In this document: in pieces, positions 1 to 64,000 of the stretch | Layout: the number at the start of each line of letters is the position of its first letter | Numbering within the stretch: position 1 is the stretch's first letter | Origin: Deltaproteobacteria bacterium | Lineage (GTDB): Bacteria; Desulfobacterota; DSM-4660; Desulfatiglandales; HGW-15 | Assembly (NCBI GenBank): GCA_020060215.1 | Contig: JAGVAP010000061.1 | Span: forward strand, 1-64,000 | DNA: 64,000 bases | Direction of reading: 5' to 3' | Notes under the pieces: generated by a model | The model's database searches: none | What the model saw: the letters and a program-made list of their open reading frames with translations, nothing else | What the model was told of the DNA's origin: nothing | Position numbers and translations under genes: made by a program

Positions 1-120
1 ATGCCGGCCATCAAAACGAGGAACTAACTCAAACAGTTGATTTACACCCGGGTCCAGAGAAGGCTCTTTTCAAAATAAATTTTTCGACAGTCTCGTTGTT
101 GGATTCCGGAGGTACTGCAC

Positions 121-1299
121 ATGACTGATCCCTCTCCGATGAGATCACGATGGGAGCACTTATGCTCTGCGAACCGTCACATCGTTGGAAACGTAAAGCG
201 ATTCGACCAGAAGTATGTGATGTACAACCGCCCAAGGTGGGATCCCAGAATTATTCCATACGCTGATGGTATTTATGGCGTTCTACCCACACAGAAAAGC
301 GATGGGTTTACCCTCTTCGACAGAGCCCTGCAAAATACAGGATGGTTTCTTGAAATGGCCTTTGCCCACGGGCACATTGTTCATGGGACAGATCTGTACT
401 CCTGGGAAAAGAAGGCTTATTCTGACTGCCTCAGACTTCCCAAAGGGGAGAAACTGGTTATCCAAGACCCTGCTGACGTAACCAGGCGTGTGAAAAAGGT
501 TGCAAGGTTTCTGGGGGCCGATTTGGTAGGTGTCTGTGAACTCGACAGCCGTTGGGTTTATTCACATTGGTACAACTTGCATACTCGGGAGGAAGGCGTC
601 CTGGAACTGCCTGAAGACTGTAATAAATACGCCATCGCCATTGCCGTCGAAATGGACTATGAGATGTTCAAGACCTCTCCAAAGGAGATTGAGGGCGCCG
701 CAACGGGATTGGGATATTCAAGGATGGCTTTTGTAGCAGGATCCCTGGCTCATTTCATTCGCAATCTGGGCTATAGCGCTATCCCAAGCGGAAACGATAC
801 CGGTCTAAGTATCCCGATTGCAGTTGATGCCGGACTGGGAGAACTCGGAAGGAACGGCATGCTTATTACTGCCAAATATGGACCGAGGGTAAGACTCTGC
901 AAGGTGATTACGAACTTGCCACTTGTTCCTGATAAACCGCTTGAGGTTGGTTCCGCTAGGTTCTGCGAGACATGTGGACTCTGCGCCAAACACTGCCCTG
1001 CGCAGGCCATTCAACACGGGGAGCGCACGACCGAAGCGTTGAACGAGTCGACCAGTCCGGGGGTTCTGAAGTGGCCGGTGGACGGGGAAAAATGCTACCA
1101 GTTCTGGTCGAAGATTCATACCTGTTGCGGTAACTGCATCAGGGTTTGCCCATTCAACAAGCCCGATACGCTGTTCCATCGAACGGTAAGGTGGCATGTA
1201 AAGCACCTGCCACATTTCGACAGATTCTATAGATGGATGGACGAGGTCTCAGGTTACGGTAAACCCATACTGGCCGAAGAATGGTGGGAGAATGGCTAG
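121..1299 (+). CDS. Reductive dehalogenase-like corrinoid/Fe-S protein (copy 1)
   Basis: A 392-residue protein of the RdhA superfamily, cytoplasmic because no Tat or Sec signal is visible. The C-terminal part has two ferredoxin-type motifs: C282-x2-C285-x2-C288-x3-C292-P and C325-x9-C335-C336-x2-C339-x3-C343-P, expected to bind two 4Fe-4S clusters. The centre carries the family pattern GYS near residue 200, then AGLGELGR, GPRVR and LPLVPDKP, which in characterised RdhA enzymes lines the corrinoid pocket. It is shorter than respiratory RdhA (about 450-550 residues) and no RdhB anchor gene is adjacent. The ATG follows the ribosome site ggagg at about 108-112. It is paralogous to the next gene and lies upstream of a Liv transporter and an acyl-CoA ligase. 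The substrate is unknown; dehalogenation or another corrinoid-dependent reduction is inference from family. Confidence 0.8.
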   Translation: MTDPSPMRSRWEHLCSANRHIVGNVKRFDQKYVMYNRPRWDPRIIPYADGIYGVLPTQKSDGFTLFDRALQNTGWFLEMAFAHGHIVHGTDLYSWEKKAYSDCLRLPKGEKLVIQDPADVTRRVKKVARFLGADLVGVCELDSRWVYSHWYNLHTREEGVLELPEDCNKYAIAIAVEMDYEMFKTSPKEIEGAATGLGYSRMAFVAGSLAHFIRNLGYSAIPSGNDTGLSIPIAVDAGLGELGRNGMLITAKYGPRVRLCKVITNLPLVPDKPLEVGSARFCETCGLCAKHCPAQAIQHGERTTEALNESTSPGVLKWPVDGEKCYQFWSKIHTCCGNCIRVCPFNKPDTLFHRTVRWHVKHLPHFDRFYRWMDEVSGYGKPILAEEWWENG

Positions 1300-1528
1300 A
1301 ATGTCCGCAGGGTAGCCGAAAGCTCGATCTGAGGTTTTTTGAACGATTGAGTCCACGCTCTCGGGCGATGCCGGGTTTGAAAGGCGATGCCAAGGCGCGC
1401 GTGCCGTTCAAATGGAATTCGCAGTTTTCAGATCGTGCCCAACGCAAAAGGTGCCGACGAGCTGGACTGCTCCTGGTCCCCGCCAGGTGCTGATGAGATT
1501 TGACCAATGTTGTTGCCGAGGAGTCAGC

Positions 1529-2737
1529 ATGAAGAGCAGAGAGCGTGATGGGAGACCTAAACCGGCATCCGATGAACAGGTGAAAGCCGTTCCTAAGCGG
1601 TTCAAGGAGGGAGCGCATCGATATACTGTCGGAGAAGTGAAGCGCTTCGATCAAAAGAACGATATGTTCAAAAGACCCAGGTGGGACCCTACGGTCGAAT
1701 TCGGTAAAAAGTATTACGGTTTGGTTATGCCGAAAAACGACAAACCCGGGTATACCCACTTGGAAATGGCTTTCAAGAATACCGCATGGTGGATCGAACT
1801 GGCCTTTGCTCAGAGTGTGCTGGGGGGTAAGATGGGGCTCTTGGCATGGGAAGCAAAGCAATGGGGCGATAGCCGGCCTCCCGAAGATCTGAAGTGGCAC
1901 GTGGATGATCCATTCAAGATGACAAAGATCATCAAGAAGGTTGCCGCCTTTTTCGGCGCGTCTCTGGTGGGGATATGTGAGCTTGACAAGCGATGGGTCT
2001 ACTCCCACGCCTACCACCTCAGGACATCGGTTCATGAGCCTATTGAGATACCCGATGAAATCAACCACGCCATTGTACTGGCCGTGGAGATGAATTACGA
2101 GGCCTACCGATGTTCGCCCAGTTACATCCAGGGCGCTGCAACGGGTTGGGGATATTCCCAGGAAGCCATGATCGCCGGACTGGTGGCGCAGTTTGTCCGT
2201 GGCCTGGGATTTAGAGCTTTACCTAATGCCAACGATACCTCCTGCAGCGTGCCCATTGCGATAGATGCCGGATTGGGAGAACTCTCTCGGGCAGGGTTCT
2301 TGATTACTCCGAAATTTGGGCCCAGGGTTCGAATCAGCAAGGTTTTTACCGATCTCCCCCTGGTGCCGGACAAGCCCATTGAGTTCGGCGTTTGGGATTT
2401 CTGCAGAATTTGCGGCAAGTGTGCAGAAAACTGTCCAGGACATGCCATCATGCACGGGGAGCCCACCACCGAGGTACACAACATCTCCAATCGCGAGGGG
2501 TTGATCCGCTGGCCTGTCAATGGGGAAAAATGCCTGGCCTTTTGGGCCGCTCAAGGAGGATCCTGCGGCAACTGTATCCGGGTCTGTCCGTTCAACAAGC
2601 CGCACAACTGGTTCCACAACGGCGTACGGTGGGGAGTGAATCACCTCCGCCGACTGGACAAGCTCTTCCTGTGGGGCGATGATCTGCTGGGCTATGGAAA
2701 GCAATTGAAAGCCGAGGAGTACTGGGACCTCAAGTAA
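1529..2737 (+). CDS. Reductive dehalogenase-like corrinoid/Fe-S protein (copy 2)
   Basis: A 402-residue paralogue of the preceding gene, with the same architecture: a polar N-terminus, a central domain (GWGYSQEA, AGLGELSR, GPRVR, LPLVPDKP) and two cluster motifs, C292-x2-C295-x2-C298-x3-C302-P and C335-x10-C346-x2-C349-x3-C353-P. No signal peptide or membrane anchor is seen. An ATG at 1412 is in frame, but the 39 residues it would add do not look conserved; the ATG at 1529 follows a gccgaggag ribosome site and matches the N-terminus of copy 1. The gap from copy 1 is about 230 bases, so the two may be co-transcribed or separately controlled. Function is inferred from family only. Confidence 0.8.
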   Translation: MKSRERDGRPKPASDEQVKAVPKRFKEGAHRYTVGEVKRFDQKNDMFKRPRWDPTVEFGKKYYGLVMPKNDKPGYTHLEMAFKNTAWWIELAFAQSVLGGKMGLLAWEAKQWGDSRPPEDLKWHVDDPFKMTKIIKKVAAFFGASLVGICELDKRWVYSHAYHLRTSVHEPIEIPDEINHAIVLAVEMNYEAYRCSPSYIQGAATGWGYSQEAMIAGLVAQFVRGLGFRALPNANDTSCSVPIAIDAGLGELSRAGFLITPKFGPRVRISKVFTDLPLVPDKPIEFGVWDFCRICGKCAENCPGHAIMHGEPTTEVHNISNREGLIRWPVNGEKCLAFWAAQGGSCGNCIRVCPFNKPHNWFHNGVRWGVNHLRRLDKLFLWGDDLLGYGKQLKAEEYWDLK

Positions 2738-2893
2738 GTTAGACCGGTCGCTTTTATGATCCAAAGGGGAGGATCAAACCCAGAAAGCTCTCTGAGATCA
2801 TTAGTCGGGTTTCTGCAAGAGGCGTTTAAGGATTCGGGATGGGATGAATTAATTCCCCCCCTCTAACCGATCACCAACAACCGGAGGTCTGAT

Positions 2894-4180
2894 ATGATGG
2901 TGTTTCGAGCCGGGAAAAGTCTGTTCAAGGGTTTGCTCACACTCACTGTCGTCTCACTGGCCTTGCTGCCTTTTGCGGGAGAGACGCCTATGGCCGCAGA
3001 ACCGATTATCATTGGATCTCCCCTTGCCGTGGGGTTCCCGCAAGGGGTGGGGGCCAAACACGGGTTTGAGCTTGCGGTCAAGAAGATCAATGAGGGTGGT
3101 GGCGTGAAGGTCGGAAATGAACGGAGGCCGTTTGAGCTTGTGGTCATGGACACGCGGGACCTGGCAGCCGGTGTTCCGGTCAGTGAGTCGCTCTTGACGG
3201 TCGAGCGGCTCATCCTGGGAAAGAAAGCGGACTTCCTCTTAGGCGGGCCCGTTCGCTCCGAGGCCGCTCTGGCAGTCATGGATCTGATCGCAAACCACAA
3301 GAAGATCCATATTCTGACGGCCGGTTCCATAACGCCGGCCTATACCAGGAAAATCGCCGAGGATTACAACAAGTATAAATACCTCTTTAGGCTCTCAGCG
3401 AATGCCTTATCCTTTGTGGGCGAAACACTGCAGTTCTTCAGCTCCCTGAAAAGCGAACTCGGATACAACAGGGTCTCCATCATGATCCAGGATGTTTTGC
3501 ATGCCAGGGAGATGGCGAACTTCGTCAAGGGGGGCCTCACCAAGATGGGCGGCTGGGAAGTTCAAGAGCCCCTGATATACCCTACCGGATCCATGGACTA
3601 CGCAACGGGTCTGCTCCAGGTCAAGCGACAGAAGGCCCAGATCGTCTTTGTCTGGATGGACCATCCGGAGGTTTCGATACTGATCAAACAGGCACATGAC
3701 TTCAAACTGCCGGCCTTGCTCGCGGGAAAACAAGGGGGCCTGCAGGATCCCGACTTCTAGAAAGCGACCGAGGGTAAATGTCATGGGGCCATCAGTACGG
3801 AAATGAAGGCCAGTTCCCTGCCTCACCCCGCATTACCCGGGAGCAAGGAATACTTCGACGAAACCGTCAAGATGTTCGGCAAGGGTCCCATCGACGAGTG
3901 GGCGGGAATCAGTTATATGAGTGTCTTTGTCCTGGCCGAGGCCATCGAGCGCGCAGGCACCCTCGAGACGAATGCCGTCCTCAAGGAGATCGAGAACACG
4001 GATAGGCCGAGCATTATGGGGCGCATCCGCTTTGACCCCAGGAGCCACCAGGTCATAGAGAAGCTCGATCCGAATGAAGGCGTCATTTCCATGTGGTCAC
4101 AATGGCAGAACGGAAAGAGGATCCCCGTCTTTCCTCCCAAGATCGCGAGCAGGGTGATTCCTACCCCCTGGGGCAAGTGA
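2894..4180 (+). pseudogene. Liv-type ABC transporter substrate-binding protein interrupted by an in-frame TAG
   Basis: Periplasmic binding protein of the LivK/Peripla_BP_6 family. Residues 1-35 form a Sec signal peptide with a hydrophobic core, cleaved probably near MAA. The mature part begins with the typical IIIGSPLAV strand and contains EAALAVMD and YKYLFRL segments. Codon 289 (3758-3760) is TAG; the same frame continues without any shift through 4180 and encodes a normal C-terminal lobe (EYFDETVKMFGKGPIDEW and a PTPWGK end). In relatives this position after DPDF is normally Trp, so TGG to TAG is the simplest change. The total of about 428 codons is normal for the family. TAG ends many other genes here, so general recoding is unlikely. 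Either a mutation, an assembly error or rare readthrough. It heads livHMGF and would supply their ligand. Confidence 0.85.
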
Positions 4181-4298
4181 GCCTGATCATCACGCACAGG
4201 AGAACCGGCGGGAGAGAGAGAAAAATGCCTCTGAGCTCCTGCCGTTTCTCAAGCAGTCAGGGTAAGCTCGACAACCCTAACCTTTGCAGAGTGCCCAG

Positions 4299-5168
4299 AT
4301 GCTTGATGTGATCGTTTACGGCTTCATCAACAGCGCTATCTTCGCCCTCATGTCAATGGGTTTCGCTTTGGTATATGGGGTCAGCCGGCTCCCTAACTTC
4401 GCACATGGGGCATTGTACATTCTTACGGGTTATGCCACCTGGACGTCGATGAACATGCTTGGATTGAACTATGTTCTTTCCATTCTTCTGGCGCTGCTTG
4501 CGGTCACTGCGATCGGAGCCCTGATGTATCGGTTCCTGCTGATCAGGGTCCGGGGTATGCCGATGTCGGAAATCATGGCGACTTTCGCCGTCGGTCTCGC
4601 CATCATGGAAGCACTGCGCTGGTGGGGTTTCATAGGACAGGCCTATATCCTGCCATCGTTCGTCAAAGGCGTTGTCCTGATAGGCGATGTGCCGGTGGAT
4701 CTGCAGCGACTGGTTGTCCTAGGGGTGAGCGCGATCGTGGTCATCCTCTTGTGGCTCTTTACCCTTTACACCAAAGTCGGCCTGTCCTTGAGCGCCATCG
4801 CCCAGGACGAACACGCAGCAATGATGCTGGGGATGGACTCCGATCTGGCGGCGGGTATCGCGATGGCCTTCGGTTCAGCGCTGGCGGGTGTGGCCGCAGT
4901 CGTCGTTCTGCCCTTGGGGAACATTACGGTGGAAACCGGGTACGAAGTGCTCATCTATGCCGTGGCCGTAGCCGCGATCGGGGGCCTGGGAAGCTGGTTC
5001 GGCGCGGTCGTGGCCGCATTCATCATCGGTTTCGCTCAGGTCATTACCATGGTATACATCGCCCCCCAGTACCAGATGGTCGTAGTTTTCCTTGCGATTA
5101 TCCTGACTTTTGTCATAAGGCCTTCGGGACTATTCGGCAGGCAGAAAAATCTTGAAGAGAGAGTTTAG
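4299..5168 (+). CDS. livH: Branched-chain-type ABC transporter permease LivH
   Basis: About 289 residues, almost entirely hydrophobic, with roughly eight membrane segments. The opening residues (GFINSAIFALMSMGFALVYG) and the AQDEHAAMMLGMD loop are typical of LivH, the cytoplasmic-loop EAA-like region that contacts the ATPases. It forms the inner-membrane channel with LivM. The start is taken at ATG 4299; an in-frame TTG at 4284 is an alternative, and neither has a strong ribosome site. It lies between the binding protein and livM, with a 2-base gap to livM. Liv-type systems move branched-chain amino acids but also aromatic acids, amides and urea; the ligase downstream suggests a carboxylic acid, which is inference. 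Confidence 0.88.
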   Translation: MLDVIVYGFINSAIFALMSMGFALVYGVSRLPNFAHGALYILTGYATWTSMNMLGLNYVLSILLALLAVTAIGALMYRFLLIRVRGMPMSEIMATFAVGLAIMEALRWWGFIGQAYILPSFVKGVVLIGDVPVDLQRLVVLGVSAIVVILLWLFTLYTKVGLSLSAIAQDEHAAMMLGMDSDLAAGIAMAFGSALAGVAAVVVLPLGNITVETGYEVLIYAVAVAAIGGLGSWFGAVVAAFIIGFAQVITMVYIAPQYQMVVVFLAIILTFVIRPSGLFGRQKNLEERV

Positions 5169-5170
5169 AC

Positions 5171-6184
5171 TTGCTCGCTAAGGACAAACGAAAAGAGAGG
5201 ATCGACCGGGGGGTCAAGGTGCGGTCACAGGGGGTCTATGCGCTGGCTTCAGTCAGGGAACTGGCCTATCTTGCGGCTCCCAGACTCTTGCTGATCATTG
5301 GTCTCCTCTCCGCGCCACTGGCGATGCCGGATCTGTATTGGCAGCGGGTCATCTGCATGTCCTGCATCTTCGCACTTCTGGCGCTTTCCTTCGACTTCCT
5401 TGCACATTTTACCGGATTCGTATCCCTGGGCGGTGCGCTTTTCGTAGGCCTGGGAGGGTATATTTCCGGTTCCCTGAATGCCTACCTGGGGATAACTCCC
5501 GCCTTTTCGATTCCTATGGCCACCCTTGCGGGCGCGCTCATCAGCACTGTTCTCTTGCTTCCATGCCTGCCGTTGAGGGGCATTTACTTCGCCGTAGTCA
5601 CCCTCATGTACCCGCTTCTTCTGGCAAGGATCATTCCCGCGCTCAACATCCTGGGCGGCACGGACGGTATAACCGGTATTGCTACGTTTCCAAATGTATG
5701 GGTTGCATCTTACCTGGTCATCGGGGTCGCGATCGTTGGGCTTTTCTCGCTTCGGAGGCTGGTCACAGAAGATTACGGTCTTGTCCTTCACAGCATCAAG
5801 GATAACGATCAGGCCGTCCAGGCCTCCGGCATCGACGTAACCCCGTACAGGGCCCAGGCCGTATTCGTTGCGGCAATCATCGGGAACTTCGCCGGTGCGT
5901 ACCTTGTCCACCTGTACGGCTGGGTCGGTATCTCGATGTTTGCCCTCGATTTCTCTATTCTCCCCGTTGCAGCTACTGTCGTGGGCGGAGTGGGAACCCT
6001 TGTGGGCCCTTTGCTGGGAAGCCTGATCCTTACACCTATATCGGAGTCGCTCCGCGACTTCGGCACCTTGAGGATCGTCTTCTACAGCCTGGTCTTGCTG
6101 GTTTTCATCCTTTTCCGGCCCGAGGGTTTCATGAATTACCTGGATCGAAAGTATCATCAGTTTGAGCGATGGAAAGAGGTGTGA
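5171..6184 (+). CDS. livM: Branched-chain-type ABC transporter permease LivM
   Basis: A 337-residue multi-spanning permease that pairs with LivH. After a basic, soluble N-terminus of about 40 residues there are about nine hydrophobic segments. The loop HSIKDNDQAVQASGID is the LivM counterpart of the EAA motif and the segment GGVGTLVGPLLG is characteristic. Translation starts at TTG 5171, two bases after the livH stop, consistent with coupling. The long charged leader before the first membrane segment is a little unusual. Its 3' end almost touches livG. Confidence 0.88.
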   Translation: MLAKDKRKERIDRGVKVRSQGVYALASVRELAYLAAPRLLLIIGLLSAPLAMPDLYWQRVICMSCIFALLALSFDFLAHFTGFVSLGGALFVGLGGYISGSLNAYLGITPAFSIPMATLAGALISTVLLLPCLPLRGIYFAVVTLMYPLLLARIIPALNILGGTDGITGIATFPNVWVASYLVIGVAIVGLFSLRRLVTEDYGLVLHSIKDNDQAVQASGIDVTPYRAQAVFVAAIIGNFAGAYLVHLYGWVGISMFALDFSILPVAATVVGGVGTLVGPLLGSLILTPISESLRDFGTLRIVFYSLVLLVFILFRPEGFMNYLDRKYHQFERWKEV

Positions 6185-6185
6185 A

Positions 6186-6950
6186 TTGGGTTCAGAGGTT
6201 CTCCTTCAATTGGATCGGGTTTCCAAATCGTTCGGGGGTGTCCAGGCGGTCCACAAGGTGAGCTTCGCGTTGCGTAGCGGGGAAATACTCGGAATTATCG
6301 GACCCAACGGATCGGGGAAGACCACGCTGGTCAACATCATCACTGGTTTCGTAAGACCCGATTCGGGGAAGATCCTCTTCCGGGGCCAGGAGATCACCAG
6401 GCTGAAGCCGTGCAGGATCGCCGATCTGGGTATCACGCGCACCTTTCAGAACATGAGACCCTTCTATACGCTTCCCGCTTTCAAGAACCTTATTGCACCC
6501 CTATGTTCTCCCCGAGTAAGGAGGGCCGCTGGCGGAAGCCTCGGAGACCGATATGCGGTCGCCATCGACATCCTAGAGGAGATTGGCTTCGAACGCGATG
6601 CCCATGTCCCCTATAAACTCGCCTCTTCGCTTCCACAGGGATACCTAAAACGGTTGGAGCTTGCACGCTGCATAGCCCTGAGACCGGAGATCATTATCGC
6701 TGATGAATTGTTTTCGGGATTGAGTATGAGTGAAATCGCCACCATGGTTCCCATCGTGGAGAGACTCCAAATGGACGGCATCACCATCATCATGATTGAA
6801 CACCGGCTCAGAGAGCTCTTCATGGTGGCCCAACGTGTAATGGTCATGAATTTTGGAATGAAAATCACCGAGGGGACACCCGGGGAGATTGTAGAGGATG
6901 AGCAGGTGAAGACAGCATACTTCGGGAGAAAAAGGGAAGATAAGGTCTGA
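6186..6950 (+). CDS. livG: Liv-type ABC transporter ATP-binding protein LivG
   Basis: About 254 residues, one of two cytoplasmic ATPases of the transporter. Walker A reads GPNGSGKTT; the family mark TRTFQNMRPF follows; Walker B is IIIADELFSGL with the catalytic Glu. The ABC signature is SSLPQGYLKRLEL rather than the common LSYGQ or LSGGQ, and the usual P after the Walker-B Glu is Leu. I place the start at TTG 6186, just after the ribosome site aaagaggtg; a TTG at 6162 overlapping livM is possible. Next gene livF begins four bases after its stop. Confidence 0.88.
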   Translation: MGSEVLLQLDRVSKSFGGVQAVHKVSFALRSGEILGIIGPNGSGKTTLVNIITGFVRPDSGKILFRGQEITRLKPCRIADLGITRTFQNMRPFYTLPAFKNLIAPLCSPRVRRAAGGSLGDRYAVAIDILEEIGFERDAHVPYKLASSLPQGYLKRLELARCIALRPEIIIADELFSGLSMSEIATMVPIVERLQMDGITIIMIEHRLRELFMVAQRVMVMNFGMKITEGTPGEIVEDEQVKTAYFGRKREDKV

Positions 6951-6954
6951 GGCC

Positions 6955-7701
6955 ATGCTGGAAGTCAAGAACCTTCTGGTTTTTTATGAAAACTCGCTGG
7001 CCATTAACAACGTCAGCCTGGTAGCGGCCCAAGGGAAGATCACCGGGATATTTGGGTCAAATAGTGCGGGGAAGTCTACCCTGATGTACGCCGTATCGGG
7101 CATCCTCCTGGATGTCAAGAAAAAGGAAGAGATGCGCGGAGGGGAGAGAATCTCCGTGTTCGGAGAGATCAAGTTCAATGGAGAAGACCTCCGAGACCTC
7201 AAGGCCAGTCAGAGGGCGAGGAAGGGAGTTATCCTGTGCCCGGAAAGGCGGCGGGTTTTCGCTGAAAGCAGCACTCTGACGAACCTGAGAATGGGGGGCT
7301 ACCTCGCCAGCCGGAAGCAGGCCAGGGAAACCCTCGAATTCGTTTTTCACCTCTTCCCGAACCTGAGAAGGTGGAAGAGACGGGAGGCGGGATTCTTGAG
7401 CGGGGGGGAGCAGCAGATGCTGGCCATAGGCCGAGCCTTGATGGCCCAGCCCAAAGTTCTGTTGCTGGATGAGCCCCTCATGGGACTCAGCCCCCTGGTC
7501 GAAGAGACGCTGGTTGAGGCTGTCCAAAGCATAAACAGGCGGACAGGGATAACGGTTCTGATCACGGAGCAGTACGCCCGACCCGTTCTCCCCATGATCG
7601 ATTATGGCTACGTACTGGAGAACGGAAGTGCGGTGTTGGCAGGGAGCGGTCCGGAACTGATGGAAAACCCGGATATGCGGGCCGCTTACTTCGGAATATA
7701 G
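6955..7701 (+). CDS. livF: Liv-type ABC transporter ATP-binding protein LivF
   Basis: A 248-residue second ATPase of the system. Walker A is GSNSAGKST, the signature LSGGEQQMLAIGRALM, Walker B VLLLDEPLMGLSP, and the H-loop region reads TVLITEQYA, with Gln-Tyr following the Glu where LivF proteins often have Gln-Asn. A slightly longer insertion (residues about 55-75, rich in Lys and Glu) separates Walker A from the Q-loop compared with Escherichia coli LivF. It ends 64 bases before the acyl-CoA ligase gene, so the whole livHMGF-ligase run is probably one transcript ending at the hairpin at 9420-9452. Confidence 0.88.
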   Translation: MLEVKNLLVFYENSLAINNVSLVAAQGKITGIFGSNSAGKSTLMYAVSGILLDVKKKEEMRGGERISVFGEIKFNGEDLRDLKASQRARKGVILCPERRRVFAESSTLTNLRMGGYLASRKQARETLEFVFHLFPNLRRWKRREAGFLSGGEQQMLAIGRALMAQPKVLLLDEPLMGLSPLVEETLVEAVQSINRRTGITVLITEQYARPVLPMIDYGYVLENGSAVLAGSGPELMENPDMRAAYFGI

Positions 7702-7765
7702 ACGAGCCCCGTATCTCCTCGGCCACCTCTTCTAAACGGAGGATGTTTTTAACAGCGGAATCCCC

Positions 7766-9433
7766 ATGGTTCGAATGTCACCAAAAGAACAGTTCATATA
7801 CAGCGGGCTTGAAAGGGTCTCCCTGGAAAATCCTGATCGTACCGCCCTTATCTTCTTGGGCGAGAGGATATCCTTCGGAAAGCTGAACCGGTTGGTGAAC
7901 CGGTTCGCCGCCTCACTTTATGATCTGGGAGTCAGGTGCGATGAAAAGTGCGTAATCTACACGGCAAACTGCCCACAGTGGATCATCGCGTATTTGGGGC
8001 TGCAGAAGATCGGGGCTGTTCCGGTCCCTGTTTCTCCTGTCTATACACCCCGGGAAATCAAATACATGATCAATGATGCCCAGGCGGAGACGGTCATCTG
8101 CCAGGACGTCAACTTTGGATATATTCGACAGGTCTTCGAGGGCACGGGTCTGAAAAGGGTTATCATTACGAATCTGGTGGACCTCTTGCCCGTGTGGAAG
8201 AAGTTCCTTGGCTGGCTTTTCGATAAAGTGCCTGCCGGTGCCGTGGAGAAAAGAAGCGGGATATATTCCTTCAGGCAGATGATAGAGAAGTCTCCACCTG
8301 ATCCCCCATCGATGAGGCTCCATCCGGCGGACCAGCTGGCTTATATCCTGTATACTGGAGGGACGACCAGCCTGCCCAAAGGAGTGCCCGGCACGCATCG
8401 GACCCTCCTGGAATATGGGGAAGGCTACGGCGAGATCACGAAGGGTTTTCTTCAGGACGGCGAGGAGACGCTCATCCTGGTAAACCCCCTCTTTCATATT
8501 ATGGGGCAAGGGACAATTATCGGCCTCGGGTTCAACCGCGGGAATACGACCGTTCTGATGCCGTACCCGGAAATCGATCCGATACTCGATGCCGTACAGA
8601 AGCACAAGGGAACTTTGTTTCTCGGGGTCCCCGCGCTCTACCGCATGATACTGGACAATGACAGGCTGAATCTGTATGACCTTTCGTCGCTGAAATACTG
8701 CTGGGTGGGGGGTGACGTGCTTCCGATGGACATCTACAGGCGCTGGAAGGAGAGATTCGGGCTGCCCATCTACCAGACCTATGGGACTACTGAAGCTGTT
8801 TTCGTCTGCGCCAGCCCCTTGGGAGCGGAGCCGACGCCGAGCAGTATCGGACGTCCGTTCTCGTTCATGAAATACATGATCGTGGATCCGGACACGCTTC
8901 AACCCGTGCCGTTGAATACCACCGGAGAACTGTTGACCGCGTTTGAAGGCGGGACCAGGAACTACTGGAACAAACCGGAGGAGACGGCCTTGTCATGGGT
9001 AGAACTGAACAACGAGAGGTGGTACAGAACAAGAGACTATGTGCAGATGCGGGAAGACGGGCTCCTCTACTACGTAGACAGGGCAGCGGACACGATCAAG
9101 TACAAAGGGTACAGAATCTCATGCTCCGAAATCGAGGCGGTCCTGCAGGATCACCCGGCCGTCATAGACGCCTGTGTGGTGGGGGTGCCCGATCTCAAGG
9201 TCGGAGAGCGAGTCAAAGCCATGGTCGTTCTGAAAGAAGATGCCAGAGGGGTTAGCTCTCCCGAATTGATGGCGTGGTGCCGGGACAGGCTCTCTCCCTA
9301 CAAGGTTCCCAGATACATTGAATTCAGGGACATGCTCCCCAAGTCCAAAGTCGGCAAGTTGCTCCGGCGCGAAATCAGGGACGAGGAGCGCCGACGGACC
9401 GGAAAGAGCACTGAGAAGAAACAGACAGCATGA
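7766..9433 (+). CDS. AMP-dependent acyl-CoA synthetase/ligase
   Basis: A 555-residue member of the ANL adenylating superfamily. Core motifs are in order: the phosphate-binding loop YILYTGGTTSLPKG (from residue 193), the YGTTEA motif, the hinge region YYVDRAADTIKYKGYRISCSEIE, and the catalytic C-terminal Lys in PKSKVGKLLRREI. It should convert a carboxylic acid, ATP and CoA to an acyl-CoA via an acyl-adenylate. Motifs do not fix the substrate; position after a Liv transporter and two RdhA-like proteins suggests an imported, perhaps aromatic or halogenated, acid. The ATG at 7766 is used; ATG 7775 is an alternative, and a ggagga sequence lies 20 or more bases upstream. Its stop codon sits in the loop of a terminator hairpin. 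Confidence 0.88.
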   Translation: MVRMSPKEQFIYSGLERVSLENPDRTALIFLGERISFGKLNRLVNRFAASLYDLGVRCDEKCVIYTANCPQWIIAYLGLQKIGAVPVPVSPVYTPREIKYMINDAQAETVICQDVNFGYIRQVFEGTGLKRVIITNLVDLLPVWKKFLGWLFDKVPAGAVEKRSGIYSFRQMIEKSPPDPPSMRLHPADQLAYILYTGGTTSLPKGVPGTHRTLLEYGEGYGEITKGFLQDGEETLILVNPLFHIMGQGTIIGLGFNRGNTTVLMPYPEIDPILDAVQKHKGTLFLGVPALYRMILDNDRLNLYDLSSLKYCWVGGDVLPMDIYRRWKERFGLPIYQTYGTTEAVFVCASPLGAEPTPSSIGRPFSFMKYMIVDPDTLQPVPLNTTGELLTAFEGGTRNYWNKPEETALSWVELNNERWYRTRDYVQMREDGLLYYVDRAADTIKYKGYRISCSEIEAVLQDHPAVIDACVVGVPDLKVGERVKAMVVLKEDARGVSSPELMAWCRDRLSPYKVPRYIEFRDMLPKSKVGKLLRREIRDEERRRTGKSTEKKQTA

Positions 9434-9452
9434 GATCTGTCTGTTGCGTTTT
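9420..9452 (+). terminator. Rho-independent terminator of the liv-ligase operon
   Basis: A perfect 9-base-pair stem, AACAGACAG (9420-9428) with CTGTCTGTT (9437-9445), and an 8-base loop that contains the ligase stop codon; a short run of four T follows at 9449-9452. The hairpin begins inside the coding sequence, an economical arrangement that closes the transcript started upstream. Confidence 0.7.
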
Positions 9453-9765
9453 GTCCAGAGGTCCGCTGCACCTTCCTGCCTCACAGGCAATCGAACAGGC
9501 CGGCGGGGGGTTCCTCCTGGATCTTTCGTATTTTTGGGGGCTTGGACGCTCCCCCGCAATGCTGACAACCCTCAGCTTGGGTTTTCCCAAGTCCCCATCG
9601 ACTTTCTCCAACAACTCATATACTCTCCCGTCTTGGAGTGCATTCTCCATGGGGTCCATCTCCTTCCTGACTGCCAGTCGGAACAAAAAACCTCACGGAA
9701 GCTCCCTCAAGGTTCCGATGACGCCCCGGGCCGCCGTCTGATCGTCCAGAACCACCCGGACGGGT
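9434..9765. other. Intergenic stretch, possible gene remnant on the - strand
   Basis: No intact gene is convincing. On the - strand one frame directly after uspA reads a coding-like segment (VVLDDQTAARGVIGTLRELP), then a TGA, then more coding-like sequence (MENALQDGRVYELLEKVDG). It recalls the start of ERCC4-type nucleases but the resemblance is weak and only from memory. Confidence 0.3.
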
Positions 9766-10230
9766 TCAGGGATTTGGCCGCTCCTTTGGGGCAGGAACGG
9801 TCAGGACCGGGCACGGAGAGAGTCGCACCACCCTCTCGGCGACGGAACCGAAGAGAAAGCGTTTCCATCCGGTGGCCCCGTGAGTGGCGATCGCAATGAG
9901 ATCCACCCCTTCGTTTTCTGCGGCGCGGGTGATCTCTTCGGATGGATTTCCCACAAGAACCATGGACCGCGCGTTGATCTTATCCGGGACCTCTTTCCCG
10001 ATGAGGCGCTGCATCGACTCTTTTCCGTAGGTGACCATCTCCTGGAGGTACGCGGTCGGGTCAAATCCAGACCCCGCATCGGGGTGAGGATACGCCGGAA
10101 GGGGTGACACCGCATGGACCAGGATCATTTCGGCGCCGGTCATCCCGGCCAGCTCGGCCGCCGCATGGATCGCCAGCATCGAAGGTTCGCTGAAATCCGT
10201 GGGGCAGAGGATCTTCCTGATGGGAAACAT
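9766..10230 (-). CDS. Universal stress protein (UspA family)
   Basis: A single-domain, 154-residue cytoplasmic UspA protein. It begins with the typical KILCPTDFSEPS strand-turn and ends with the ATP-binding signature G-x2-G-x9-G-S (GATGWKRFLFGS) followed by VVRLSPCPVL. These features place it in the nucleotide-binding class of the family, usually linked to stress survival. An upstream in-frame extension to 10428 exists, but the start at 10230 has a clear aaaggag ribosome site 8 bases away and fits the family's length. It is divergent from the GH57 - treY pair. Confidence 0.88.
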   Translation of the reverse strand: MFPIRKILCPTDFSEPSMLAIHAAAELAGMTGAEMILVHAVSPLPAYPHPDAGSGFDPTAYLQEMVTYGKESMQRLIGKEVPDKINARSMVLVGNPSEEITRAAENEGVDLIAIATHGATGWKRFLFGSVAERVVRLSPCPVLTVPAPKERPNP

Positions 10231-10518
10231 GGGTTGTGCTCCTTTCGATCTTGGCCTGGTTTTCGTCTCAGGACGGTTTTCCGGAAGTGCAGGCTTTCCA
10301 CTTCGTTCGAAACGGCATGCCACGTCAAGTTGCCTCCGCACGCGAGACAAGGATCCCCTTATGGACTGCTCGACAAGCAGCTCGCGATCCTCTTCCCGAA
10401 CCGGACGGCCAGACTCTTGCCATCGCATGGACTACCCGGATGACGGGAGCCTTCCCAGCTCTTCCGCACGGACGAGCGGTAGGGACGGTTCTCACCTTTC
10501 TTGGCCGCTCCCAGTGAA

Positions 10519-10534
10519 GTTAACAAATGTTAAC
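10519..10534. promoter_or_regulatory. Palindromic candidate operator, site 1
   Basis: GTTAACAAATGTTAAC, a 6-base inverted repeat with a 4-base centre. A 13-of-16 match occurs at 10617-10632, 98 bases downstream. Both lie between divergent genes, which suits a regulator-binding site. The regulator is not known. Confidence 0.4.
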
Positions 10535-10616
10535 CTATCAGGTCGGCCCGCTTTTGTCAAACAGATGAGATGCTCGAACGGCCCTTTCTGCGTTCTTGCC
10601 CTTCCCGGCCGTTTAT

Positions 10617-10632
10617 GTTAACAATTGATAGC
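10617..10632. promoter_or_regulatory. Palindromic candidate operator, site 2
   Basis: GTTAACAATTGATAGC matches site 1 at 13 of 16 positions and keeps most of the dyad symmetry. It is about 385 bases upstream of the GH57 start. Confidence 0.35.
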
Positions 10633-11008
10633 TTGTTCCGGCACTGGGACCCCGGAATGGGAGCTTGCCGCGGCCATCGTCCCGGGGGGGGTGCGGGTGG
10701 ACCGGGACCTCCCCCCCCGTTTTTCACACCCTTCGCTCCACCCCGTGTTGGACCCGCAGAACAATACAGGATTCACCCCATGGCTGTCGGAGTCTGCGTG
10801 CGTTTATGATAAGGCCATTCGACCATACCGGACCTGATGAGTGCCCTGGTGTCCGCTCAGGACCCTACCACCTTGTTTTCTTTGCGTTTCCGCTGAATCT
10901 ACCGGGTGTTCCCGGGTGTCCTTTTTCCGGGGTATCTTTCCTCGCGCGCATCTCGCGGGGAGGCCGGCATCCATGCCGGGGGAATGCCGTCTCCCGAGGA
11001 CCGATTTC

Positions 11009-13459
11009 ATGAATCGCGCCATATGCATCCACGGCCATTTCTATCAGCCGCCGCGGGAAAACCCGTGGCTGGAGGAGGTGGAGCTCCAGGATTCCGCGTA
11101 CCCGTATCACGACTGGAATCAGCGCATCACGGCCGAGTGCTATGCGCCCAACGTCTCCTCCCGGATCCTGGGGCCGGATCGCCGGATCATCGATCTGGTA
11201 TGCAACTACGCCTCCATGAGTTTCGATTTCGGTCCCACCTTGCTCTCCTGGATGCAGCGCCACGAACCGGAGACCTATCGGGCCGTCATCGAGGCCGATC
11301 GCCGGGGGCGGGTGCGTTTCGGAGGCCATGGACCGGCCATCGCACAGAGCTACAACCATATGATCCTTCCCCTGGCCGACACTCGCGACAAGCGCACGCA
11401 GGTGATATGGGGCATCCGGGACTTCGAGCATCGCTTCGGGCGGAGGCCCGAAGGCCTGTGGCTCGCCGAGACGGCGGTCGACGCGGAGACGCTGGAGATC
11501 ATGGCCGAGCAGTCCATCCGATTCACGATCCTGGCACCCCACCAGGCCGCGCGGGTGCGCCGCATCGGAGATCACCGCTGGCACAAGACCCCGAACGGCA
11601 GCGTCGACACCCGGCATCCCTACCTCTGCAGGCTGCCCTCCGGCCGCACGATCGCGCTCTTTTTCTACGCCGGCGAGATCGCCCGGGAGGTCGCCTTCGG
11701 GGGGCTGCTCCATAACGGCGAGGGGTTTGCCCATCGGCTCCTGGGGGTGTTCACCGCTCATCCCGGACCGCAGCTGGCGCATATCGCCACGGACGGGGAG
11801 ACCTATGGTCATCACCACCGCCACGGCGACATGGGTCTGGCCTACTGCCTCTATCACCTCACCAACAACCGTCTGGCGGAGATCACGGTCTACGGGGAGT
11901 ACCTCGATCGTCATCCGCCCGAGCACGAGGTGAATATCGTCGAAAACAGTTCCTGGAGCTGCATCCACGGAATCGAACGCTGGCGTTCCGCATGCGGGTG
12001 CAACTCCGGCGGGCGGCCCGAGTGGAAGCAGGAGTGGCGCGCTCCACTGCGCGGCGCCCTCGACTGGCTGCGCGACAGTGTCGACTATGTCTACGAGGAG
12101 CACGCCTCGCCCCTGGTGAGCGACCCCTGGGCCGCGCGAGATTCATATATCGAGATCGTCCTCGACCGCAGCCTCGACCCGCGCGATACCTCCATGGCGC
12201 CCCTGCTTCGGCCGAATCTCGACCAGGAGCAGCGGACGCAGCTGCTGAGGCTCCTCGAGATGCAGCGCTTTGCCATGCTGATGTATACCAGCTGCGGGTG
12301 GTTTTTCGACGAGATCTCGGGCATCGAGACCGTACAGATCATCGCTTATGCGGCGCGAGCCCTGCAGCTCGCACAACAGGTGAGCGGCATCGAGCTCGAG
12401 AAGACCTTCCGCTTGCTGCTGTCGCGCGCCCCGAGCAACATCCCCTCCTTGGGAAGCGGCGAACATGTCTACGACCACTTTGTCAAGCCCATGATCCTCG
12501 ACCTCACGCGCGTGGGGGCCCATTTCGCCGTGTCCTCCCTCTTTGAGGAATACGGGGAGCGCAGCCGCGTCTACGCGTTCGAAACGCGTTCCATGAGGGC
12601 CCACAAGCGCAACTCCGGCAAAAACCGACTCACCGTCGGCATCGCGGAGATCTCCTCGGTGATCACCTCCGAGCGGCGGACCGTCAGTTACGCGGCCTTT
12701 TATTTCGGGGACTTCAACATCGCCGCCGGGGTCCGGACATTCCAGGGCGAGGGCGCCTTCGCCGCCCTGGCGCGGGAGATCCTGAAGGCGTTTGAGCGGG
12801 CCGATGTCACCGGGGTCATCCACCTGATCGAACGCCACTTCCAGAACGGCAGCTACACGATGTGGCACCTGTTCAAGGATGAGCAGCGAAAGGTGACGGC
12901 ACAGATCCTCGATTCGACCCTGGGGGGAGTCGAGACCGCGCTCCGGCAGGTGCGGGACCACCATTACCCCGTGATCGAGGTGATGCGGCGAATGGGGGTC
13001 CCCATGCCGCGGCTGTTCTGGCGCGTTGCCGGTGCCATTCAGGACATCGATCTTCTCCGCGCCCTGGAGAGCCCGAAGCCCGACATCCAGCGGATACGCG
13101 CCATCGCACAGGAGGCCCGGGACTGGGGGTTGGAGCTCGATCGGGTGAGGGCGGAATACGTCTCGGGTGGACACGCCAACGGACACATGGAGGCCGTCGA
13201 GAGGCTCTGCACACGCGCCGACCCCGCGCGGTTCTCCGAATCGGTGGAGCTGCTGGAGCGGCTCGTCGCCTTTTTTGAGGCCATTGCGCCGCTCGACCTG
13301 CACCTGGACCTCTGGAAGGCACAGAACGTCTACTTTTCCCTGGGCAAACGGATGCTGCCGGACATGCAGGAGCGGGCCGGCCAGGGCGATCCCGTGGGCC
13401 GACGCTGGGCCAGGGCCTTCACCCGTCTGGGAGCATATCTCAACGTGAGCATCGCATGA
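11009..13459 (+). CDS. Glycoside hydrolase family 57 protein with DUF3536
   Basis: An 816-residue cytoplasmic protein. The N-terminal half is a GH57 barrel (ICIHGHFYQPPRENPW opening); candidate nucleophile Glu154 lies in GLWLAETAVD and candidate acid/base Asp262 in ATDGETYGHHH. The C-terminal half matches the DUF3536 region found only with this subtype. GH57 members act on alpha-glucans, so amylase or 4-alpha-glucanotransferase action is likely but unproven. The start is ATG 11009 with cgagga 8 bases upstream; an in-frame extension back to 10841 looks non-coding. Its stop overlaps the start of treY by four bases (ATGA), so both enzymes are translationally coupled. Confidence 0.85.
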   Translation: MNRAICIHGHFYQPPRENPWLEEVELQDSAYPYHDWNQRITAECYAPNVSSRILGPDRRIIDLVCNYASMSFDFGPTLLSWMQRHEPETYRAVIEADRRGRVRFGGHGPAIAQSYNHMILPLADTRDKRTQVIWGIRDFEHRFGRRPEGLWLAETAVDAETLEIMAEQSIRFTILAPHQAARVRRIGDHRWHKTPNGSVDTRHPYLCRLPSGRTIALFFYAGEIAREVAFGGLLHNGEGFAHRLLGVFTAHPGPQLAHIATDGETYGHHHRHGDMGLAYCLYHLTNNRLAEITVYGEYLDRHPPEHEVNIVENSSWSCIHGIERWRSACGCNSGGRPEWKQEWRAPLRGALDWLRDSVDYVYEEHASPLVSDPWAARDSYIEIVLDRSLDPRDTSMAPLLRPNLDQEQRTQLLRLLEMQRFAMLMYTSCGWFFDEISGIETVQIIAYAARALQLAQQVSGIELEKTFRLLLSRAPSNIPSLGSGEHVYDHFVKPMILDLTRVGAHFAVSSLFEEYGERSRVYAFETRSMRAHKRNSGKNRLTVGIAEISSVITSERRTVSYAAFYFGDFNIAAGVRTFQGEGAFAALAREILKAFERADVTGVIHLIERHFQNGSYTMWHLFKDEQRKVTAQILDSTLGGVETALRQVRDHHYPVIEVMRRMGVPMPRLFWRVAGAIQDIDLLRALESPKPDIQRIRAIAQEARDWGLELDRVRAEYVSGGHANGHMEAVERLCTRADPARFSESVELLERLVAFFEAIAPLDLHLDLWKAQNVYFSLGKRMLPDMQERAGQGDPVGRRWARAFTRLGAYLNVSIA

Positions 13460-16299
13460 CGCACATCCCGAACGCCACCTATCGGGTGCAGCTGACACCC
13501 GCCTTCGACCTGCCGGCCGCCCGATCCATCGTGCCTTATCTCGCGGACCTTGGCATCACCGACCTCTACGCCTCCCCGGTTTTTGAGGCACGGCCGGGCA
13601 GCACACACGGGTACGACATCGTCGACCACGCCGTCATCAGCACGTGCCTCGGCGGAGTCGAGGCGTATCGGGCGCTTTCCCGGCGGCTGAGGGAGTACGG
13701 CATGTCGCTGCTTCAGGATATCGTTCCCAACCACATGGCCTTCCACAGCGGCAACCGGCTGCTCATGGATGTGCTCGAAAACGGCCCACGCTCTCCCTAC
13801 TACCGGTTTTTCGACGTGGCCTGGGACCACCCCTACGAACACCTGCGTGAAAGGATCCTGGCGCCGTTCCTGGGGAAGTTCTACGGACGGGCGCTGCGCG
13901 ACGGGGAGCTCAGCCTTCAGTACGACGATGAAGGGTTGGCCGTGCACTACTATGACCAGCGATACCCCCTGGATTTGCGTTCATACGGCAGGGTGTTCCT
14001 GCGAGACCTGGAGCGGCTTGAGAAACGGCTGGGCAGGAACAGCTCCCAGATCGTGCGGTTCCTGGGCGCCATCCACTTCATCGAAGACCTCGGAAAGGCG
14101 GTCTGCCCCGCAGGGGGGAAGGGGGTGCGCCATGCCAAGAAGATGCTCCGGGCAGTCTATCGGGGCAACGAAGCCATCCGGGAGTTCATGGATGAGGCCG
14201 TCGCGTTCTACAACCGGGCCGATCCCCGGGGGCGCGATGCACTCGACGCCCTCCTGGTCGAACAGTCCTTCCGGCTCTCGTTCTGGAAGGTGGCCTCCGA
14301 AGAGATCAACTATCGGCGGTTCTTCAATATCAATGAACTCATCTGCCTGCGCACCGAACAGCCCGAGGTGTTCGAGTATGTCCATGGGGCCGTGCTCCCG
14401 CTGGTCCGGGAGGGCACGGTCGCCGGTCTGCGGGTGGACCACATCGACGGCCTCTATGATCCGTCGGCCTACTTAAAGCGGCTGCGGGAGGCCGCGCCCA
14501 GGGCCTACATCGTCGTGGAGAAGATCCTGGAATGCGACGAAGAGCTGCCGCCTTGGCCTGTCCAGGGCACCACGGGTTACGACTTCATCGCCTCCGTCAA
14601 CGGGCTTTTCATAGACAAGAATCAGGAAAAGGCGTTCAAGCGTCTCTACCGGCGCTTCACCGGCGGCCTCGCATCCTATGACGAGATCCGCGCCGCGAAA
14701 AAACGGCTGATTGTCGGCAAGCACCTGGCCGGAAGCGTGGACAACCTCGCACAACTGCTCAAACGGATCGCCGACCGTGACCGGCTGGGGCGCGACATCA
14801 CCTTGTACGGACTCAAGCGGGCCCTGGTGGAGGTCATGGTCTACTTTCCCGTGTACAGGACCTATGTCAGCGAGACGGAGTTCCCGGGCCGCGACCGGGA
14901 ACTGCTCCGTCAGGCCGTGAACGATGCCCGCGCCGGGTACCCGGATCTGGACTACGAGCTGGATTTCATCGAGCGCTATCTGCTGAACCCGGCAGGCGGC
15001 CCGGCCAAGACCAGGGAAACAGCGCAGGGGGGCGCGAAGGGCGGTCACCGTGATCGCAGCCGTCCCCTGCGTTTCGTCATGGAGCTGCAGCAGCTGACCG
15101 GGCCGCTCATGGCCAAGGGATGCGAGGATACGGCCTTTTACGTGTACAACCTCCTCATCTCGCTCAATGAGGTCGGGTGCGACCCCGATCGCTTCGGCAC
15201 CACACCGGCTGATTTTCACCGACTCAATCTCCATCGCCTGAAGCTTTGGCCGCACACGATGAACGCCACAACCACCCACGACACCAAGCGGGGCGAGGAT
15301 GCCCGGGCCCGCATCGACGTGCTCTCCGAGATCCCGGGGGAGTGGGACCGGGCGGTCCGGGCGTTCTCTTCCATCAACCACCGCCGCCGCAGGCGGCGGC
15401 AGCAGGGGACTCCCATCCCCGACCGGAACGACGAATACCTCTTCTACCAGGCCCTGACAGGCGTGTTCCCCTGGGACGAAACGGATCTGCCGTCGCTTCG
15501 CCGCCGGATGCGCGAGTATGTGGTGAAGGCGGTGCGCGAGGCCAAGGTGCACACGGCGTGGATCAAGCCGGATGCGGAGTACGAGGAGGCATGCACCGGA
15601 TTCATGGAAGAGATCCTGGACGAGCAGAAGGGCCGCGCCTTCCTCGACCGGTTGCGTCCGCTCGTGCACCGGGTGGCGTTCTTCGGGATGCTCAACTCCC
15701 TGTCGCAGACGCTGCTCAAGATCACCTGCCCCGGTGTGCCTGATTTCTACCAGGGCACGGAACTGTGGGACCTGTCCCTGGTCGACCCCGACAACCGTCG
15801 TCCCGTGGACTACGCCCGCCGGTCAGCCATGCTCAGCGGAATCCGGCGGGAGGTCGGCCAAGACCGCCGGGCGCTCATCTCGCGGGTGCTGCAGAACATG
15901 AAGACGGGAGAGGTGAAGATGCTGCTCACGTACCTGGGGCTGCAGACCCGTCGCGCAAACGCGGATCTGTTTGCACGCGGAGAATATATCCCCGTCGAGA
16001 CCCGCGGCACGTTCGCGGATCATGTGGTCGCGTTCCTGCGCCGCCTGGAAGACTCGTGGGCCCTGGTGGCGGTCCCCCGATTGCTGACCTCCGTGACGCC
16101 GGAGGGGGTGCTGCCGCTGGGCCGCTCATGCTGGCACGACACCAGGCTGGCGCTTCCCGCGTGCCCCGACACCTGGGAGGATGCCATCTCCGGCGCGGTC
16201 CGCCGGTTCGAGCGTGACCAGGCAGGGTGCTCGGCCGCGGCGGGCGATCTGTTCGACCCCTTCCCCGTTTCACTGCTTACCGCGAAGGGGAGCATCTGA
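13456..16299 (+). CDS. treY: Malto-oligosyltrehalose synthase
   Basis: A 947-residue GH13 enzyme that turns the reducing-end alpha-1,4 bond of a maltodextrin into the alpha,alpha-1,1 bond of maltooligosyl trehalose. TreY hallmarks are the opening ATYRVQLTPAFDL, YLADLGITDLYASPVF and DIVPNHMAF. The catalytic triad is visible: Asp328 in GLRVDHIDGLYD, Glu355 in YIVVEKIL and Asp609 in TTTHDTKRGED. TreZ, which would release trehalose, is not in the window. The start overlaps the GH57 stop by four bases and a strong terminator follows at 16381-16406. Confidence 0.93.
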   Translation: MTHIPNATYRVQLTPAFDLPAARSIVPYLADLGITDLYASPVFEARPGSTHGYDIVDHAVISTCLGGVEAYRALSRRLREYGMSLLQDIVPNHMAFHSGNRLLMDVLENGPRSPYYRFFDVAWDHPYEHLRERILAPFLGKFYGRALRDGELSLQYDDEGLAVHYYDQRYPLDLRSYGRVFLRDLERLEKRLGRNSSQIVRFLGAIHFIEDLGKAVCPAGGKGVRHAKKMLRAVYRGNEAIREFMDEAVAFYNRADPRGRDALDALLVEQSFRLSFWKVASEEINYRRFFNINELICLRTEQPEVFEYVHGAVLPLVREGTVAGLRVDHIDGLYDPSAYLKRLREAAPRAYIVVEKILECDEELPPWPVQGTTGYDFIASVNGLFIDKNQEKAFKRLYRRFTGGLASYDEIRAAKKRLIVGKHLAGSVDNLAQLLKRIADRDRLGRDITLYGLKRALVEVMVYFPVYRTYVSETEFPGRDRELLRQAVNDARAGYPDLDYELDFIERYLLNPAGGPAKTRETAQGGAKGGHRDRSRPLRFVMELQQLTGPLMAKGCEDTAFYVYNLLISLNEVGCDPDRFGTTPADFHRLNLHRLKLWPHTMNATTTHDTKRGEDARARIDVLSEIPGEWDRAVRAFSSINHRRRRRRQQGTPIPDRNDEYLFYQALTGVFPWDETDLPSLRRRMREYVVKAVREAKVHTAWIKPDAEYEEACTGFMEEILDEQKGRAFLDRLRPLVHRVAFFGMLNSLSQTLLKITCPGVPDFYQGTELWDLSLVDPDNRRPVDYARRSAMLSGIRREVGQDRRALISRVLQNMKTGEVKMLLTYLGLQTRRANADLFARGEYIPVETRGTFADHVVAFLRRLEDSWALVAVPRLLTSVTPEGVLPLGRSCWHDTRLALPACPDTWEDAISGAVRRFERDQAGCSAAAGDLFDPFPVSLLTAKGSI

Positions 16300-16380
16300 C
16301 CGCGGGCAGGTCTCAGAGCGGTGGAAGCCCTTCTCCCCTGCAACCCGCCGCCCCTCCACAGACAACCCGCAACGAAAAAG

Positions 16381-16406
16381 AAGGGGGGCTCACGCCCCCC
16401 TTTTCG
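16381..16406. terminator. Bidirectional rho-independent terminator between treY and fhs
   Basis: A perfect 9-base-pair stem AAGGGGGGC / GCCCCCCTT (16381-16389 with 16394-16402) with a TCAC loop, flanked by an A-run upstream and TTTT downstream. The two genes converge here, so it can end transcripts from both strands. Confidence 0.85.
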
Positions 16407-16425
16407 TCCTGCAAAAACAATCAGG

Positions 16426-18189
16426 CTAGAACAGCCCCTTCACCTTGCCTGTCTTCACATCCACGTCAATGCGGCGGAAGGCCGGGTCGGACGAGGTGCC
16501 GGGCATCAGGCTGATTTCGCCCGCGCACGGGCAAAGGAACTTCGAACCGGAGTAGATGAGCACATCCCGGATCGGGAGCGTCCAGTTCTTGGGCACGCCT
16601 TTGAGGGCCGGGTTGTGGCTGAGGCTCAGGTGCGTCTTCACCATCATGGTCGCATAGTCCGCGTATTTCGGATCGGACTCGAGCATCTTGGCCTTGTTCT
16701 CCGCGTCGGGGAGCCAGTTCACGCCGTTGGCTCCGTACACGGTCTTTGCGATCAGCTCGACCCTGTCGCGGAGCTTCATCTCGAGGGGATAGAGGAACTT
16801 GAACTTGCTCTTCTCCTCGCAGGCTTCCTTGACCGCCTCTGCAAGCTCGATCGCCCCTTCGCCGCCCCTGGCCCAATGCTCGGACATGGCGCAGCGCGCC
16901 CCTGCAGCCTCGGCAGCCTTCCGGACCAGTGCAATCTCTGCCTTTGTATCGGTATGGAAGCTGTTGACGCAGACCACCGGGTTCATCCCCGATTTGCGGA
17001 TGGTGTTGATGTGGTGCACCATGTTGGGGAGGCCTGCCTCCAGGAGCTTGAGGTCCTCTTTGGTGTAGGCAGGATCCAGCGGGAGTCCCGCCACGACCTT
17101 GGGCCCGCCGCCGTGCATCTTCAGGGCGCGGATCGTCGTGGTGAGCACCGACACATGGGGTTTCAGACCGCTGTAGCGGCACTTAACGTTCCAGAACTTC
17201 TCGAAGCCGATGTCCGCTGCGAAGCCGCTCTCCGTCACATGATAGTCGAAGAGCTTCAAACCAACCCGGTCGGCGATGATGGAGGACTGACCGACCGCGA
17301 TGTTGGCAAAGGGTCCTGCGTGAACCATGCAGGGCTGGTATTCCGCAGTGCTCATGAGGGTCGGGTTGATGGTGTTTCGCATAAAGGCCGTCATGGCGCC
17401 GTCCACTTCCAGGTCGCCTGTGGTCACGGGTTTGCCGGCCTTGCTGAACGCTACCGTGATCTCACCCATCCGTTTTCTCAGATCGGCTAGGTCCTTGACG
17501 ATGGAGAGGATGGCCATCAGCTCGGAGGAGACGGCGATGGCGAACCTGGACTGCATGGTGTAGCCGTCCATCCTTCCGCCCAGTCCGATCACGATGTTCC
17601 GCAGGCTCTGAGCGCAGAAATCGATGATCCAACCCATCTCTACTCGGGTGGGGTCGATGTCGAGCCGCTTCATCTTGGTGAGCCTCTTGAGCTGCTCGTC
17701 GTTGTAGTTCCTCTCGTGCTGCATCCGGGCCGTGAGCGCAACCATGGCCAGGTTGTGGGCGTTCATGATGTCGTTGATGTCGCCCGTGAGGCCCATCGAG
17801 AATTCGGTCATGGGGATCAGGAGGGCGTTGCCGCCGCCGGCCGCCGTTCCCTTGATGTTCATGGTGGGGCCGCCCGAGGGCTGCCTGAGGGCGCCGCCCA
17901 CGTTCACCCCGAGCTTTCCGAGTCCTTCCATGAGGCCGACCGAGGTGGTGCTCTTCCCCTCGCCGAGGGGCGTGGGGGTAATGGCCGTCACCTCGATGTA
18001 CTTGCCGTCGGGTTTGCTCTCGAGTCGCTTCATGATCTTCAGGAAATCGAGCTTGGCCAGACGGCCGTAGGCCATCAGCTCATCCTTCTTGAGGCCCATC
18101 TTTTCGCGCCACTCATCCGGGCTGGGCATGTTCTTTTCCGCAGCCTCGGATATCTGCCAGTCCTTCATCTTTACCGCATCATAGGGCAT
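16426..18189 (-). CDS. fhs: Formate-tetrahydrofolate ligase
   Basis: A 587-residue enzyme that makes 10-formyl-THF from formate, ATP and THF, the entry step of the methyl branch of the Wood-Ljungdahl pathway and also a source of one-carbon units. The P-loop signature [11 protein letters not shown] lies near residue 71 and the second signature, [10 protein letters not shown], near residue 111. It is about 30 residues longer than many bacterial homologues, mostly at the N-terminus. The ATG at 18189 has an excellent ribosome site (gaggagg, 7 bases upstream). It converges with treY; no other folate gene is nearby in the window. Confidence 0.95.
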
Positions 18190-18645
18190 AGAACATCCTC
18201 CTCATCTGTTGTGAGTTATGTGCCGGTTCGTGTTCCTGTTCCGCTGCCTGAAAACCCAATATGATCATTCCTGTTGAGCCTGCGCACAGACATTATGCAC
18301 AACCTGGGCGTTTGCATGGCCAACCAGGAAGGATGCAAATGGTAAAGCCTGATACCTCTGTGTCCGTTGCTTTAAGGGTGAAAAACCCTCGCAGGGTCTC
18401 AGGAAGGTTGATTTTCCCCTACCAAAAAAAAGAGGGGGCGTCAAATGAAAAGACAGAGGGCAGAGGTCAAGTTAGAGGTTTCAGGTTTCAGTGTTCGGGT
18501 GTCAGGAAATTGAGGACTACCGGGCTGACACCCGAAACCTGACACCCTGCAGAGTTTCCTCAGCGATCAATCTGACCGCCTCACGCCGCGCAAGCGCTGG
18601 CGCTCCGGGCACCGGCAAGCGGCCCTGCTGGCTTCAGACCTCCTG
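18190..18645. other. 456-base intergenic region upstream of fhs with repeat-like sequence
   Basis: No gene is supported. Around 18480-18550 there are multiple copies of a GGTTTCAG / GGTGTCAGG word and an inverted pair CGGGTGTCAG (18496-18505) with CTGACACCCG (18525-18534), part of a dispersed family in this window. A TTTGCAT/ATGCAAA hairpin lies at about 18311-18339 in the fhs leader. No known riboswitch was recognised. Confidence 0.5.
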
Positions 18646-19806
18646 CTATTTCAAAGCCTCTTCCCCCCCGAATGCGCGATAGGGAGAAAAGCCCTCCAGG
18701 ACGATGTCGTCTCCTTCGATCAGCCTTCCCGCGATCATCCTGGCCACCATGCCTCCCACCCCGGGTCCGAGCATGAAGCCCTGGCCGCACATGCCGGTGG
18801 CATGCAGCAGCCCTCCGATCTCCCTGCTCCAGCCGACCAGAGGCGATCCGTCCGGGGACATGGGATAGAGCCCGCGCCAGACCCGGCGCACCCTCAGGTT
18901 CTTGAGCCTGGGGAGGAGGCGCACCATCCTTGCCCCCACCTGCGGGAGAAAGAGGGAGGTCTCCCGCTTGTCCGTACCGGGGATCAGGGGATCGGGGGTG
19001 ATGCAGAAGACCACCTGTCCAAGACGGTTCTGATAGAAGTAGTAGTTCTTGGACAAAGGGCCCGGCCTGAGATCGACGACCATGCAGGTGAAAAAGGACT
19101 GCACCGGCTCGGTGATCGCCGCCTCATGGGAGTCGGGGGTCACGGGGATGTCCACTCCGGCGGTCCTGCAGAGGTCCCTCGAAAACGGGCCTGCAGCATC
19201 CACCAGGACAGGCGCATGAAACTCGTTCTTTTCTGTTTCCACCCCATCGACTTTCCCTCCCTTGAGGAGTATCTTCCGGACCTTTTCCTGAAACCGAAAC
19301 TCCACGCCAACCGCCTTTGCGCGCCTGTAGAATGCGTTGGAGGCGCGGAGCGGGGAGGCGGAGCCGTCGTCCGGAGACCATGTCCCGCCCAGGAGCCGCT
19401 CCGGGTTGATGCCCGGCACGATCTCCCGAATCTCGGATGGGGAGACGAAGTTTATCCTGAGCCCGAAGCGCTTCTGGACGGGAAGGATCGCCTTGAGCGC
19501 CTTTTCCTCGGCCTCACGATAGACCGGAAACAGGTATCCGCCCCTCAGCCATTCGATATCGTCCCCGTACCTCTGCGACCAGGTCGAAAAGACCTCCAGC
19601 GATCGCTTGCAGGTGATGATCTTTGCCGGATCCGAATGGGTGGCCCTTATTCCGCCGATGGCCCGCTTGTTCTCCCCCTGTCCGGGGGAAGCATTGCGGT
19701 CCAGCACCAGGGGTTTCACGCCCATCTCCGCAAGGGCCAGCGCAGTGGGGACGCCGACCGACCCGGCGCCGACAATGATCACGTCATATTGGTTAGAATT
19801 GCTCAC
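18646..19806 (-). CDS. FAD-dependent oxidoreductase, DAO/sarcosine-oxidase-beta type
   Basis: A 386-residue flavoprotein of the D-amino-acid oxidase superfamily. The Rossmann ADP-binding motif IIVGAGSVGVPTALALAE begins near residue 10, the family's second segment GGIRATHSDPAKI follows, and the C-terminus has GLYPMSPDGSPLVGW and GMCGQGFMLGPGVG, which close around FAD. It probably forms a heteromeric dehydrogenase with the 693-residue protein encoded just upstream on the same strand, as in HcnBC, proline dehydrogenase and sarcosine oxidase complexes. The substrate is likely a secondary amine or amino acid, not determinable here. The start ATG 19806 follows a weak ribosome site. Confidence 0.85.
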   Translation of the reverse strand: MSNSNQYDVIIVGAGSVGVPTALALAEMGVKPLVLDRNASPGQGENKRAIGGIRATHSDPAKIITCKRSLEVFSTWSQRYGDDIEWLRGGYLFPVYREAEEKALKAILPVQKRFGLRINFVSPSEIREIVPGINPERLLGGTWSPDDGSASPLRASNAFYRRAKAVGVEFRFQEKVRKILLKGGKVDGVETEKNEFHAPVLVDAAGPFSRDLCRTAGVDIPVTPDSHEAAITEPVQSFFTCMVVDLRPGPLSKNYYFYQNRLGQVVFCITPDPLIPGTDKRETSLFLPQVGARMVRLLPRLKNLRVRRVWRGLYPMSPDGSPLVGWSREIGGLLHATGMCGQGFMLGPGVGGMVARMIAGRLIEGDDIVLEGFSPYRAFGGEEALK

Positions 19807-19835
19807 ATCGACTCCTGGACTGGGTTCTTAGGACC

Positions 19836-19862
19836 GATGGGTTGCGCTTCGCTGCACCCATC
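19836..19862. repeat. Dispersed hairpin repeat, copy 1
   Basis: GATGGGT...ACCCATC hairpin with a TTGCGCTTCGCTGC centre, followed by CTACA. A second copy in opposite orientation is at 46663-46696. It lies between the two FAD-oxidoreductase genes. Similar elements (tgtaggatgggt...) are scattered in many proteobacterial genomes. Confidence 0.6.
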
Positions 19863-20033
19863 CTACATTCTCCTGGATTCTTGGTGTTCCAGTTGCTCCG
19901 CACGAGACTTCATCCCATGCAGGAGCCTTGCGGTTCATTCAACACCGAAAAGATCGCAGGCAGAGCTTGCTCCCACAGAAGAGAAAACCCCATTTCCCAA
20001 TCGATCAATCTGATGTTCGATGTTCGTCTTCTC

Positions 20034-22115
20034 TTACTTCTTCCCCCTCATCCCCGCCAGAATCCCCAGGGGCACCTCCACGAAGAGCGGCCGATCGGTC
20101 CTGTCCGTCACCTGTTCAGGCTCGATCCCTTCCTCCCTGAACAGCCGCCAGATCATCGGCCGGCACGTCTTCGAGCCGCAGGCGCCCATCCCCGCCCGGG
20201 AGACGGCCTTCAGCTGATTCATGTCCCTGACCCCCTCCCGGATGGCCGCCCTGATCTCGCCCGCAGTGATCCTTTCACATCGGCAGATTACGGCGCCGTC
20301 CGGCGGCAGTTCCCTTTCATAGATCAGCGACGGCTCCATCCGGTCCTCCTGCATCCAAATCCCTGCGGCGGCCTTGGCAACCTCCTTCTCCATCCGGACC
20401 TGGACCAGAACGGTGCCCGGGAACTTCCTGGGGCTCGTAAGCACCTTCTCGACCGGGTACAGGCCGATGACCGCCCCGTCTTCGTCCGTCACCGGGACTT
20501 CCCTGCCCTGCTCCACCTTCTCGCGCCAGATCTCATAGGGGAAGGTCACGGTCGGCCTCTCCGGATCCTTGCGGTAATCCACCAGCGTCACCGCGAGCCC
20601 GGGGCAGACGTAGACGCAGCTCATGCATCCTTTGCAGGCGGACGGCTCCACAAGATAGGGAAGTCCCGTGATCTCGTCCCTCTCCGTGCGGATGGCGCTT
20701 TCCGGACATACGGATGTGCACGGGTTGCAGGGTACTTCCTGGAAGCAGTGGAAGACGGGAAAGACCCCCTTTTCCTCCGCGGGTTTGTCCCTCTTGAGAA
20801 CGGGGCCCGGCCTTGACCGTAGGATCTTCTCTTTCTCCTCCCACTGCCTGGGGATCGCTCCTTCGTAGAGGCCCAGGGACCGGGCGATCTTCAGACCCTC
20901 GATCCTCCCGGTGAACATGGCGGCGGAGGCCTCGGCGATCTCACGGGCATCTCCGGCGCGGTAGACCTCCATGCCCCACTCCCTCGCCTTGTGAAAGAAC
21001 TCGTCCACCTCGCCCAGCCCCACGGCAATCAGCAGGGTGTCCACGTGGTAGGTCTTGTGAGAGCCCGGGATGACCTTCCACTCCTTGTCCAGTGCGCCGA
21101 TGGTGACGCTCTCCACGCGGTCTTTGCCGGAAGCGGAGACCACGGTGTGGCCGGTGAGGATGGGGACGCCGAGGCGTTTGAGCTTGTCGGCATGGACCTT
21201 GTAGCCGCCCACACGGGGCAGGGCTTCGACCAGGGCCGTCACCTCCATGCCGGCCTGGATGGCATGGTACCCTGCAATCAGCCCGACATTCCCGCCGCCC
21301 ACGATCAGCAGCCGCTCGGAGGGTCTCACCAGGTCCCGGTTCACCAGGGTCTGGAAGGCGCCCGCGCCAAAGACCCCGGGCAGGGTATTGCCTGGGAAGG
21401 AGAGCATCTTCTCTCTCGCGCCGGTGGCGACGAGGAGTCTCTGGGGCCGGACCTTTCGATAGATCCCCCCCTTGACCACCCCCACGACACCGTCGGAGAA
21501 TACGCCGACGGCCGTTGCATTGAGCCAGACCTCGACCGGATCCAGCCCCTCCAGTTCCTCCTGCATGAGGCGGGCAATCTCCATTCCCCTCGTTCCCGCC
21601 CTGGAATCCTCGACAGACCCGAAGAACTTGTGCGTCTGGAGCAGGAGCTTGCCTCCAAGCCCGGTCTTGTCGTCGATCAGCAGCGTGTCCGCCCCCGTCT
21701 TCCCGAGCTCCACGGCAGCGGCCATTCCCGCAGGCCCGCCTCCGATGATGAGGACTTCGACATCCCTGATCGGCGGTTCGCGAAGAACCGGGACCGCCTC
21801 ATCCTTGGGGAGACCGGGCAGGCCTTCGACGCCCTCCACGGCCATGCCCCCTTTCAGGGGGGTCATGCAGGACTTGACCGGCATCCCGTCCAGGATGACC
21901 AGACACTGCGAGCACTGCCCGTTCGCACAGAAGAGTCCCTGCGGGCTCCCGTCCTTGTGATGGTGGCCGAATACATGGATGCCGTTGGCGATGAGGGCGG
22001 AGGAGATCATCTCTCCTGCAAGGCCTTTGATCTCCTTCCCGTTCCAGGTAAAGGCGATCCTCTTCCGGACCGGGATCTCCAGGATGGGGTGTTTCGTGAT
22101 CCTCTTCTCTTCCAT
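20034..22115 (-). CDS. Multidomain FAD/Fe-S oxidoreductase, HcnA-HcnB-like fusion with ferredoxin and BFD domains
   Basis: A 693-residue fusion. Residues 15-100 form a plant-type 2Fe-2S domain (C63, C68, C71, C83), as in HcnA or the N-terminus of sarcosine oxidase alpha. Residues 115-440 are a two-dinucleotide flavoprotein domain (LIIGGGPAGMAAAVELG, LLIVGGGNVGLIAG). Near 465-540 lie two ferredoxin motifs (CNPCTSVCP and CKGCMSCVYVCP) for 4Fe-4S clusters. The C-terminus is a BFD-like 2Fe-2S domain (CRCE...CGSKTCRP). It would carry electrons from the DAO-like partner encoded downstream to an anaerobic acceptor. The ATG at 22115 has a gaagga ribosome site. Substrate unknown. Confidence 0.85.
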   Translation of the reverse strand: MEEKRITKHPILEIPVRKRIAFTWNGKEIKGLAGEMISSALIANGIHVFGHHHKDGSPQGLFCANGQCSQCLVILDGMPVKSCMTPLKGGMAVEGVEGLPGLPKDEAVPVLREPPIRDVEVLIIGGGPAGMAAAVELGKTGADTLLIDDKTGLGGKLLLQTHKFFGSVEDSRAGTRGMEIARLMQEELEGLDPVEVWLNATAVGVFSDGVVGVVKGGIYRKVRPQRLLVATGAREKMLSFPGNTLPGVFGAGAFQTLVNRDLVRPSERLLIVGGGNVGLIAGYHAIQAGMEVTALVEALPRVGGYKVHADKLKRLGVPILTGHTVVSASGKDRVESVTIGALDKEWKVIPGSHKTYHVDTLLIAVGLGEVDEFFHKAREWGMEVYRAGDAREIAEASAAMFTGRIEGLKIARSLGLYEGAIPRQWEEKEKILRSRPGPVLKRDKPAEEKGVFPVFHCFQEVPCNPCTSVCPESAIRTERDEITGLPYLVEPSACKGCMSCVYVCPGLAVTLVDYRKDPERPTVTFPYEIWREKVEQGREVPVTDEDGAVIGLYPVEKVLTSPRKFPGTVLVQVRMEKEVAKAAAGIWMQEDRMEPSLIYERELPPDGAVICRCERITAGEIRAAIREGVRDMNQLKAVSRAGMGACGSKTCRPMIWRLFREEGIEPEQVTDRTDRPLFVEVPLGILAGMRGKK

Positions 22116-22253
22116 ATGCCTTCCTTCGTGCCTGAGCCGACGTGATCGAAGATATCATGCCCGCGTTCATAAATGACAAAGCGCAATGCAAATGTACAGG
22201 GGAAATTCTGGGGCGGAGTATGGATTCTGGTGTTGCTGTCGAGCAGTTGCAGC

Positions 22254-23066
22254 TCAACGGCCATCCGCGGCGAATCGGGCCAGCCGCTGATAATAGGCGT
22301 GCCCTCCCACGACGAAGGTGTCGTTGTGGCCCGCCCCTTGGATCGGGTAGAAGTGCTTCGGCTCCCTTGCGGCCTCGAAGAGGGCCCCGCCCATGGAGAA
22401 AGGAACGAGCTCATCCTCTGTTCCGTGAATGATCAGGACGGGCACTCCGACCCGCGGAATCTTCGCAAGGTTGTCGTAGTGGACCGGCATCAGCCGGGAG
22501 AAGGGCCTGAACAGGAGCATGGATCCGGCCATGTCGGGGAGAGAGGTGAAGGCGCATTCGAGGATCAGGGACCTGACCTTCTTCTCCAGCGCCACCTCGA
22601 TAGCCACCGCTCCCCCCAGAGAGCGTCCGAAGGGGACAATCCGCTCCGGGGGGACCCCTTCCCTCCGGACCAGGTATTCGTGGGCGGAAATCCCGTCTTC
22701 ATAGATACCCTTCTCCGACGGGCTCCCCTCGCTCCTGCCGTATCCGCTGTAATCGAAGATGAAGACCCCCAACCCGCTTCTCAGGAGTCCTGCGATATTT
22801 TCGAGCCGGTGAGAGATGTTCCCTGCGTTCCCATGGCAGAAGAGGATCACCGGTCCGTTTTGGGGAGCAGGGAAATACCACCCGTGGAGCCCCTTGCCGC
22901 CGCTGCTCTCGAAGACCACGTCCTTGTACGGGAGCCCGTAATCCTCGGGCGTGTAGTCGAAGGTCCGCTGGGGATGAAATACGAAGAAGTTCTCGATCCT
23001 CGAGAAGAAGAGGAGAGAGCCGACGGCGAAGAGTGCGATGAATACGAAGAAGTAGACCCATTGCAT
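22254..23066 (-). CDS. Membrane-anchored alpha/beta hydrolase
   Basis: About 270 residues of the BEM46-like serine-hydrolase family. An N-terminal membrane segment (WVYFFVFIALFAVGSLLFF) precedes a lumenal hydrolase domain. The nucleophile elbow is FGRSLGG, the Asp lies in HGTEDELVPF and the His in GAGHND; HGNAGN supplies the oxyanion hole. The start chosen (ATG 23066) has an aggaagg ribosome site 8 bases upstream and matches family length; in-frame starts at 23129 and 23162 exist, the last one inside a dispersed repeat. It is 138 bases from the preceding flavoprotein gene. Substrate unknown. Confidence 0.8.
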   Translation of the reverse strand: MQWVYFFVFIALFAVGSLLFFSRIENFFVFHPQRTFDYTPEDYGLPYKDVVFESSGGKGLHGWYFPAPQNGPVILFCHGNAGNISHRLENIAGLLRSGLGVFIFDYSGYGRSEGSPSEKGIYEDGISAHEYLVRREGVPPERIVPFGRSLGGAVAIEVALEKKVRSLILECAFTSLPDMAGSMLLFRPFSRLMPVHYDNLAKIPRVGVPVLIIHGTEDELVPFSMGGALFEAAREPKHFYPIQGAGHNDTFVVGGHAYYQRLARFAADGR

Positions 23067-23141
23067 GAGGGAGGCCTTCCTGAGCCGTCTCCAATAGGGC
23101 TTGCGATCGTTACCAAGTTCGTAGTCCATCCTGATTCGTAC

Positions 23142-23168
23142 CAAATCCCGCCACGAAGACACGACCGC
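23142..23168 (-). repeat. Dispersed intergenic repeat (cgtgtcttcgtggcgg family), copy 1
   Basis: On the - strand the sequence reads cgtgtcttcgtggcgg followed by gat. The same word is found on the + strand at about 41309-41336 and 46479-46508. It lies just upstream of the hydrolase gene. Confidence 0.6.
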
Positions 23169-23248
23169 CGCCGCGCCGGAGTGGCGCTGTGGCGCATCAC
23201 CAGGACACGATACGGTGTCTCACCGCCTTCGCGGCAGATCTTCTGACC

Positions 23249-24235
23249 CTAGATATGGAATTCCGCTACGTCCCCGTCCTGCAGCACATAATCCCTCTGA
23301 ACCATCTGGCCGTCGTAGACCGCCTTTCCCCAGATCCTTGCGTACTTCAGTTTTTCCTGAAAATCCTTGTGGATCTTGACTGCGAGGTCCTCCAGCGTGC
23401 TCTCCCTCGGCAGCACGAAGGGCGATTTCAGGTCGGGGTCTTTCCCGGGCGCCTTGGTATACACCCTGATGATCCGAGCCATTTCATAGACCCGCTCCAT
23501 CAGGGCATGGAGGTTCCTCTTGCCGGCGACCGAGATGGCGAGCGCCGGGAGAACGGTTTCCGCGAGCTCCAGAAAGACCCTGTAGTCCTCCTCATCCTCC
23601 GGCCTGTCCACCTTGTTCACCGCCAGGAGCATCTTCTTCATGAAGGGGGGTTTTTTCAGGTCCTCCGGGGCAAGCGTCCCTTCGGGAAAGATGCGCCACT
23701 CGGCAAAGGTCGAGAGGGAAAGCTCCAGATTCCCGATGGGATCGCCGTGGAGGTCGAGCAGGATCAAAAGGATGTCGGCCCTCCTCAGCAGATCCGGGAG
23801 ATAGGGGTCCACGTATTCCCTGCTCAACGGGGGCGTGTCGATGAACTGGAACTGGATGTTCTCGTAGGTGGCCATTCCCGGTGTCGGTTTCCATGTGGAG
23901 TGCGGGAAGTCCGCAATCTCGGGTGCGGCGTTGGTCAGGGCTGCCAGGAGGGACGATTTGCCGGAGTTGGGAGGTCCGGTCACCGCCACCTGCGCCGCCC
24001 CCTCCCTGTCTATGGAATAGGCCGTCTCCCTCCTGGCGCCGCCTTTCTTCTGCTGGGCCTCCGCTTTGAGCTTGGCCACCTTGCGGCGAAGATCGGCCTT
24101 GAGCTTATCCGTGCCCTTGTGCTTGGGCATGATGGCCAGCATTTCTTCCAGGGCTTGTACCTTCTCGTCGGCCGTTCTGGCATCCCGGAAGCGCTTCTCG
24201 GCCTCAAAGTACATGGGCGGCAGGTTGGCTGGCAT
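23249..24235 (-). CDS. DRG/Obg-family GTPase with C-terminal TGS domain
   Basis: About 328 residues. An N-terminal helical segment (residues 1-85, rich in Lys/Glu, ending in QQKKGGARRE) precedes a G domain with G1 GPPNSGKSS, G3 DTPP in place of the canonical DxxG, and G4 NKVD. The last 70 residues form a TGS domain (PRESTLEDLAVKIHKDF ... VLQDGDVAEFHI), as in archaeal and eukaryotic DRG proteins. Such GTPases bind RNA or ribosomes; the role of this bacterial subgroup is poorly known. The start at 24235 gives the family's MPANLPPMYFEAE opening; the in-frame ATG at 24274 is less likely. Confidence 0.8.
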   Translation of the reverse strand: MPANLPPMYFEAEKRFRDARTADEKVQALEEMLAIMPKHKGTDKLKADLRRKVAKLKAEAQQKKGGARRETAYSIDREGAAQVAVTGPPNSGKSSLLAALTNAAPEIADFPHSTWKPTPGMATYENIQFQFIDTPPLSREYVDPYLPDLLRRADILLILLDLHGDPIGNLELSLSTFAEWRIFPEGTLAPEDLKKPPFMKKMLLAVNKVDRPEDEEDYRVFLELAETVLPALAISVAGKRNLHALMERVYEMARIIRVYTKAPGKDPDLKSPFVLPRESTLEDLAVKIHKDFQEKLKYARIWGKAVYDGQMVQRDYVLQDGDVAEFHI

Positions 24236-24495
24236 CTTCTCGATCCAGGCGGATGGTCCAGGGAGGAACCCCAAAGACCTAAGTCGATGCTCATAATCTA
24301 ACAGAAGGAGGGGCGTTCTTCAATGGAACAGGTCGTCTCGCAATTCGTGGCCGGTTGTTGGGTTGTTCTCGACCAAGGGAGAGAAAGGGGAAGTGAGGAT
24401 CGGGGGGAAGGAAGAAAGGCGGCATAATCCAAACCTGTTGAAAACTTCCCTCCCTGGATATACTTGGATATATAGATCCAGGAGGAAACAGGGCG

Positions 24496-25326
24496 ATGAT
24501 ACCAAGGAGAAAACTGGGGAAGACCGATATGGAGGTCACGATCTTCGGGCTCGGAGGCGAGGGGATCCTCCGCACCTATGACTACGAAGATCAGGCCTAC
24601 CGTCTGATCAACAGGGCCATCGATCTCGGCATCAACTACTTTGAATCCGCCAGGGCCTATGCGGGGAGCGAAGCCTATTACGGGCTGGCCCTCAGAGAAA
24701 GGAGGAGGGAGATCTTCCTCACCAGCAAGTCCCATGGAAGGGACAGCGGAACCGCAATGGAACACCTTCGGCAGACCCTCAGGAACATGAAGACCGACTA
24801 CCTCGACCTGTGGCAGGTGCATGACGTGAGGACCGAAGAAGACATCCGCGAGATCTTCGGCAGGGGAGGGGCCATCGAGGCCTTTGCAGAGGCCAGGCAA
24901 AAGGGGCTCGTTCGCTACATCGGCGTGACCGGACACCATCATCCGCTCGTCATCAGAAAATGCATTGAGATGTACGATTTCGACACCGTGCTCCTTCCGG
25001 TCAACCCTGCGGAACCCTTTTACCGCAGCTTCATCGAGCATGTCCTCCCCCTGGCCGGCCGGAAGGAAATGGGTGTGGTGGCCATGAAGGTCTATTTCAG
25101 AGGGCTCATTGCCAAGGTGCCGGAGTATGCCGGGATGGAGCCGTTCTTCAGGTTTGCCTTGTCCCACCCGGTGTCCACGGCCGTGATCGGCTGCGACAGT
25201 ATTGAACAGCTCGAAAAGAACGTGTATTTTGCGGAGTCGTTCACCCCTATGACCCAGGAAGAGATGACGGGAATGATGGAATTCGTCGAGCCCTATTCCA
25301 GACAGCTCATGTACTACAAGCCATGA
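24496..25326 (+). CDS. Aldo-keto reductase
   Basis: A 276-residue NAD(P)H-dependent oxidoreductase of the AKR fold. The catalytic tetrad can be placed at Glu50 (YFESARAY, where most relatives have Asp), Tyr55, Lys78 (LTSKSH) and His109 (WQVHD). The phosphate-binding C-terminal segment AVIGCDSIEQLEKN is present. No C-terminal ferredoxin extension, which is common in anaerobe homologues, is seen. The ATG has a very good ribosome site (aggaggaaa, 10 bases upstream). The stop overlaps the next start by four bases. The Glu-for-Asp change is worth noting but may be tolerated. Confidence 0.85.
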   Translation: MIPRRKLGKTDMEVTIFGLGGEGILRTYDYEDQAYRLINRAIDLGINYFESARAYAGSEAYYGLALRERRREIFLTSKSHGRDSGTAMEHLRQTLRNMKTDYLDLWQVHDVRTEEDIREIFGRGGAIEAFAEARQKGLVRYIGVTGHHHPLVIRKCIEMYDFDTVLLPVNPAEPFYRSFIEHVLPLAGRKEMGVVAMKVYFRGLIAKVPEYAGMEPFFRFALSHPVSTAVIGCDSIEQLEKNVYFAESFTPMTQEEMTGMMEFVEPYSRQLMYYKP

Positions 25327-26216
25327 AGGCCATGATCCTCGCAGCAGGATTCGGGACCAGGCTCCGCCCCCTTTCGGAAAAGAGGCCGAAGCCCCTCGTG
25401 CCCGTGGCCAACAGGCCCGTGATCCTGAGGAATATGGAATATCTCCGGGCTCACGGGGTCGGGGAGATCGTGGTCAACACCCACCACCATGCCCCACAGC
25501 TGACGGAGTTCCTGTCGCTCCATCGTCCTCCGGGTATGCGGGTGGAGGTACGTGTGGAGCCCGAGATCCTGGGAACCGGGGGCGGGATCAGGAACACGGC
25601 CGATTTCTGGGGGAAGGACCCGTTCGTGGTGATCAACGGGGATATCCTTACGGATATCGATATCACCGAGGCCTATCGTGAACACCTCAGGACCAGGCCC
25701 CCGGCCACGCTGATCCTGCACGATCAGCCGGCCTACAACAAGATCAGGGTGGAGGGCGGCCGAATCACCGAGATACCGAAGGCGTACGGCAAAGAGGGGC
25801 TCGCCTTCACGGGGATCCATATCATGGAGCCCGAGATCCTGGTCCATATCCCGGAAGGATTCTCGGACATCGTGGACTGCTACCGGGCCCTGATCGGCTC
25901 CGGGACAGAGATCGGCTCCTTTGTGTCCCGGCGCCATTACTGGCGCGACATCGGGAACCTCCCCGACTACTTCGAGGCGAACCGAGAGCTCGCCCGCGGA
26001 CCTTTCACCCTGGGCGCAGGCAGCGAGATGCATCCTTCGGCGGGGTGGAAGGATTGGGCCGTGATTGGAGAAAACTGCCGCCTGGGGGAAGAGGTGGAGA
26101 TCTCGCGCTCCATCCTGTGGGAGGGGGTAAGTGTGAGGGCCGGGGTGAAGGTGACGGACTGTGTGGTCACCAGCGGATGCACGGTGGAGCAGGATTGCAG
26201 CAACGCTATTTTGTGA
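25323..26216 (+). CDS. Sugar-phosphate nucleotidylyltransferase
   Basis: A 297-residue enzyme of the NTP-transferase family. It opens with the nucleotide-binding signature MKAMILAAGFGTRLRPLSEKRPKP and includes the metal-binding Asp in VVINGDIL. The last 60 residues form a short left-handed beta-helix (AVIGENCRLGEEVEI and following hexads). It would join a sugar 1-phosphate to an NTP to give an NDP-sugar, mannose- or glucose-1-phosphate being most usual; the substrate cannot be fixed from motifs. It overlaps the aldo-keto reductase stop by four bases. Confidence 0.88.
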   Translation: MKAMILAAGFGTRLRPLSEKRPKPLVPVANRPVILRNMEYLRAHGVGEIVVNTHHHAPQLTEFLSLHRPPGMRVEVRVEPEILGTGGGIRNTADFWGKDPFVVINGDILTDIDITEAYREHLRTRPPATLILHDQPAYNKIRVEGGRITEIPKAYGKEGLAFTGIHIMEPEILVHIPEGFSDIVDCYRALIGSGTEIGSFVSRRHYWRDIGNLPDYFEANRELARGPFTLGAGSEMHPSAGWKDWAVIGENCRLGEEVEISRSILWEGVSVRAGVKVTDCVVTSGCTVEQDCSNAIL

Positions 26217-26635
26217 AGCCGGCGGTTTTCAGGTCGAGGATGAGTCCGACCCGGGGCAGGAGGAAACCGCTTGAAATCCAAATATCCAAGCCCCAATGAC
26301 AAATCAGACCCAAATGACCAAGATGCAGGAAAGAGATAGGAATCAGGCGCCGGAAGCCTAGGCCCTTTCGTTCGGTCTTGAGTTTTTGAATTGGGATCCT
26401 GGCATTGTTCGATATCTGGCATTCCGCCCTTTGACATCTCAATCCCACTCCCGTGGGGGCGCGTCCCTTCCGCAACAAAAAGGGCCGCTCACCCGAGTTC
26501 ACCGACCCCCGGCCCGTCCGACCGTCCTTTTACCTTGACTATCGCGGGTATTTGGTTTACAAGCTTACGTTCAACTTATATAAATAATTAAATAATGTCG
26601 ACAAAAGGTCGGCTAAACAGTACCTTCAGCTCATC
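26217..26635. other. 419-base intergenic region with repeat remnants and the lysS promoter
   Basis: The 26270-26460 part holds repeat-like words (gaaatccaaatatccaag, aatgacaaatcagacccaaatgacc, and an inverted counterpart with ttgaattgggatcc). These resemble low-complexity dispersed elements of environmental bacterial genomes. No gene is supported. A strong sigma-70 promoter lies at 26556-26584. Confidence 0.55.
26556..26584 (+). promoter_or_regulatory. Sigma-70 promoter for lysS and the envelope gene cluster
   Basis: TTTACA (26556-26561) and TATAAA (26579-26584) are separated by exactly 17 bases; each differs from consensus at one position. The expected start site near 26591 gives a leader of about 45 bases before the lysS ATG. 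Confidence 0.65.
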
Positions 26636-28117
26636 ATGGAAAAGATCAGCAATCTGTTCGAGGAAAGAAAGAAGAAGGCCGAAGACCTGAGGGGGATGGA
26701 GGTCCCCCTCTACCCGGCGGGTTTCCCGGTCACCATCACCGCCGCGGAGGCCGTTCGGCGGTTTGGAGAAGTGGATGCACAAACCCTGGAGCAGCACGGG
26801 GAGACCTTTGCCATGGCCGGCAGGATCATGTCCCTTCGCGACTTCGGCAAGGCATCCTTTGTCCACATCAAGGACCGGAGCGGCCGGATCCAGGCCTACA
26901 TCCGCAAGGACAAGGTCGGGGAGCACTCCTTCAAGGTCTTCAAGCTCATCGACATCGGTGACTTCATCGGGATCAAGGGGAGGTTTTTCAGGACGAAGAC
27001 CGGGGAGTTGACCATCCTGGCCGACGAGGTAAAGCTCCTTTCAAAGTCCCTCAGGCCCCTTCCGGAGAAGTGGCACGGCCTCACCGACGTGGAGACCCGC
27101 TACAGACAGAGGTATCTGGACCTCATCGTCAATGAATCCGTGCGGGACCTCTTCGCACTCCGCAGCAGGGTCATCCAGTTCATCCGGGAGTTCCTGATCG
27201 CCAGGGACTTCCTGGAGGTCGAGACCCCCATGATGCAGCCGATCCCGGGCGGGGCGACGGCCAAGCCGTTCAAGACCTATCACAATGCCCTCGGGATGAA
27301 CCTCTACCTTCGGGTGGCCCCCGAGCTCTACCTCAAGAGGCTCGTCGTGGGCGGGATGGAGCGCGTCTTCGAGATCAACCGCAATTTCCGGAACGAGGGG
27401 ATCTCCGTAAAGCACAACCCCGAGTTCACGATGCTCGAATTCTACATGGCCTATGCCACATACCACGACCTGATGCTCCTCACGGAAGAGCTCTTTCGAG
27501 AACTGCTGCTGCGGATCCGCGGCACGACGACCATCGAGTACCAGGGACAGCCGATCGATTTCTCGCCCCCATGGCCCAGACTCTCCTTCATGGATGCACT
27601 CAAGGGGGCGGGGATGAGCGGAAGCGCACTGGGGGAGCTCGGCGCCGCGATCTCCTTTGCCAGGGAAAGAAACATCGTCCTGTCCAAGGAAGACAGCCTG
27701 GGCAAGGTCCTGACCAAGATCTTCGACCAGCTGGTGGAGCCCACGCTCTGGAATCCCACCTTCGTTTACGGCTACCCCATCGAGATCTCGCCGCTCTCCC
27801 GCCGGAACGACGAGGTCCCCGAGATCGCAGACCGTTTCGAGCTCTTCATCGGCGGCAAGGAGATCGCGAACGCCTTTACGGAGTTGAACGACCCGGTCGA
27901 TCAGCGGGAGCGGTTTGTCCAGCAGGTCTCCCTTCGGGAGTCGGGGGACGAGGAAGCGCAGTTCATGGACGAGGACTACCTTGCGGCCATGGAGTACGGC
28001 CTCCCCCCTACCGCCGGGGAGGGCATAGGGATTGACAGGGTGATCATGCTCCTGACCGATTCTCCGTCCATCAGGGATGTGATCCTGTTTCCCCACATGA
28101 GGTCGCGACAGGACTGA
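26636..28117 (+). CDS. lysS: Lysyl-tRNA synthetase, class II
   Basis: A 493-residue class II synthetase that charges tRNA-Lys. The N-terminal OB-fold anticodon domain covers about residues 55-150 (VAGRIM-type motif [15 protein letters not shown]); class II motif 1 is at RYLDLIVN, motif 2 at [20 protein letters not shown], and motif 3 at [10 protein letters not shown]. The length is normal. The ATG has only a weak ribosome site. It is the first gene of the envelope cluster, ending two bases before lolE, an arrangement often seen in Desulfobacterota. Confidence 0.96.
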
Positions 28118-28119
28118 AG

Positions 28120-29346
28120 ATGCTCTTTGAGTTGTTCATTGCGTCCAGGTATCTCAGGGCCAAGCGAAAGCAGGCGTTCATCTCCGTCATCACCATCATC
28201 TCCGTCGTGGGCGTCATGATGGGCGTCATGGCCCTCATCGTCGTGCTCTCGGTCATGAACGGCTTCAGGGAAGATCTCATGTCCAAGATCCTCGGTGTGA
28301 ATTCCCATCTCCTGATCCTCAGCCACGAGGGGGCCTTCAATCGTTACAAGGAGATCGCCGGCCGGGCGGAGGGCGTCGAGGGGGTCGTCGCAACAACCCC
28401 TTTCATCTACAGCCAGGTTATGTTAAACAGTCCCGCCGGCGTATCGGGAGCGGTTCTCAGGGGTTTGGACACGGCCACGGCAGGGAAGGTGATAGCGGTC
28501 GACAGGATGGTCAAGAGGGGGGATCTCCGCGCGCTGGACGAGACCCAGGGCGGGCTGCCGGGCATCATTCCGGGAACCGAGCTGGCCAGGCAGCTGGGGG
28601 TCCAGCCCGGGGACGAATTGACCGTGGTCTCCCCCCAGGGCAAGCTGACGCCCATGGGGAGGGTCCCCGAGAGCCGAAAGTACAGGGTGGTGGCCCTGTT
28701 CGATTCCGGGATGTATGAGTACGATTCGTCCATGGTGTACGTCTCCATCCGGGAAGCCCAGGATCTGCTCGGGATGGATGACCGGGTGAGCGGGATCGAG
28801 GTGAAGGTGCAGGACGTCAACAGGTCCGATACCATTGGAGAGGCCATCACCAGGGTCCTTCGGTATCCCTTCTGGACCAAGGACTGGAAGGTCATGAACC
28901 GCAGCCTCGTCTCCGCCCTGAAGCTCGAGAAGATCACCATGTTCGTCATCCTCACCATGATCGTCCTGGTGGGTGCCCTGAACATCATCAGCACCCTGGT
29001 CATGGTGGTCATGGAAAAGACCCGGGACGTGGCCATCCTGAGGGCCATGGGCGCCAGCGCCAGGAGCATCATGTCGGTCTTCATGGCTCAGGGGCTCCTG
29101 GTCGGCCTGGTCGGGACCTTGGCGGGGCTGCTGGCCGGCCTTGGGATCTGCCGCCTCCTGGGGAAGTACAAGTTCATCAAACTGCCGGCCGACATCTACT
29201 ACATCTCCACACTCCCGGTCAGGGTGGAGGTCCTGGATGTCGTCTATGTAACCTCAGCCGCGGTGCTCATTTCCTTCATCGCCACGCTCTATCCCTCCTG
29301 GCATGCATCGAGGCTCAACCCGGCGGAGGCTTTGAGGTACGAATGA
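28120..29346 (+). CDS. lolE: Lipoprotein-releasing system transmembrane protein (LolC/LolE family)
   Basis: A 408-residue inner-membrane protein with the MacB/LolCE plan: one membrane segment at about residues 20-48, a large periplasmic domain (50-265), then three membrane segments (about 275-300, 325-345, 375-395) and the C-terminal signature LYPSWHASRLNPAEALRYE. With LolD it extracts lipoproteins for transfer to the outer membrane by LolA. Only one permease gene is present, so it probably works as a homodimer (LolF-like). It sits two bases after lysS and 16 bases before lolD. Confidence 0.93.
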   Translation: MLFELFIASRYLRAKRKQAFISVITIISVVGVMMGVMALIVVLSVMNGFREDLMSKILGVNSHLLILSHEGAFNRYKEIAGRAEGVEGVVATTPFIYSQVMLNSPAGVSGAVLRGLDTATAGKVIAVDRMVKRGDLRALDETQGGLPGIIPGTELARQLGVQPGDELTVVSPQGKLTPMGRVPESRKYRVVALFDSGMYEYDSSMVYVSIREAQDLLGMDDRVSGIEVKVQDVNRSDTIGEAITRVLRYPFWTKDWKVMNRSLVSALKLEKITMFVILTMIVLVGALNIISTLVMVVMEKTRDVAILRAMGASARSIMSVFMAQGLLVGLVGTLAGLLAGLGICRLLGKYKFIKLPADIYYISTLPVRVEVLDVVYVTSAAVLISFIATLYPSWHASRLNPAEALRYE

Positions 29347-29362
29347 CCCAGCAACGGGGTGG

Positions 29363-30049
29363 TTGGAGAGACTGGTGCTAGTCCTGGAGAGCGTTCAGAA
29401 ATCGTTCAAGCATGATCATACCGTCATCGAGGTCTTGAAGGGAGTCGATCTTACCCTGCGGCAGGGCGACAGCATGGCCGTCGTCGGCGCCTCCGGGGTG
29501 GGGAAATCGACCCTTTTGAACATCATGGGAACGCTTGAGCCCCCTACGTCCGGAGTGGTCCGGTTCCAGGAACGGAACGTGACCGGAATGGAGGAAGCGT
29601 CTTTATGCAGGTTGAGAAACCGGGAAATGGGGTTTGTTTTTCAGTTTCATCACCTGCTGCCTGAGTTCACCGCCCTCGAGAACACGATGATGCCCGCCCT
29701 GATCGCCCGTCTACCCCGGTCCAGTGCCGTGGAGATGGCGATTCAGATCCTCAAGAGCGTAGGTCTCGAGAGACGTCTGACCCATCGCACCGGCGAACTC
29801 TCCGGGGGAGAGCAGCAGAGGGTCGCCATCGCAAGGGCCTTGGTCATGCGTCCGAAGGTCCTGCTCGCCGATGAGCCTACCGGTAATTTGGATTCGAAAA
29901 CAGGAGAGGGTGTGGGTGACCTGCTCCTTGAATTTAACCAGAGAGAAGTCCTCGCCATGGTGATCGCCACCCACAACCGGCGACTGGCCGAGAAGATGTC
30001 CAGGCGGATGGAGATCGTGGATGGTCGGATTCATGAGGAGGAAAGGTAG
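29363..30049 (+). CDS. lolD: Lipoprotein-releasing system ATP-binding protein LolD
   Basis: A 228-residue ABC ATPase. Walker A is GASGVGKST, the Q-loop region MGFVFQFHHLLPEFTALEN is diagnostic of LolD, the signature is LSGGEQQRVAIARAL and Walker B VLLADEPTGNLD. It energises the lolE permease. The start appears to be TTG 29363 (after a gggtggt-like ribosome site). The 3' end overlaps bamA by 29 bases, so translation of bamA is likely coupled. Confidence 0.93.
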   Translation: MERLVLVLESVQKSFKHDHTVIEVLKGVDLTLRQGDSMAVVGASGVGKSTLLNIMGTLEPPTSGVVRFQERNVTGMEEASLCRLRNREMGFVFQFHHLLPEFTALENTMMPALIARLPRSSAVEMAIQILKSVGLERRLTHRTGELSGGEQQRVAIARALVMRPKVLLADEPTGNLDSKTGEGVGDLLLEFNQREVLAMVIATHNRRLAEKMSRRMEIVDGRIHEEER

Positions 30050-32702
30050 CGCGCTTACAGCGGGTATTCTCCTGGGGCTGGTACTCTGGTCCGTGCCGTT
30101 GGCCCGGGTCGCGCAGGCGCAGGAGAAGAAGACGGTGGCCATACTGCCCTTCAGGGTTCATTCCCTGCAACCCCTGGAGCAGGTGAGGGTGCAGCTCCAG
30201 GAGATGTTCTCCTCCCAGATGGGAAAGGAAGGGCTCCAGGTGGTGAAGATCGAGGAGGTCAACGATCACCCCATGGCCCGCCTCCCCGTGCTGGAGGCCA
30301 AGGATGCGGTTGCGCTCGGTAAAGATCTGAATGCCGATTTCGTCATCCATGGGAGCCTGACCCATATCGGCCGAAAGATCAGCCTGGATGTGAAGGCGGT
30401 GGATGTGCATTCCGCGAGGCCTCCCTTTTCGCTGTTCGTGGTGGAGGACGACATCGAAAAGCTGTCCGACGCCGTGGAGCGGGCGACCCACAGCCTCTCC
30501 AACCAGATTGCCGGTTTCATCCAGATCGACTCGGTGATGGTCAAAGGGAACCGGCGCATCGAGGCCGAGGCCATCCTGGCGGTGGTGGAGAGTCGGAAAG
30601 GGGACCGACTCGACCAGGAGAAACTCGACAAAGACCTGCGGGCGATCTATGCCATGGGTTTTTTCAAGGAGGTCGATCTTGAGATCGAGGACGGCCCCAA
30701 GGGAAAGGTCGTGATCGTCAACGTGACCGAGAAGCCCTCCATCTCCAAGATCGCCTTCGAGGGGAACAAGAAGGAGAACGAAGATAACCTGAAAAAAGAG
30801 ATTGGAATCAAGCTCTATTCCATCCTGAACCAGAGCGAGGTGAAGCAGAGCATCAACCGACTGAAGGAGTATTACCGGCAAAAAGGATTCTACAACGTCG
30901 AAATCAATAGCGACATCCGGGAGATCCCCAACAACGAAGTGGCCTTGACCTACAAGGTCGACGAGGGGAAGAAGCTCTATATCACGAAAATCGCATTCAC
31001 CGGCAACACCCATTTCAGCGATCGCGAGTTGAAGAAGCTGATGGAGATCAGCGAGAAGGGGATCTTCTCCTTTATCACCAAGTCCGGGCTGCTCGACAGG
31101 AACAAGCTGGAGTTCGACCTCCAGAAGGTTGCCGCCTACTACCACAACCACGGCTACATCCGGGCCAAGACAGGGGAGGCCAAGGTCGCCACGAGCGAAG
31201 ACGGAATCACCGTTACGATCGAGGTCGTGGAAGGGGAGCAGTATGGGGTGGACAAGGTCCGGATCACGGGCGATCTGCTGAAACCCGAAGAGGAACTCCT
31301 CAAGAAGGTGAAGATCGGAAAGGAGAAGCACTACAGCAGGGAGGTCGTGAGAAAGGATACCATCGCCCTCAGGGACACCTACGCGGATGAGGGGTACGCC
31401 TACGCCGAGGCCGTGCCGCAGATCGAGGAGGACGACCAGCGAAAGATGGTGGATATCACCTACCGGATGTCCCAGAAGAGCAAGGTGCGATTCGAGCGTA
31501 TCAACGTCACCGGGAACAACGTCACACGGGACAAGGTGATCCGGCGCGAACTGAAGGTCGCCGAAGGGGAGTACTTCAGCGGCAAAGACTTGAAGAAAAG
31601 CACCCAGAACCTGCATCGCCTCGGGTTTTTCGAGGACGTGGAGATCCAGAACAAGAAGGGCAGTGAGGACGATCTCATGGTGCTGGACGTGGCCGTGAAG
31701 GAGCGGCCCACGGGCTCCTTTTCCATCGGCGCGGGCTACAGCTCGTTCGACAAAATGATCGGGATGTTCAACATCTCGCAGAATAACCTGTTCGGGCGGG
31801 GGCAGAAGCTTGCGGCCACAGGATCCATCGGCAGCAGGACCACCGAGGTGGATCTCAGTTTCACCGAACCGTGGCTCTTCGACAGGCCGATCTCGGCCGA
31901 GGTCGACCTCTACAATTTCGAGCGGGAGTATTTCGAGTACACGAAGGACAGCCTGGGGGGCGCACTGCGATTCGGGTTCCCTTTAGGCCTGGATGATTAT
32001 ACCAAGGGCCTGGCCGGGTATGGCTACGAGACCGCGGACATCAGCGATGTGGCCGACAATGCATCCATTGCGATCAGGGACATGGTGGGAACGAACGTCA
32101 CCAGCAGCGCCACGGTCGGGATCCGCCGCAACTCCAAGGACAGGCCCTGGAACACGCGCGAGGGGTCGTACAATCAGTTCACCTATGAGTATGCCGGAGG
32201 TCCTCTGGGGGGCGATGTGGGGTTCGACCGCTATCAGGCCACCTCCGCCTGGTTCTTCCCTCTGCCCTGGAACACCGCTTTCATGGCCCAGGGAAGATGG
32301 GGACTGGTCGTACAAAGGGACGACGAAAAGCTGCCCGTCTACCAGAAGTTCCGGTTGGGGGGGATCAATACGATCCGCGGGTTTGACGACTACTCCGTCT
32401 CACCCAGGGATCCGCGGACAGGGGACAGGATCGGCGGTGAAAAGATGGCCATCCTCAACCTGGAATACCGATTCCCGCTCATCCGAGAGCAGGGTATCAT
32501 GGGCGTCCTGTTCTTCGATGCAGGCAACTCCTGGACCGATGAGCAGGGGTATGACTTCGGCGACGTCAAGAAGTCGATCGGCACGGGAATCCGATGGTAT
32601 TCTCCCATCGGACCCCTTCGTCTCGAGTATGGATGGGTGATCGGGCCCGAAGGGGATGAGCCCTCCGGAAACTTTCATTTCTCGGTGGGGGGGCTCTTTT
32701 GA
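30021..32702 (+). CDS. bamA: Outer membrane protein assembly factor BamA
   Basis: An 893-residue protein. Residues 1-34 are a signal peptide ending AQAQ. Residues 36-165 form an extra periplasmic domain (VAILPFRVHSLQPLEQV...), reminiscent of TolB-N/FlgO-type folds, before the POTRA repeats at about 170-570 (e.g. IDSVMVKGNRRIE, ISKIAFEGNKKEN, ITKIAFTGNTHFS). The C-terminal 320 residues are the Omp85 barrel (SIGAGYSSFDKM, FRLGGINTIRGFDDYSV with the conserved RGF-type loop) ending in an aromatic Phe. It folds beta-barrel proteins into the outer membrane. ATG 30033 is an alternative start. Confidence 0.95.
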   Translation: MVGFMRRKGSALTAGILLGLVLWSVPLARVAQAQEKKTVAILPFRVHSLQPLEQVRVQLQEMFSSQMGKEGLQVVKIEEVNDHPMARLPVLEAKDAVALGKDLNADFVIHGSLTHIGRKISLDVKAVDVHSARPPFSLFVVEDDIEKLSDAVERATHSLSNQIAGFIQIDSVMVKGNRRIEAEAILAVVESRKGDRLDQEKLDKDLRAIYAMGFFKEVDLEIEDGPKGKVVIVNVTEKPSISKIAFEGNKKENEDNLKKEIGIKLYSILNQSEVKQSINRLKEYYRQKGFYNVEINSDIREIPNNEVALTYKVDEGKKLYITKIAFTGNTHFSDRELKKLMEISEKGIFSFITKSGLLDRNKLEFDLQKVAAYYHNHGYIRAKTGEAKVATSEDGITVTIEVVEGEQYGVDKVRITGDLLKPEEELLKKVKIGKEKHYSREVVRKDTIALRDTYADEGYAYAEAVPQIEEDDQRKMVDITYRMSQKSKVRFERINVTGNNVTRDKVIRRELKVAEGEYFSGKDLKKSTQNLHRLGFFEDVEIQNKKGSEDDLMVLDVAVKERPTGSFSIGAGYSSFDKMIGMFNISQNNLFGRGQKLAATGSIGSRTTEVDLSFTEPWLFDRPISAEVDLYNFEREYFEYTKDSLGGALRFGFPLGLDDYTKGLAGYGYETADISDVADNASIAIRDMVGTNVTSSATVGIRRNSKDRPWNTREGSYNQFTYEYAGGPLGGDVGFDRYQATSAWFFPLPWNTAFMAQGRWGLVVQRDDEKLPVYQKFRLGGINTIRGFDDYSVSPRDPRTGDRIGGEKMAILNLEYRFPLIREQGIMGVLFFDAGNSWTDEQGYDFGDVKKSIGTGIRWYSPIGPLRLEYGWVIGPEGDEPSGNFHFSVGGLF

Positions 32703-32957
32703 TCGCGGATGAAGCCTCCACCTCCGGTGGAGGTCCCGGACAGGGTTCGCCCGATCCGGCGAGAAGCGGGGCAGTGTTCAGTAAAAGACCGTTTCAGATC
32801 CTGAACGCTGAACACTGAGCTCTGAACACTTGGAAGAGGCGATCGTTTGAACCGAGCTTAGGGGGGCCGCCTGAGGCCACCCGCTCTGCGGGTGGAGTCT
32901 CACTTTATGAGCGAACTGAAGTCTCTTGTTTGCACCACGAGAGAAAAGGGGGAGGAT
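32703..32957. other. Leader region between bamA and skp with hairpins and a dispersed repeat
   Basis: Three inverted repeats: CCTCCACC/GGTGGAGG (32715-32722 with 32726-32733), CAGTGTTCAG/CTGAACACTG (32772-32781 with 32808-32817), and CCACCCGC/GCGGGTGG (32877-32884 with 32888-32895). None has a T-tract. The second belongs to the dispersed gttcag/gtgtcag family. No gene is supported. Confidence 0.5.
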
Positions 32958-33497
32958 ATGATACGTCTCATCGTTTATCTGATGGTCGGTGCCTGCTTTG
33001 TTTTACTTTCGGCTCTGGACAGCGTTGCAGCGCCGCCGGTGAACGCCAAGATCGGCGTCGTGGACATCCAGAAGTTCCAGAAGAAGTCGAAACACTTCCA
33101 GGCGGTCGGCGCGAGGGTGAAGAAGAAATTCGACGCCATGCAGCAGAAACTGGATGAGGAGAGGAACGGACTGATCAAGCTGGAGGACGACCTGAAGAAG
33201 CAGAGCATGATGCTGAGCCTGGATGCCCAGGAGGACAAAAAGAGGGAGCTGGAGAAGAAACGGAGGTACTACAAGTACATCTACGAGGACCTCTCTCAGG
33301 AGATGAAGGATGTGGAGGCGGAGGCCACCTCGGACATCGGCAAAGAGCTCGAAAAGATCGTCAAGAAGATCGCCGATAAGGAGGGCTACACGCTCATCCT
33401 TGAAAAGCGCACCCTCGGGCTGATCTACTACAGCGAAGCCATCGACCTCACCGATCGCGTGGTAGAGGCCTACGATGCCTCAAAACCGAACCAGTAG
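32958..33497 (+). CDS. skp: Periplasmic chaperone OmpH/Skp
   Basis: A 179-residue protein with an N-terminal signal peptide (IRLIVYLMVGACFVLLSALD, cut near VAA) and the OmpH-family opening KIGVVDIQKFQ. Residues 45-135 are a long charged coiled coil (runs of Lys/Glu such as KKFDAMQQKLDEERN), forming the tentacles that hold unfolded outer-membrane proteins on the way to BamA. The start at 32958 has a gggggagg ribosome site; an upstream in-frame ATG at 32892 lacks a signal-peptide context. It overlaps lpxD by 23 bases. Confidence 0.88.
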   Translation: MIRLIVYLMVGACFVLLSALDSVAAPPVNAKIGVVDIQKFQKKSKHFQAVGARVKKKFDAMQQKLDEERNGLIKLEDDLKKQSMMLSLDAQEDKKRELEKKRRYYKYIYEDLSQEMKDVEAEATSDIGKELEKIVKKIADKEGYTLILEKRTLGLIYYSEAIDLTDRVVEAYDASKPNQ

Positions 33498-34554
33498 TAT
33501 GGAACGCGGGAAAAACCCCACCCTTACACTCGAAGCGCTCTCCGAGCGTCTGGGCGGCGAGGTCTGCGGGGATAAGACCGTCCTGATCAGCGGGATCAAT
33601 TCCCTGCGCGATGCGGTCCAGGGAGAGGTGTCGCTGTACATGGACCGCCGGTACGACGATGCCCTGAAGAGCACGAAGGCATCGGCCGTCATCGTTCAGC
33701 GGGTTACGGAGCATTTCCCCGGCCCCCAGGTGGTCGTGCCCAACCCGGGCCTCGCTTATGCGGAGGCCGCCCATCTGTTCTGCCCGCCCCTGGTCAGGTT
33801 CCCCGGGGTGAGCCGTGAAGCGGTCATCCATGAGACCAGCACCATCGGCAAGGATGTATCCATCTATCCCCTGGTGTACGTCGGAAAGGATGCGGTCATC
33901 GGAGACGGGGCCACCCTGTTTCCCGGGGTCTATGTCGGAGACGGCGTCTCCATCGGGAGGAATACCGTCATCTACCCGAACGTTGCGCTTCTGCCGGGGG
34001 TCACGATCGGCGAAGAGGTGATCATCCACGCGGGGACCGTGGTGGGCAGCGACGGCTTTGGATTCGTGAGACACGGGTCCAGGAGCGTGAAGATCCCCCA
34101 GCTCGGGACGGTGCAGATCGACGACCACGTCGAAATAGGGGCGAACAGCGCCATTGACCGCGCCGCGCTTGGAAAGACGTGGATCAAGAGCGGCGTCAAG
34201 ACAGACAACCTTGTCCAGATCGCCCACAATGTCACGATCGGCGAAAACTCGATCATCGTGGCCCAGACCGGCATCTCCGGGAGCGCGACCATAGGAAGCC
34301 AGGTGATCATCGGCGGGCAGGTCGGGATTGCCGATCACGTCGAGGTCGGCGATCGCGTGATGATCGGCTCCCAGTCCGGAGTGGCCAAATCCATACCCGC
34401 GGGAGAGGTCGTCTCCGGCTCACCCACCCTGCCGCATCGCTTGTGGCTGAGGACCAGGGGACTGCTCGCCAAGCTGCCGGAGCTGAATGAGAGAATACGG
34501 GGCCTGGAGAGAAAGATTGCCGAGCTGGAGAAGCGGTTGTCCGGTGATTCGTAG
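33475..34554 (+). CDS. lpxD: UDP-3-O-acylglucosamine N-acyltransferase LpxD
   Basis: A 359-residue enzyme for the third step of lipid A synthesis. The N-terminal LpxD uridine-binding domain (residues 15-100, with PNPGLAYAEAAHLF) is followed by a left-handed beta-helix of hexad repeats (VIHETSTIGKDVSIYPLVYV onward) with the catalytic His in the QIAHNVTIG segment, and a C-terminal helix. The ATG at 33475 has a tagagg site and overlaps skp; ATG 33499 is an alternative. It is followed 21 bases later by fabZ. Confidence 0.95.
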   Translation: MPQNRTSSMERGKNPTLTLEALSERLGGEVCGDKTVLISGINSLRDAVQGEVSLYMDRRYDDALKSTKASAVIVQRVTEHFPGPQVVVPNPGLAYAEAAHLFCPPLVRFPGVSREAVIHETSTIGKDVSIYPLVYVGKDAVIGDGATLFPGVYVGDGVSIGRNTVIYPNVALLPGVTIGEEVIIHAGTVVGSDGFGFVRHGSRSVKIPQLGTVQIDDHVEIGANSAIDRAALGKTWIKSGVKTDNLVQIAHNVTIGENSIIVAQTGISGSATIGSQVIIGGQVGIADHVEVGDRVMIGSQSGVAKSIPAGEVVSGSPTLPHRLWLRTRGLLAKLPELNERIRGLERKIAELEKRLSGDS

Positions 34555-34575
34555 ACCTTACGATGGAGCTGAGTA

Positions 34576-35019
34576 ATGAATCTGCCCCTCCTCTACGACC
34601 AGATCACGAGAATCCTCCCCCACCGCTATCCGTTCCTGCTCGTGGACAGCATCACGGAGCTGGAGCCACACAAGAGGGTGGTGGGGATCAAGAACGTGAC
34701 GGCGAATGAACCCTTTTTCCAGGGCCACTTCCCGGGGAACCCGATCATGCCCGGGGTCCTCATCATCGAGGCCATGGCCCAGACGGGCGGCGTGCTTGCA
34801 CGGTTATCCTTCCCGGAAGTCCTTGAAAAGGAGGAAAGCAAGGTCTTTTTCATGGCCATGGAACGTGTAAAATTCAGGAGGCCCGTCATACCCGGGGATC
34901 AACTCATCCTGAACCTGGAGGCCCTCCGAACAGGCAGCCGGATCTGGAAGATGGCCGGAAAGGCCTTTGTCAGAGAGAATCTGGTTGCGGAAGCGGAACT
35001 GATGGCCTCCATCGGGTAG
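34576..35019 (+). CDS. fabZ: 3-hydroxyacyl-ACP dehydratase FabZ
   Basis: A 147-residue hot-dog-fold enzyme that dehydrates 3-hydroxyacyl-ACP during fatty-acid elongation, competing with LpxA and LpxD for that substrate. The catalytic His lies in LPHRYPFLLVD (residue 16) and the catalytic Glu in GHFPGNPIMPGVLIIEAMAQ. Its place between lpxD and lpxA is the classical arrangement. It is followed by about 200 bases of repeat-bearing spacer. Confidence 0.95.
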   Translation: MNLPLLYDQITRILPHRYPFLLVDSITELEPHKRVVGIKNVTANEPFFQGHFPGNPIMPGVLIIEAMAQTGGVLARLSFPEVLEKEESKVFFMAMERVKFRRPVIPGDQLILNLEALRTGSRIWKMAGKAFVRENLVAEAELMASIG

Positions 35020-35071
35020 ACCGCGTCTCACGGAACTCCCGAAACCCGGATATCCCAAATCAGGGGGGGAG

Positions 35072-35161
35072 CTTGCCGCACGGGCGGCAAGATTGATCGA
35101 GCAGGAAAACTTTACCGGGTGTCAGCCTGGAGTCTCAGGTCTTCACTGTTCAGGTGTCAGG
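35072..35161. repeat. Stem-loop and dispersed gtgtcag repeat between fabZ and lpxA
   Basis: CTTGCCGC (35072-35079) pairs with GCGGCAAG (35084-35091). CGGGTGTCAG at 35116-35125 and GTTCAGGTGTCAGG at 35148-35161 match the dispersed family seen upstream of fhs and between bamA and skp. Confidence 0.5.
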
Positions 35162-35221
35162 GAATCGATGGGATTACCCCCAACTTGACGAAGTTTTATA
35201 CAAGAGGTCGTTGAAACAGAG

Positions 35222-35995
35222 ATGAGCATCCATCCCACGGCCGTGGTGGCCCCCGGCGCCGAGATAGCAGCAGATGCGGAGGTCGGTCCCTACTCGGTGA
35301 TCGGAGGACACGTGAGCATCGGCAGCGGCACCGTCATCGGATCGCACGTGGTCATTGAAGGGCACACCCGCATTGGAGAGCGGAACAGGATCTACCCTTT
35401 CGTCACCCTCGGCACCCCTCCTCAGGACACGGGCTATCGGGGTGAAGATACGAGGCTGTTCATCGGGAACGACAACATCATCCGCGAGTATGCGACCATC
35501 CATCGGGCGACGACCAAGCAGGAGTGGGTCACCACGGTCGGCGACGGGAATTATCTGATGGCCTATTCACACATCGCGCACGACTGCGTCCTGGGGAACC
35601 GTGTCATCCTCGCCAACGTGGTTACACTCGGAGGCCATATCCATATCGGGGATTGCGCAAACCTCGGCGGGCTCGCGGCCGTCCATCAGTTCGTCCGGAT
35701 CGGCCCCTATGCCTTCGTGGGCGGAAAGTCCGGTGTGGACAGGGATGTCCCCCCGTTCATGATTACGGCAGGCGAAAGGGCCAAGCTGTACGGAATCAAT
35801 CGAAAGGGCCTCAGCCGCCACGGATTCCAGCCGTCCACCATAGACGGATTGAAAAGGGCGTTTCAGATCATCTGGAGGGACAGCCAGCGGCTGCCCGATG
35901 GGATCCGCAAGGCACGGGAGGAGATCCCCTCCACCCCCGAGCTGGAGACGCTCCTCTCCTTCCTGGAGAGCTCGAAGCGTGGGATCCTGAGGTAG
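35222..35995 (+). CDS. lpxA: UDP-N-acetylglucosamine O-acyltransferase LpxA
   Basis: A 257-residue acyltransferase for the first step of lipid A synthesis. It is a left-handed beta-helix from residue 1 (IHPTAVVAPGAEIAADAEVG) with the catalytic His in the SHIAHDCVLGN segment, the GGLAAVHQFVRIG loop, and a C-terminal helical domain (RAFQIIWRDSQRLPDG). The ATG lies about 200 bases after fabZ with no strong ribosome site. Substrate may be UDP-GlcNAc or its 3-amino analogue; see the Gfo/Idh gene downstream. Confidence 0.95.
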   Translation: MSIHPTAVVAPGAEIAADAEVGPYSVIGGHVSIGSGTVIGSHVVIEGHTRIGERNRIYPFVTLGTPPQDTGYRGEDTRLFIGNDNIIREYATIHRATTKQEWVTTVGDGNYLMAYSHIAHDCVLGNRVILANVVTLGGHIHIGDCANLGGLAAVHQFVRIGPYAFVGGKSGVDRDVPPFMITAGERAKLYGINRKGLSRHGFQPSTIDGLKRAFQIIWRDSQRLPDGIRKAREEIPSTPELETLLSFLESSKRGILR

Positions 35996-36077
35996 GCAGG
36001 ACCGGGGGAATGGAATGGTGGAAATCTCGGAAGGGTGGGTGAGATACCGGAGATGGACTTATGGAATACCGTCCACC

Positions 36078-36125
36078 ATTCCGTTATTCCATGATTCCGT
36101 CATTCCATCACTCCACGATTCCATT
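36078..36125. repeat. 8-base tandem repeat upstream of lpxI
   Basis: Six successive 8-base units with consensus ATTCCRTS (attccgtt, attccatg, attccgtc, attccatc, actccacg, attccatt) end 20 bases before the lpxI start. An inverted partner, ggaatggaatggtgg, occurs at about 36007-36021. Confidence 0.65.
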
Positions 36126-36145
36126 TCCGGCATTGTGGGGGCGCG

Positions 36146-36970
36146 ATGAACCGGTCCCCCGATGACAGCCGGGAGACGGTCGGCCTCATTGCAGGGGGAG
36201 GTCAGTTTCCCCTGAGAATCGCGGAGGCCGCCAGGAAGAAGGGGCACCGTGTGGTCGTCGTGGCGCACCAGGGCGAAACGGACCCGGCGCTCGAGGAGAG
36301 CGTGGACGAGACGGTATGGATCAAACTCGGCCAGCTCGGGCATCTGATCCGCGCCCTCAAAAAGAGGAAAGTCAGGCGCGCGGTCATGGCGGGCACCATC
36401 ACGAAGAAAAGGATGTTCGAGAACATCCTCCCGGACATCAAGGGATTGATGGTCATGTCCAAGCTGGCTGTCTTCCACGATGACGACATCCTGAGGGCCG
36501 TTGCCGCGGAAATGGCCAAGGAGGGGATCGAGATCGTCGGCTCGGCCGGATACGTCCCCGAGTTGCTGGCCCCCGCAGGATGCCTCACCCGGAGAAGACC
36601 CTCGAAGACCGAGGAGGATGAAATCCGGTTCGGGTGGTCCATTGCAAAGGAATTGGGCCGGCTCGACATCGGACAGTGTGTGGTGGTGCGGAAAAAAACG
36701 GTCCTGGCCCTGGAGGCCCTGGAAGGCACGGATCAGACCATCCTCAGAGGAGGCAGGCTGGCCGGTGAAAAGGCGGTAGTGGTGAAGGTCAGCAAGCCGA
36801 ACCAGGACCTGCGCTTCGATGTCCCGTCCGTGGGGCTCGATACCGTCAGGGTCATGGCCGAGGTCCGGGCCGCGGTGCTGGCCGTGGAAGCGGGAAAGAC
36901 ACTGATGTTTGACAGGGCCGAGATGGTATCCTATGCAGATGGACAGGGGATATGCATCACGTCTCTCTGA
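36146..36970 (+). CDS. lpxI: UDP-2,3-diacylglucosamine pyrophosphatase LpxI
   Basis: A 274-residue member of the LpxI (DUF1009) family, which replaces LpxH in many bacteria and makes lipid X from UDP-2,3-diacyl-GlcN. The N-terminal domain starts VGLIAGGGQFPLRIAEAAR; the C-terminal catalytic domain contains RFDVPSVGLDTV with the conserved Asp and Pro-x-x-Gly. It lies between lpxA and an oxidoreductase gene, 19 bases before the latter. The ATG is preceded by a tandem repeat and only a ggggg-like ribosome site. Confidence 0.92.
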   Translation: MNRSPDDSRETVGLIAGGGQFPLRIAEAARKKGHRVVVVAHQGETDPALEESVDETVWIKLGQLGHLIRALKKRKVRRAVMAGTITKKRMFENILPDIKGLMVMSKLAVFHDDDILRAVAAEMAKEGIEIVGSAGYVPELLAPAGCLTRRRPSKTEEDEIRFGWSIAKELGRLDIGQCVVVRKKTVLALEALEGTDQTILRGGRLAGEKAVVVKVSKPNQDLRFDVPSVGLDTVRVMAEVRAAVLAVEAGKTLMFDRAEMVSYADGQGICITSL

Positions 36971-36989
36971 ACAAGGGCATGGCAACAGG

Positions 36990-37970
36990 ATGAAGATTCG
37001 TAACAATCGCGCTCAATTGAAGGTCGGGGTGATCGGGGTCGGTCACCTGGGGGAGTACCATGTCCAGAAGTACAGGGCCTTGCCGTCGGTGAGCCTGGTG
37101 GGGATCGCGGACACCAATCGCTCGCGGGCCAAGGAGATTGCGGAAAGGTATCAGACCCAGGCCTTCGCCGGCCACATGGACCTGCTGCCGCACGTGGAAG
37201 CGGTGAGTCTCGCGGTCCCGACCGAGATGCACTTCGAGGTGGCCAAGGATGTCCTCTCCTCGGGGGTTCACCTGCTGGTGGAAAAACCGATCACCTACCA
37301 GCTCAAACCGGCGGACACCCTCATCCGGATGGCGGAGAAGAGGGATCTCGTTCTCCAGGTGGGGCTGGTCGAGAGGTTCAATCCTGCCGTGGTAAGGATG
37401 GAGGGCATGCTGAATCAGCCGCTCTTCCTGGAGTCCCACCGGATGAATGTCTTCACCCCCCGGGGTACGGATGTGGACGTCGTGCTCGACCTCATGATCC
37501 ACGATCTCGATATCATCCTCCATGTCGTGGATTCGGAGGTGAAGAAGATCCACGGGGTGGGCATGTCCGTGATCACCCCCAAGACGGACATCGCCAATGC
37601 AAGGCTCATCTTCGAGAACGGGACCGTGGGCAACCTGACGGCCAGCCGGGTCGCCGACAAGAACTTGCGAAAGATCAGAATCTTCCAACCGGACTGTTAC
37701 CTTCACGTAAACTGTCTCAAGCGGGAACTGACCGTGACGAGGCTGGACGGCAAGAGGGGTCCGAGTCGGCTGCCTCAGGTCATCTCGGACAAGATCGAGT
37801 TCCCGGGGAGCGATCCCCTCGCGGATCAGATCGCCTCGTTTGTCCGAGCGGTCCTCAACAAGTCGAAACCTGTGGTATCCGGGCAGGATGGAAGACGGGC
37901 ACTCAAATTCGCCCTGGCGATCATCGACCAGATCGAGAACGGCTGCAGGCGGTTCCAATCCCCTGCATGA
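36990..37970 (+). CDS. Gfo/Idh/MocA-family oxidoreductase in the lpx cluster
   Basis: A 326-residue NAD(P)-dependent sugar dehydrogenase-like protein. The Rossmann motif VGVIGVGHLGEYH opens the protein; the family EKP motif (LLVEKPITY) and the catalytic-region IHDLDIILHVV are present. Between lpxI and lpxB, a Gfo/Idh protein could be a UDP-GlcNAc 3-dehydrogenase (GnnA-like), but no GnnB aminotransferase is adjacent, so that role is inference. The start at 36990 gives a normal length; the ORF extends upstream to 36909 without conserved sequence. Its 3' end overlaps lpxB. Confidence 0.85.
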   Translation: MKIRNNRAQLKVGVIGVGHLGEYHVQKYRALPSVSLVGIADTNRSRAKEIAERYQTQAFAGHMDLLPHVEAVSLAVPTEMHFEVAKDVLSSGVHLLVEKPITYQLKPADTLIRMAEKRDLVLQVGLVERFNPAVVRMEGMLNQPLFLESHRMNVFTPRGTDVDVVLDLMIHDLDIILHVVDSEVKKIHGVGMSVITPKTDIANARLIFENGTVGNLTASRVADKNLRKIRIFQPDCYLHVNCLKRELTVTRLDGKRGPSRLPQVISDKIEFPGSDPLADQIASFVRAVLNKSKPVVSGQDGRRALKFALAIIDQIENGCRRFQSPA

Positions 37971-39141
37971 TCCGGCAGACACCTTTCTGATCGTCATCGT
38001 GGCCGGGGAGGCATCCGGGGATCTGCACGGCGCGAACCTGGTCCGGGCGATCCGGAAGCTGGCGCCGACGGCCCGGTTCTGCGGGATCGGTGGAAAGAGG
38101 ATGGAGGATGCGGGAGTGAGCATCCTCTTCCCGTCCTCCGAGATGGCCGTCGTAGGGCTGACCGAGGTCTTTTCCCGACTCTTCTTGATCCGGCGGGTCT
38201 ACCTGCAGTTGAAGAACATCCTTCGCGCGCAAAGACCCGACCTGCTGATCCTCATCGACTACCCGGATTTCAACCTCCTTCTCGCACGGGCGGCGAAGAG
38301 ATTCCGTGTCCCGGTCCTCTACTATATCGGCCCGCAGGTCTGGGCGTGGCGGCCGGGGAGGGTGAAGAAGCTCGCGAAGCGGGTCGATCGGATGGCGGTG
38401 ATCCTGCCCTTTGAGCGGCAGTTCTACGGGGAAAGGGGCATGGCCGTCGATTACGTCGGGCATCCCCTGATGGACATCGTGCCGGAGCGGGTGAGCCGGG
38501 AAGAGATCCTCAGGGGGTTCGGGATCTCCGAAAGGGGTCCTGTCATCGGCCTCCTTCCGGGGAGCAGGAAGGAGGAGGTGACCAGACTCCTGCCTCTGAT
38601 GGTCGAAGCGGCCGAGGTCCTCTCGAGGGATCATCCTCGCCTGGCATGCCTCTTGCCCCTGGCGCCCACCATCTCCGCCGAACTGGTCCACGCCCTGATC
38701 AGGGGCTCCCCGCTTCCCATCCGGATCGATGACGACATCTACCGGGTGCTGGCAGGGAGCGATCTGGTCCTGGTAGCCTCAGGGACGGCGACCCTCGAGG
38801 CCGCCATCATGCAGACGCCCATGATCGTCGTGTACCGGGTATCCCCGCTCTCCTTCCGGCTCGGGAAGTGGGTGGTCAAGGTCCCCTACATCAGCCTGGT
38901 CAACCTGATCGCGGGCCGGGGGATCGTGCCCGAGTTGATCCAGGAAGGGGCCTCGCCCGCAAGAATTGCGCAGGAGGCGGAGTCCATCCTGGGCTCTGGC
39001 GAGAGAAGAGAAATTATGCTACAGAGGCTGAAGAAAGTGAGGGAGGCTCTCGGGGGAAGATCCGCGTCCGAGAAGACCGCGAGAATTGCGGTGGAGATGA
39101 TAGAGACAAAGGGCGTCTGTCGCCCGCTTCCGCCTTCGTGA
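37888..39141 (+). CDS. lpxB: Lipid-A-disaccharide synthase LpxB
   Basis: Glycosyltransferase joining lipid X and UDP-2,3-diacyl-GlcN. Conserved parts are IVIVAGEASGDLHGA, FCGIGGKRM, LIDYPDFNLLLAR, YYIGPQVWAWRPGR, GLLPGSRKEEV and VASGTATLEAA. The start is unclear: the conserved region begins at about 37978, but the nearest ATG in frame is 37888 (adding about 30 poorly conserved residues and overlapping the previous gene by 83 bases). A non-standard start such as CTG 37963, or a later GTG at about 37996, are other options. Otherwise about 390-417 residues, normal for LpxB. Confidence 0.92.
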   Translation: MEDGHSNSPWRSSTRSRTAAGGSNPLHDPADTFLIVIVAGEASGDLHGANLVRAIRKLAPTARFCGIGGKRMEDAGVSILFPSSEMAVVGLTEVFSRLFLIRRVYLQLKNILRAQRPDLLILIDYPDFNLLLARAAKRFRVPVLYYIGPQVWAWRPGRVKKLAKRVDRMAVILPFERQFYGERGMAVDYVGHPLMDIVPERVSREEILRGFGISERGPVIGLLPGSRKEEVTRLLPLMVEAAEVLSRDHPRLACLLPLAPTISAELVHALIRGSPLPIRIDDDIYRVLAGSDLVLVASGTATLEAAIMQTPMIVVYRVSPLSFRLGKWVVKVPYISLVNLIAGRGIVPELIQEGASPARIAQEAESILGSGERREIMLQRLKKVREALGGRSASEKTARIAVEMIETKGVCRPLPPS

Positions 39142-39192
39142 CCGCAGCGCCGCTTCGGCGCGACGGCGGTCGCTAGAGAACGCAGAGGTTCC

Positions 39193-40560
39193 ATGGCCAA
39201 GACCATTCTGGTCGTCGATGACGAAGAGAGCATCCTTCAGTCCCTCGAGGGGATCCTGACCGACGAGGGGTTCGAGGTCATCCTCGCGGGGAGCGGCGTT
39301 GCGGCCCTGCAGAAGATGGACGGGCTCCCGGACCTGATCCTGCTCGATATTTGGATGCCCGACATGGACGGCAACGAGACCCTGGTGAAGATCAAGGAGA
39401 TCCACCCCAGGGCACAGGTTATCATGATGTCCGGCCATGCGACCATAGAGACGGCGGTGAAGGCGACGAAGCTGGGGGCCTACGACTTCATCGAAAAGCC
39501 CCTTTCCCTCGAAAAAGTGCTCCTTTCCGTGCAGAATGCCCTCGATCACCGCAGGCTGGAAGAAGAGATCCATCTCCTCAAGGAAAAGGAAAAGAAGAAG
39601 TACCGGATCACGGGAGACAGCGACGCCATCCGGCAACTCAAGGAGCAGATCAGGATTGTGGCCCCCACCAACGCCTGGGTGCTGATCTCGGGGGAAAACG
39701 GCACGGGAAAGGAGCTGGTGGCCCATACCATACACCGCCTGTCCAGGCGCAGCCAGAAACCCTTTGTGGAGGTGAATTGCGCCGCCATCCCCGAAGAGTT
39801 GATCGAGAGCGAACTCTTCGGTCACGAAAAGGGCGCGTTCACGGGCGCCAGCGCCACCAAGAAGGGAAAGTTCGACCAGGCGCACGAGGGGAGCCTCTTC
39901 CTGGACGAGATCGGGGACATGAGCCTGAAGGCCCAGTCCAAGACCCTCCGGATCCTCCAGGAGCAGAAGTTCGAGAGGGTCGGCGGATCCAGGACCATCC
40001 AGGTGGATGTGCGGGTGATTGCGGCCACGAACAAGGACCTGGAAAGCGAGATCGAGAAAGGGAGATTCAGGGACGACCTCTATTTCCGGCTGAACGTGAT
40101 CCCCATCCGGGTTCCCCCGCTGCGCGACCGGGTGGAGGATATTCCAAGCCTCGTCAAAGAGTTCCTGACGGAGTTCTCGCTCCAGATGAACCTGGATTCG
40201 AAGGAATTCAGCAGCGAGTCGCTCGCGCTCCTGAAGCGTTATCACTGGCCGGGGAATGTAAGGGAGCTGAGAAACCTGGTGGAGAGGCTGCTCATCATGA
40301 CGCCCGGACCGGTCATCGAGGCCAAGGACGTTCCGCCGCCCTTCAGTCAGCAGGCCAGGATGGATGAAGAGTACGCGTCGATCTTCATGCCTTCCTCCTA
40401 CAAGGAGGCGAAGGGGAACTTCGAAAGGGCGTTCCTTGCCAGGAAGCTGCGGGAGTTCCACGGCAACATCACGCAAACGGCCGATGCCATCGGGATCGAA
40501 AGGAGCAATCTCCACAAAAAGATCAAGGCATACGGGCTGGAACCGCCTCGATCCCAGTAG
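39193..40560 (+). CDS. NtrX-like sigma-54-dependent response regulator
   Basis: A 455-residue three-domain activator. The receiver (residues 1-120) has phospho-acceptor Asp52 in LLDIWMPDMDG and a KP pair at FIEKPLS. The AAA+ domain has Walker A GENGTGKE, the sigma-54 contact loop GAFTGA and Walker B SLFLDEIGD. The C-terminal Fis-type helix-turn-helix reads ITQTADAIGIERSNLHKKIKAYGLE. GENGTGKE and DIWMP are typical of the NtrX branch. No partner kinase is adjacent. It may act on the sigma-54 promoters seen at 57419 and 62976, but that is only proximity. It converges with engB and overlaps it by 38 bases. Confidence 0.9.
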   Translation: MAKTILVVDDEESILQSLEGILTDEGFEVILAGSGVAALQKMDGLPDLILLDIWMPDMDGNETLVKIKEIHPRAQVIMMSGHATIETAVKATKLGAYDFIEKPLSLEKVLLSVQNALDHRRLEEEIHLLKEKEKKKYRITGDSDAIRQLKEQIRIVAPTNAWVLISGENGTGKELVAHTIHRLSRRSQKPFVEVNCAAIPEELIESELFGHEKGAFTGASATKKGKFDQAHEGSLFLDEIGDMSLKAQSKTLRILQEQKFERVGGSRTIQVDVRVIAATNKDLESEIEKGRFRDDLYFRLNVIPIRVPPLRDRVEDIPSLVKEFLTEFSLQMNLDSKEFSSESLALLKRYHWPGNVRELRNLVERLLIMTPGPVIEAKDVPPPFSQQARMDEEYASIFMPSSYKEAKGNFERAFLARKLREFHGNITQTADAIGIERSNLHKKIKAYGLEPPRSQ

Positions 40561-41125
40561 CCTGCCGGATCCTCCCCCATATCTCCTCCCGGCCTACCCT
40601 CGATTTCGCCGAAAAGACCACCGGCGCCATGGGGGCGACCTCCTCCAGCTGGGCTCGGATCCGCTTGACCCGCTGCAACCCCTGCTGGCGGGAGAGCTTG
40701 TCCGACTTCGTGAGGACGAGGATCGGCTCCTTTCGATAGGTCCGCAGCCACCGCAGGAGGTCCAGGTCGCCGCGAGCGGGTTCCCTTCGGATGTCGAGGA
40801 TGACCACCACGGAGGCCAGGTTCGGCCTGTTCCGAAGATACGCCTCGACCATCTCCCCCCAGGACTTCCTCTCCTCGAGAGAGACCTTTGCATATCCATA
40901 GCCGGGGAGATCCACGAAATAGAGCCGCCCTCCCACGTCGAAGAAGTTGAGTGCGCGTGTCCTGCCGGGCGTGCTCCCGGTCCTCGCGACCTTTCTCCGG
41001 TTGAGGAGGACGTTGATGAGCGTGGATTTCCCCACATTGGAGCGGCCCGCGAAGGCGATCTCGGGCTTGTCCGCAGGGGGATAGTGGCTCTCCCGAAAAG
41101 CGCTCTTGATAAAGGTCACTTCCAT
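40523..41125 (-). CDS. engB: Ribosome biogenesis GTPase EngB/YsxC
   Basis: A 200-residue small GTPase needed for large-subunit assembly. Motifs: the opening ESHYPPADKPEIAFAGRSNVGKSTLIN region with G1 GRSNVGKST, G2/G3 GRTRALNFF and DLPGYGYA, and G4 TKSDK; the SAKS G5 is near residue 170. The 3' end overlaps the end of the NtrX-like gene on the other strand by 38 bases. The ATG at 41125 is followed upstream by a repeat-bearing spacer. Confidence 0.94.
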   Translation of the reverse strand: MEVTFIKSAFRESHYPPADKPEIAFAGRSNVGKSTLINVLLNRRKVARTGSTPGRTRALNFFDVGGRLYFVDLPGYGYAKVSLEERKSWGEMVEAYLRNRPNLASVVVILDIRREPARGDLDLLRWLRTYRKEPILVLTKSDKLSRQQGLQRVKRIRAQLEEVAPMAPVVFSAKSRVGREEIWGRIRQATGIEAVPARMP

Positions 41126-41336
41126 CGTTCAACATCCTCGCCATGAAGTCTTCATGGTGCCTACTCGCTCCAAAGATAAATTTACCCCTGCTCCTGAAAA
41201 TCGGCCAACCCGGGAATGCCAAGAATACAAGGGTAAAGTCCCTGGTGACCCCAGCCTTCACTTCGGCCCTGGACATTGGACATTCTGATCTGGACATTCC
41301 CCTGGTGTCTTCGTGTCTTCGTGGCGGAATGGGGTT
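41126..41336. repeat. Intergenic spacer with dispersed repeats
   Basis: Contains the sequence tggacattggacattctgatctggacattc (split between 41272 and 41301) and then ggtgtcttcgtgtcttcgtggcgga at about 41309-41333, copy 2 of a repeat also found at 23142-23168 and 46479-46508. No gene is supported. Confidence 0.55.
41309..41336 (+). repeat. Dispersed intergenic repeat (cgtgtcttcgtggcgg family), copy 2
   Basis: Contains cgtgtcttcgtggcgg at its centre; the two other copies are at 23142-23168 (- strand) and 46479-46508 (+ strand). All three lie in spacers upstream or downstream of genes, not in coding sequence. Confidence 0.6.
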
Positions 41337-42509
41337 CTAACGGTTTTTCAGGTAGGCCTCTATCCTGTTCAGCCCTTCGTGGATGCGGTCGATCGAGTTG
41401 GCATAGGAAAACCGGAGGAACCCTTCCGCGTTCCCGCCGAAATCGATCCCGGGGGTGACGCCTACACCGGCATTCTCGAGCATCTCAAATGCGAGCTTGT
41501 ACGAATCCATGGAGAGGTGCTTGGCATTGACCAGGACGTAGAAGGCCCCTGCAGGTTCGACGGGCAGGCCGAAGCCGAGCTCTTTCAACCTGCGGATCAT
41601 GATCTTCCTGCGTTCGTTGTAGGTCGCACGCATCCTTTCCACGTCGGGCCCCGCCTTGGTCAGCGCGGCCACCCCCGCCCACTGGCTCACGCTTCCGGCG
41701 GAGATGTAGAAGTTCTGCTGGATCTTCTGGATGGGGCGCACGAATTCCTTCGGCGCAACGATGTAGCCGAGCCGCCATCCGGTCATGGCATAGGCCTTGG
41801 AAAAACCGTTCAGGACAAAGACCTTATCCGTGAACTCCAGCAGGGTGTGTTCTCGTTCCCCATAGACCAGGCCGTGATAGACCTCGTCCGAGACGATGTA
41901 GGTCCCCATCTCTCCGATCTCCTTCATCCTCTCCGGAGGGAGGAGATTCCCGGTCGGGTTGGCGGGGGAGTTGACGAGAATGGCGCGGGTCCTGGCCCCG
42001 ATCTTCTTCCGGATGTCCTCGGGCCTGAGCTGAAACCCGTCCTCTTCGTGCCCTTTGACGGGGACCGGCACTGCCCCGAGGAATCGGGCGAAGTTCGGAT
42101 AACAGGGATAATGCGGGTCGGAAAGGATGATCTCGTCCCCCGGTTCGAGGAGGGCGGAAAAGAGCATGAAGAGCGCGGGCGACGTCCCGGATGTGACGAT
42201 CACCTGGTCGGGGGTGATGGTGACGCCGTACTTCGTGAGGTAATGGCTGCAGATCGCCTCCCTCAGTTCGGGGATGCCGAGGCTGTGGGTGTAGTGGGTG
42301 TGGCCCTTCCGGATGGCCTCCACCGCGGCCTCGCAGATGCAATCGGGCGTGGGAAAATCAGGCTCCCCGATCTGGAGGTGGACGATGTCCCGCCCGGCCT
42401 TCTCCAGTTCGTGGGCCCTTTCCAGGACATCCATCACGATGAAGGGGGGGATGTCTCGGGACCTCAGGGTGGGTCCCGCCTTGCATCGGCTCTCTTCAAG
42501 GTACGGCAT
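41337..42509 (-). CDS. Pyridoxal-phosphate aminotransferase, class I/II
   Basis: About 390 residues of the aspartate/aromatic aminotransferase fold-type I. Conserved parts are HLQIGEPDFPTP, HYTHSLGIPELREAI, the NSPANPTG motif, and the PLP-binding Lys in FSKAYAMTGWRLGY; the C-terminal FLRFSYANS has the substrate-binding Arg. The amino acid used is not clear; aspartate or aromatic amino acids are usual for this group. I prefer ATG 42509 on length; an in-frame TTG at 42554 would overlap the upstream TPR gene. It is last in a run hisI - hisG - TPR - aminotransferase. Confidence 0.88.
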   Translation of the reverse strand: MPYLEESRCKAGPTLRSRDIPPFIVMDVLERAHELEKAGRDIVHLQIGEPDFPTPDCICEAAVEAIRKGHTHYTHSLGIPELREAICSHYLTKYGVTITPDQVIVTSGTSPALFMLFSALLEPGDEIILSDPHYPCYPNFARFLGAVPVPVKGHEEDGFQLRPEDIRKKIGARTRAILVNSPANPTGNLLPPERMKEIGEMGTYIVSDEVYHGLVYGEREHTLLEFTDKVFVLNGFSKAYAMTGWRLGYIVAPKEFVRPIQKIQQNFYISAGSVSQWAGVAALTKAGPDVERMRATYNERRKIMIRRLKELGFGLPVEPAGAFYVLVNAKHLSMDSYKLAFEMLENAGVGVTPGIDFGGNAEGFLRFSYANSIDRIHEGLNRIEAYLKNR

Positions 42510-42528
42510 CCTGTCGGCAGGTCCGTGG

Positions 42529-43293
42529 CTATCCGCGTCTTTCACTCGCTTCAAGGAGCCTCTTCGCCTCCATCTTGAACTGTCCGGCCTTATCCACGTT
42601 AATGGCCTGGAGGATCAGTTGCCGCGCCTCTTCGCGGCGGTTAAACCGGAGGAACACATTGGCCAGCTGCAGGTACGGCAGCGGACGCTGAGGGTCGAAC
42701 TGGATGGACGACTTGTAGGCATCGATCGCCTCCTGCCACTGCCGCAATCCCTCATGGGCGATTCCCATGTTCAGATAGGCGTCGCCGTACTCGGGAAAGA
42801 CCTCGACGGCCTTTGCGCAAGCCTGCAGGGCCTTCTCATGCTGCCCCAGGAACAGGTAGGAGGCGCCGAGGTTGTTGTAGGCCAGGAAACGGGAGGGATA
42901 GATGAGGTCGGCGGCAGCCCTGGCAAAGAGATCGACGGCCATGGCGTGCTTGCCTTCCGATGCATACACGATTCCGAGGTTGTTCATCGCATCCGAGAAA
43001 CCGGGTTTGATCTGCAGGGCCTTCCTGAAATGGGCCGCCGCCCTGTCCTGCTGCTCGAACCGGGCATAGGCGAGACCGATGGCATTCTGCAGCTCCTCGT
43101 TCTCCGGGTCGGCGGCCTCCGCTTCGAGGAGCGTCTTCAGCGCCGCCTGCCGGTTTCCATCGGCAAGGAGCGTCATTCCGAGCTTCAGCTTTGCCTCGGT
43201 CTGGGCCTTGGTGACGGCCTGGTCCTGCACACAACCCGGCATGGGCGCAAAGACCAGGAGACAGAGCAGGAGGGCAGGGAGCGTTCTCTTCAT
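42529..43293 (-). CDS. TPR-repeat lipoprotein, PilF/PilW-like
   Basis: A 254-residue exported protein. The N-terminus (KRTLPALLLCLLVFAPMPGC) is a lipoprotein-type signal with Cys at the cleavage site, though the residues before the Cys are not a perfect lipobox. About five to six TPR units follow (e.g. AIGLAYARFEQQDRAAAHF, NNLGIVYASEGKHAMAVDL, YLNMGIAHEGLRQWQEAID). Similar proteins stabilise type IV pilus secretins, but no pilus gene is nearby, so the function is open. The start overlaps the hisG stop by one base. Confidence 0.8.
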   Translation of the reverse strand: MKRTLPALLLCLLVFAPMPGCVQDQAVTKAQTEAKLKLGMTLLADGNRQAALKTLLEAEAADPENEELQNAIGLAYARFEQQDRAAAHFRKALQIKPGFSDAMNNLGIVYASEGKHAMAVDLFARAAADLIYPSRFLAYNNLGASYLFLGQHEKALQACAKAVEVFPEYGDAYLNMGIAHEGLRQWQEAIDAYKSSIQFDPQRPLPYLQLANVFLRFNRREEARQLILQAINVDKAGQFKMEAKRLLEASERRG

Positions 43294-44165
43294 CAGATCA
43301 CCTTGTTCAGGGGGTACTCGATGATCCCCTCGGCACCGGCCTTCATCAGCCTGGGGATGAGGTCTCTCACCACCTTGGACTCCACGATCGTCTCCACGGA
43401 GAACCATTTCGTGTTGTAGAGGCCGGCGACCGTCGGGGCGTTCAGGCTGGGGAGAATACGGACCACGGTTTCCAGCTGCGGCTCCGGGACGTTCATCTTC
43501 AGCCCCACCAGCTTTTCCGCCCTGAGGGCCCCCTTCAGGAGCATGATGATCTGGCCGATCTTGTCGCGCTTCCACGGGTCGCGGTACGAGTCCTTGTTCG
43601 CGATGAGCCGGGTGTTGGAGGTCATCAGCTCATGGATGATCTTGAGCCCGTGGGCCCGGATGGTGCTGCCGGTTTCGGTCACCTCCACGATCGCATCCGC
43701 AAGGCCGGAGATGATCTTGCCCTCGGTCGCTCCCCAGGAGAACTCCACCTGGACATCGATCCCCTTTTCCCTGAAGTACTTCGTGGTGAAATTCACCAGC
43801 TCCGTGGCGACCTTCTTCCCCTGGAGGTCTTCGATCTTCCTGATGTCCGAGTCTGCGGCCACGGCCAGGACCCAGCGCGCCGGGTTGGTGCTCACCTTGG
43901 AATAGACCAGGTCGTCGACCGTGACCACGTCGGATTCGTTCTCCTCGATCCAATCCTTTCCCGTGAGCCCCGCATCGATGGTCCCGTTCTCCACATACCG
44001 GGACATCTCCTGGGCCCTGCACAGCGTGAACTCGAGGGTCTCATCGTCGACATCGGGGAAGTAGCTCCTGCCGTCGATGCTGATCTTCCAGCCCGACTTC
44101 TCGAAGAGCGTGACGGTCGCCTTTTCGAGGCTCCCCTTGGGTATGCCGAACTTCAGCTTGTTCAT
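43293..44165 (-). CDS. hisG: ATP phosphoribosyltransferase, long form
   Basis: A 290-residue HisG of the long type, catalysing the first step of histidine synthesis from ATP and PRPP. Conserved parts are [23 protein letters not shown], the PRPP-binding segment [21 protein letters not shown] and the C-terminal regulatory domain (from about residue 215, [16 protein letters not shown]). The long form does not need HisZ. It overlaps hisI by four bases and the TPR gene by one base, so the three are translationally linked. The stop and start overlap at 43293. Confidence 0.95.
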
Positions 44166-44539
44166 TTCCGATACACCTTCTCCGGATCGAATATCTTTTC
44201 GCCGACCACCGTGACACTGCCGTCCGGGCCGATCTGGTTATGGAAGCAGCTCTCGTACCCCGTGTGGCAGGCCGCGCCGCCCACCTGCTCCACCTTGTAA
44301 AGGATGGTATCCCTGTCGCAGTCCAACCGGATCTCCATGACCTTCTGCACGTGGCCCGAGGTCCCGCCCTTGTGCCAGAGCTCGTTCCGCGAGCGGCTCC
44401 AGTAATGGGCCTCGCCGGTCTCCAGCGTTTTGTCCCAAGCGAGCCGGTTGACGTAGGCCAGCATCAGGACCTTCCCGTTGCGGTGATCCTGGACGACCGC
44501 GGGCAGGAGCCCGTTTCCTTTTTCGAAATCAGGAAGCAT
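44162..44539 (-). CDS. hisI: Phosphoribosyl-AMP cyclohydrolase
   Basis: A 125-residue HisI, third step of histidine synthesis. Motifs [30 protein letters not shown] and [11 protein letters not shown] are typical. The metal-binding residues fall in [13 protein letters not shown] and the Cys-His motif in [10 protein letters not shown]. It lacks a fused HisE domain, which must be elsewhere. It overlaps hisG by four bases. The upstream gap of about 130 bases to rlmN probably holds the promoter. Confidence 0.95.
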
Positions 44540-44669
44540 CGTACGACCCTTTCAAGTGAGCCCATAAGATAACATATGGGAAGGTTAGCGCAAGCGGAAA
44601 TCCGGACCAAGATGTTCTCTCGTCCCTCGTCCCAGGGAACCGCAGGTGAACGGTCGTCCAAGCGGAGCG

Positions 44670-45713
44670 TCAGCGAAGCGGTCGTTCGAGCGCGCTCTTC
44701 TTCCCGGCCAGCTGCCCGCAGGCGGCGCTGATGTCCCGGCCTTTGCTCTTGCGGATGATGGCGGTGAATCGGCGATCGATGAGGATCTCCTGGAAGCCCT
44801 GCACCCTCTCGTCGGTCGGGGGCGACAGGTCGAGCCCCTCGTGGGGGTTGAGCGGGATCAGGTTGATCTTGGCCTTGATGCCCGAGAGCAGCTTCGCCAG
44901 CCTCACCGCATCCCGATCGCGATCGTTCACGTCCCGGATCAGGATGTACTCGAAGGTGATCCTCCTCCCGTGCGGGAGGGGAAACTCCCTGCATGCGGCC
45001 ATGAGGCTCTCGAGGGGATAGGTTCGGTTGATCGGCATCAGGAGATCCCGGGTCCTGTCGTCCGCCGCGTTCAGGGAAACGGCCAGGTTCACGGTCACCT
45101 CTTCGCCGAGCCTTCGGATCTGGGGGACCAGCCCGGAGGTGGAGAGGGTGACTTTGCGGTGGGAGAAATTCATGCCTTCCAGATCCACGATGTTCCGGAT
45201 CGCCCTGGTCACGGCATCGTAGTTGGCAAGGGGCTCGCCCATGCCCATGAGCACCAGGTTGGTCAACCGGTCCGGGTCGGCCATGGAGCGCCTGACCTGG
45301 ATGACCTGGTCCACGATTTCGGAAGGTGTGAGGTTGCGCTTGAGCCCCTGCTTGCCGGTGAGGCAGAAGCGGCATCCCATGGCGCACCCGGCCTGGCTCG
45401 AGATGCAGAGGGTGAAATGGCCCCGCTCCGGGATGAGCACCGACTCGATGAGGTTTCCGTCATGGAGCCTGAAGAGATGCTTCCGGGTGCCGTCCCTGGA
45501 TTCCTGGACCTCCGTTTCCTGCAGGACCTGCAGCAGGGCCCCGCGCTCCAGGTTCCGCCGGGCGTCCCGGGAGAGGTTGGTCATCTCCTGAAACGACGCC
45601 GCAAGCCCCTTGAAGATCCACTGTCTGATCTGGGCCGCCCGGTACGGCTTGAGGCCGATGGTCTCGACCCACTGCCTGGTCTCCTCCAGGCTCAGCCCCT
45701 TGATGTCAATCAT
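44670..45713 (-). CDS. rlmN: Dual-specificity 23S rRNA/tRNA m2A methyltransferase RlmN
   Basis: A 347-residue radical-SAM enzyme that methylates C2 of A2503 in 23S rRNA and A37 in some tRNAs. The radical-SAM Cys triad is C-x3-C-x2-C in SSQAGCAMGCRFCLTGKQG; the methyl-carrier Cys is in ISAACGQLAGK near the C-terminus, and GMGEPLANYD is the SAM-binding loop. The family N-terminal domain (GLKPYRAAQIRQWIFKG) is intact. It overlaps the upstream thymidylate-synthase-like gene by 8 bases. Confidence 0.95.
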   Translation of the reverse strand: MIDIKGLSLEETRQWVETIGLKPYRAAQIRQWIFKGLAASFQEMTNLSRDARRNLERGALLQVLQETEVQESRDGTRKHLFRLHDGNLIESVLIPERGHFTLCISSQAGCAMGCRFCLTGKQGLKRNLTPSEIVDQVIQVRRSMADPDRLTNLVLMGMGEPLANYDAVTRAIRNIVDLEGMNFSHRKVTLSTSGLVPQIRRLGEEVTVNLAVSLNAADDRTRDLLMPINRTYPLESLMAACREFPLPHGRRITFEYILIRDVNDRDRDAVRLAKLLSGIKAKINLIPLNPHEGLDLSPPTDERVQGFQEILIDRRFTAIIRKSKGRDISAACGQLAGKKSALERPLR

Positions 45714-46398
45714 CGCGGCAGGACCTCGTTGCGGCGGCCGAAGGGTTGGCGTAAAGGGTCCGCATCTTCGCCAGCTCCCACACGTAGTCGTAGAGGTGGA
45801 GCCCCTTGCTGGCTGCGATGATCTCCCCGTCCTCCACGCCGATGCAGGAGCCCATGTATTCCTTCAGGAGCTGGATGGCGCCAAGGTTCGCGGGGAACCC
45901 GTTCCACAGGTCCCACGAGCGGAAGTAGACGACGAAGTGGAGCCTGCCGTCCATGATCCTGGTGTCGATGCCCCTCAGGCATGGGGGGTCGGTCTGCAGG
46001 ATGCACTCGGGCTCCCCCACGGTCATGTAGGCCTGGTTCGTGGCATGGCCGTCCTCCCTGTACATGCGGATGACCTCTTCGATCTGTCGCTCCAGGTACT
46101 GACCATAGGTGTACTCCTCCCCTTCCTGCCTGGCCGAGGTCATGAGGTAGGGGAGGTACTGCTCGAGATACCCTTCGGCCACAGGGTTGGGAATGCCGAA
46201 AGAGGGAGGGATATCCGGCAGGAGGGGACGGACGCAGGGAAACTTGATATGGACGGTGACATAGTCGAATTCCAGCCGCTTCTGTCCCTTGTAGCTGCCC
46301 CGCTCGATGGTGTACTCCCGGCCCTTCTCCAGGAGCCGGTACACGCACTGAAACCAGGCATCCGGCAGATCCCGCGCCTCGATGAACTCCAGATTCAT
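45706..46398 (-). CDS. Thymidylate synthase family protein, archaeal type
   Basis: A 230-residue protein that matches the catalytic layout of thymidylate synthase: a Cys at 140 in DPPCL, then the phosphate-binding Arg160 and Asp163 in FRSWD, Asn171 in FPANLGAIQLL, and His201/Tyr203 in LHLYDYVWE. DPPC and RSWDLWNGFP resemble the archaeal TS branch rather than bacterial ThyA. It would methylate or hydroxymethylate a dUMP- or dCMP-type nucleotide. The window has no ThyX or normal ThyA. The product is family-level inference; the first 100 residues are poorly conserved. It overlaps rlmN by 8 bases and is its likely operon leader. Confidence 0.7.
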   Translation of the reverse strand: MNLEFIEARDLPDAWFQCVYRLLEKGREYTIERGSYKGQKRLEFDYVTVHIKFPCVRPLLPDIPPSFGIPNPVAEGYLEQYLPYLMTSARQEGEEYTYGQYLERQIEEVIRMYREDGHATNQAYMTVGEPECILQTDPPCLRGIDTRIMDGRLHFVVYFRSWDLWNGFPANLGAIQLLKEYMGSCIGVEDGEIIAASKGLHLYDYVWELAKMRTLYANPSAAATRSCRDD

Positions 46399-46478
46399 GC
46401 AGTGTCGTCCCTCCTACTGTGATCAGATCCTGCCCAGGAAGGCACTAGACACAGCATCGTGTCACGGAAACGTGTCAC

Positions 46479-46508
46479 GTACTTTGGTGTCTTCGTGTCT
46501 TAGTGGCG
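46479..46508 (+). repeat. Dispersed intergenic repeat (cgtgtcttcgtggcgg family), copy 3
   Basis: Reads tggtgtcttcgtgtctta followed by gtggcgga; differs from copy 2 by one base in the core. Confidence 0.6.
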
Positions 46509-46662
46509 GAGCTTATTGCGGCCCTCAGGCCGGTATTAGGATTCTGCAGTCCGGCCAAGGCTTTGTCAATTCCAAATGGTTCCAGGGTGGAGGATGCAGG
46601 ATCCGGAGAACCGAAGGTCGGGTGCATCTGCTCTCCGAATCGCTTCGACGCTGATCGCAGTT

Positions 46663-46696
46663 GTGTAGGATGGGTGAAGCGGAGCGAAACCCATCC
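46663..46696. repeat. Dispersed hairpin repeat, copy 2
   Basis: TGTAGGATGGGT...ACCCATCC with an 8-base-pair stem (46668-46675 with 46689-46696). The inverted orientation of copy 1 at 19836 reads the same core and agrees at most positions. Confidence 0.6.
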
Positions 46697-46829
46697 AACC
46701 GGCCAGCGCCGCGGCGGGCGGCTGGGCTGAACAGGATCGCTCGAGGATCCGGGCATTGATGTTTTTGCGTTGTCTCCGACAGGGACGATCCCGTATGATC
46801 GTTCAAACCGGCAAAAAAGGAGTGGAACC

Positions 46830-47951
46830 GTGGCACTGAAAGAGCGGATCAGGGAAAAGGCATTGGAACTGGGGTTCGAAGACGCGGGTTTCACCGGCGT
46901 GGAGCCGCTGGACCTGTACGTCCGGGAGATCGAGTCCAGGCCGGAGAAGATGTACGCGTGGGTGCAGACCGAACGCTTCAACGTCCGTCGAGGTGCCGAG
47001 TTCGGCCGAAAACATCCCTGGGCCGGATCACTGCTGGTCCTGATCCGAAACTACCACCGGCGGGCCTTCCCGCCGCAGTTGATCGGGACCATCGGCCGCT
47101 GCTACCAGGTGGATGAGCGCAAGGAACAGGGGACCGAGCACAGGCGCTTGACCGATTTTTTCGCTTTTCTAAAGAGCGAGGGCATCCGTTTCTGGTTCGA
47201 AGGGGAACTGCCCGCCCGCATGTCTGCGGCCCGCGCCGGTCTTGTGACCTACGGTAAGAACTGCTTCGTCTATGCGCGGAACAGCATGCTGGGCTCCTCG
47301 TGGCTTGAGAGCATCCCGCTGATCCTGGACGCGGAGATCGAGCCGGATCGGCCGTCCATCGAGCTGGGCTGCCCCGAGTGGTGCCAAAACGCCTGCATCG
47401 CCGCCTGCCCTACCCATGCCCTGTATGGGCCGCTCAAGATGAACCCCCTCCTCTGCATCGCCTTCAACACCTACCATGCAGAAGGCATGACCCCGGTGAA
47501 GCTGCGGGAGCCCATGGGGACCTGGGTGTACGGATGCGACCGCTGCCAGCAGGTCTGCCCGCGCAACCAGCCGTGGATGCAGCAGTCCCTCCCGGAGAAC
47601 CCTTCCCTCATGGCACGGGCGCCCGACTTTGCCCTGGCCAGGCTCCTTACGATGGACGAAGATCATTACCTAGGCAAGGTCTGGCCCCTGGCGTTCTATA
47701 TCTCCCGAAAGGAGATCTGGAGATGGCAGATGAACGCGGCGCGGGCCCTGGGAAACCTCGGCGACCGCAACCATGTCCCGGTCCTCCTCGAGTCCCTGGC
47801 CCACAGCCCTTACGAAGAAGTGCGGGCCATGGCTGCCTGGGCGCTGGGTCGGCTGGGCGGCGCGCCGGCGCGGAAAGGGCTTGAGGCCGGAAGGGAGCGG
47901 GAGTCAGGCCTGGTCAAGGAGGAGATCGAATCGGCCTTGTCCCGTCTCTGA
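46830..47951 (+). CDS. QueG-like double-cluster Fe-S protein with HEAT repeats
   Basis: A 373-residue homologue of epoxyqueuosine reductase, the corrinoid/4Fe-4S relative of RdhA that ends queuosine synthesis. The N-terminal domain carries the YGKNC and GSSW segments; the first ferredoxin motif is CPEWCQNACIAACP, a C-x3-C-x3-C-x3-C pattern instead of the usual C-x2-C-x2-C-x3-C; the second cluster ends GCDRCQQVCPRNQPW. A C-terminal HEAT-repeat segment (residues 300-373) is as in QueG. The GTG at 46830 follows aaggag; the in-frame upstream extension from 46770 is not conserved. Altered cysteine spacing makes true QueG function uncertain. Confidence 0.75.
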   Translation: MALKERIREKALELGFEDAGFTGVEPLDLYVREIESRPEKMYAWVQTERFNVRRGAEFGRKHPWAGSLLVLIRNYHRRAFPPQLIGTIGRCYQVDERKEQGTEHRRLTDFFAFLKSEGIRFWFEGELPARMSAARAGLVTYGKNCFVYARNSMLGSSWLESIPLILDAEIEPDRPSIELGCPEWCQNACIAACPTHALYGPLKMNPLLCIAFNTYHAEGMTPVKLREPMGTWVYGCDRCQQVCPRNQPWMQQSLPENPSLMARAPDFALARLLTMDEDHYLGKVWPLAFYISRKEIWRWQMNAARALGNLGDRNHVPVLLESLAHSPYEEVRAMAAWALGRLGGAPARKGLEAGRERESGLVKEEIESALSRL

Positions 47952-48318
47952 GCCGGGCGGGCCTGTCTCTTGCGCTTTCAACCTTGTGGAGCAAGCTCTG
48001 GAGATGAATGCACAAGCCGAGCAGATGAAAGGCATCGGTGACGATTGGCACTCTTGTAGGCGGAAGCTGCGCCCCTTCTTTGGGATGCCCTCCTGGGCGA
48101 GCAGGAGGGATGGCTGGGTCCACCAAGGAAGGAGCCCCCAGGAAGCAAGAACCGCGGGTTATCAGCTTTTCGCGTGCGGTTTGCTTTCACTCTTCATATC
48201 CAGACTCCGCCTTTACTGTCATATGCAGACGATATCTGCGACGGAATTAGCTCCTAATCTCCCGGGGTAGGGTGGCAACCTTATGGCAAGGTATCTCAGA
48301 TTAAGGAGTGTTAAGGAA
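47952..48318. other. 367-base intergenic boundary of the A+T-richer region
   Basis: No gene is supported. Base composition shifts to A+T-richer at about 48200. No integrase, tRNA or clear direct repeat marks the boundary. Confidence 0.5.
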
Positions 48319-51300
48319 CTAGTTCACGCGCAAGTTTTGAATGTAATCTGATAAGAAATCTATCCGAAGGAATACAGCCCCAAAATCTTTGGGGGGGAAT
48401 CTAGTCCACCAGTAAGTCAAACGGCTCACGTAAATTGTTTCTACTCTAGGGTGCGCCTTTGATTCCATTGGCCATCCCAGAGCATTTGCGATCTCAAAGA
48501 GGTGCATCTGCAAATAGTCTCGCCTTTTGTTAATCTGCTCAAAGTGACCGTTGTCCATCCCGGGCTTTCCAAAAATCGTCTCCCTGAGTCTCTTCGCATC
48601 TTTTAGACAATGTACAGGAAGCAGATCCTTGCACTCAATGTTAAGAACTACCTTCCTATCGGGGCAGAATGCTAAGACGTCATAATCTCCAAGCTCTTTT
48701 GGATGCGCGTTTTTCGGTTTGAGTTTGTGAAGTCTAAGGTTCTTCCTTGCATGAGGAGTGTATCTCAAGACTATCTCCAAAGCCTTGTCAGCCAAGGAAT
48801 CCTCTATGAGCTTCTTTTCACTTCTCAACACTCCTTCTATGGATTTAGATTCAAGGTCCGTAGGCAGCATTCCTCTAGTAACAGCCCCGGACCATATAAT
48901 CCCTGCTCTCCTTGTGGAATAAGGACCCCAATGATATCTCCTCCCTATTCGTATCAGAGGTCTTATGTTGTACCTAGAGAATCTCTTCCTGTATTCCCAT
49001 ACCGGCAAGTCGAAACAAGGTGTATCTTGGCCTAAAACGCGCAAAACCTCATCCCTCTTCAGAGTCAGAAAATTAATTACCGATTCGACCACTTTATGGG
49101 TAATGCCCGGGACCTTGTCTATACAACTTTTCCCTATTTGGTTACTTGTTGCAGAATAGCTCGGGCTTTCTGTGATTCCGTTTAGCGATGACGGCCAAAA
49201 AGTAAGAATCTGAAGAACACTTATCATCTCTGTAAAGCTGAACCCCAGATCCTTCTTAGCGGCATAGTCTAATTCCAACAGAAAATCATCCGCTGGTCTA
49301 GGCGACTTTACTCTGTCCTCCCGCCGACCACTTGTCCCTAGTTCAATACTTGCCATCTCATGAGAGAACGCTTTTTCATCCTCTTCTATTCCTCGGTCAT
49401 ACACAACTTCAACCAGGTAATCTCGATTCAACTTCATGCCAACAGAGAATAACTCGTAATGCAAGTTATCACTTGCGCTATAAAAAACATGCAACCAGTC
49501 AATCAAGGCAATCAGGTACTGGAATTGGTCTTTCCCGAGTACCTCTTTCCCTCTTGGTTGAAGCTGAACAAATTTCTCGATTAAGTATCTATAGTTTTTG
49601 TGTTTTCTAAGGAATTCATTGTGTTCTCCTGCATACCTAATCTCGGGCTCATAATCTACTTCATGAGTTATCGCGTTCTGAAGGGTATAACAACTTCGTT
49701 CATACTCGTCATTAAGAGCGTCAATCCGGGCCAGCAAAAATGGAACATCATTTCCAAAGTCGTGACGGCCAACCTCATGATCTATTTCAGAAACTATCCC
49801 ATCTCTTAGGACATCCAGAATTCCCTTTGCGTCTTCAAGTTCATAGGCAGTCTCCTCTTTTAGGCCGAGTTCTCTTGCAATTTCAGCAACCCGTTTCTTA
49901 GCCTGTTTGAAATGTTTTGGCTCAGGCACAAAAGGACTTATCAGTTCCGGAAATGCGGCAAATTTATCCGTGATGAAAAGCTTAAACCTAGGCTTACCAG
50001 CCCTTGTCTTTTCCAACTTCTCTCTGATTGAACCAAGTTGTGAATCAGGAGCTACTTCGTTCAACTGTTCTATGACTTCCAACAGTATATCAACGTCGAA
50101 GGAGCGATCATCAGCCTCTAAGAGTGCTTTTGAGACTCTTTCATCGTCATAAACAATACGTACGGCATGTTCACCAAGACCTGGAAAGCCAATGTCGCTG
50201 CGCCAAAGAGTTGTGATTTTGCACAAGTGAGAGAGATGTTCAAACCTGTCATTATTCGCCACGATAGAAAGAGGAAACACATTCACATGAAGTCTATCAT
50301 AGCGTTTGAAGAAAAGGTGCTTCTCGATGATTGAAATTCTCTGAGACATTGAGTCTTCTAAGCATTCCATCAGGAGGTTTGATATATTTCCTCGGGGATA
50401 ATCCATTTCATGAAATGGTGCGGTTATGGTCACACAAGTGGAGCCAATCTTGCAGAAGAGGACGGCTCCGAGATAACCCCTCGCGATTAATCTTGTTCGT
50501 GTCTCCGTCTCTTTTTCAATCCTCCAAGCTCGTGGGTGATCAAACGATCCAGCCTCGGGGAACAACTTCCAAAAACTAGATAGAGTTTTGAACCTCCTAC
50601 TCGTTCCCCAGTGTGGATCAAGCGAGATAAACGTAGGCTGAATAGCTCCGCTAATGAGGACTCCCTCAGAATCCTTGAATGAAGCGAACATGTCCAACAT
50701 GCTTAAAAACGAATGAGTATGGCCTGACAATCCATCAAAGTATTCGAGAAAATCTGCAAAGTCATCATATTGATCCATCTCATCTATGATGCCCAAGAAT
50801 GCATCGAGGAACATGAGTCGACCAGGCGTGGATTTGGGCATTCGAATAGGTCCTAATTCGGTTGAAACTTGAGGAACCACAATAATCAGTTCAGGCTTAA
50901 GCATGGCTTTCCCAGACTCAGAGCGAAACTGCACATTTTGCCTATCAATATGCATAGCGAGTGTAATAGGTTGGGATGAAGCCAATAAGATGGCCTTCTT
51001 CAGGTCCTGTGAATTCCTTTTGATTTCTTGCTCAGTTGCCTTAGAAGACGCCGAAGGTTGCGTCATAAACAGCATTACCAGCCTGTCTCTCGACACAAAT
51101 GCCACAGGGAACAACGTGTGGTGTGGAACTCCTTTTTTATCTAGTGCGCTTACCAAACGCAGGGCATTGCCTCTCCTCTGGCGCTTTTGAATATACTGAA
51201 ATAGCTCGGCGCCTAATCTAATGGAATATCTAACTCGATCAGGCTCAACGATAGAGTTATACCTCTGGTACATACTGCTCCATTTATCAAATAAAACGGC

Positions 51301-52212
51301 AGAATACCTCCTTGGAAGGATGGGATAATACCTGCAGCCGTCCTTGACAAAAAATGCTCGAAGTAGCGCGCCAGTGAATATCATTTCGCTGAATTTCTCA
51401 TAATTCAGCGAATCTTTGGGATATTTTCCAAGCTCTACGCTGAACTCTATCAAGAATGGTTCAGGAATCATTGCGTGAGGATTGAAGCCTGTGTAGAATA
51501 GTCGCACATTTCGCCAAAAGCCAGCTGGAGGTAGTTCGATGTTCCCTGGCGAAATTTGTAAACTTTCGCTGTTGGGTTGGCAGTTTATCCGAGTGATTAT
51601 CTCCTCCTGCAATCTCAAACAGTATTGGAGTTCAGTCATCGGACTTCTGTTTGAATGTCGCATATATTCATTATCATATGGCCCATAGATCATTTGGAAG
51701 AGCGCCAGGTATTCATTTGTATTGGATAGTTCGCTGCCATAGAACATCTTATAGTTCTTTTCCTCGTGGTGGAACTTCACTTCACCCCAGTCGGGCTCTG
51801 GAACAAAGTCTTCCATTGAGGGAAAGGATGGAACTAGTCGATAAGCCTTATTGAAGAAGGACTTAAAATCACTATAGGTAGTTATAGAGTCCTGTTCGGA
51901 AAACTCATCGGCTCTAATGGTTGCAAAAATTGCAGTGAGGAGTAGGTGCTTAACGGGGCTGGCAATGTTTGGAAGCCAGATGCTTGAAACGAAAAGTGAG
52001 ACTGCAACATCATTGGCGCTATATTCACGAAAAAGCGCGTAAATCGGCTTGATAGACGACCGATACGACTTCCTCATTTCATTTTGCTTCTGTATGAGGA
52101 AATTCTCAAAGGTATTATCCATGTCCTTCATCTTGGCGATGGCGAGAGAGCCGTGTACATTAAACTGATTTTGTAAGAGTGCGATCTCCTCCTCGAAGGT
52201 TCTGTCACCCAC
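48319..52212 (-). CDS. Large uncharacterised protein with C-terminal PD-(D/E)XK nuclease signature
   Basis: A 1297-residue protein I do not recognise. Its C-terminal 150 residues have a PD-(D/E)XK-type signature: D1176-Y-D1178 in ELGDYDVLAF, a 14-residue spacing, then E1193-C-K1195 in VVLNIECKDL, the arrangement of restriction-type nucleases. The first 1000 residues have no signal peptide, no membrane segment, no Walker motif and no recognised helicase or methylase motif; they look mostly helical and mixed. The GTG start at 52212 has a weak aagga site about 12 bases upstream. Base composition is A+T-richer than the flanks, suggesting recent transfer. A 49-residue membrane peptide gene lies 150 bases upstream and a VapBC-like pair 1.2 kb further, a setting that hints at a defence role, which is inference. 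Confidence 0.85.
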   Translation of the reverse strand: MGDRTFEEEIALLQNQFNVHGSLAIAKMKDMDNTFENFLIQKQNEMRKSYRSSIKPIYALFREYSANDVAVSLFVSSIWLPNIASPVKHLLLTAIFATIRADEFSEQDSITTYSDFKSFFNKAYRLVPSFPSMEDFVPEPDWGEVKFHHEEKNYKMFYGSELSNTNEYLALFQMIYGPYDNEYMRHSNRSPMTELQYCLRLQEEIITRINCQPNSESLQISPGNIELPPAGFWRNVRLFYTGFNPHAMIPEPFLIEFSVELGKYPKDSLNYEKFSEMIFTGALLRAFFVKDGCRYYPILPRRYSAVLFDKWSSMYQRYNSIVEPDRVRYSIRLGAELFQYIQKRQRRGNALRLVSALDKKGVPHHTLFPVAFVSRDRLVMLFMTQPSASSKATEQEIKRNSQDLKKAILLASSQPITLAMHIDRQNVQFRSESGKAMLKPELIIVVPQVSTELGPIRMPKSTPGRLMFLDAFLGIIDEMDQYDDFADFLEYFDGLSGHTHSFLSMLDMFASFKDSEGVLISGAIQPTFISLDPHWGTSRRFKTLSSFWKLFPEAGSFDHPRAWRIEKETETRTRLIARGYLGAVLFCKIGSTCVTITAPFHEMDYPRGNISNLLMECLEDSMSQRISIIEKHLFFKRYDRLHVNVFPLSIVANNDRFEHLSHLCKITTLWRSDIGFPGLGEHAVRIVYDDERVSKALLEADDRSFDVDILLEVIEQLNEVAPDSQLGSIREKLEKTRAGKPRFKLFITDKFAAFPELISPFVPEPKHFKQAKKRVAEIARELGLKEETAYELEDAKGILDVLRDGIVSEIDHEVGRHDFGNDVPFLLARIDALNDEYERSCYTLQNAITHEVDYEPEIRYAGEHNEFLRKHKNYRYLIEKFVQLQPRGKEVLGKDQFQYLIALIDWLHVFYSASDNLHYELFSVGMKLNRDYLVEVVYDRGIEEDEKAFSHEMASIELGTSGRREDRVKSPRPADDFLLELDYAAKKDLGFSFTEMISVLQILTFWPSSLNGITESPSYSATSNQIGKSCIDKVPGITHKVVESVINFLTLKRDEVLRVLGQDTPCFDLPVWEYRKRFSRYNIRPLIRIGRRYHWGPYSTRRAGIIWSGAVTRGMLPTDLESKSIEGVLRSEKKLIEDSLADKALEIVLRYTPHARKNLRLHKLKPKNAHPKELGDYDVLAFCPDRKVVLNIECKDLLPVHCLKDAKRLRETIFGKPGMDNGHFEQINKRRDYLQMHLFEIANALGWPMESKAHPRVETIYVSRLTYWWTRFPPKDFGAVFLRIDFLSDYIQNLRVN

Positions 52213-52364
52213 CGGACCACGTCCTTCTTCGAATGAGTCGTCCCGGAGCAGATCCTAAATAGAGAAGTCCCCCTCCTCTCTGAGGATTGCCACCATGCAG
52301 CGAACCAGTTAATTCTGTAAATGGTTCCTTTCATGATTTGCAGTCTCGTGGTTCAGTAAAGGAC

Positions 52365-52514
52365 CTAGGGCAGGACCCTAGCAGCCGCTAAGAGAATAAA
52401 ATTCGCAATAGCGGTTTCTTCGGTGAAGAAGCTGCCAACAAAGCAGCTCCATCCGGCCAAAACTAGGGCGACAGGTGCAAACGTTCTCGCCTTGTCGAAC
52501 ACGTCTTTGACCAT
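52365..52514 (-). CDS. 49-residue hydrophobic membrane peptide
   Basis: A small protein with a basic N-terminus (VKDVFDKARTF), one long hydrophobic segment (APVALVLAGWSCFVGSFF) and a second hydrophobic stretch ending in AARVLP. It is too short to place in a known family. The ATG at 52514 has a very strong ribosome site, aaaggag 8 bases upstream, which argues it is a real gene. It lies 150 bases upstream of the large nuclease-like gene on the same strand; they may be co-transcribed. Toxin, anchor or unrelated small protein cannot be distinguished. Confidence 0.55.
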   Translation of the reverse strand: MVKDVFDKARTFAPVALVLAGWSCFVGSFFTEETAIANFILLAAARVLP

Positions 52515-53371
52515 AGCAGTCACTCCTTTCCACCAGGAAGGTTTCAAGTTCCGGCTGCTAAGGCTGCCCTGCTCCGCACTCTGGCGTCGTGCCCTAGATC
52601 CTCCATCTTACTCTGGCACTGATCAATCCACGCGCACAACGTTTGAATTCATGATTCAGGATATCTTTTACTGCCGCAAGAAATCCAGAAAGCCACGTGC
52701 GCAAAGGCCCAGTTCTCATCCGAGAAACTGAGCCTTTGCTATCCTCTCAATCCCCTTCATGTCAGAACCTCTGTTTTGAGGTTTCTCTGAAACTTTGTTT
52801 TGTCAAAAGCTGGAATAACCTAGACCTGTCATAGGGTTATGTCAAGGTTTAATGTCGAAAAAGGGATTCTGGGGATGATGGACTTTCTGTGACCGGATCT
52901 TGAGAGACTTGGGCAAGCTGTATCCTTCACTCCCTGATCACTGAGGTTATCCCTCTTATTCTTCATCTGGAGATCCTACTGGCCGAACATCCTTGGAGTG
53001 CATAGATCTGCTCTCTGTACGTAAAAAAGCAGAGGGAGTCGAAATGGCCCTGGGTATCTTGGATATCCTTCTTCTACCACAGAATATCCGCCCGTCCGGG
53101 AAATCTCGAGTATGTTTGAAATACCCACGCTTTTGGGAGGAGGATTCTTGTTCATTCGCAGAGTGTTCGAACAGGGGATCACATCAGCACGGTGCTTTCG
53201 AAGCAGTTCGTCCGTTCGGCCATCTGTGCAAGGCATGGCGGCCGAGGACGGCAGAATCGCCCCGTTTCCGTCCCCGATCAAACCGAGCAGGGAATCAAAA
53301 GGTGTCTATTGTCTCACGGCAAAGGTGGAAGAGCGTGATCAGGAGGGCCTCGCCGGAACCGAGGTCTTCAC
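52515..53371. other. 857-base intergenic region without a supported gene
   Basis: Several short frames are open but none has a convincing ribosome site or recognisable sequence. It holds a 17-base-pair imperfect hairpin (52701-52739, gcaaaggc...gcctttgc) without a T-tract. Confidence 0.45.
52701..52739. repeat. Imperfect 17-base-pair hairpin
   Basis: GCAAAGGCCCAGTTCTC pairs with GAGAAACTGAGCCTTTGC through a CATCC-containing loop, with one mismatch and one bulge. No T-tract follows, so a processed stem or regulatory element is as likely as a terminator. Confidence 0.45.
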
Positions 53372-53722
53372 TTATTCCGGCACGCGCCAACGGAGGCCCT
53401 GGAACCTTGCGTAGTCGCGGTCGAGTGTGATCCATTCACAGCCCGACTCCATGGCCAGGGCAGCGAACCATGCGTCAGGCACCATGTTGCCACGGGCGTC
53501 CGCCTCGGCGCAAAGTCGGGCGAAAGATCTCCCAATGCCGCTCGGCTTCACGAAGACCTTCGGATGAGTAGTGACGCGGATGACGCCGCTCAATACCTGC
53601 GGAGCCATGCCGTAGCGGCTATCTCCATTAACCACACCATCGAGCCAGGAACGGCATCTTTCATGCTCGGATGAATCCGACCTAAAGGCATGCACGAGGA
53701 TGTTGCCGTCGGGGAGGATCAC
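53372..53722 (-). CDS. PIN-domain toxin VapC-like, apparently shortened
   Basis: A 116-residue PIN-fold protein. The first acidic residue is Asp5 (ILPDGN) and the later ones are in VPDAWFAALA and LDRDYARF, arranged as in VapC RNases. Relatives of this type are about 135-145 residues; the part between THPKVFVKPSG and FARLCAEADARGN seems about 25 residues short, as if an internal in-frame segment were lost. A Gly (QVLSGVIRV) stands where many VapC proteins have a Glu. The start overlaps the antitoxin stop by four bases. Active toxin status is uncertain. Confidence 0.75.
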   Translation of the reverse strand: MILPDGNILVHAFRSDSSEHERCRSWLDGVVNGDSRYGMAPQVLSGVIRVTTHPKVFVKPSGIGRSFARLCAEADARGNMVPDAWFAALAMESGCEWITLDRDYARFQGLRWRVPE

Positions 53723-53958
53723 GACCCTTTCATGGCCTCCTCCAAATCACTGGACCGGTTCAGGTCGACCCCTGGAAGGACGCCACCCGTGGCCTTGGAC
53801 ACAGGCAGATCAACGCGCCCCCGTCGACCCGGTTTCGGCTTGGCCACAACGAGCTTCAGGGCGTCTTCGATCAGCGAGGTCAAGGTACGCCCTTCCTCAG
53901 CCGCTCGTTTTTTCGCGCGCCGGAGGAGCTCATCCTCTATCCTGATAGTAGTTCTCAT
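53719..53958 (-). CDS. Ribbon-helix-helix antitoxin VapB-like
   Basis: A 79-residue DNA-binding protein. The first 45 residues form a ribbon-helix-helix (RTTIRIEDELLRRAKKRAAEEGRTL, then SLIEDALKLV); the C-terminal tail (VDLPVSKATGGVLPGVDLNRSSDL) probably threads into the VapC active site. It precedes the toxin with a four-base overlap, the classical order. Upstream at 53966-53994 is a promoter with an inverted repeat that could be its own operator. Confidence 0.82.
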   Translation of the reverse strand: MRTTIRIEDELLRRAKKRAAEEGRTLTSLIEDALKLVVAKPKPGRRGRVDLPVSKATGGVLPGVDLNRSSDLEEAMKGS

Positions 53959-53965
53959 GCATCAG

Positions 53966-53994
53966 GACATATTTATGAATCATCTATATGTCAA
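53966..53994 (-). promoter_or_regulatory. Promoter and candidate autoregulatory operator of the vapBC-like pair
   Basis: On the - strand a perfect -35 TTGACA (53994-53989) and a weak -10 TATGTC (53971-53966) are 17 bases apart. A perfect 7-base inverted repeat, GACATAT/ATATGTC (53966-53972 and 53986-53992), overlaps both, as expected for an operator bound by a ribbon-helix-helix dimer. The ATG is only 8 bases beyond the -10. Confidence 0.5.
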
Positions 53995-54067
53995 CACCGC
54001 GCCCCGGTGATTTCATGCAGGAAATCCCCCTCTTCTCCCGGGTGGGCCCGCAGCCACTCCTCCCTCT

Positions 54068-54412
54068 CTAGAGTATATGCGGCTTCAGGAAGAAGAGCGC
54101 CAGACAGGCCGCGAGGATGACGGCGTTCAGCGCGGAGCAGCGGAGGCCGTCCCGGAGCAGCGGCCGCAGCTTCCCGTTGGTGGCGCGGCTTATGCCCTTG
54201 AAGGCCCTGCGGAGGCACATGAGGTAGTTGGCAAAAAGACAGGTGCCCACGATCAGAAAGACCTTTATGAGCATGCTCCCCCCGAGCTCATCGGAGGGGG
54301 TCACCAGGGTTTTCCCCAAGGCAAACCCCAGAAAGATGTTGGCGAGAACCGTCAGCATCGGGAAGTTCTGGAAAGACAACGTTCTTCTGAGGGAATAGAT
54401 CAGGCTTTGCAT
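54068..54412 (-). CDS. Small integral membrane protein
   Basis: A 114-residue protein with about three hydrophobic segments (VLANIFLGFALGKTL, VFLIVGTCLFANYLMCL and NAVILAACLALFFL) and a basic cytoplasmic loop. I do not recognise the family. The ATG at 54412 has a cggag ribosome site 7 bases upstream. It stands between the VapBC-like pair and the divergent PsiE-like gene; no operon partner is evident. Confidence 0.65.
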   Translation of the reverse strand: MQSLIYSLRRTLSFQNFPMLTVLANIFLGFALGKTLVTPSDELGGSMLIKVFLIVGTCLFANYLMCLRRAFKGISRATNGKLRPLLRDGLRCSALNAVILAACLALFFLKPHIL

Positions 54413-54602
54413 GCGCGACTCCGCTGGATCTGGTTAAAAGCCGGGCAAGGGTAAGGGAAAACAGGGCTCAAGTCAAGTTTTGAGTCTTGAGTCACCCAGC
54501 GAAACGACTATGCCGTATGGATAATGAAATCGAGGTGAAGACATGATATATTTCGCCCCCATGGTCCGGCTGTCCCCTTTTGACGCCCATTGAGATGAGG
54601 TC

Positions 54603-55031
54603 ATGCGAATGTACGTTTTCCTGAAGAGATATGAGAGATTCATTATCCAGTCCCTGATGGTGATGATGGCGGTCGTGCTGGGGCTTGCCACCCTCGATCT
54701 CGGGTGGCTCATCATCAAGGACATCCTGAAGTCTCCCTACTTCCTTCTCAGCGTCGATGATTTGATCGAGATATTCGGGCTCTTCATGCTGGTGGTCATC
54801 GGCATCGAGCTGCTGGAGACCATCATGAAGACATACATCACCCAGGGCCAGCCCCACTATGAGGTCGTCCTGTCCGTGGCCATCATCGCCATCGCCCGGA
54901 AGGTCATCATCGTGGATGTAAAGGATGTCGGCAGCTGGACCCTGGTCGGAATCGCCGCCATCCTGATTGCCCTGACCCTCGGGTACTTCCTGATGAAAAG
55001 GAGTCAATCCGAAGACCAGCCGAAGAAATGA
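54603..55031 (+). CDS. PsiE-family (phosphate-starvation-inducible E) membrane protein
   Basis: A 142-residue protein with four membrane segments (about 13-35, 55-75, 87-104, 108-130). The internal segment GIELLETIMKTYITQGQPHYEVVL is characteristic of the PsiE family, as is AIARKVIIVD. Function is poorly known in the family. The ATG at 54603 has a weak ribosome site (gaggtc). It is followed by a stem-loop at 55202-55218 that may end its transcript. Confidence 0.8.
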   Translation: MRMYVFLKRYERFIIQSLMVMMAVVLGLATLDLGWLIIKDILKSPYFLLSVDDLIEIFGLFMLVVIGIELLETIMKTYITQGQPHYEVVLSVAIIAIARKVIIVDVKDVGSWTLVGIAAILIALTLGYFLMKRSQSEDQPKK

Positions 55032-55439
55032 TCCGCTTCCGGCTCGCCAGGGGTTCCCTCCCCCCCATCACTTCTCTCTCCATCCTCGTCCCTTTTTTCG
55101 ACGATTCCGGCACGCTGCGACCCCTTTTTCCCCTAAACCCCCATCCTCTGGTGGAGCAGTGTTCAGGGTCGTTGCAGATGAAGCGGCGAGTCGAGCTCAA
55201 GAGGTGCGCAACGCACCTGTCTTTTCAACCCCGGCGCATCGCCGGGATAGGCTACGGGAGAGATTTTGCCGAAGCGAGACCCGTCCTTGAGGGCTGGTCG
55301 CTACGGACTTGGAAGTCAGGTGACTTCGGAGGAGGAGGGTGCTCCAAGGCGGTGAATGTCACACCGTGTTACAAAAGTGTTCAAGGTTCGACCCTCGCCT
55401 GTCGATTTCAACGATAACAAGCAACGGGGAGGTCCGGTC
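55032..55439. other. 408-base region upstream of the first chemoreceptor
   Basis: It contains two perfect GC-rich hairpins (AGGTGCG/CGCACCT at 55202-55218 and CCCGGCG/CGCCGGG at 55230-55246) and then a G-rich stretch up to the ribosome site. A structured leader is possible; no known riboswitch could be matched. Confidence 0.45.
55202..55228 (+). terminator. Candidate terminator after the PsiE-like gene
   Basis: A perfect 7-base-pair stem, AGGTGCG/CGCACCT with a CAA loop, followed by GTCTTTTC. The T-tract is short, so strength is uncertain. Confidence 0.4.
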
Positions 55440-57149
55440 ATGGCTCTCAGGATGACATTAGGAAAGAGGATCGCATCGATCGTGCTGCTCATGCTGGTCC
55501 TGATCTCGGCGGTCGGCGCAGCCGGATACATCGGGCTGAGACAGGTCCTTGGGGTCACGGAGTTTTACAGGGAAGTCCAGGAACTGAGCAAGGGTGTCTC
55601 CGCCGTCCAGGGGGCCATGGAGCGTTACCTGCTTGCAAATGCCATGGACGAGCAAGGCGTGCAAGAAGGTATGATCAAGGAGATACGAGCGTGCCTCCAG
55701 GATGCCTCGAAAAAAGCGGAGGCGGTCAACGGAAGCAAGAACATCCATACGGAATGGAGAGAGCGGGTCGGTTCCATAGAAGAGAGGCTTCAGGATTATT
55801 CCCGCCTCATGAATAACTATTTCATCTCCGACGGATCCAAGAAGGAGATCCAGGGGAAAGTGGAGGCGCTCTTCGATCCTATGTTTGACGCGGTGAGCAA
55901 AGGAATACTCTGGTTCGACGAAGAGTTGAGCACGTTGAAGGTATTCAGGGGGATTTCCTCGGCCTACCTGAAAAAGAGCTCGGAAGAGAACTGGAGCAGC
56001 GCGGCCAAAGACCTGGAAGCCGCAGACAAGGCGATCGAAGCCTGGCAAAACAGGGTGAACGCGATGGAGCATATGCGTGACTCAGGCGCCGCCCTCAATC
56101 GCGCATACGAAGGCATCAAGAAGGGATTGGAAGAGCATCATGCAGTCGTCCTCCAGCAACGGGACCAAAGGGCCAAGATGGAGGGGTTGCGGAGCGAACT
56201 GGAAAAGATCTGTGATGATCTCGGACAAGCCAGCCTTGTAAACCTGCGCGGGCAGACCCGCAGCTCCGTCGCATTCATCTTCGGCTTTATCCTGACGGCC
56301 CTGGTCGTCGGGGTCGGTTATGCCACCTTTTCCGCCCGAAGGATCGTGGGGAGACTCCGGAACGTCATCGACGGGATCGCCGAAGGCGCCCAGCAGGTCT
56401 CCTCGGGTGCGGCCCAGGTCTCGGCGGCCAGTCAGTCCCTGGCGCGGGGGGCGTCGGAGCAGGCGGCCTCGATCGAAGAGACCTCTTCGTCTTTGGAAGA
56501 GATGTCTTCCATGACCGCGAACAATGCGGATCGCGCGGGCGAGGCCAACTCGCTCATACAGGAGGCCAAGGGGGTGGTGTCCGACACGAACACGACCATG
56601 TCCGAGCTGACTCGGTCCATGGAGGGGATATCGCGATCGAGCGAGGAGACCTCCAAGATCGTCAAGGCCATCGATGAGATCGCATTCCAGACCAATCTGC
56701 TGGCGCTGAACGCCGCCGTCGAGGCGGCCAGGGCCGGCGAAGCGGGGGCGGGTTTCGCCGTGGTGGCGGACGAGGTGAGAAACCTGGCGATGAGAGCCGC
56801 CGAGGCGGCCCGGAACACCTCCGGCCTCATCGAAGACACCATCAAGCGCGTGAAAGGGGGAGCCACCCTGGTGACCAGGGCCAACGATGCCTTCGCATCG
56901 GTGGCCGCAAGCGATGCGAAGGTGGCGGGCCTCGTGGGCGAAATCGCCGCTGCCTCCAAAGAGCAGGCCCAAGGCATCGAGCAGATCAACAAGGCGGTGG
57001 CTGCCATGGACAAGGTCGTTCAGCAGACCGCAGGGAGTGCCGAGGAGTCTGCCAGCGCCGCCGAGGTAATGAACGGACAGGCGGAGCAGATGAAGGGGTT
57101 CATCCGCGATCTGGCGGTACTGGTCTCGGGTGAACAGTCATTGAAATGA
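55440..57149 (+). CDS. Methyl-accepting chemotaxis protein (first)
   Basis: A 569-residue chemoreceptor. TM1 lies at about residues 12-35, a helical periplasmic sensor at 36-285 (four-helix-bundle type), and TM2 at about 285-308 ([20 protein letters not shown]). There is no clear HAMP; a short linker leads into the long signalling coiled coil. The hairpin tip [24 protein letters not shown] is at about 430-452. The ATG at 55440 has ggggagg 7 bases upstream. The signal is unknown. It is 357 bases from the rhodanese gene that starts the next operon. Confidence 0.92.
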
Positions 57150-57506
57150 CGGAATAGTCCACCCGTCGCACGGTTCGTCCCTGAAAGACTCCCTTCCGCC
57201 CGCCACGGTTCCCTTGGGAATCCGTCCCGGTCCCACCCCTTTGGCCTTCGGGTCTTCTGCCGGAAATTCCACATGAAAAAGGTCCATGTCCAGCGAACAC
57301 ATCTGTCACTTTACGCTCCTGTAACATGTGACATTCCCCCCGACCTCCTCGTTGGCTGTGATTCCACTCAAGTATCTGGGAATACACCGGCTTTCAGAAA
57401 AATTCCGAAACTTGCCTGTTAGGCGCAGTTCTTGCTCAAAAGGAAGGCACCGAACGAATGGTGCGCCTGTCTATTGCGCACCTACCTTGAAAGGAGGAGT
57501 AGAGTC
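57150..57506. other. 357-base region with sigma-54-type promoter ahead of the rhodanese operon
   Basis: No gene is supported. It contains a sigma-54 promoter candidate (57419-57436) and a perfect 7-base-pair hairpin GGTGCGC/GCGCACC (57460-57466 with 57476-57482) in the leader just before the ribosome site. Confidence 0.5.
57419..57436 (+). promoter_or_regulatory. Sigma-54 promoter candidate of the rhodanese-MCP-VKOR operon
   Basis: TTAGGCGCAGTTCTTGCT fits the -24/-12 pattern: GG at 57422-57423 and GC at 57434-57435 with exactly ten bases between, and TTGC intact at the -12. Two positions of the -24 box differ from TGGCAC. Confidence 0.45.
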
Positions 57507-58082
57507 ATGGACAGGAGATTCAGAGAGTTCGCAGTGCAGTTTTGTATGGTCTTGGGGTTGGCGTTCCTGCTGGTTGGAACAGGGTTTGCAAAAGAGGTCA
57601 ACAAGGGGGAGATCCCCGCCGAGCACCTCACCAAATCGTGCAAGAAGATGCCCTGGGGTGTGGCCGTATGGGACCTGGATGAGGCGATCTCCGCCATGAA
57701 CAATGGCGAGAAGGTCCTGTGGATCGATACTCGGCCGGCCAGCTTCTTTGACAAAGGGACGGTTCGAGACGCCGTCTGCATGCTGTACGACAAGACCGGT
57801 CAGGGGGAAAACGATCTGGACGCCAAGAAGCTCGAAGAGGCCGTCAAGAAGGCCGGGCTCACCAAGGAAACGGCCAAGATCGCTTTCTTCTGCCAGGGGC
57901 CGGAATGCCACCGTAGCTACAACGCCGCATTCATGGCGGTCACCAGCTGGGGTTATTCGCCGCAGAACATCATCTGGTTCAGAGACGGTTACCCTGAGCT
58001 TTTCAAGCAGGTCAAGGCAAGCGCCGGTCTCAAGCGAAAGGCAAAGACCTACTTGAGCGACAGCGCCGTAAGCCAGCTTTAA
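57507..58082 (+). CDS. Exported rhodanese-domain protein
   Basis: A 191-residue protein with a Sec signal peptide (FAVQFCMVLGLAFLLVGTGFA) and one rhodanese domain. The conserved CH2A-like segment VLWIDTRPASFFDKG is at about 72-87; the active-site loop reads FFCQGPECHRS, with Cys at its start and the second Cys in the CxGxxC arrangement found in periplasmic rhodaneses of sulfur bacteria. It could carry sulfane sulfur in the periplasm. The ATG has aaaggagg 11 bases upstream. It is 66 bases before an MCP gene, and likely shares a transcript with it and the VKOR gene. Confidence 0.85.
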   Translation: MDRRFREFAVQFCMVLGLAFLLVGTGFAKEVNKGEIPAEHLTKSCKKMPWGVAVWDLDEAISAMNNGEKVLWIDTRPASFFDKGTVRDAVCMLYDKTGQGENDLDAKKLEEAVKKAGLTKETAKIAFFCQGPECHRSYNAAFMAVTSWGYSPQNIIWFRDGYPELFKQVKASAGLKRKAKTYLSDSAVSQL

Positions 58083-58147
58083 ATCCGAGCCTGGTTCCAT
58101 GGGCAGTGACCTGGAGTCGGGCGACATGGAAACGGGAGGAGGGTGTC

Positions 58148-59893
58148 ATGTATCGGAATCGGTCCATCAACTTCAAGATCATCAGCCTTTTCAGCGCATC
58201 ATGTCTCCTGCTGCTGCTGGTGACCGCCTGGATGCAGTACCGCCACATGGAGCTTTCCGATTCCGAGAGCGCCAGGGCTTTTCGCAAGAGCAACCTGCTG
58301 GTCCAGCAAAGCGTCCTCACCCAGCAGAATCGCATCCTTGACGAGGCCCTGATCTACATCCTGAATTACGCCGAGGTCACGAAGCTTGCCGAAAACCCGA
58401 GGGACGACAACGCCAGGCTGATCGTGAGCGGTATGTACACTTCTCTTGAACAAGAGAAAAACATGACGCGCTTCATCGTTTACGACAAGGAGTTCCAGGT
58501 CATTGCCCAGCACCACGAGAAATCTTTACCGGATCGCTCCAACCGGCTTGCCGGAAATCTCGAGCCGCTGTTCCGGGAGAGCGCGGCCAAACTCAACAAC
58601 GTGACCTACTACCGGGGAGCCGAAGGCGCGAACCCGCCGTTCCCGGTGGAATACTGCGGGGCCACGGTTCTCACCGACAAAAAAGACAAGCCCATCGGCT
58701 ATGTGGAGGTGGCCCTCCCTCCGGAGGCATGGGTCACAGAGATCTCGGAGCTCACCCGGATTCCGGCGGCGCTCCTCGACCCCCAGACGAACCGCTTTGT
58801 CTTTGCGTCCGATCCCCAACTCTACGAGGAGATCGGAAAGCAGCGGAAGGGAGCCCAGAACCGGGATGGGTCGGAGCGATATCGGATGGAAGGAATCCAT
58901 TACCTTTCCGACTGCATCCCGCTCCTTGGCCCGGACAAGGTCCCGGTTTCCTGGCTCTGGCTTACCCAGGACAATACCGGGCCGATGAAGGACCGGCAGA
59001 GGAGCATGATCCAGGGAACCCTGCTCTTCCTGGCCCTGAGCGCAGGCAGCATCGGTGTGGCCTGGTTTCTGCTCCGGCGAAGCATCATCCGTCCGGTGCA
59101 GACGGCTATCGATGGCCTGACGGAGAGTGTGCTCGAACTGAGCAAGGGGGCCGGTGAGATGCACGAATCCAGCCGCAGCCTCGCAGAGGGGGCGAATACG
59201 CAGGCGGCCTCCCTGGAGGAGACCTCCTCGACGCTGGAAGAGATCGCAACCACGACGCGGCAGAACGCCGAAAACGCGGGACAGGCCAACCAATTGATGC
59301 AGGGTGCCGCGGAGGTCGTTCAGCGGGCCACCGCTTCTTTCGGCTATCTCAGGTCGTCGATCCAGGGGATCGCCGAGGCCAGCAGCAAGACCTCCGGGAT
59401 CATCAAGACCATCGACGGAATCGCGTTCCAGACCAATCTGCTCGCACTCAACGCCTCGGTGGAGGCGGCCCGGGCCGGGGAGGCCGGCGCGGGATTCGCG
59501 GTGGTGGCCAACGAGGTCCGGAACCTGGCCCTGCGCGCCGCCGATGCGGCCCAAGACACATCCGGCCTGATCGAGGCCACGGTCACCAAGATCGAAGAGG
59601 GCCAGGAACGGCTCAAGGCGGCCGACCAGTCCTTGAGCGAGATCATCGACAGGACGGGAAAAGTGGGCGGCCTGGTCGGGGAGATCGCCTCGGCCTGCGC
59701 CGAACAGGCGGACGGGATCTCGCAGGTGAACCGCGCCGTTTCACAGATCGACCAGGTGATCCAGCAGAACGCGGTCAGCGCCAACGGCTCCGCCGACCTC
59801 TCTGCAGTGATGAACCATGGGGTAGGCCGGATTCAGGACCTGGTGGAGATGCTGGAGGCGGTCATCCGGGGCGGAGCCAAGGAACCGTCCTGA
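58148..59893 (+). CDS. Methyl-accepting chemotaxis protein (second, with periplasmic Cache-type sensor)
   Basis: A 581-residue chemoreceptor. TM1 is at about residues 10-30; the periplasmic region to about 295 looks like a Cache-type sensor (RFIVYDKEFQVIAQHH, CGATVLTDKKDKPIGYVEVALP). TM2 (GTLLFLALSAGSIGVAWFLL) is at about 298-317, followed by IRPVQTAIDGL and the signalling coiled coil with tip [22 protein letters not shown] near 440. The ATG has gggaggaggg upstream. Placed between a secreted rhodanese and a VKOR-thioredoxin fusion, it may sense a redox or sulfur signal, but that is inference from neighbours. Confidence 0.92.
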   Translation: MYRNRSINFKIISLFSASCLLLLLVTAWMQYRHMELSDSESARAFRKSNLLVQQSVLTQQNRILDEALIYILNYAEVTKLAENPRDDNARLIVSGMYTSLEQEKNMTRFIVYDKEFQVIAQHHEKSLPDRSNRLAGNLEPLFRESAAKLNNVTYYRGAEGANPPFPVEYCGATVLTDKKDKPIGYVEVALPPEAWVTEISELTRIPAALLDPQTNRFVFASDPQLYEEIGKQRKGAQNRDGSERYRMEGIHYLSDCIPLLGPDKVPVSWLWLTQDNTGPMKDRQRSMIQGTLLFLALSAGSIGVAWFLLRRSIIRPVQTAIDGLTESVLELSKGAGEMHESSRSLAEGANTQAASLEETSSTLEEIATTTRQNAENAGQANQLMQGAAEVVQRATASFGYLRSSIQGIAEASSKTSGIIKTIDGIAFQTNLLALNASVEAARAGEAGAGFAVVANEVRNLALRAADAAQDTSGLIEATVTKIEEGQERLKAADQSLSEIIDRTGKVGGLVGEIASACAEQADGISQVNRAVSQIDQVIQQNAVSANGSADLSAVMNHGVGRIQDLVEMLEAVIRGGAKEPS

Positions 59894-59929
59894 GCGCGGA
59901 TATCCGGCTGAACGCAGCAGGAGGACCCC

Positions 59930-60883
59930 ATGGCCACTCGTTCCCAAAAGATCTTCTCTTCCATGATGACCGGGCTCTTCGGACTGGGGCTGGCCTTTAC
60001 GCTCTATCTCTCCGCCCTTTCCACCTTCACCGAGGCGGGACTGCTTTGCGATCTCATGGGAAGCGATTGTCTCGGCGCCATCCATTCGGCCTATGGTCGT
60101 GTTATGGGGCTTTCAGTGGCCTCCCTGGGCCTCGGCTACTTTACGTTTCAGATGGTGCTTCTGGCGGCTGTCCGGGTCATGCAACATACCCCCGGCGCGG
60201 CCTTTCTCGCAAAAGTCCAAACGCTGGGCGCCACGGCGGCCATGGGGGTGAGTCTTTTCTTCGTCTATGTCCTGCAGTTTGTCCTGGATCAGGGTTGTGT
60301 CGCGTGCTACGGGGTCCATGCAGTCAATGCGGCGGTCCTTGCCCTTTGCCTCGTCAGGCACCTTGGGGAAAGAGAGACCCGTTCCGGCTTTTTCCCCGGC
60401 TTCTTGCCGTTCAGGCTCGAGTTGGCTTCCGCCCTCGCGATCCCCCTTCTCCTGGCGGCGAACGTCACGCTGGCTGCAGGTTTTCTGGAGTCCAAGATCC
60501 TCATCCAGGGCGAGCAGAAGAAGATTCGCGACAACCTGGACTACTATCGATACCTCCACCACTCCTCAACCCACCACTCCTTTACGGTCGCGCAGGACGA
60601 TGCGGTCATCGGCGAACCGGCCATTGCCCTGCACCAGATCGTGCTCCTCCACAAGGACGGCTGCGGCCACTGCCGGGCGGCGAAGGAAAAACTCACAGAG
60701 ATCGTTCAACGGTACGACAGGGCGGTCTACCTGGTCGTCAGGGAAGTGAGCCGCATGGCTCCATCCGAACTGGAACGGCTGCAGGTCCGGCAGGTCCCGG
60801 CCGTCTTCGTCGACGGCCGATTCGCTGAAGGATGGCAGGTCCCCGGGTTCCTGGACGCCTTCACCCTGGACTGCGGGTGCTGA
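59930..60883 (+). CDS. VKOR-family/thioredoxin-like fusion (disulfide-bond forming)
   Basis: A 317-residue membrane protein. Four or five membrane segments form a vitamin-K-epoxide-reductase domain with loop Cys40 and Cys47 (CDLMGSDC) and active-site Cys123-x2-Cys126 (GCVACYG). After a fifth segment (about 165-185) a periplasmic thioredoxin-like domain carries Cys245-G-H-Cys248. VKOR fusions of this kind oxidise DsbA-type partners with quinone, replacing DsbB. Such a protein would make disulfides in this anaerobe's periplasm, possibly in the rhodanese upstream. It follows the MCP by 36 bases. Confidence 0.88.
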   Translation: MATRSQKIFSSMMTGLFGLGLAFTLYLSALSTFTEAGLLCDLMGSDCLGAIHSAYGRVMGLSVASLGLGYFTFQMVLLAAVRVMQHTPGAAFLAKVQTLGATAAMGVSLFFVYVLQFVLDQGCVACYGVHAVNAAVLALCLVRHLGERETRSGFFPGFLPFRLELASALAIPLLLAANVTLAAGFLESKILIQGEQKKIRDNLDYYRYLHHSSTHHSFTVAQDDAVIGEPAIALHQIVLLHKDGCGHCRAAKEKLTEIVQRYDRAVYLVVREVSRMAPSELERLQVRQVPAVFVDGRFAEGWQVPGFLDAFTLDCGC

Positions 60884-61182
60884 CCCCCTGGAACCGCAGC
60901 CCTCCAATCCACCATCCACTTTTCGTCTGATTCGTCGACGTCCGCCGGTTCGGGGGTTCTCCTTTCGACGAGCAGGCGTCCGATGCAAGGCGCATCGATA
61001 TCCCGAGGAGCGAGTCGCAAAGACCCGTACGTCCCGGCAACCCTGCCCCGGCGTAAGCGAGGGACGAGGGCAACGCAGCAGAGGGTGGTCATGGTGAATC
61101 GCGGCCGCTCCGATCCATTTGACGGCATGAGGCCGACATGCTAAGAGAAGACGTCTAATCGTCAGAGAAACCGGCTGAGCAC
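60884..61182. other. 299-base spacer without a supported gene
   Basis: No coding sequence or promoter was recognisable with confidence. The stretch is G+C-rich; the next gene starts at an ATG without a strong ribosome site. Confidence 0.4.
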
Positions 61183-62850
61183 ATGAATTCTCCATACAAG
61201 CTGATATGCGTCGGCCTTCCGGATGGGTCATCCGAACTCCTCCACCGGGAACTGCCTCCGGGCTCATTCCAGATTCAAACCACCCGGGGTCTGGAGGAGC
61301 TGGTGGGGGCTCTCAAGCAGGGGATACCGGACCTGATCTTCATGTCTGCGGAGATCAAGGAATTCGATCCTTTTCTGCTGTGTGCGAGGCTTTCCAAAGG
61401 CGCTGCCGCCGTCCTCATGATCTCCGAGGCGCCGACTCGTGAGCTCCTCATCAAGGCGGCAAGGCACGGGGCCATGGATGTGCTGGTCAGTCCCTTCCAG
61501 CCCGGGACGGTCGGACCGAAGACCGACCGCGCCCTCGTGAAGATCGGAAAGAAAACACCTCCGGAAGGGCTGGAAAAAAAAGTCAATTTCGGTGTCGCCA
61601 AGTCTCCTTTCGACAAGGTGAAGGTCCTTGTCAAGAACGTGAAGGAGGTGCTGGCCCTTCCATTTGCGGTCGTCAAGATCATCCGCCTCTGCAACGACCG
61701 TTCGGCAAGCGCCTCGGATCTCGAGAAGCCGGTCCTGTCGGACCCTGCCATCGCAGCGATGATCATGCAACGGGCAAACTCCGCGGCCTATGCCGGAGTA
61801 GGCAAGGCCACCAACATCCAACGGGCGGTGATGAGGATCGGCATGAGGGCGACGAGAAACATCGCCGCATCCTTTTCGGTCTTCAAGCTGTTCTCCAGCG
61901 AGGAGAGGAGCTTCGGGTTCAACCGGATCTGGTTCTGGCTCCATTCTCTCACCACGGGAATCTGTGCTCAGAACCTGGCCACAATGCTCAAATACCGGCA
62001 GCCCGAAGACGCCTTCCTTGCCGGCCTTCTCCATGACATCGGCAAGATGGTGCTGGATGACTTCATGAACGAGGAGTTTCACAAGGCCCTTCGCACGGCC
62101 AATGCCGAATCCATTCCCATGTGCATGGCGGAAAAGGCCGTCTTCGAGGCGAACCACTCCTATATTGGTTCCAAAATATCGGAAGCCTGGGGGTTTCCAC
62201 CGGTGATCGCCGAGGGGATAGGACGTCATCATCTTTATGAAACGATTGCGGTGGAGAGCGGCCAGCTTTCCATGGGGGCAATCGTGTGTCTGGCCAACCA
62301 GATGGCCAAGGCCCTGAGGGCAGGCAGCGGCGGTGATCATCTTGCGGAGCGCGAGGCAGCGCCCCTCTGGAGGCAGCTTCCAGGGGGAATACCCTGGAAG
62401 ACAATCATCGAGAAGATCTTTGCAGAGCTGAAGGCCTACTCCGAGGTCCTTGAGATCCCGCCGGAGCAGTTCCAGACCGATCTTCCTCAGGAACAAAGAG
62501 GCAAGGTGGGCATCTTTGTCCCGCGCGGTGCGATCTATGGTCCACTCCTTCAGATGGCCTCGGTGCGGGAGGGCTTCGACCCCGTTCTTTTCTCATCTCT
62601 CGGCGACAACAACCTGAAAGACCAGGAATTCGCCGCAGTGATAGGGGATCTTACCGCCGTCCAGAAGAGCGAAGAGGCCATGCAGCTTTACGAGACCCTG
62701 GCCTCTCTCTCGGCAAGGACCATCATCCTTCCCCGTACCGACGGAAAGGAGAGGCCTTTCAACCTGGATTTCTTCTGGCTTGAAACCCAGATCGGAGCCC
62801 CCCCGTCAGGGTCCGAAACCAGGGGAGCCGGTGTGGAAGATGACGAGTAG
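61183..62850 (+). CDS. HDOD-domain protein with degenerate receiver domain
   Basis: A 555-residue protein. Residues 1-115 are like a response-regulator receiver, but the phospho-acceptor place is Ser55 (DLIFMSAEI) and the usual Lys near the end is replaced (LVSPFQPG), so it is likely not phosphorylated. Residues 145-350 form an HDOD domain (LPFAVVKIIRLCNDRSASASDLEKPVLSDPAI and HDIGKMVLDD). The last 130 residues are an unrecognised C-terminal domain. HDOD proteins take part in signal relay and motility control. It follows the chemoreceptor-redox operon by about 300 bases. Confidence 0.82.
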   Translation: MNSPYKLICVGLPDGSSELLHRELPPGSFQIQTTRGLEELVGALKQGIPDLIFMSAEIKEFDPFLLCARLSKGAAAVLMISEAPTRELLIKAARHGAMDVLVSPFQPGTVGPKTDRALVKIGKKTPPEGLEKKVNFGVAKSPFDKVKVLVKNVKEVLALPFAVVKIIRLCNDRSASASDLEKPVLSDPAIAAMIMQRANSAAYAGVGKATNIQRAVMRIGMRATRNIAASFSVFKLFSSEERSFGFNRIWFWLHSLTTGICAQNLATMLKYRQPEDAFLAGLLHDIGKMVLDDFMNEEFHKALRTANAESIPMCMAEKAVFEANHSYIGSKISEAWGFPPVIAEGIGRHHLYETIAVESGQLSMGAIVCLANQMAKALRAGSGGDHLAEREAAPLWRQLPGGIPWKTIIEKIFAELKAYSEVLEIPPEQFQTDLPQEQRGKVGIFVPRGAIYGPLLQMASVREGFDPVLFSSLGDNNLKDQEFAAVIGDLTAVQKSEEAMQLYETLASLSARTIILPRTDGKERPFNLDFFWLETQIGAPPSGSETRGAGVEDDE

Positions 62851-63136
62851 CCCTGCCAGAACCGGCCTGCCCATTATTTTGCGTCTGAGCCCAATACCGG
62901 GCTGGAATGATCGTATCCATTTCGCCCTTAAAGCAAAAAGACATTATCAATCAAACACTTGAATTTACCATCCTGTTGGCACATGCATTGCTTTGCTTCG
63001 CTTCCGTAAACAGAGGGTGGACGCCGGCGGACACATCGGGTGTCTTGGCGGTCACTATACCCACCTCGAGTGGAGGACCCGGCTCACGGGACACCCTGTC
63101 GGAGTTCACCTATCTTTAAAGAAGAAGGAGGTTGAT
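62851..63136. other. Regulatory spacer with a sigma-54 promoter before the UxaA-like genes
   Basis: No gene is supported. A near-consensus sigma-54 promoter is at 62976-62993, giving a leader of about 134 bases that contains a GGGTGTC/GACACCC pair around 63038-63098. Confidence 0.5.
62976..62993 (+). promoter_or_regulatory. Sigma-54 promoter of the UxaA-like operon
   Basis: TTGGCACATGCATTGCTT: GG at 62978-62979 and GC at 62990-62991 are separated by ten bases, and both TGGCAC and TTGCT boxes are exact. The expected start is near 63003, 134 bases before the first gene. An activator of the NtrC class is required, and one NtrX-like protein is encoded at 39193. Confidence 0.75.
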
Positions 63137-63415
63137 ATGGTTGATTTTCTGGTCCATGAAGCATCGGACAACGTGGGGGTCGCCACGAAGGACATCAAGT
63201 CGGGTGAGAGCGTCAAGGGGTTGTTCATGGACAGCCAAAAGGCAACGGAACTGAAGGCGCTCATGGACATCCCCCTTGGACACAAGATCGCCTTGAAGGA
63301 TCTGAAGACCGGCGACGGCGCGATCAAGTACGGGAACGACATCGGCAAGATCGTGGCCGACGTGAAAAAAGGCGAACATGTGCATATTCACAATCTCAAG
63401 ACAAGAAGGTGGTAG
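63137..63415 (+). CDS. UxaA-family lyase small subunit (SAF domain)
   Basis: A 92-residue protein consisting of one SAF domain, matching the N-terminal part of altronate dehydratase or the small subunit SuyA of (2R)-sulfolactate sulfo-lyase ([14 protein letters not shown] ... [16 protein letters not shown] ... [28 protein letters not shown]). The start ATG at 63137 follows gaaggagg. The partner large subunit follows two bases after its stop. Substrate of the split enzyme cannot be told apart by motifs: sulfolactate, altronate or another 2,3-dihydroxy acid. Confidence 0.85.
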
Positions 63416-63417
63416 CG

Positions 63418-64000
63418 ATGAAGAGTCCAAAGTTCATGGCATATAGACGCGAAAACGGCCGCGTGGGAATCAGAAACCATGTGGTGATCCTCCCACTCGA
63501 CGACCTTTCCAATGCCGCATGTGAGGCGGTGGCAAACAACATCAAGGGAACCCTTGCGCTTCCCCATGCCTACGGGAGACTCCAGTTCGGCGAAGACCTC
63601 GAGCTCTTTTTCAGGACCATGATCGGCACCGGCAGGAATCCGAACGTGGCGGCCGTGGTGGTCATCGGGATCGAACCGGATTGGACCAACAGGATCGTGG
63701 AGGGCATCGCCGCCACCGGCAAACCGGTGAAGGGGTTCTCCATCGAGCGAAGCGGCGACATCCAGACCATTGCCATGGCCTCTCGCCAGGCCAAGGAGTA
63801 TGTCCATTGGGCCACGGAGCTTCAGAAGTCCGAATGTTCCCTGAACGAGCTCTACGTATCCGTGAAATGCGGGGAGTCCGATACCACATCAGGCCTCGCA
63901 TCGAATCCCACGGTCGGAAACGCCATCGATAAGCTGGTCGAGATGGGAGCCGTCTGCTCTTTCGGAGAGACGTCCGAGATCACGGGAGCGGAGCTCATTT
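63418..64000 (+). CDS. UxaA-family lyase large subunit (partial, continues past the window)
   Basis: At least 194 residues, cut by the window end. It begins [19 protein letters not shown], the typical opening of the D-galactarate dehydratase/altronate hydrolase C-terminal family and of SuyB. Further conserved parts are [15 protein letters not shown] and [16 protein letters not shown], the latter with the metal-site Cys-Gly-x-Ser-Asp motif. It forms the catalytic subunit with the SAF protein upstream. The two genes are two bases apart and share the sigma-54 promoter at 62976. Confidence 0.85.

Follow-up and report, generated by a model that had tools for sequence, protein, structure and literature searches.

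The window, a 64,000-nucleotide stretch of a contig from a Deltaproteobacteria bacterium, encodes on its minus strand (48319-52212) a protein of 1297 residues, which homologue alignment, profile comparison and fold match place in the Upx superfamily. The gene is a single reading frame free of internal stops, as an earlier note on this DNA had described it. It begins with a GTG codon, a start that is unproven because the first about 45 residues are only weakly conserved among the aligned homologues. The gene has a GC content of 43.8% against 59.4% in the rest of the window, and only one of 602 segments of equal length (step 100) is as low, in agreement with the note's remark that the gene is richer in A+T than its surroundings. 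A Pfam scan did not match any domain in the protein. The protein search (E <= 1e-3) found 124 homologues, and among the 120 of these that were listed the sources give, where they name the protein at all, only 'hypothetical protein'. A housekeeping homologue, the finding that according to the note would contradict its reading, was looked for, and none carries such a name in this set. One homologue (P0033) has a precomputed Pfam label, PF28173.1, which is absent from the Pfam copy searched.

Upstream of the gene lies an ORF of 60 residues with a hydrophobic stretch (52365-52547, minus strand). The small membrane peptide that the note placed here therefore exists as a reading frame, while its status as a gene is not supported and Pfam does not match it. 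The toxin-antitoxin pair could be confirmed: a VapC-like PIN toxin (53372-53722, minus strand; PF01850, E 4.6e-9, 37.4 bits against a cut-off of 23.6) is found 1.2 kb from the gene and is accompanied by a VapB-like antitoxin (53719-53958, minus strand; PF09957, E 3.5e-5, 24.0 bits against 23.4). This pair is the only one of the six neighbours scanned by Pfam to have a flavour of defence. The VapBC pair and the 60-residue ORF were both considered as partners in one system and dropped, since nothing was found in support of this.

On the other side, downstream and convergent, an epoxyqueuosine-reductase (QueG)-like gene with HEAT repeats (46770-47951, plus strand) lies outside the low-GC stretch and represents the flanking host gene. 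Several of its relatives with organism names are from Deltaproteobacteria or Thermodesulfobacteriota, the closest named one being 77% identical, and the host is accordingly probably a desulfobacterial bacterium. HisG and RlmN are also encoded in the window. Repeats near the gene comprise a direct pair of 16 nt and two imperfect inverted ones, 22 and 15 nt long, and none of the pairs found obviously frames it. In a comparison for an empty site, four relatives that carry a QueG-like gene of 55-71% identity were searched with the 202 window ORFs of at least 90 residues. A single ORF (39193-40560, matched in L102) is shared apart from the QueG frames and generic ABC-ATPase matches in L099. Because no island-adjacent gene is common to the window and these four loci, an empty insertion site is not demonstrated.

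The C-terminal nuclease domain

Residues 1120 to 1290, approximately (48343-48855, minus strand), are predicted to form a PD-(D/E)XK nuclease domain. In the alignment of 48 homologues, which includes the query and in which identity to the query ranges from 25 to 59%, G1175, D1178, E1193, K1195, K1204, D1205, and R1230 are identical in all sequences. The codons of D1178 (48679-48681) and of E1193-C-K1195 (48628-48636, both minus strand) encode the signature that the earlier note had recognised, and the three catalytic positions align with the D and with the E and K of the E-C-K of Upx. In the structure model the secondary-structure elements follow each other in the order alpha-beta-beta-beta-alpha-beta, with D1178 on one strand, E1193 on the next, and K1195 one residue beyond that strand, so that the D and the ExK are on consecutive strands. 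The refuting outcome named in the note, a fold without a nuclease core, did not occur. Core, conservation, and fold matches together assign the domain to the PD-(D/E)XK superfamily, and with its invariant catalytic residues it would be an active nuclease. By fold search the domain also resembles the signal-activated nucleases Can2, Card1, and Cdn1, whose architecture is otherwise different; a ligand-sensing domain recognised by Pfam is absent from the query.

Relation to Upx

The note had stated that the other 1000 residues match nothing known, and had proposed an HMM-HMM search and structure prediction. These analyses revealed instead a relation to Upx by profile as well as by fold. In scans against NCBIfam and PADLOC the Upx models are the sole matches to the query, and both cover only about 44 residues: NF042954 scores 20.4 bits over residues 1154-1197 against a curated cut-off of 1900 bits, and the PADLOC model 17.5 bits. 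At E <= 1 the two models match 28 and 26, respectively, of the 33 members of our alignment A2. A Upx profile was built from four proteins that the NCBIfam model found in 295 genomes of one order, one scoring above the cut-off and three below. The protein above the cut-off closely resembles PDB 9WUF (2797 bits, 1272/1272 residues), which the fold library lists as 'Cryo-EM structure of Upx' and whose molecule name is 'Restriction endonuclease'. Aligned by hhalign, A2 and this four-sequence profile are collinear over 1108 columns (probability 99.5, E 3.8e-23, 16% identity). The controls reached 0.9% for reversed Upx, 0.1% for column-shuffled Upx, and 0.1-0.3% for three unrelated large families. 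The whole-protein fold of 9WUF is matched by the model of the query. The superposition of the whole models is loose (VIA rmsd 7.3 A; Foldseek TM 0.55, rmsd 9.8), and thus the domain arrangement may differ from that of Upx.

Both families have proteins of similar length (1297 residues in the query, 1272 in the 9WUF-like protein), and share the fold over the whole length and the C-terminal GD-x-D...ECK motif with identical spacing. They also have in common the upstream motifs D-x-x-x-W...RPL and SD-x-x-x-(Y/F), located around D1068-P1085 and S914-D915. In contrast, the motifs conserved in the N-terminal half differ, identity is as low as 12-16%, and matches by direct HMM search are confined to about the C-terminal third. 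Scoring below the cut-off of NF042954, the query cannot be filed as a strict Upx. The collinear full-length profile, the fold, and the position of the active site place it in a sister family within the Upx superfamily, which also includes NF042954, PDLC02221, and 9WUF and in which this sister family is unnamed in the Pfam, NCBIfam, and PADLOC copies searched. Among characterised proteins, Upx is nearest to the query in both profile and fold, and it is catalogued as anti-phage. Its name reportedly goes back to Gao et al. 2020. A table in a survey lists Upx under nucleic-acid degradation and cites Gao et al. 2020 (PMC10855318), and according to another paper Upx is found, in Pseudomonas genomes carrying PAGI-1, almost exclusively in one hotspot of this island (PMC12629846). 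Among the papers listed by literature searches with the name Upx and generic words, none treats the working mechanism of Upx or describes the query family or the NACHT-linked trio presented below.

Within the N-terminal part, residues ~326-446 (50875-51237, minus strand) probably adopt a second PD-(D/E)XK-like fold, as judged from the model and the fold search. N.BspD6I, the R.BspD6I small subunit, and FokI belong to the PD-(D/E)XK class. They are the best matches of this region outside Upx, and NucC is also among the resemblances of the N-terminal fold. Unlike in these enzymes, the alignment columns of the matching strands of the query (368-374 and 377-383) contain neither a conserved acid nor an ExK, and this second fold is thus predicted to be catalytically dead.

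Distribution and transfer

A scan of GTDB genomes resulted in 103 places encoding a relative, of which 80 were kept, representing 75 distinct loci; a family ORF was found by profile in 71 of them. The relatives are spread over bins of many phyla, two of the bins being labelled archaeal. In a quick tree of the window protein and 57 of the 71 locus ORFs (14 were omitted as split or short), the window gene groups with two bins, one of Planctomycetota and one labelled Micrarchaeota (SH-aLRT 99), and then with Chloroflexota and Actinomycetota (98). The Pseudomonadota require four changes on this tree compared to a mean of 13.3 after shuffling, and many of its rows have an unusual composition. This patchy pattern fits horizontal transfer without proving it, bins may contain stray contigs, and the gene of the window was probably acquired horizontally. 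Similar genes are present in a bin labelled Alphaproteobacteria (L008, isolate OFTM68) and one labelled Scalindua (L009, isolate OFTM1), with end branches of 0.14 and 0.13, which reflects either recent transfer or a binning error.

Among 5426 complete E. coli genomes searched with two types of query, one type is present in a single genome and the other in ten, two of which resemble one strain sequenced twice. All three E. coli loci that were opened adjoin integrase genes; one of them lies by the gsp cluster, the other two by intA at ssrA. The Lactococcus plasmid pFI430 encodes, downstream of an IS981 copy, a hypothetical protein of 892 residues (L079:4924-7602), which by its 146 bits to the C-terminal two thirds of the profile appears to be a diverged or shortened relative. 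A viral origin was considered and rejected: the 29 pattern matches in viral contigs do not include a gene for a relative, the Serratia relative P0119 found nothing in 50,697 phage records, and the best match of the protein model in a viral fold library has an E of 0.05. In 72,556 plasmid records P0119 has one partial match and the window protein none.

Genes next to the relatives

The note had suggested surveying the neighbours of homologues for defence genes. For this, the two nearest ORFs (>= 90 residues) on each side within 4 kb were collected, giving 239 proteins from 69 loci, some of which will be wrong frames because genes were called as longest ORFs. They were compared with the PADLOC and Pfam models in batches of 133 and 106, keeping the best 25 of 288, 229, 142, and 98 families. 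The PADLOC families among the matches listed include GajA (3 members), GajB (3), REase_I (2), SoFic (3), E1-E2 (2), Avs1b (2), and LmuA (4), besides broad models that may be unspecific, such as mad3 (5). With eight seed proteins, defence genes were then located among 950 neighbours of the 71 loci: GajA in L058 and L071, HsdR in L006, L012, and L055, a type IIG enzyme in L005, a Dpd/BREX-like helicase in L020, and a STAND protein together with its partner in seven loci. By this raw count at least 14 of the 71 loci have a defence gene within 4 kb; with no more than eight seeds this is a lower bound. For Gabija a rough yardstick is available. A published study places it in more than 15% of genomes (PMC10781630), and assuming about 4000 genes per genome, chance alone would put it beside the family gene about 0.01 times in 69 loci, compared to at least two cases found.

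In L012 (8780-17183) the family gene is flanked by HsdR and by a gene that looks HsdS-like on visual inspection, in what resembles a type I restriction operon. Two of the E. coli loci at ssrA/intA (L085:16001-25660 and L086:12001-21660) contain a tight arrangement of three genes encoding an Upx-like protein of 1260 residues, a NACHT protein of 1475 residues, and a protein of 482 residues without a Pfam match. It is the STAND gene of this trio, with its partner, that recurs in the seven loci of the genome scan, and its homologue in L018 has a weak N-terminal match to LmuA. The trio is possibly an undescribed defence system. A protein of 1248 residues is encoded directly upstream of the family gene on the same strand in E. 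coli Eco_24-2013 (L084:16212-23750) and in L029, L070, and L073; the L029 copy does not match Pfam. In total a large partner gene recurs in ten proteobacterial loci, seven with the STAND gene and three with the 1248-residue protein. The description as a one-gene system therefore appears to fit the window but not the family at large.

Discussion

We regard the protein, with a probability of roughly 80%, as a Upx-superfamily nuclease that acts against phages and was probably acquired horizontally. This is supported by the full-length relation to Upx, the predicted nuclease core, the low GC content, the patchy spread, and the defence genes near the relatives. Of the note's one-gene anti-phage or restriction system, the defence part is thus strengthened by the likeness to Upx and the neighbour survey, while the one-gene part does not appear to extend to the whole family. 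A single polypeptide would carry both functions, cutting as well as recognition or gating. The C-terminal domain would cut nucleic acid, most likely DNA, by means of D1178, E1193, K1195, and metal ions. The preceding about 1000 residues, probably including the dead second fold, would bind a target or trigger and might restrain the nuclease until infection.

The likelihoods of the readings do not sum to one because two of the rivals are partly finer versions of this explanation. The protein could be a restriction enzyme, classical or of type IV, that itself recognises a DNA sequence or modification and cuts, a methyltransferase perhaps being borrowed from another place in the genome. The molecule name of 9WUF, the resemblance of the second fold to N.BspD6I, R.BspD6I, and FokI, and the HsdS/HsdR surroundings in L012 speak in favour. 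However, inspection of the ORFs between 46.8 and 55.0 kb and the Pfam scan of six of them reveal no methyltransferase, restriction genes were located by the seeds within 4 kb in only four of the 71 loci, and with no Pfam domain the protein has no known target-recognition domain. Restriction in this narrower sense is rather unlikely. We are similarly doubtful about an abortive-infection nuclease, which infection would set free on host DNA or RNA so that the cell dies before phage release. It is suggested by the likeness of the C-terminal domain to Can2, Card1, and Cdn1, by that of the N-terminal fold to NucC, and by the STAND/NACHT genes accompanying seven relatives, but Pfam recognises no ligand-sensing domain in the query, and by eye none of the ORFs flanking the window gene is a STAND gene. 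It is much harder to imagine that the nuclease serves a mobile element, in transposition, plasmid maintenance, or conflict between elements, instead of phage defence. The low GC of the gene, the integrase genes next to the three E. coli copies, and the diverged plasmid relative would agree with this; relatives are, however, absent from the viral-contig matches and from the phage records searched with P0119, nearly so from the plasmid records, where the window protein has no counterpart, and Upx itself is catalogued as anti-phage.

With this family, Upx grows beyond a single named family into a superfamily with members in bins of many phyla. A defence scan based on the catalogues would miss such genes, because the models match the window protein weakly over about 44 residues. 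The comparison of the families reveals the residues that are held across the superfamily, and it hints at a dead nuclease fold as the core of the large N-terminal part. More tentatively, and with the odds somewhat against the picture as a whole, the Upx superfamily could form a broad class of defence nucleases with two PD-(D/E)XK folds, a dead one reading the target and a live one cutting, of which the window protein would represent a wide unnamed branch. One such branch member would then, together with a STAND/NACHT protein and a protein of about 480 residues, make up a three-gene immune system of E. coli and other Proteobacteria of which the searches found no description. Natural E. coli versions exist and are suited to direct testing.
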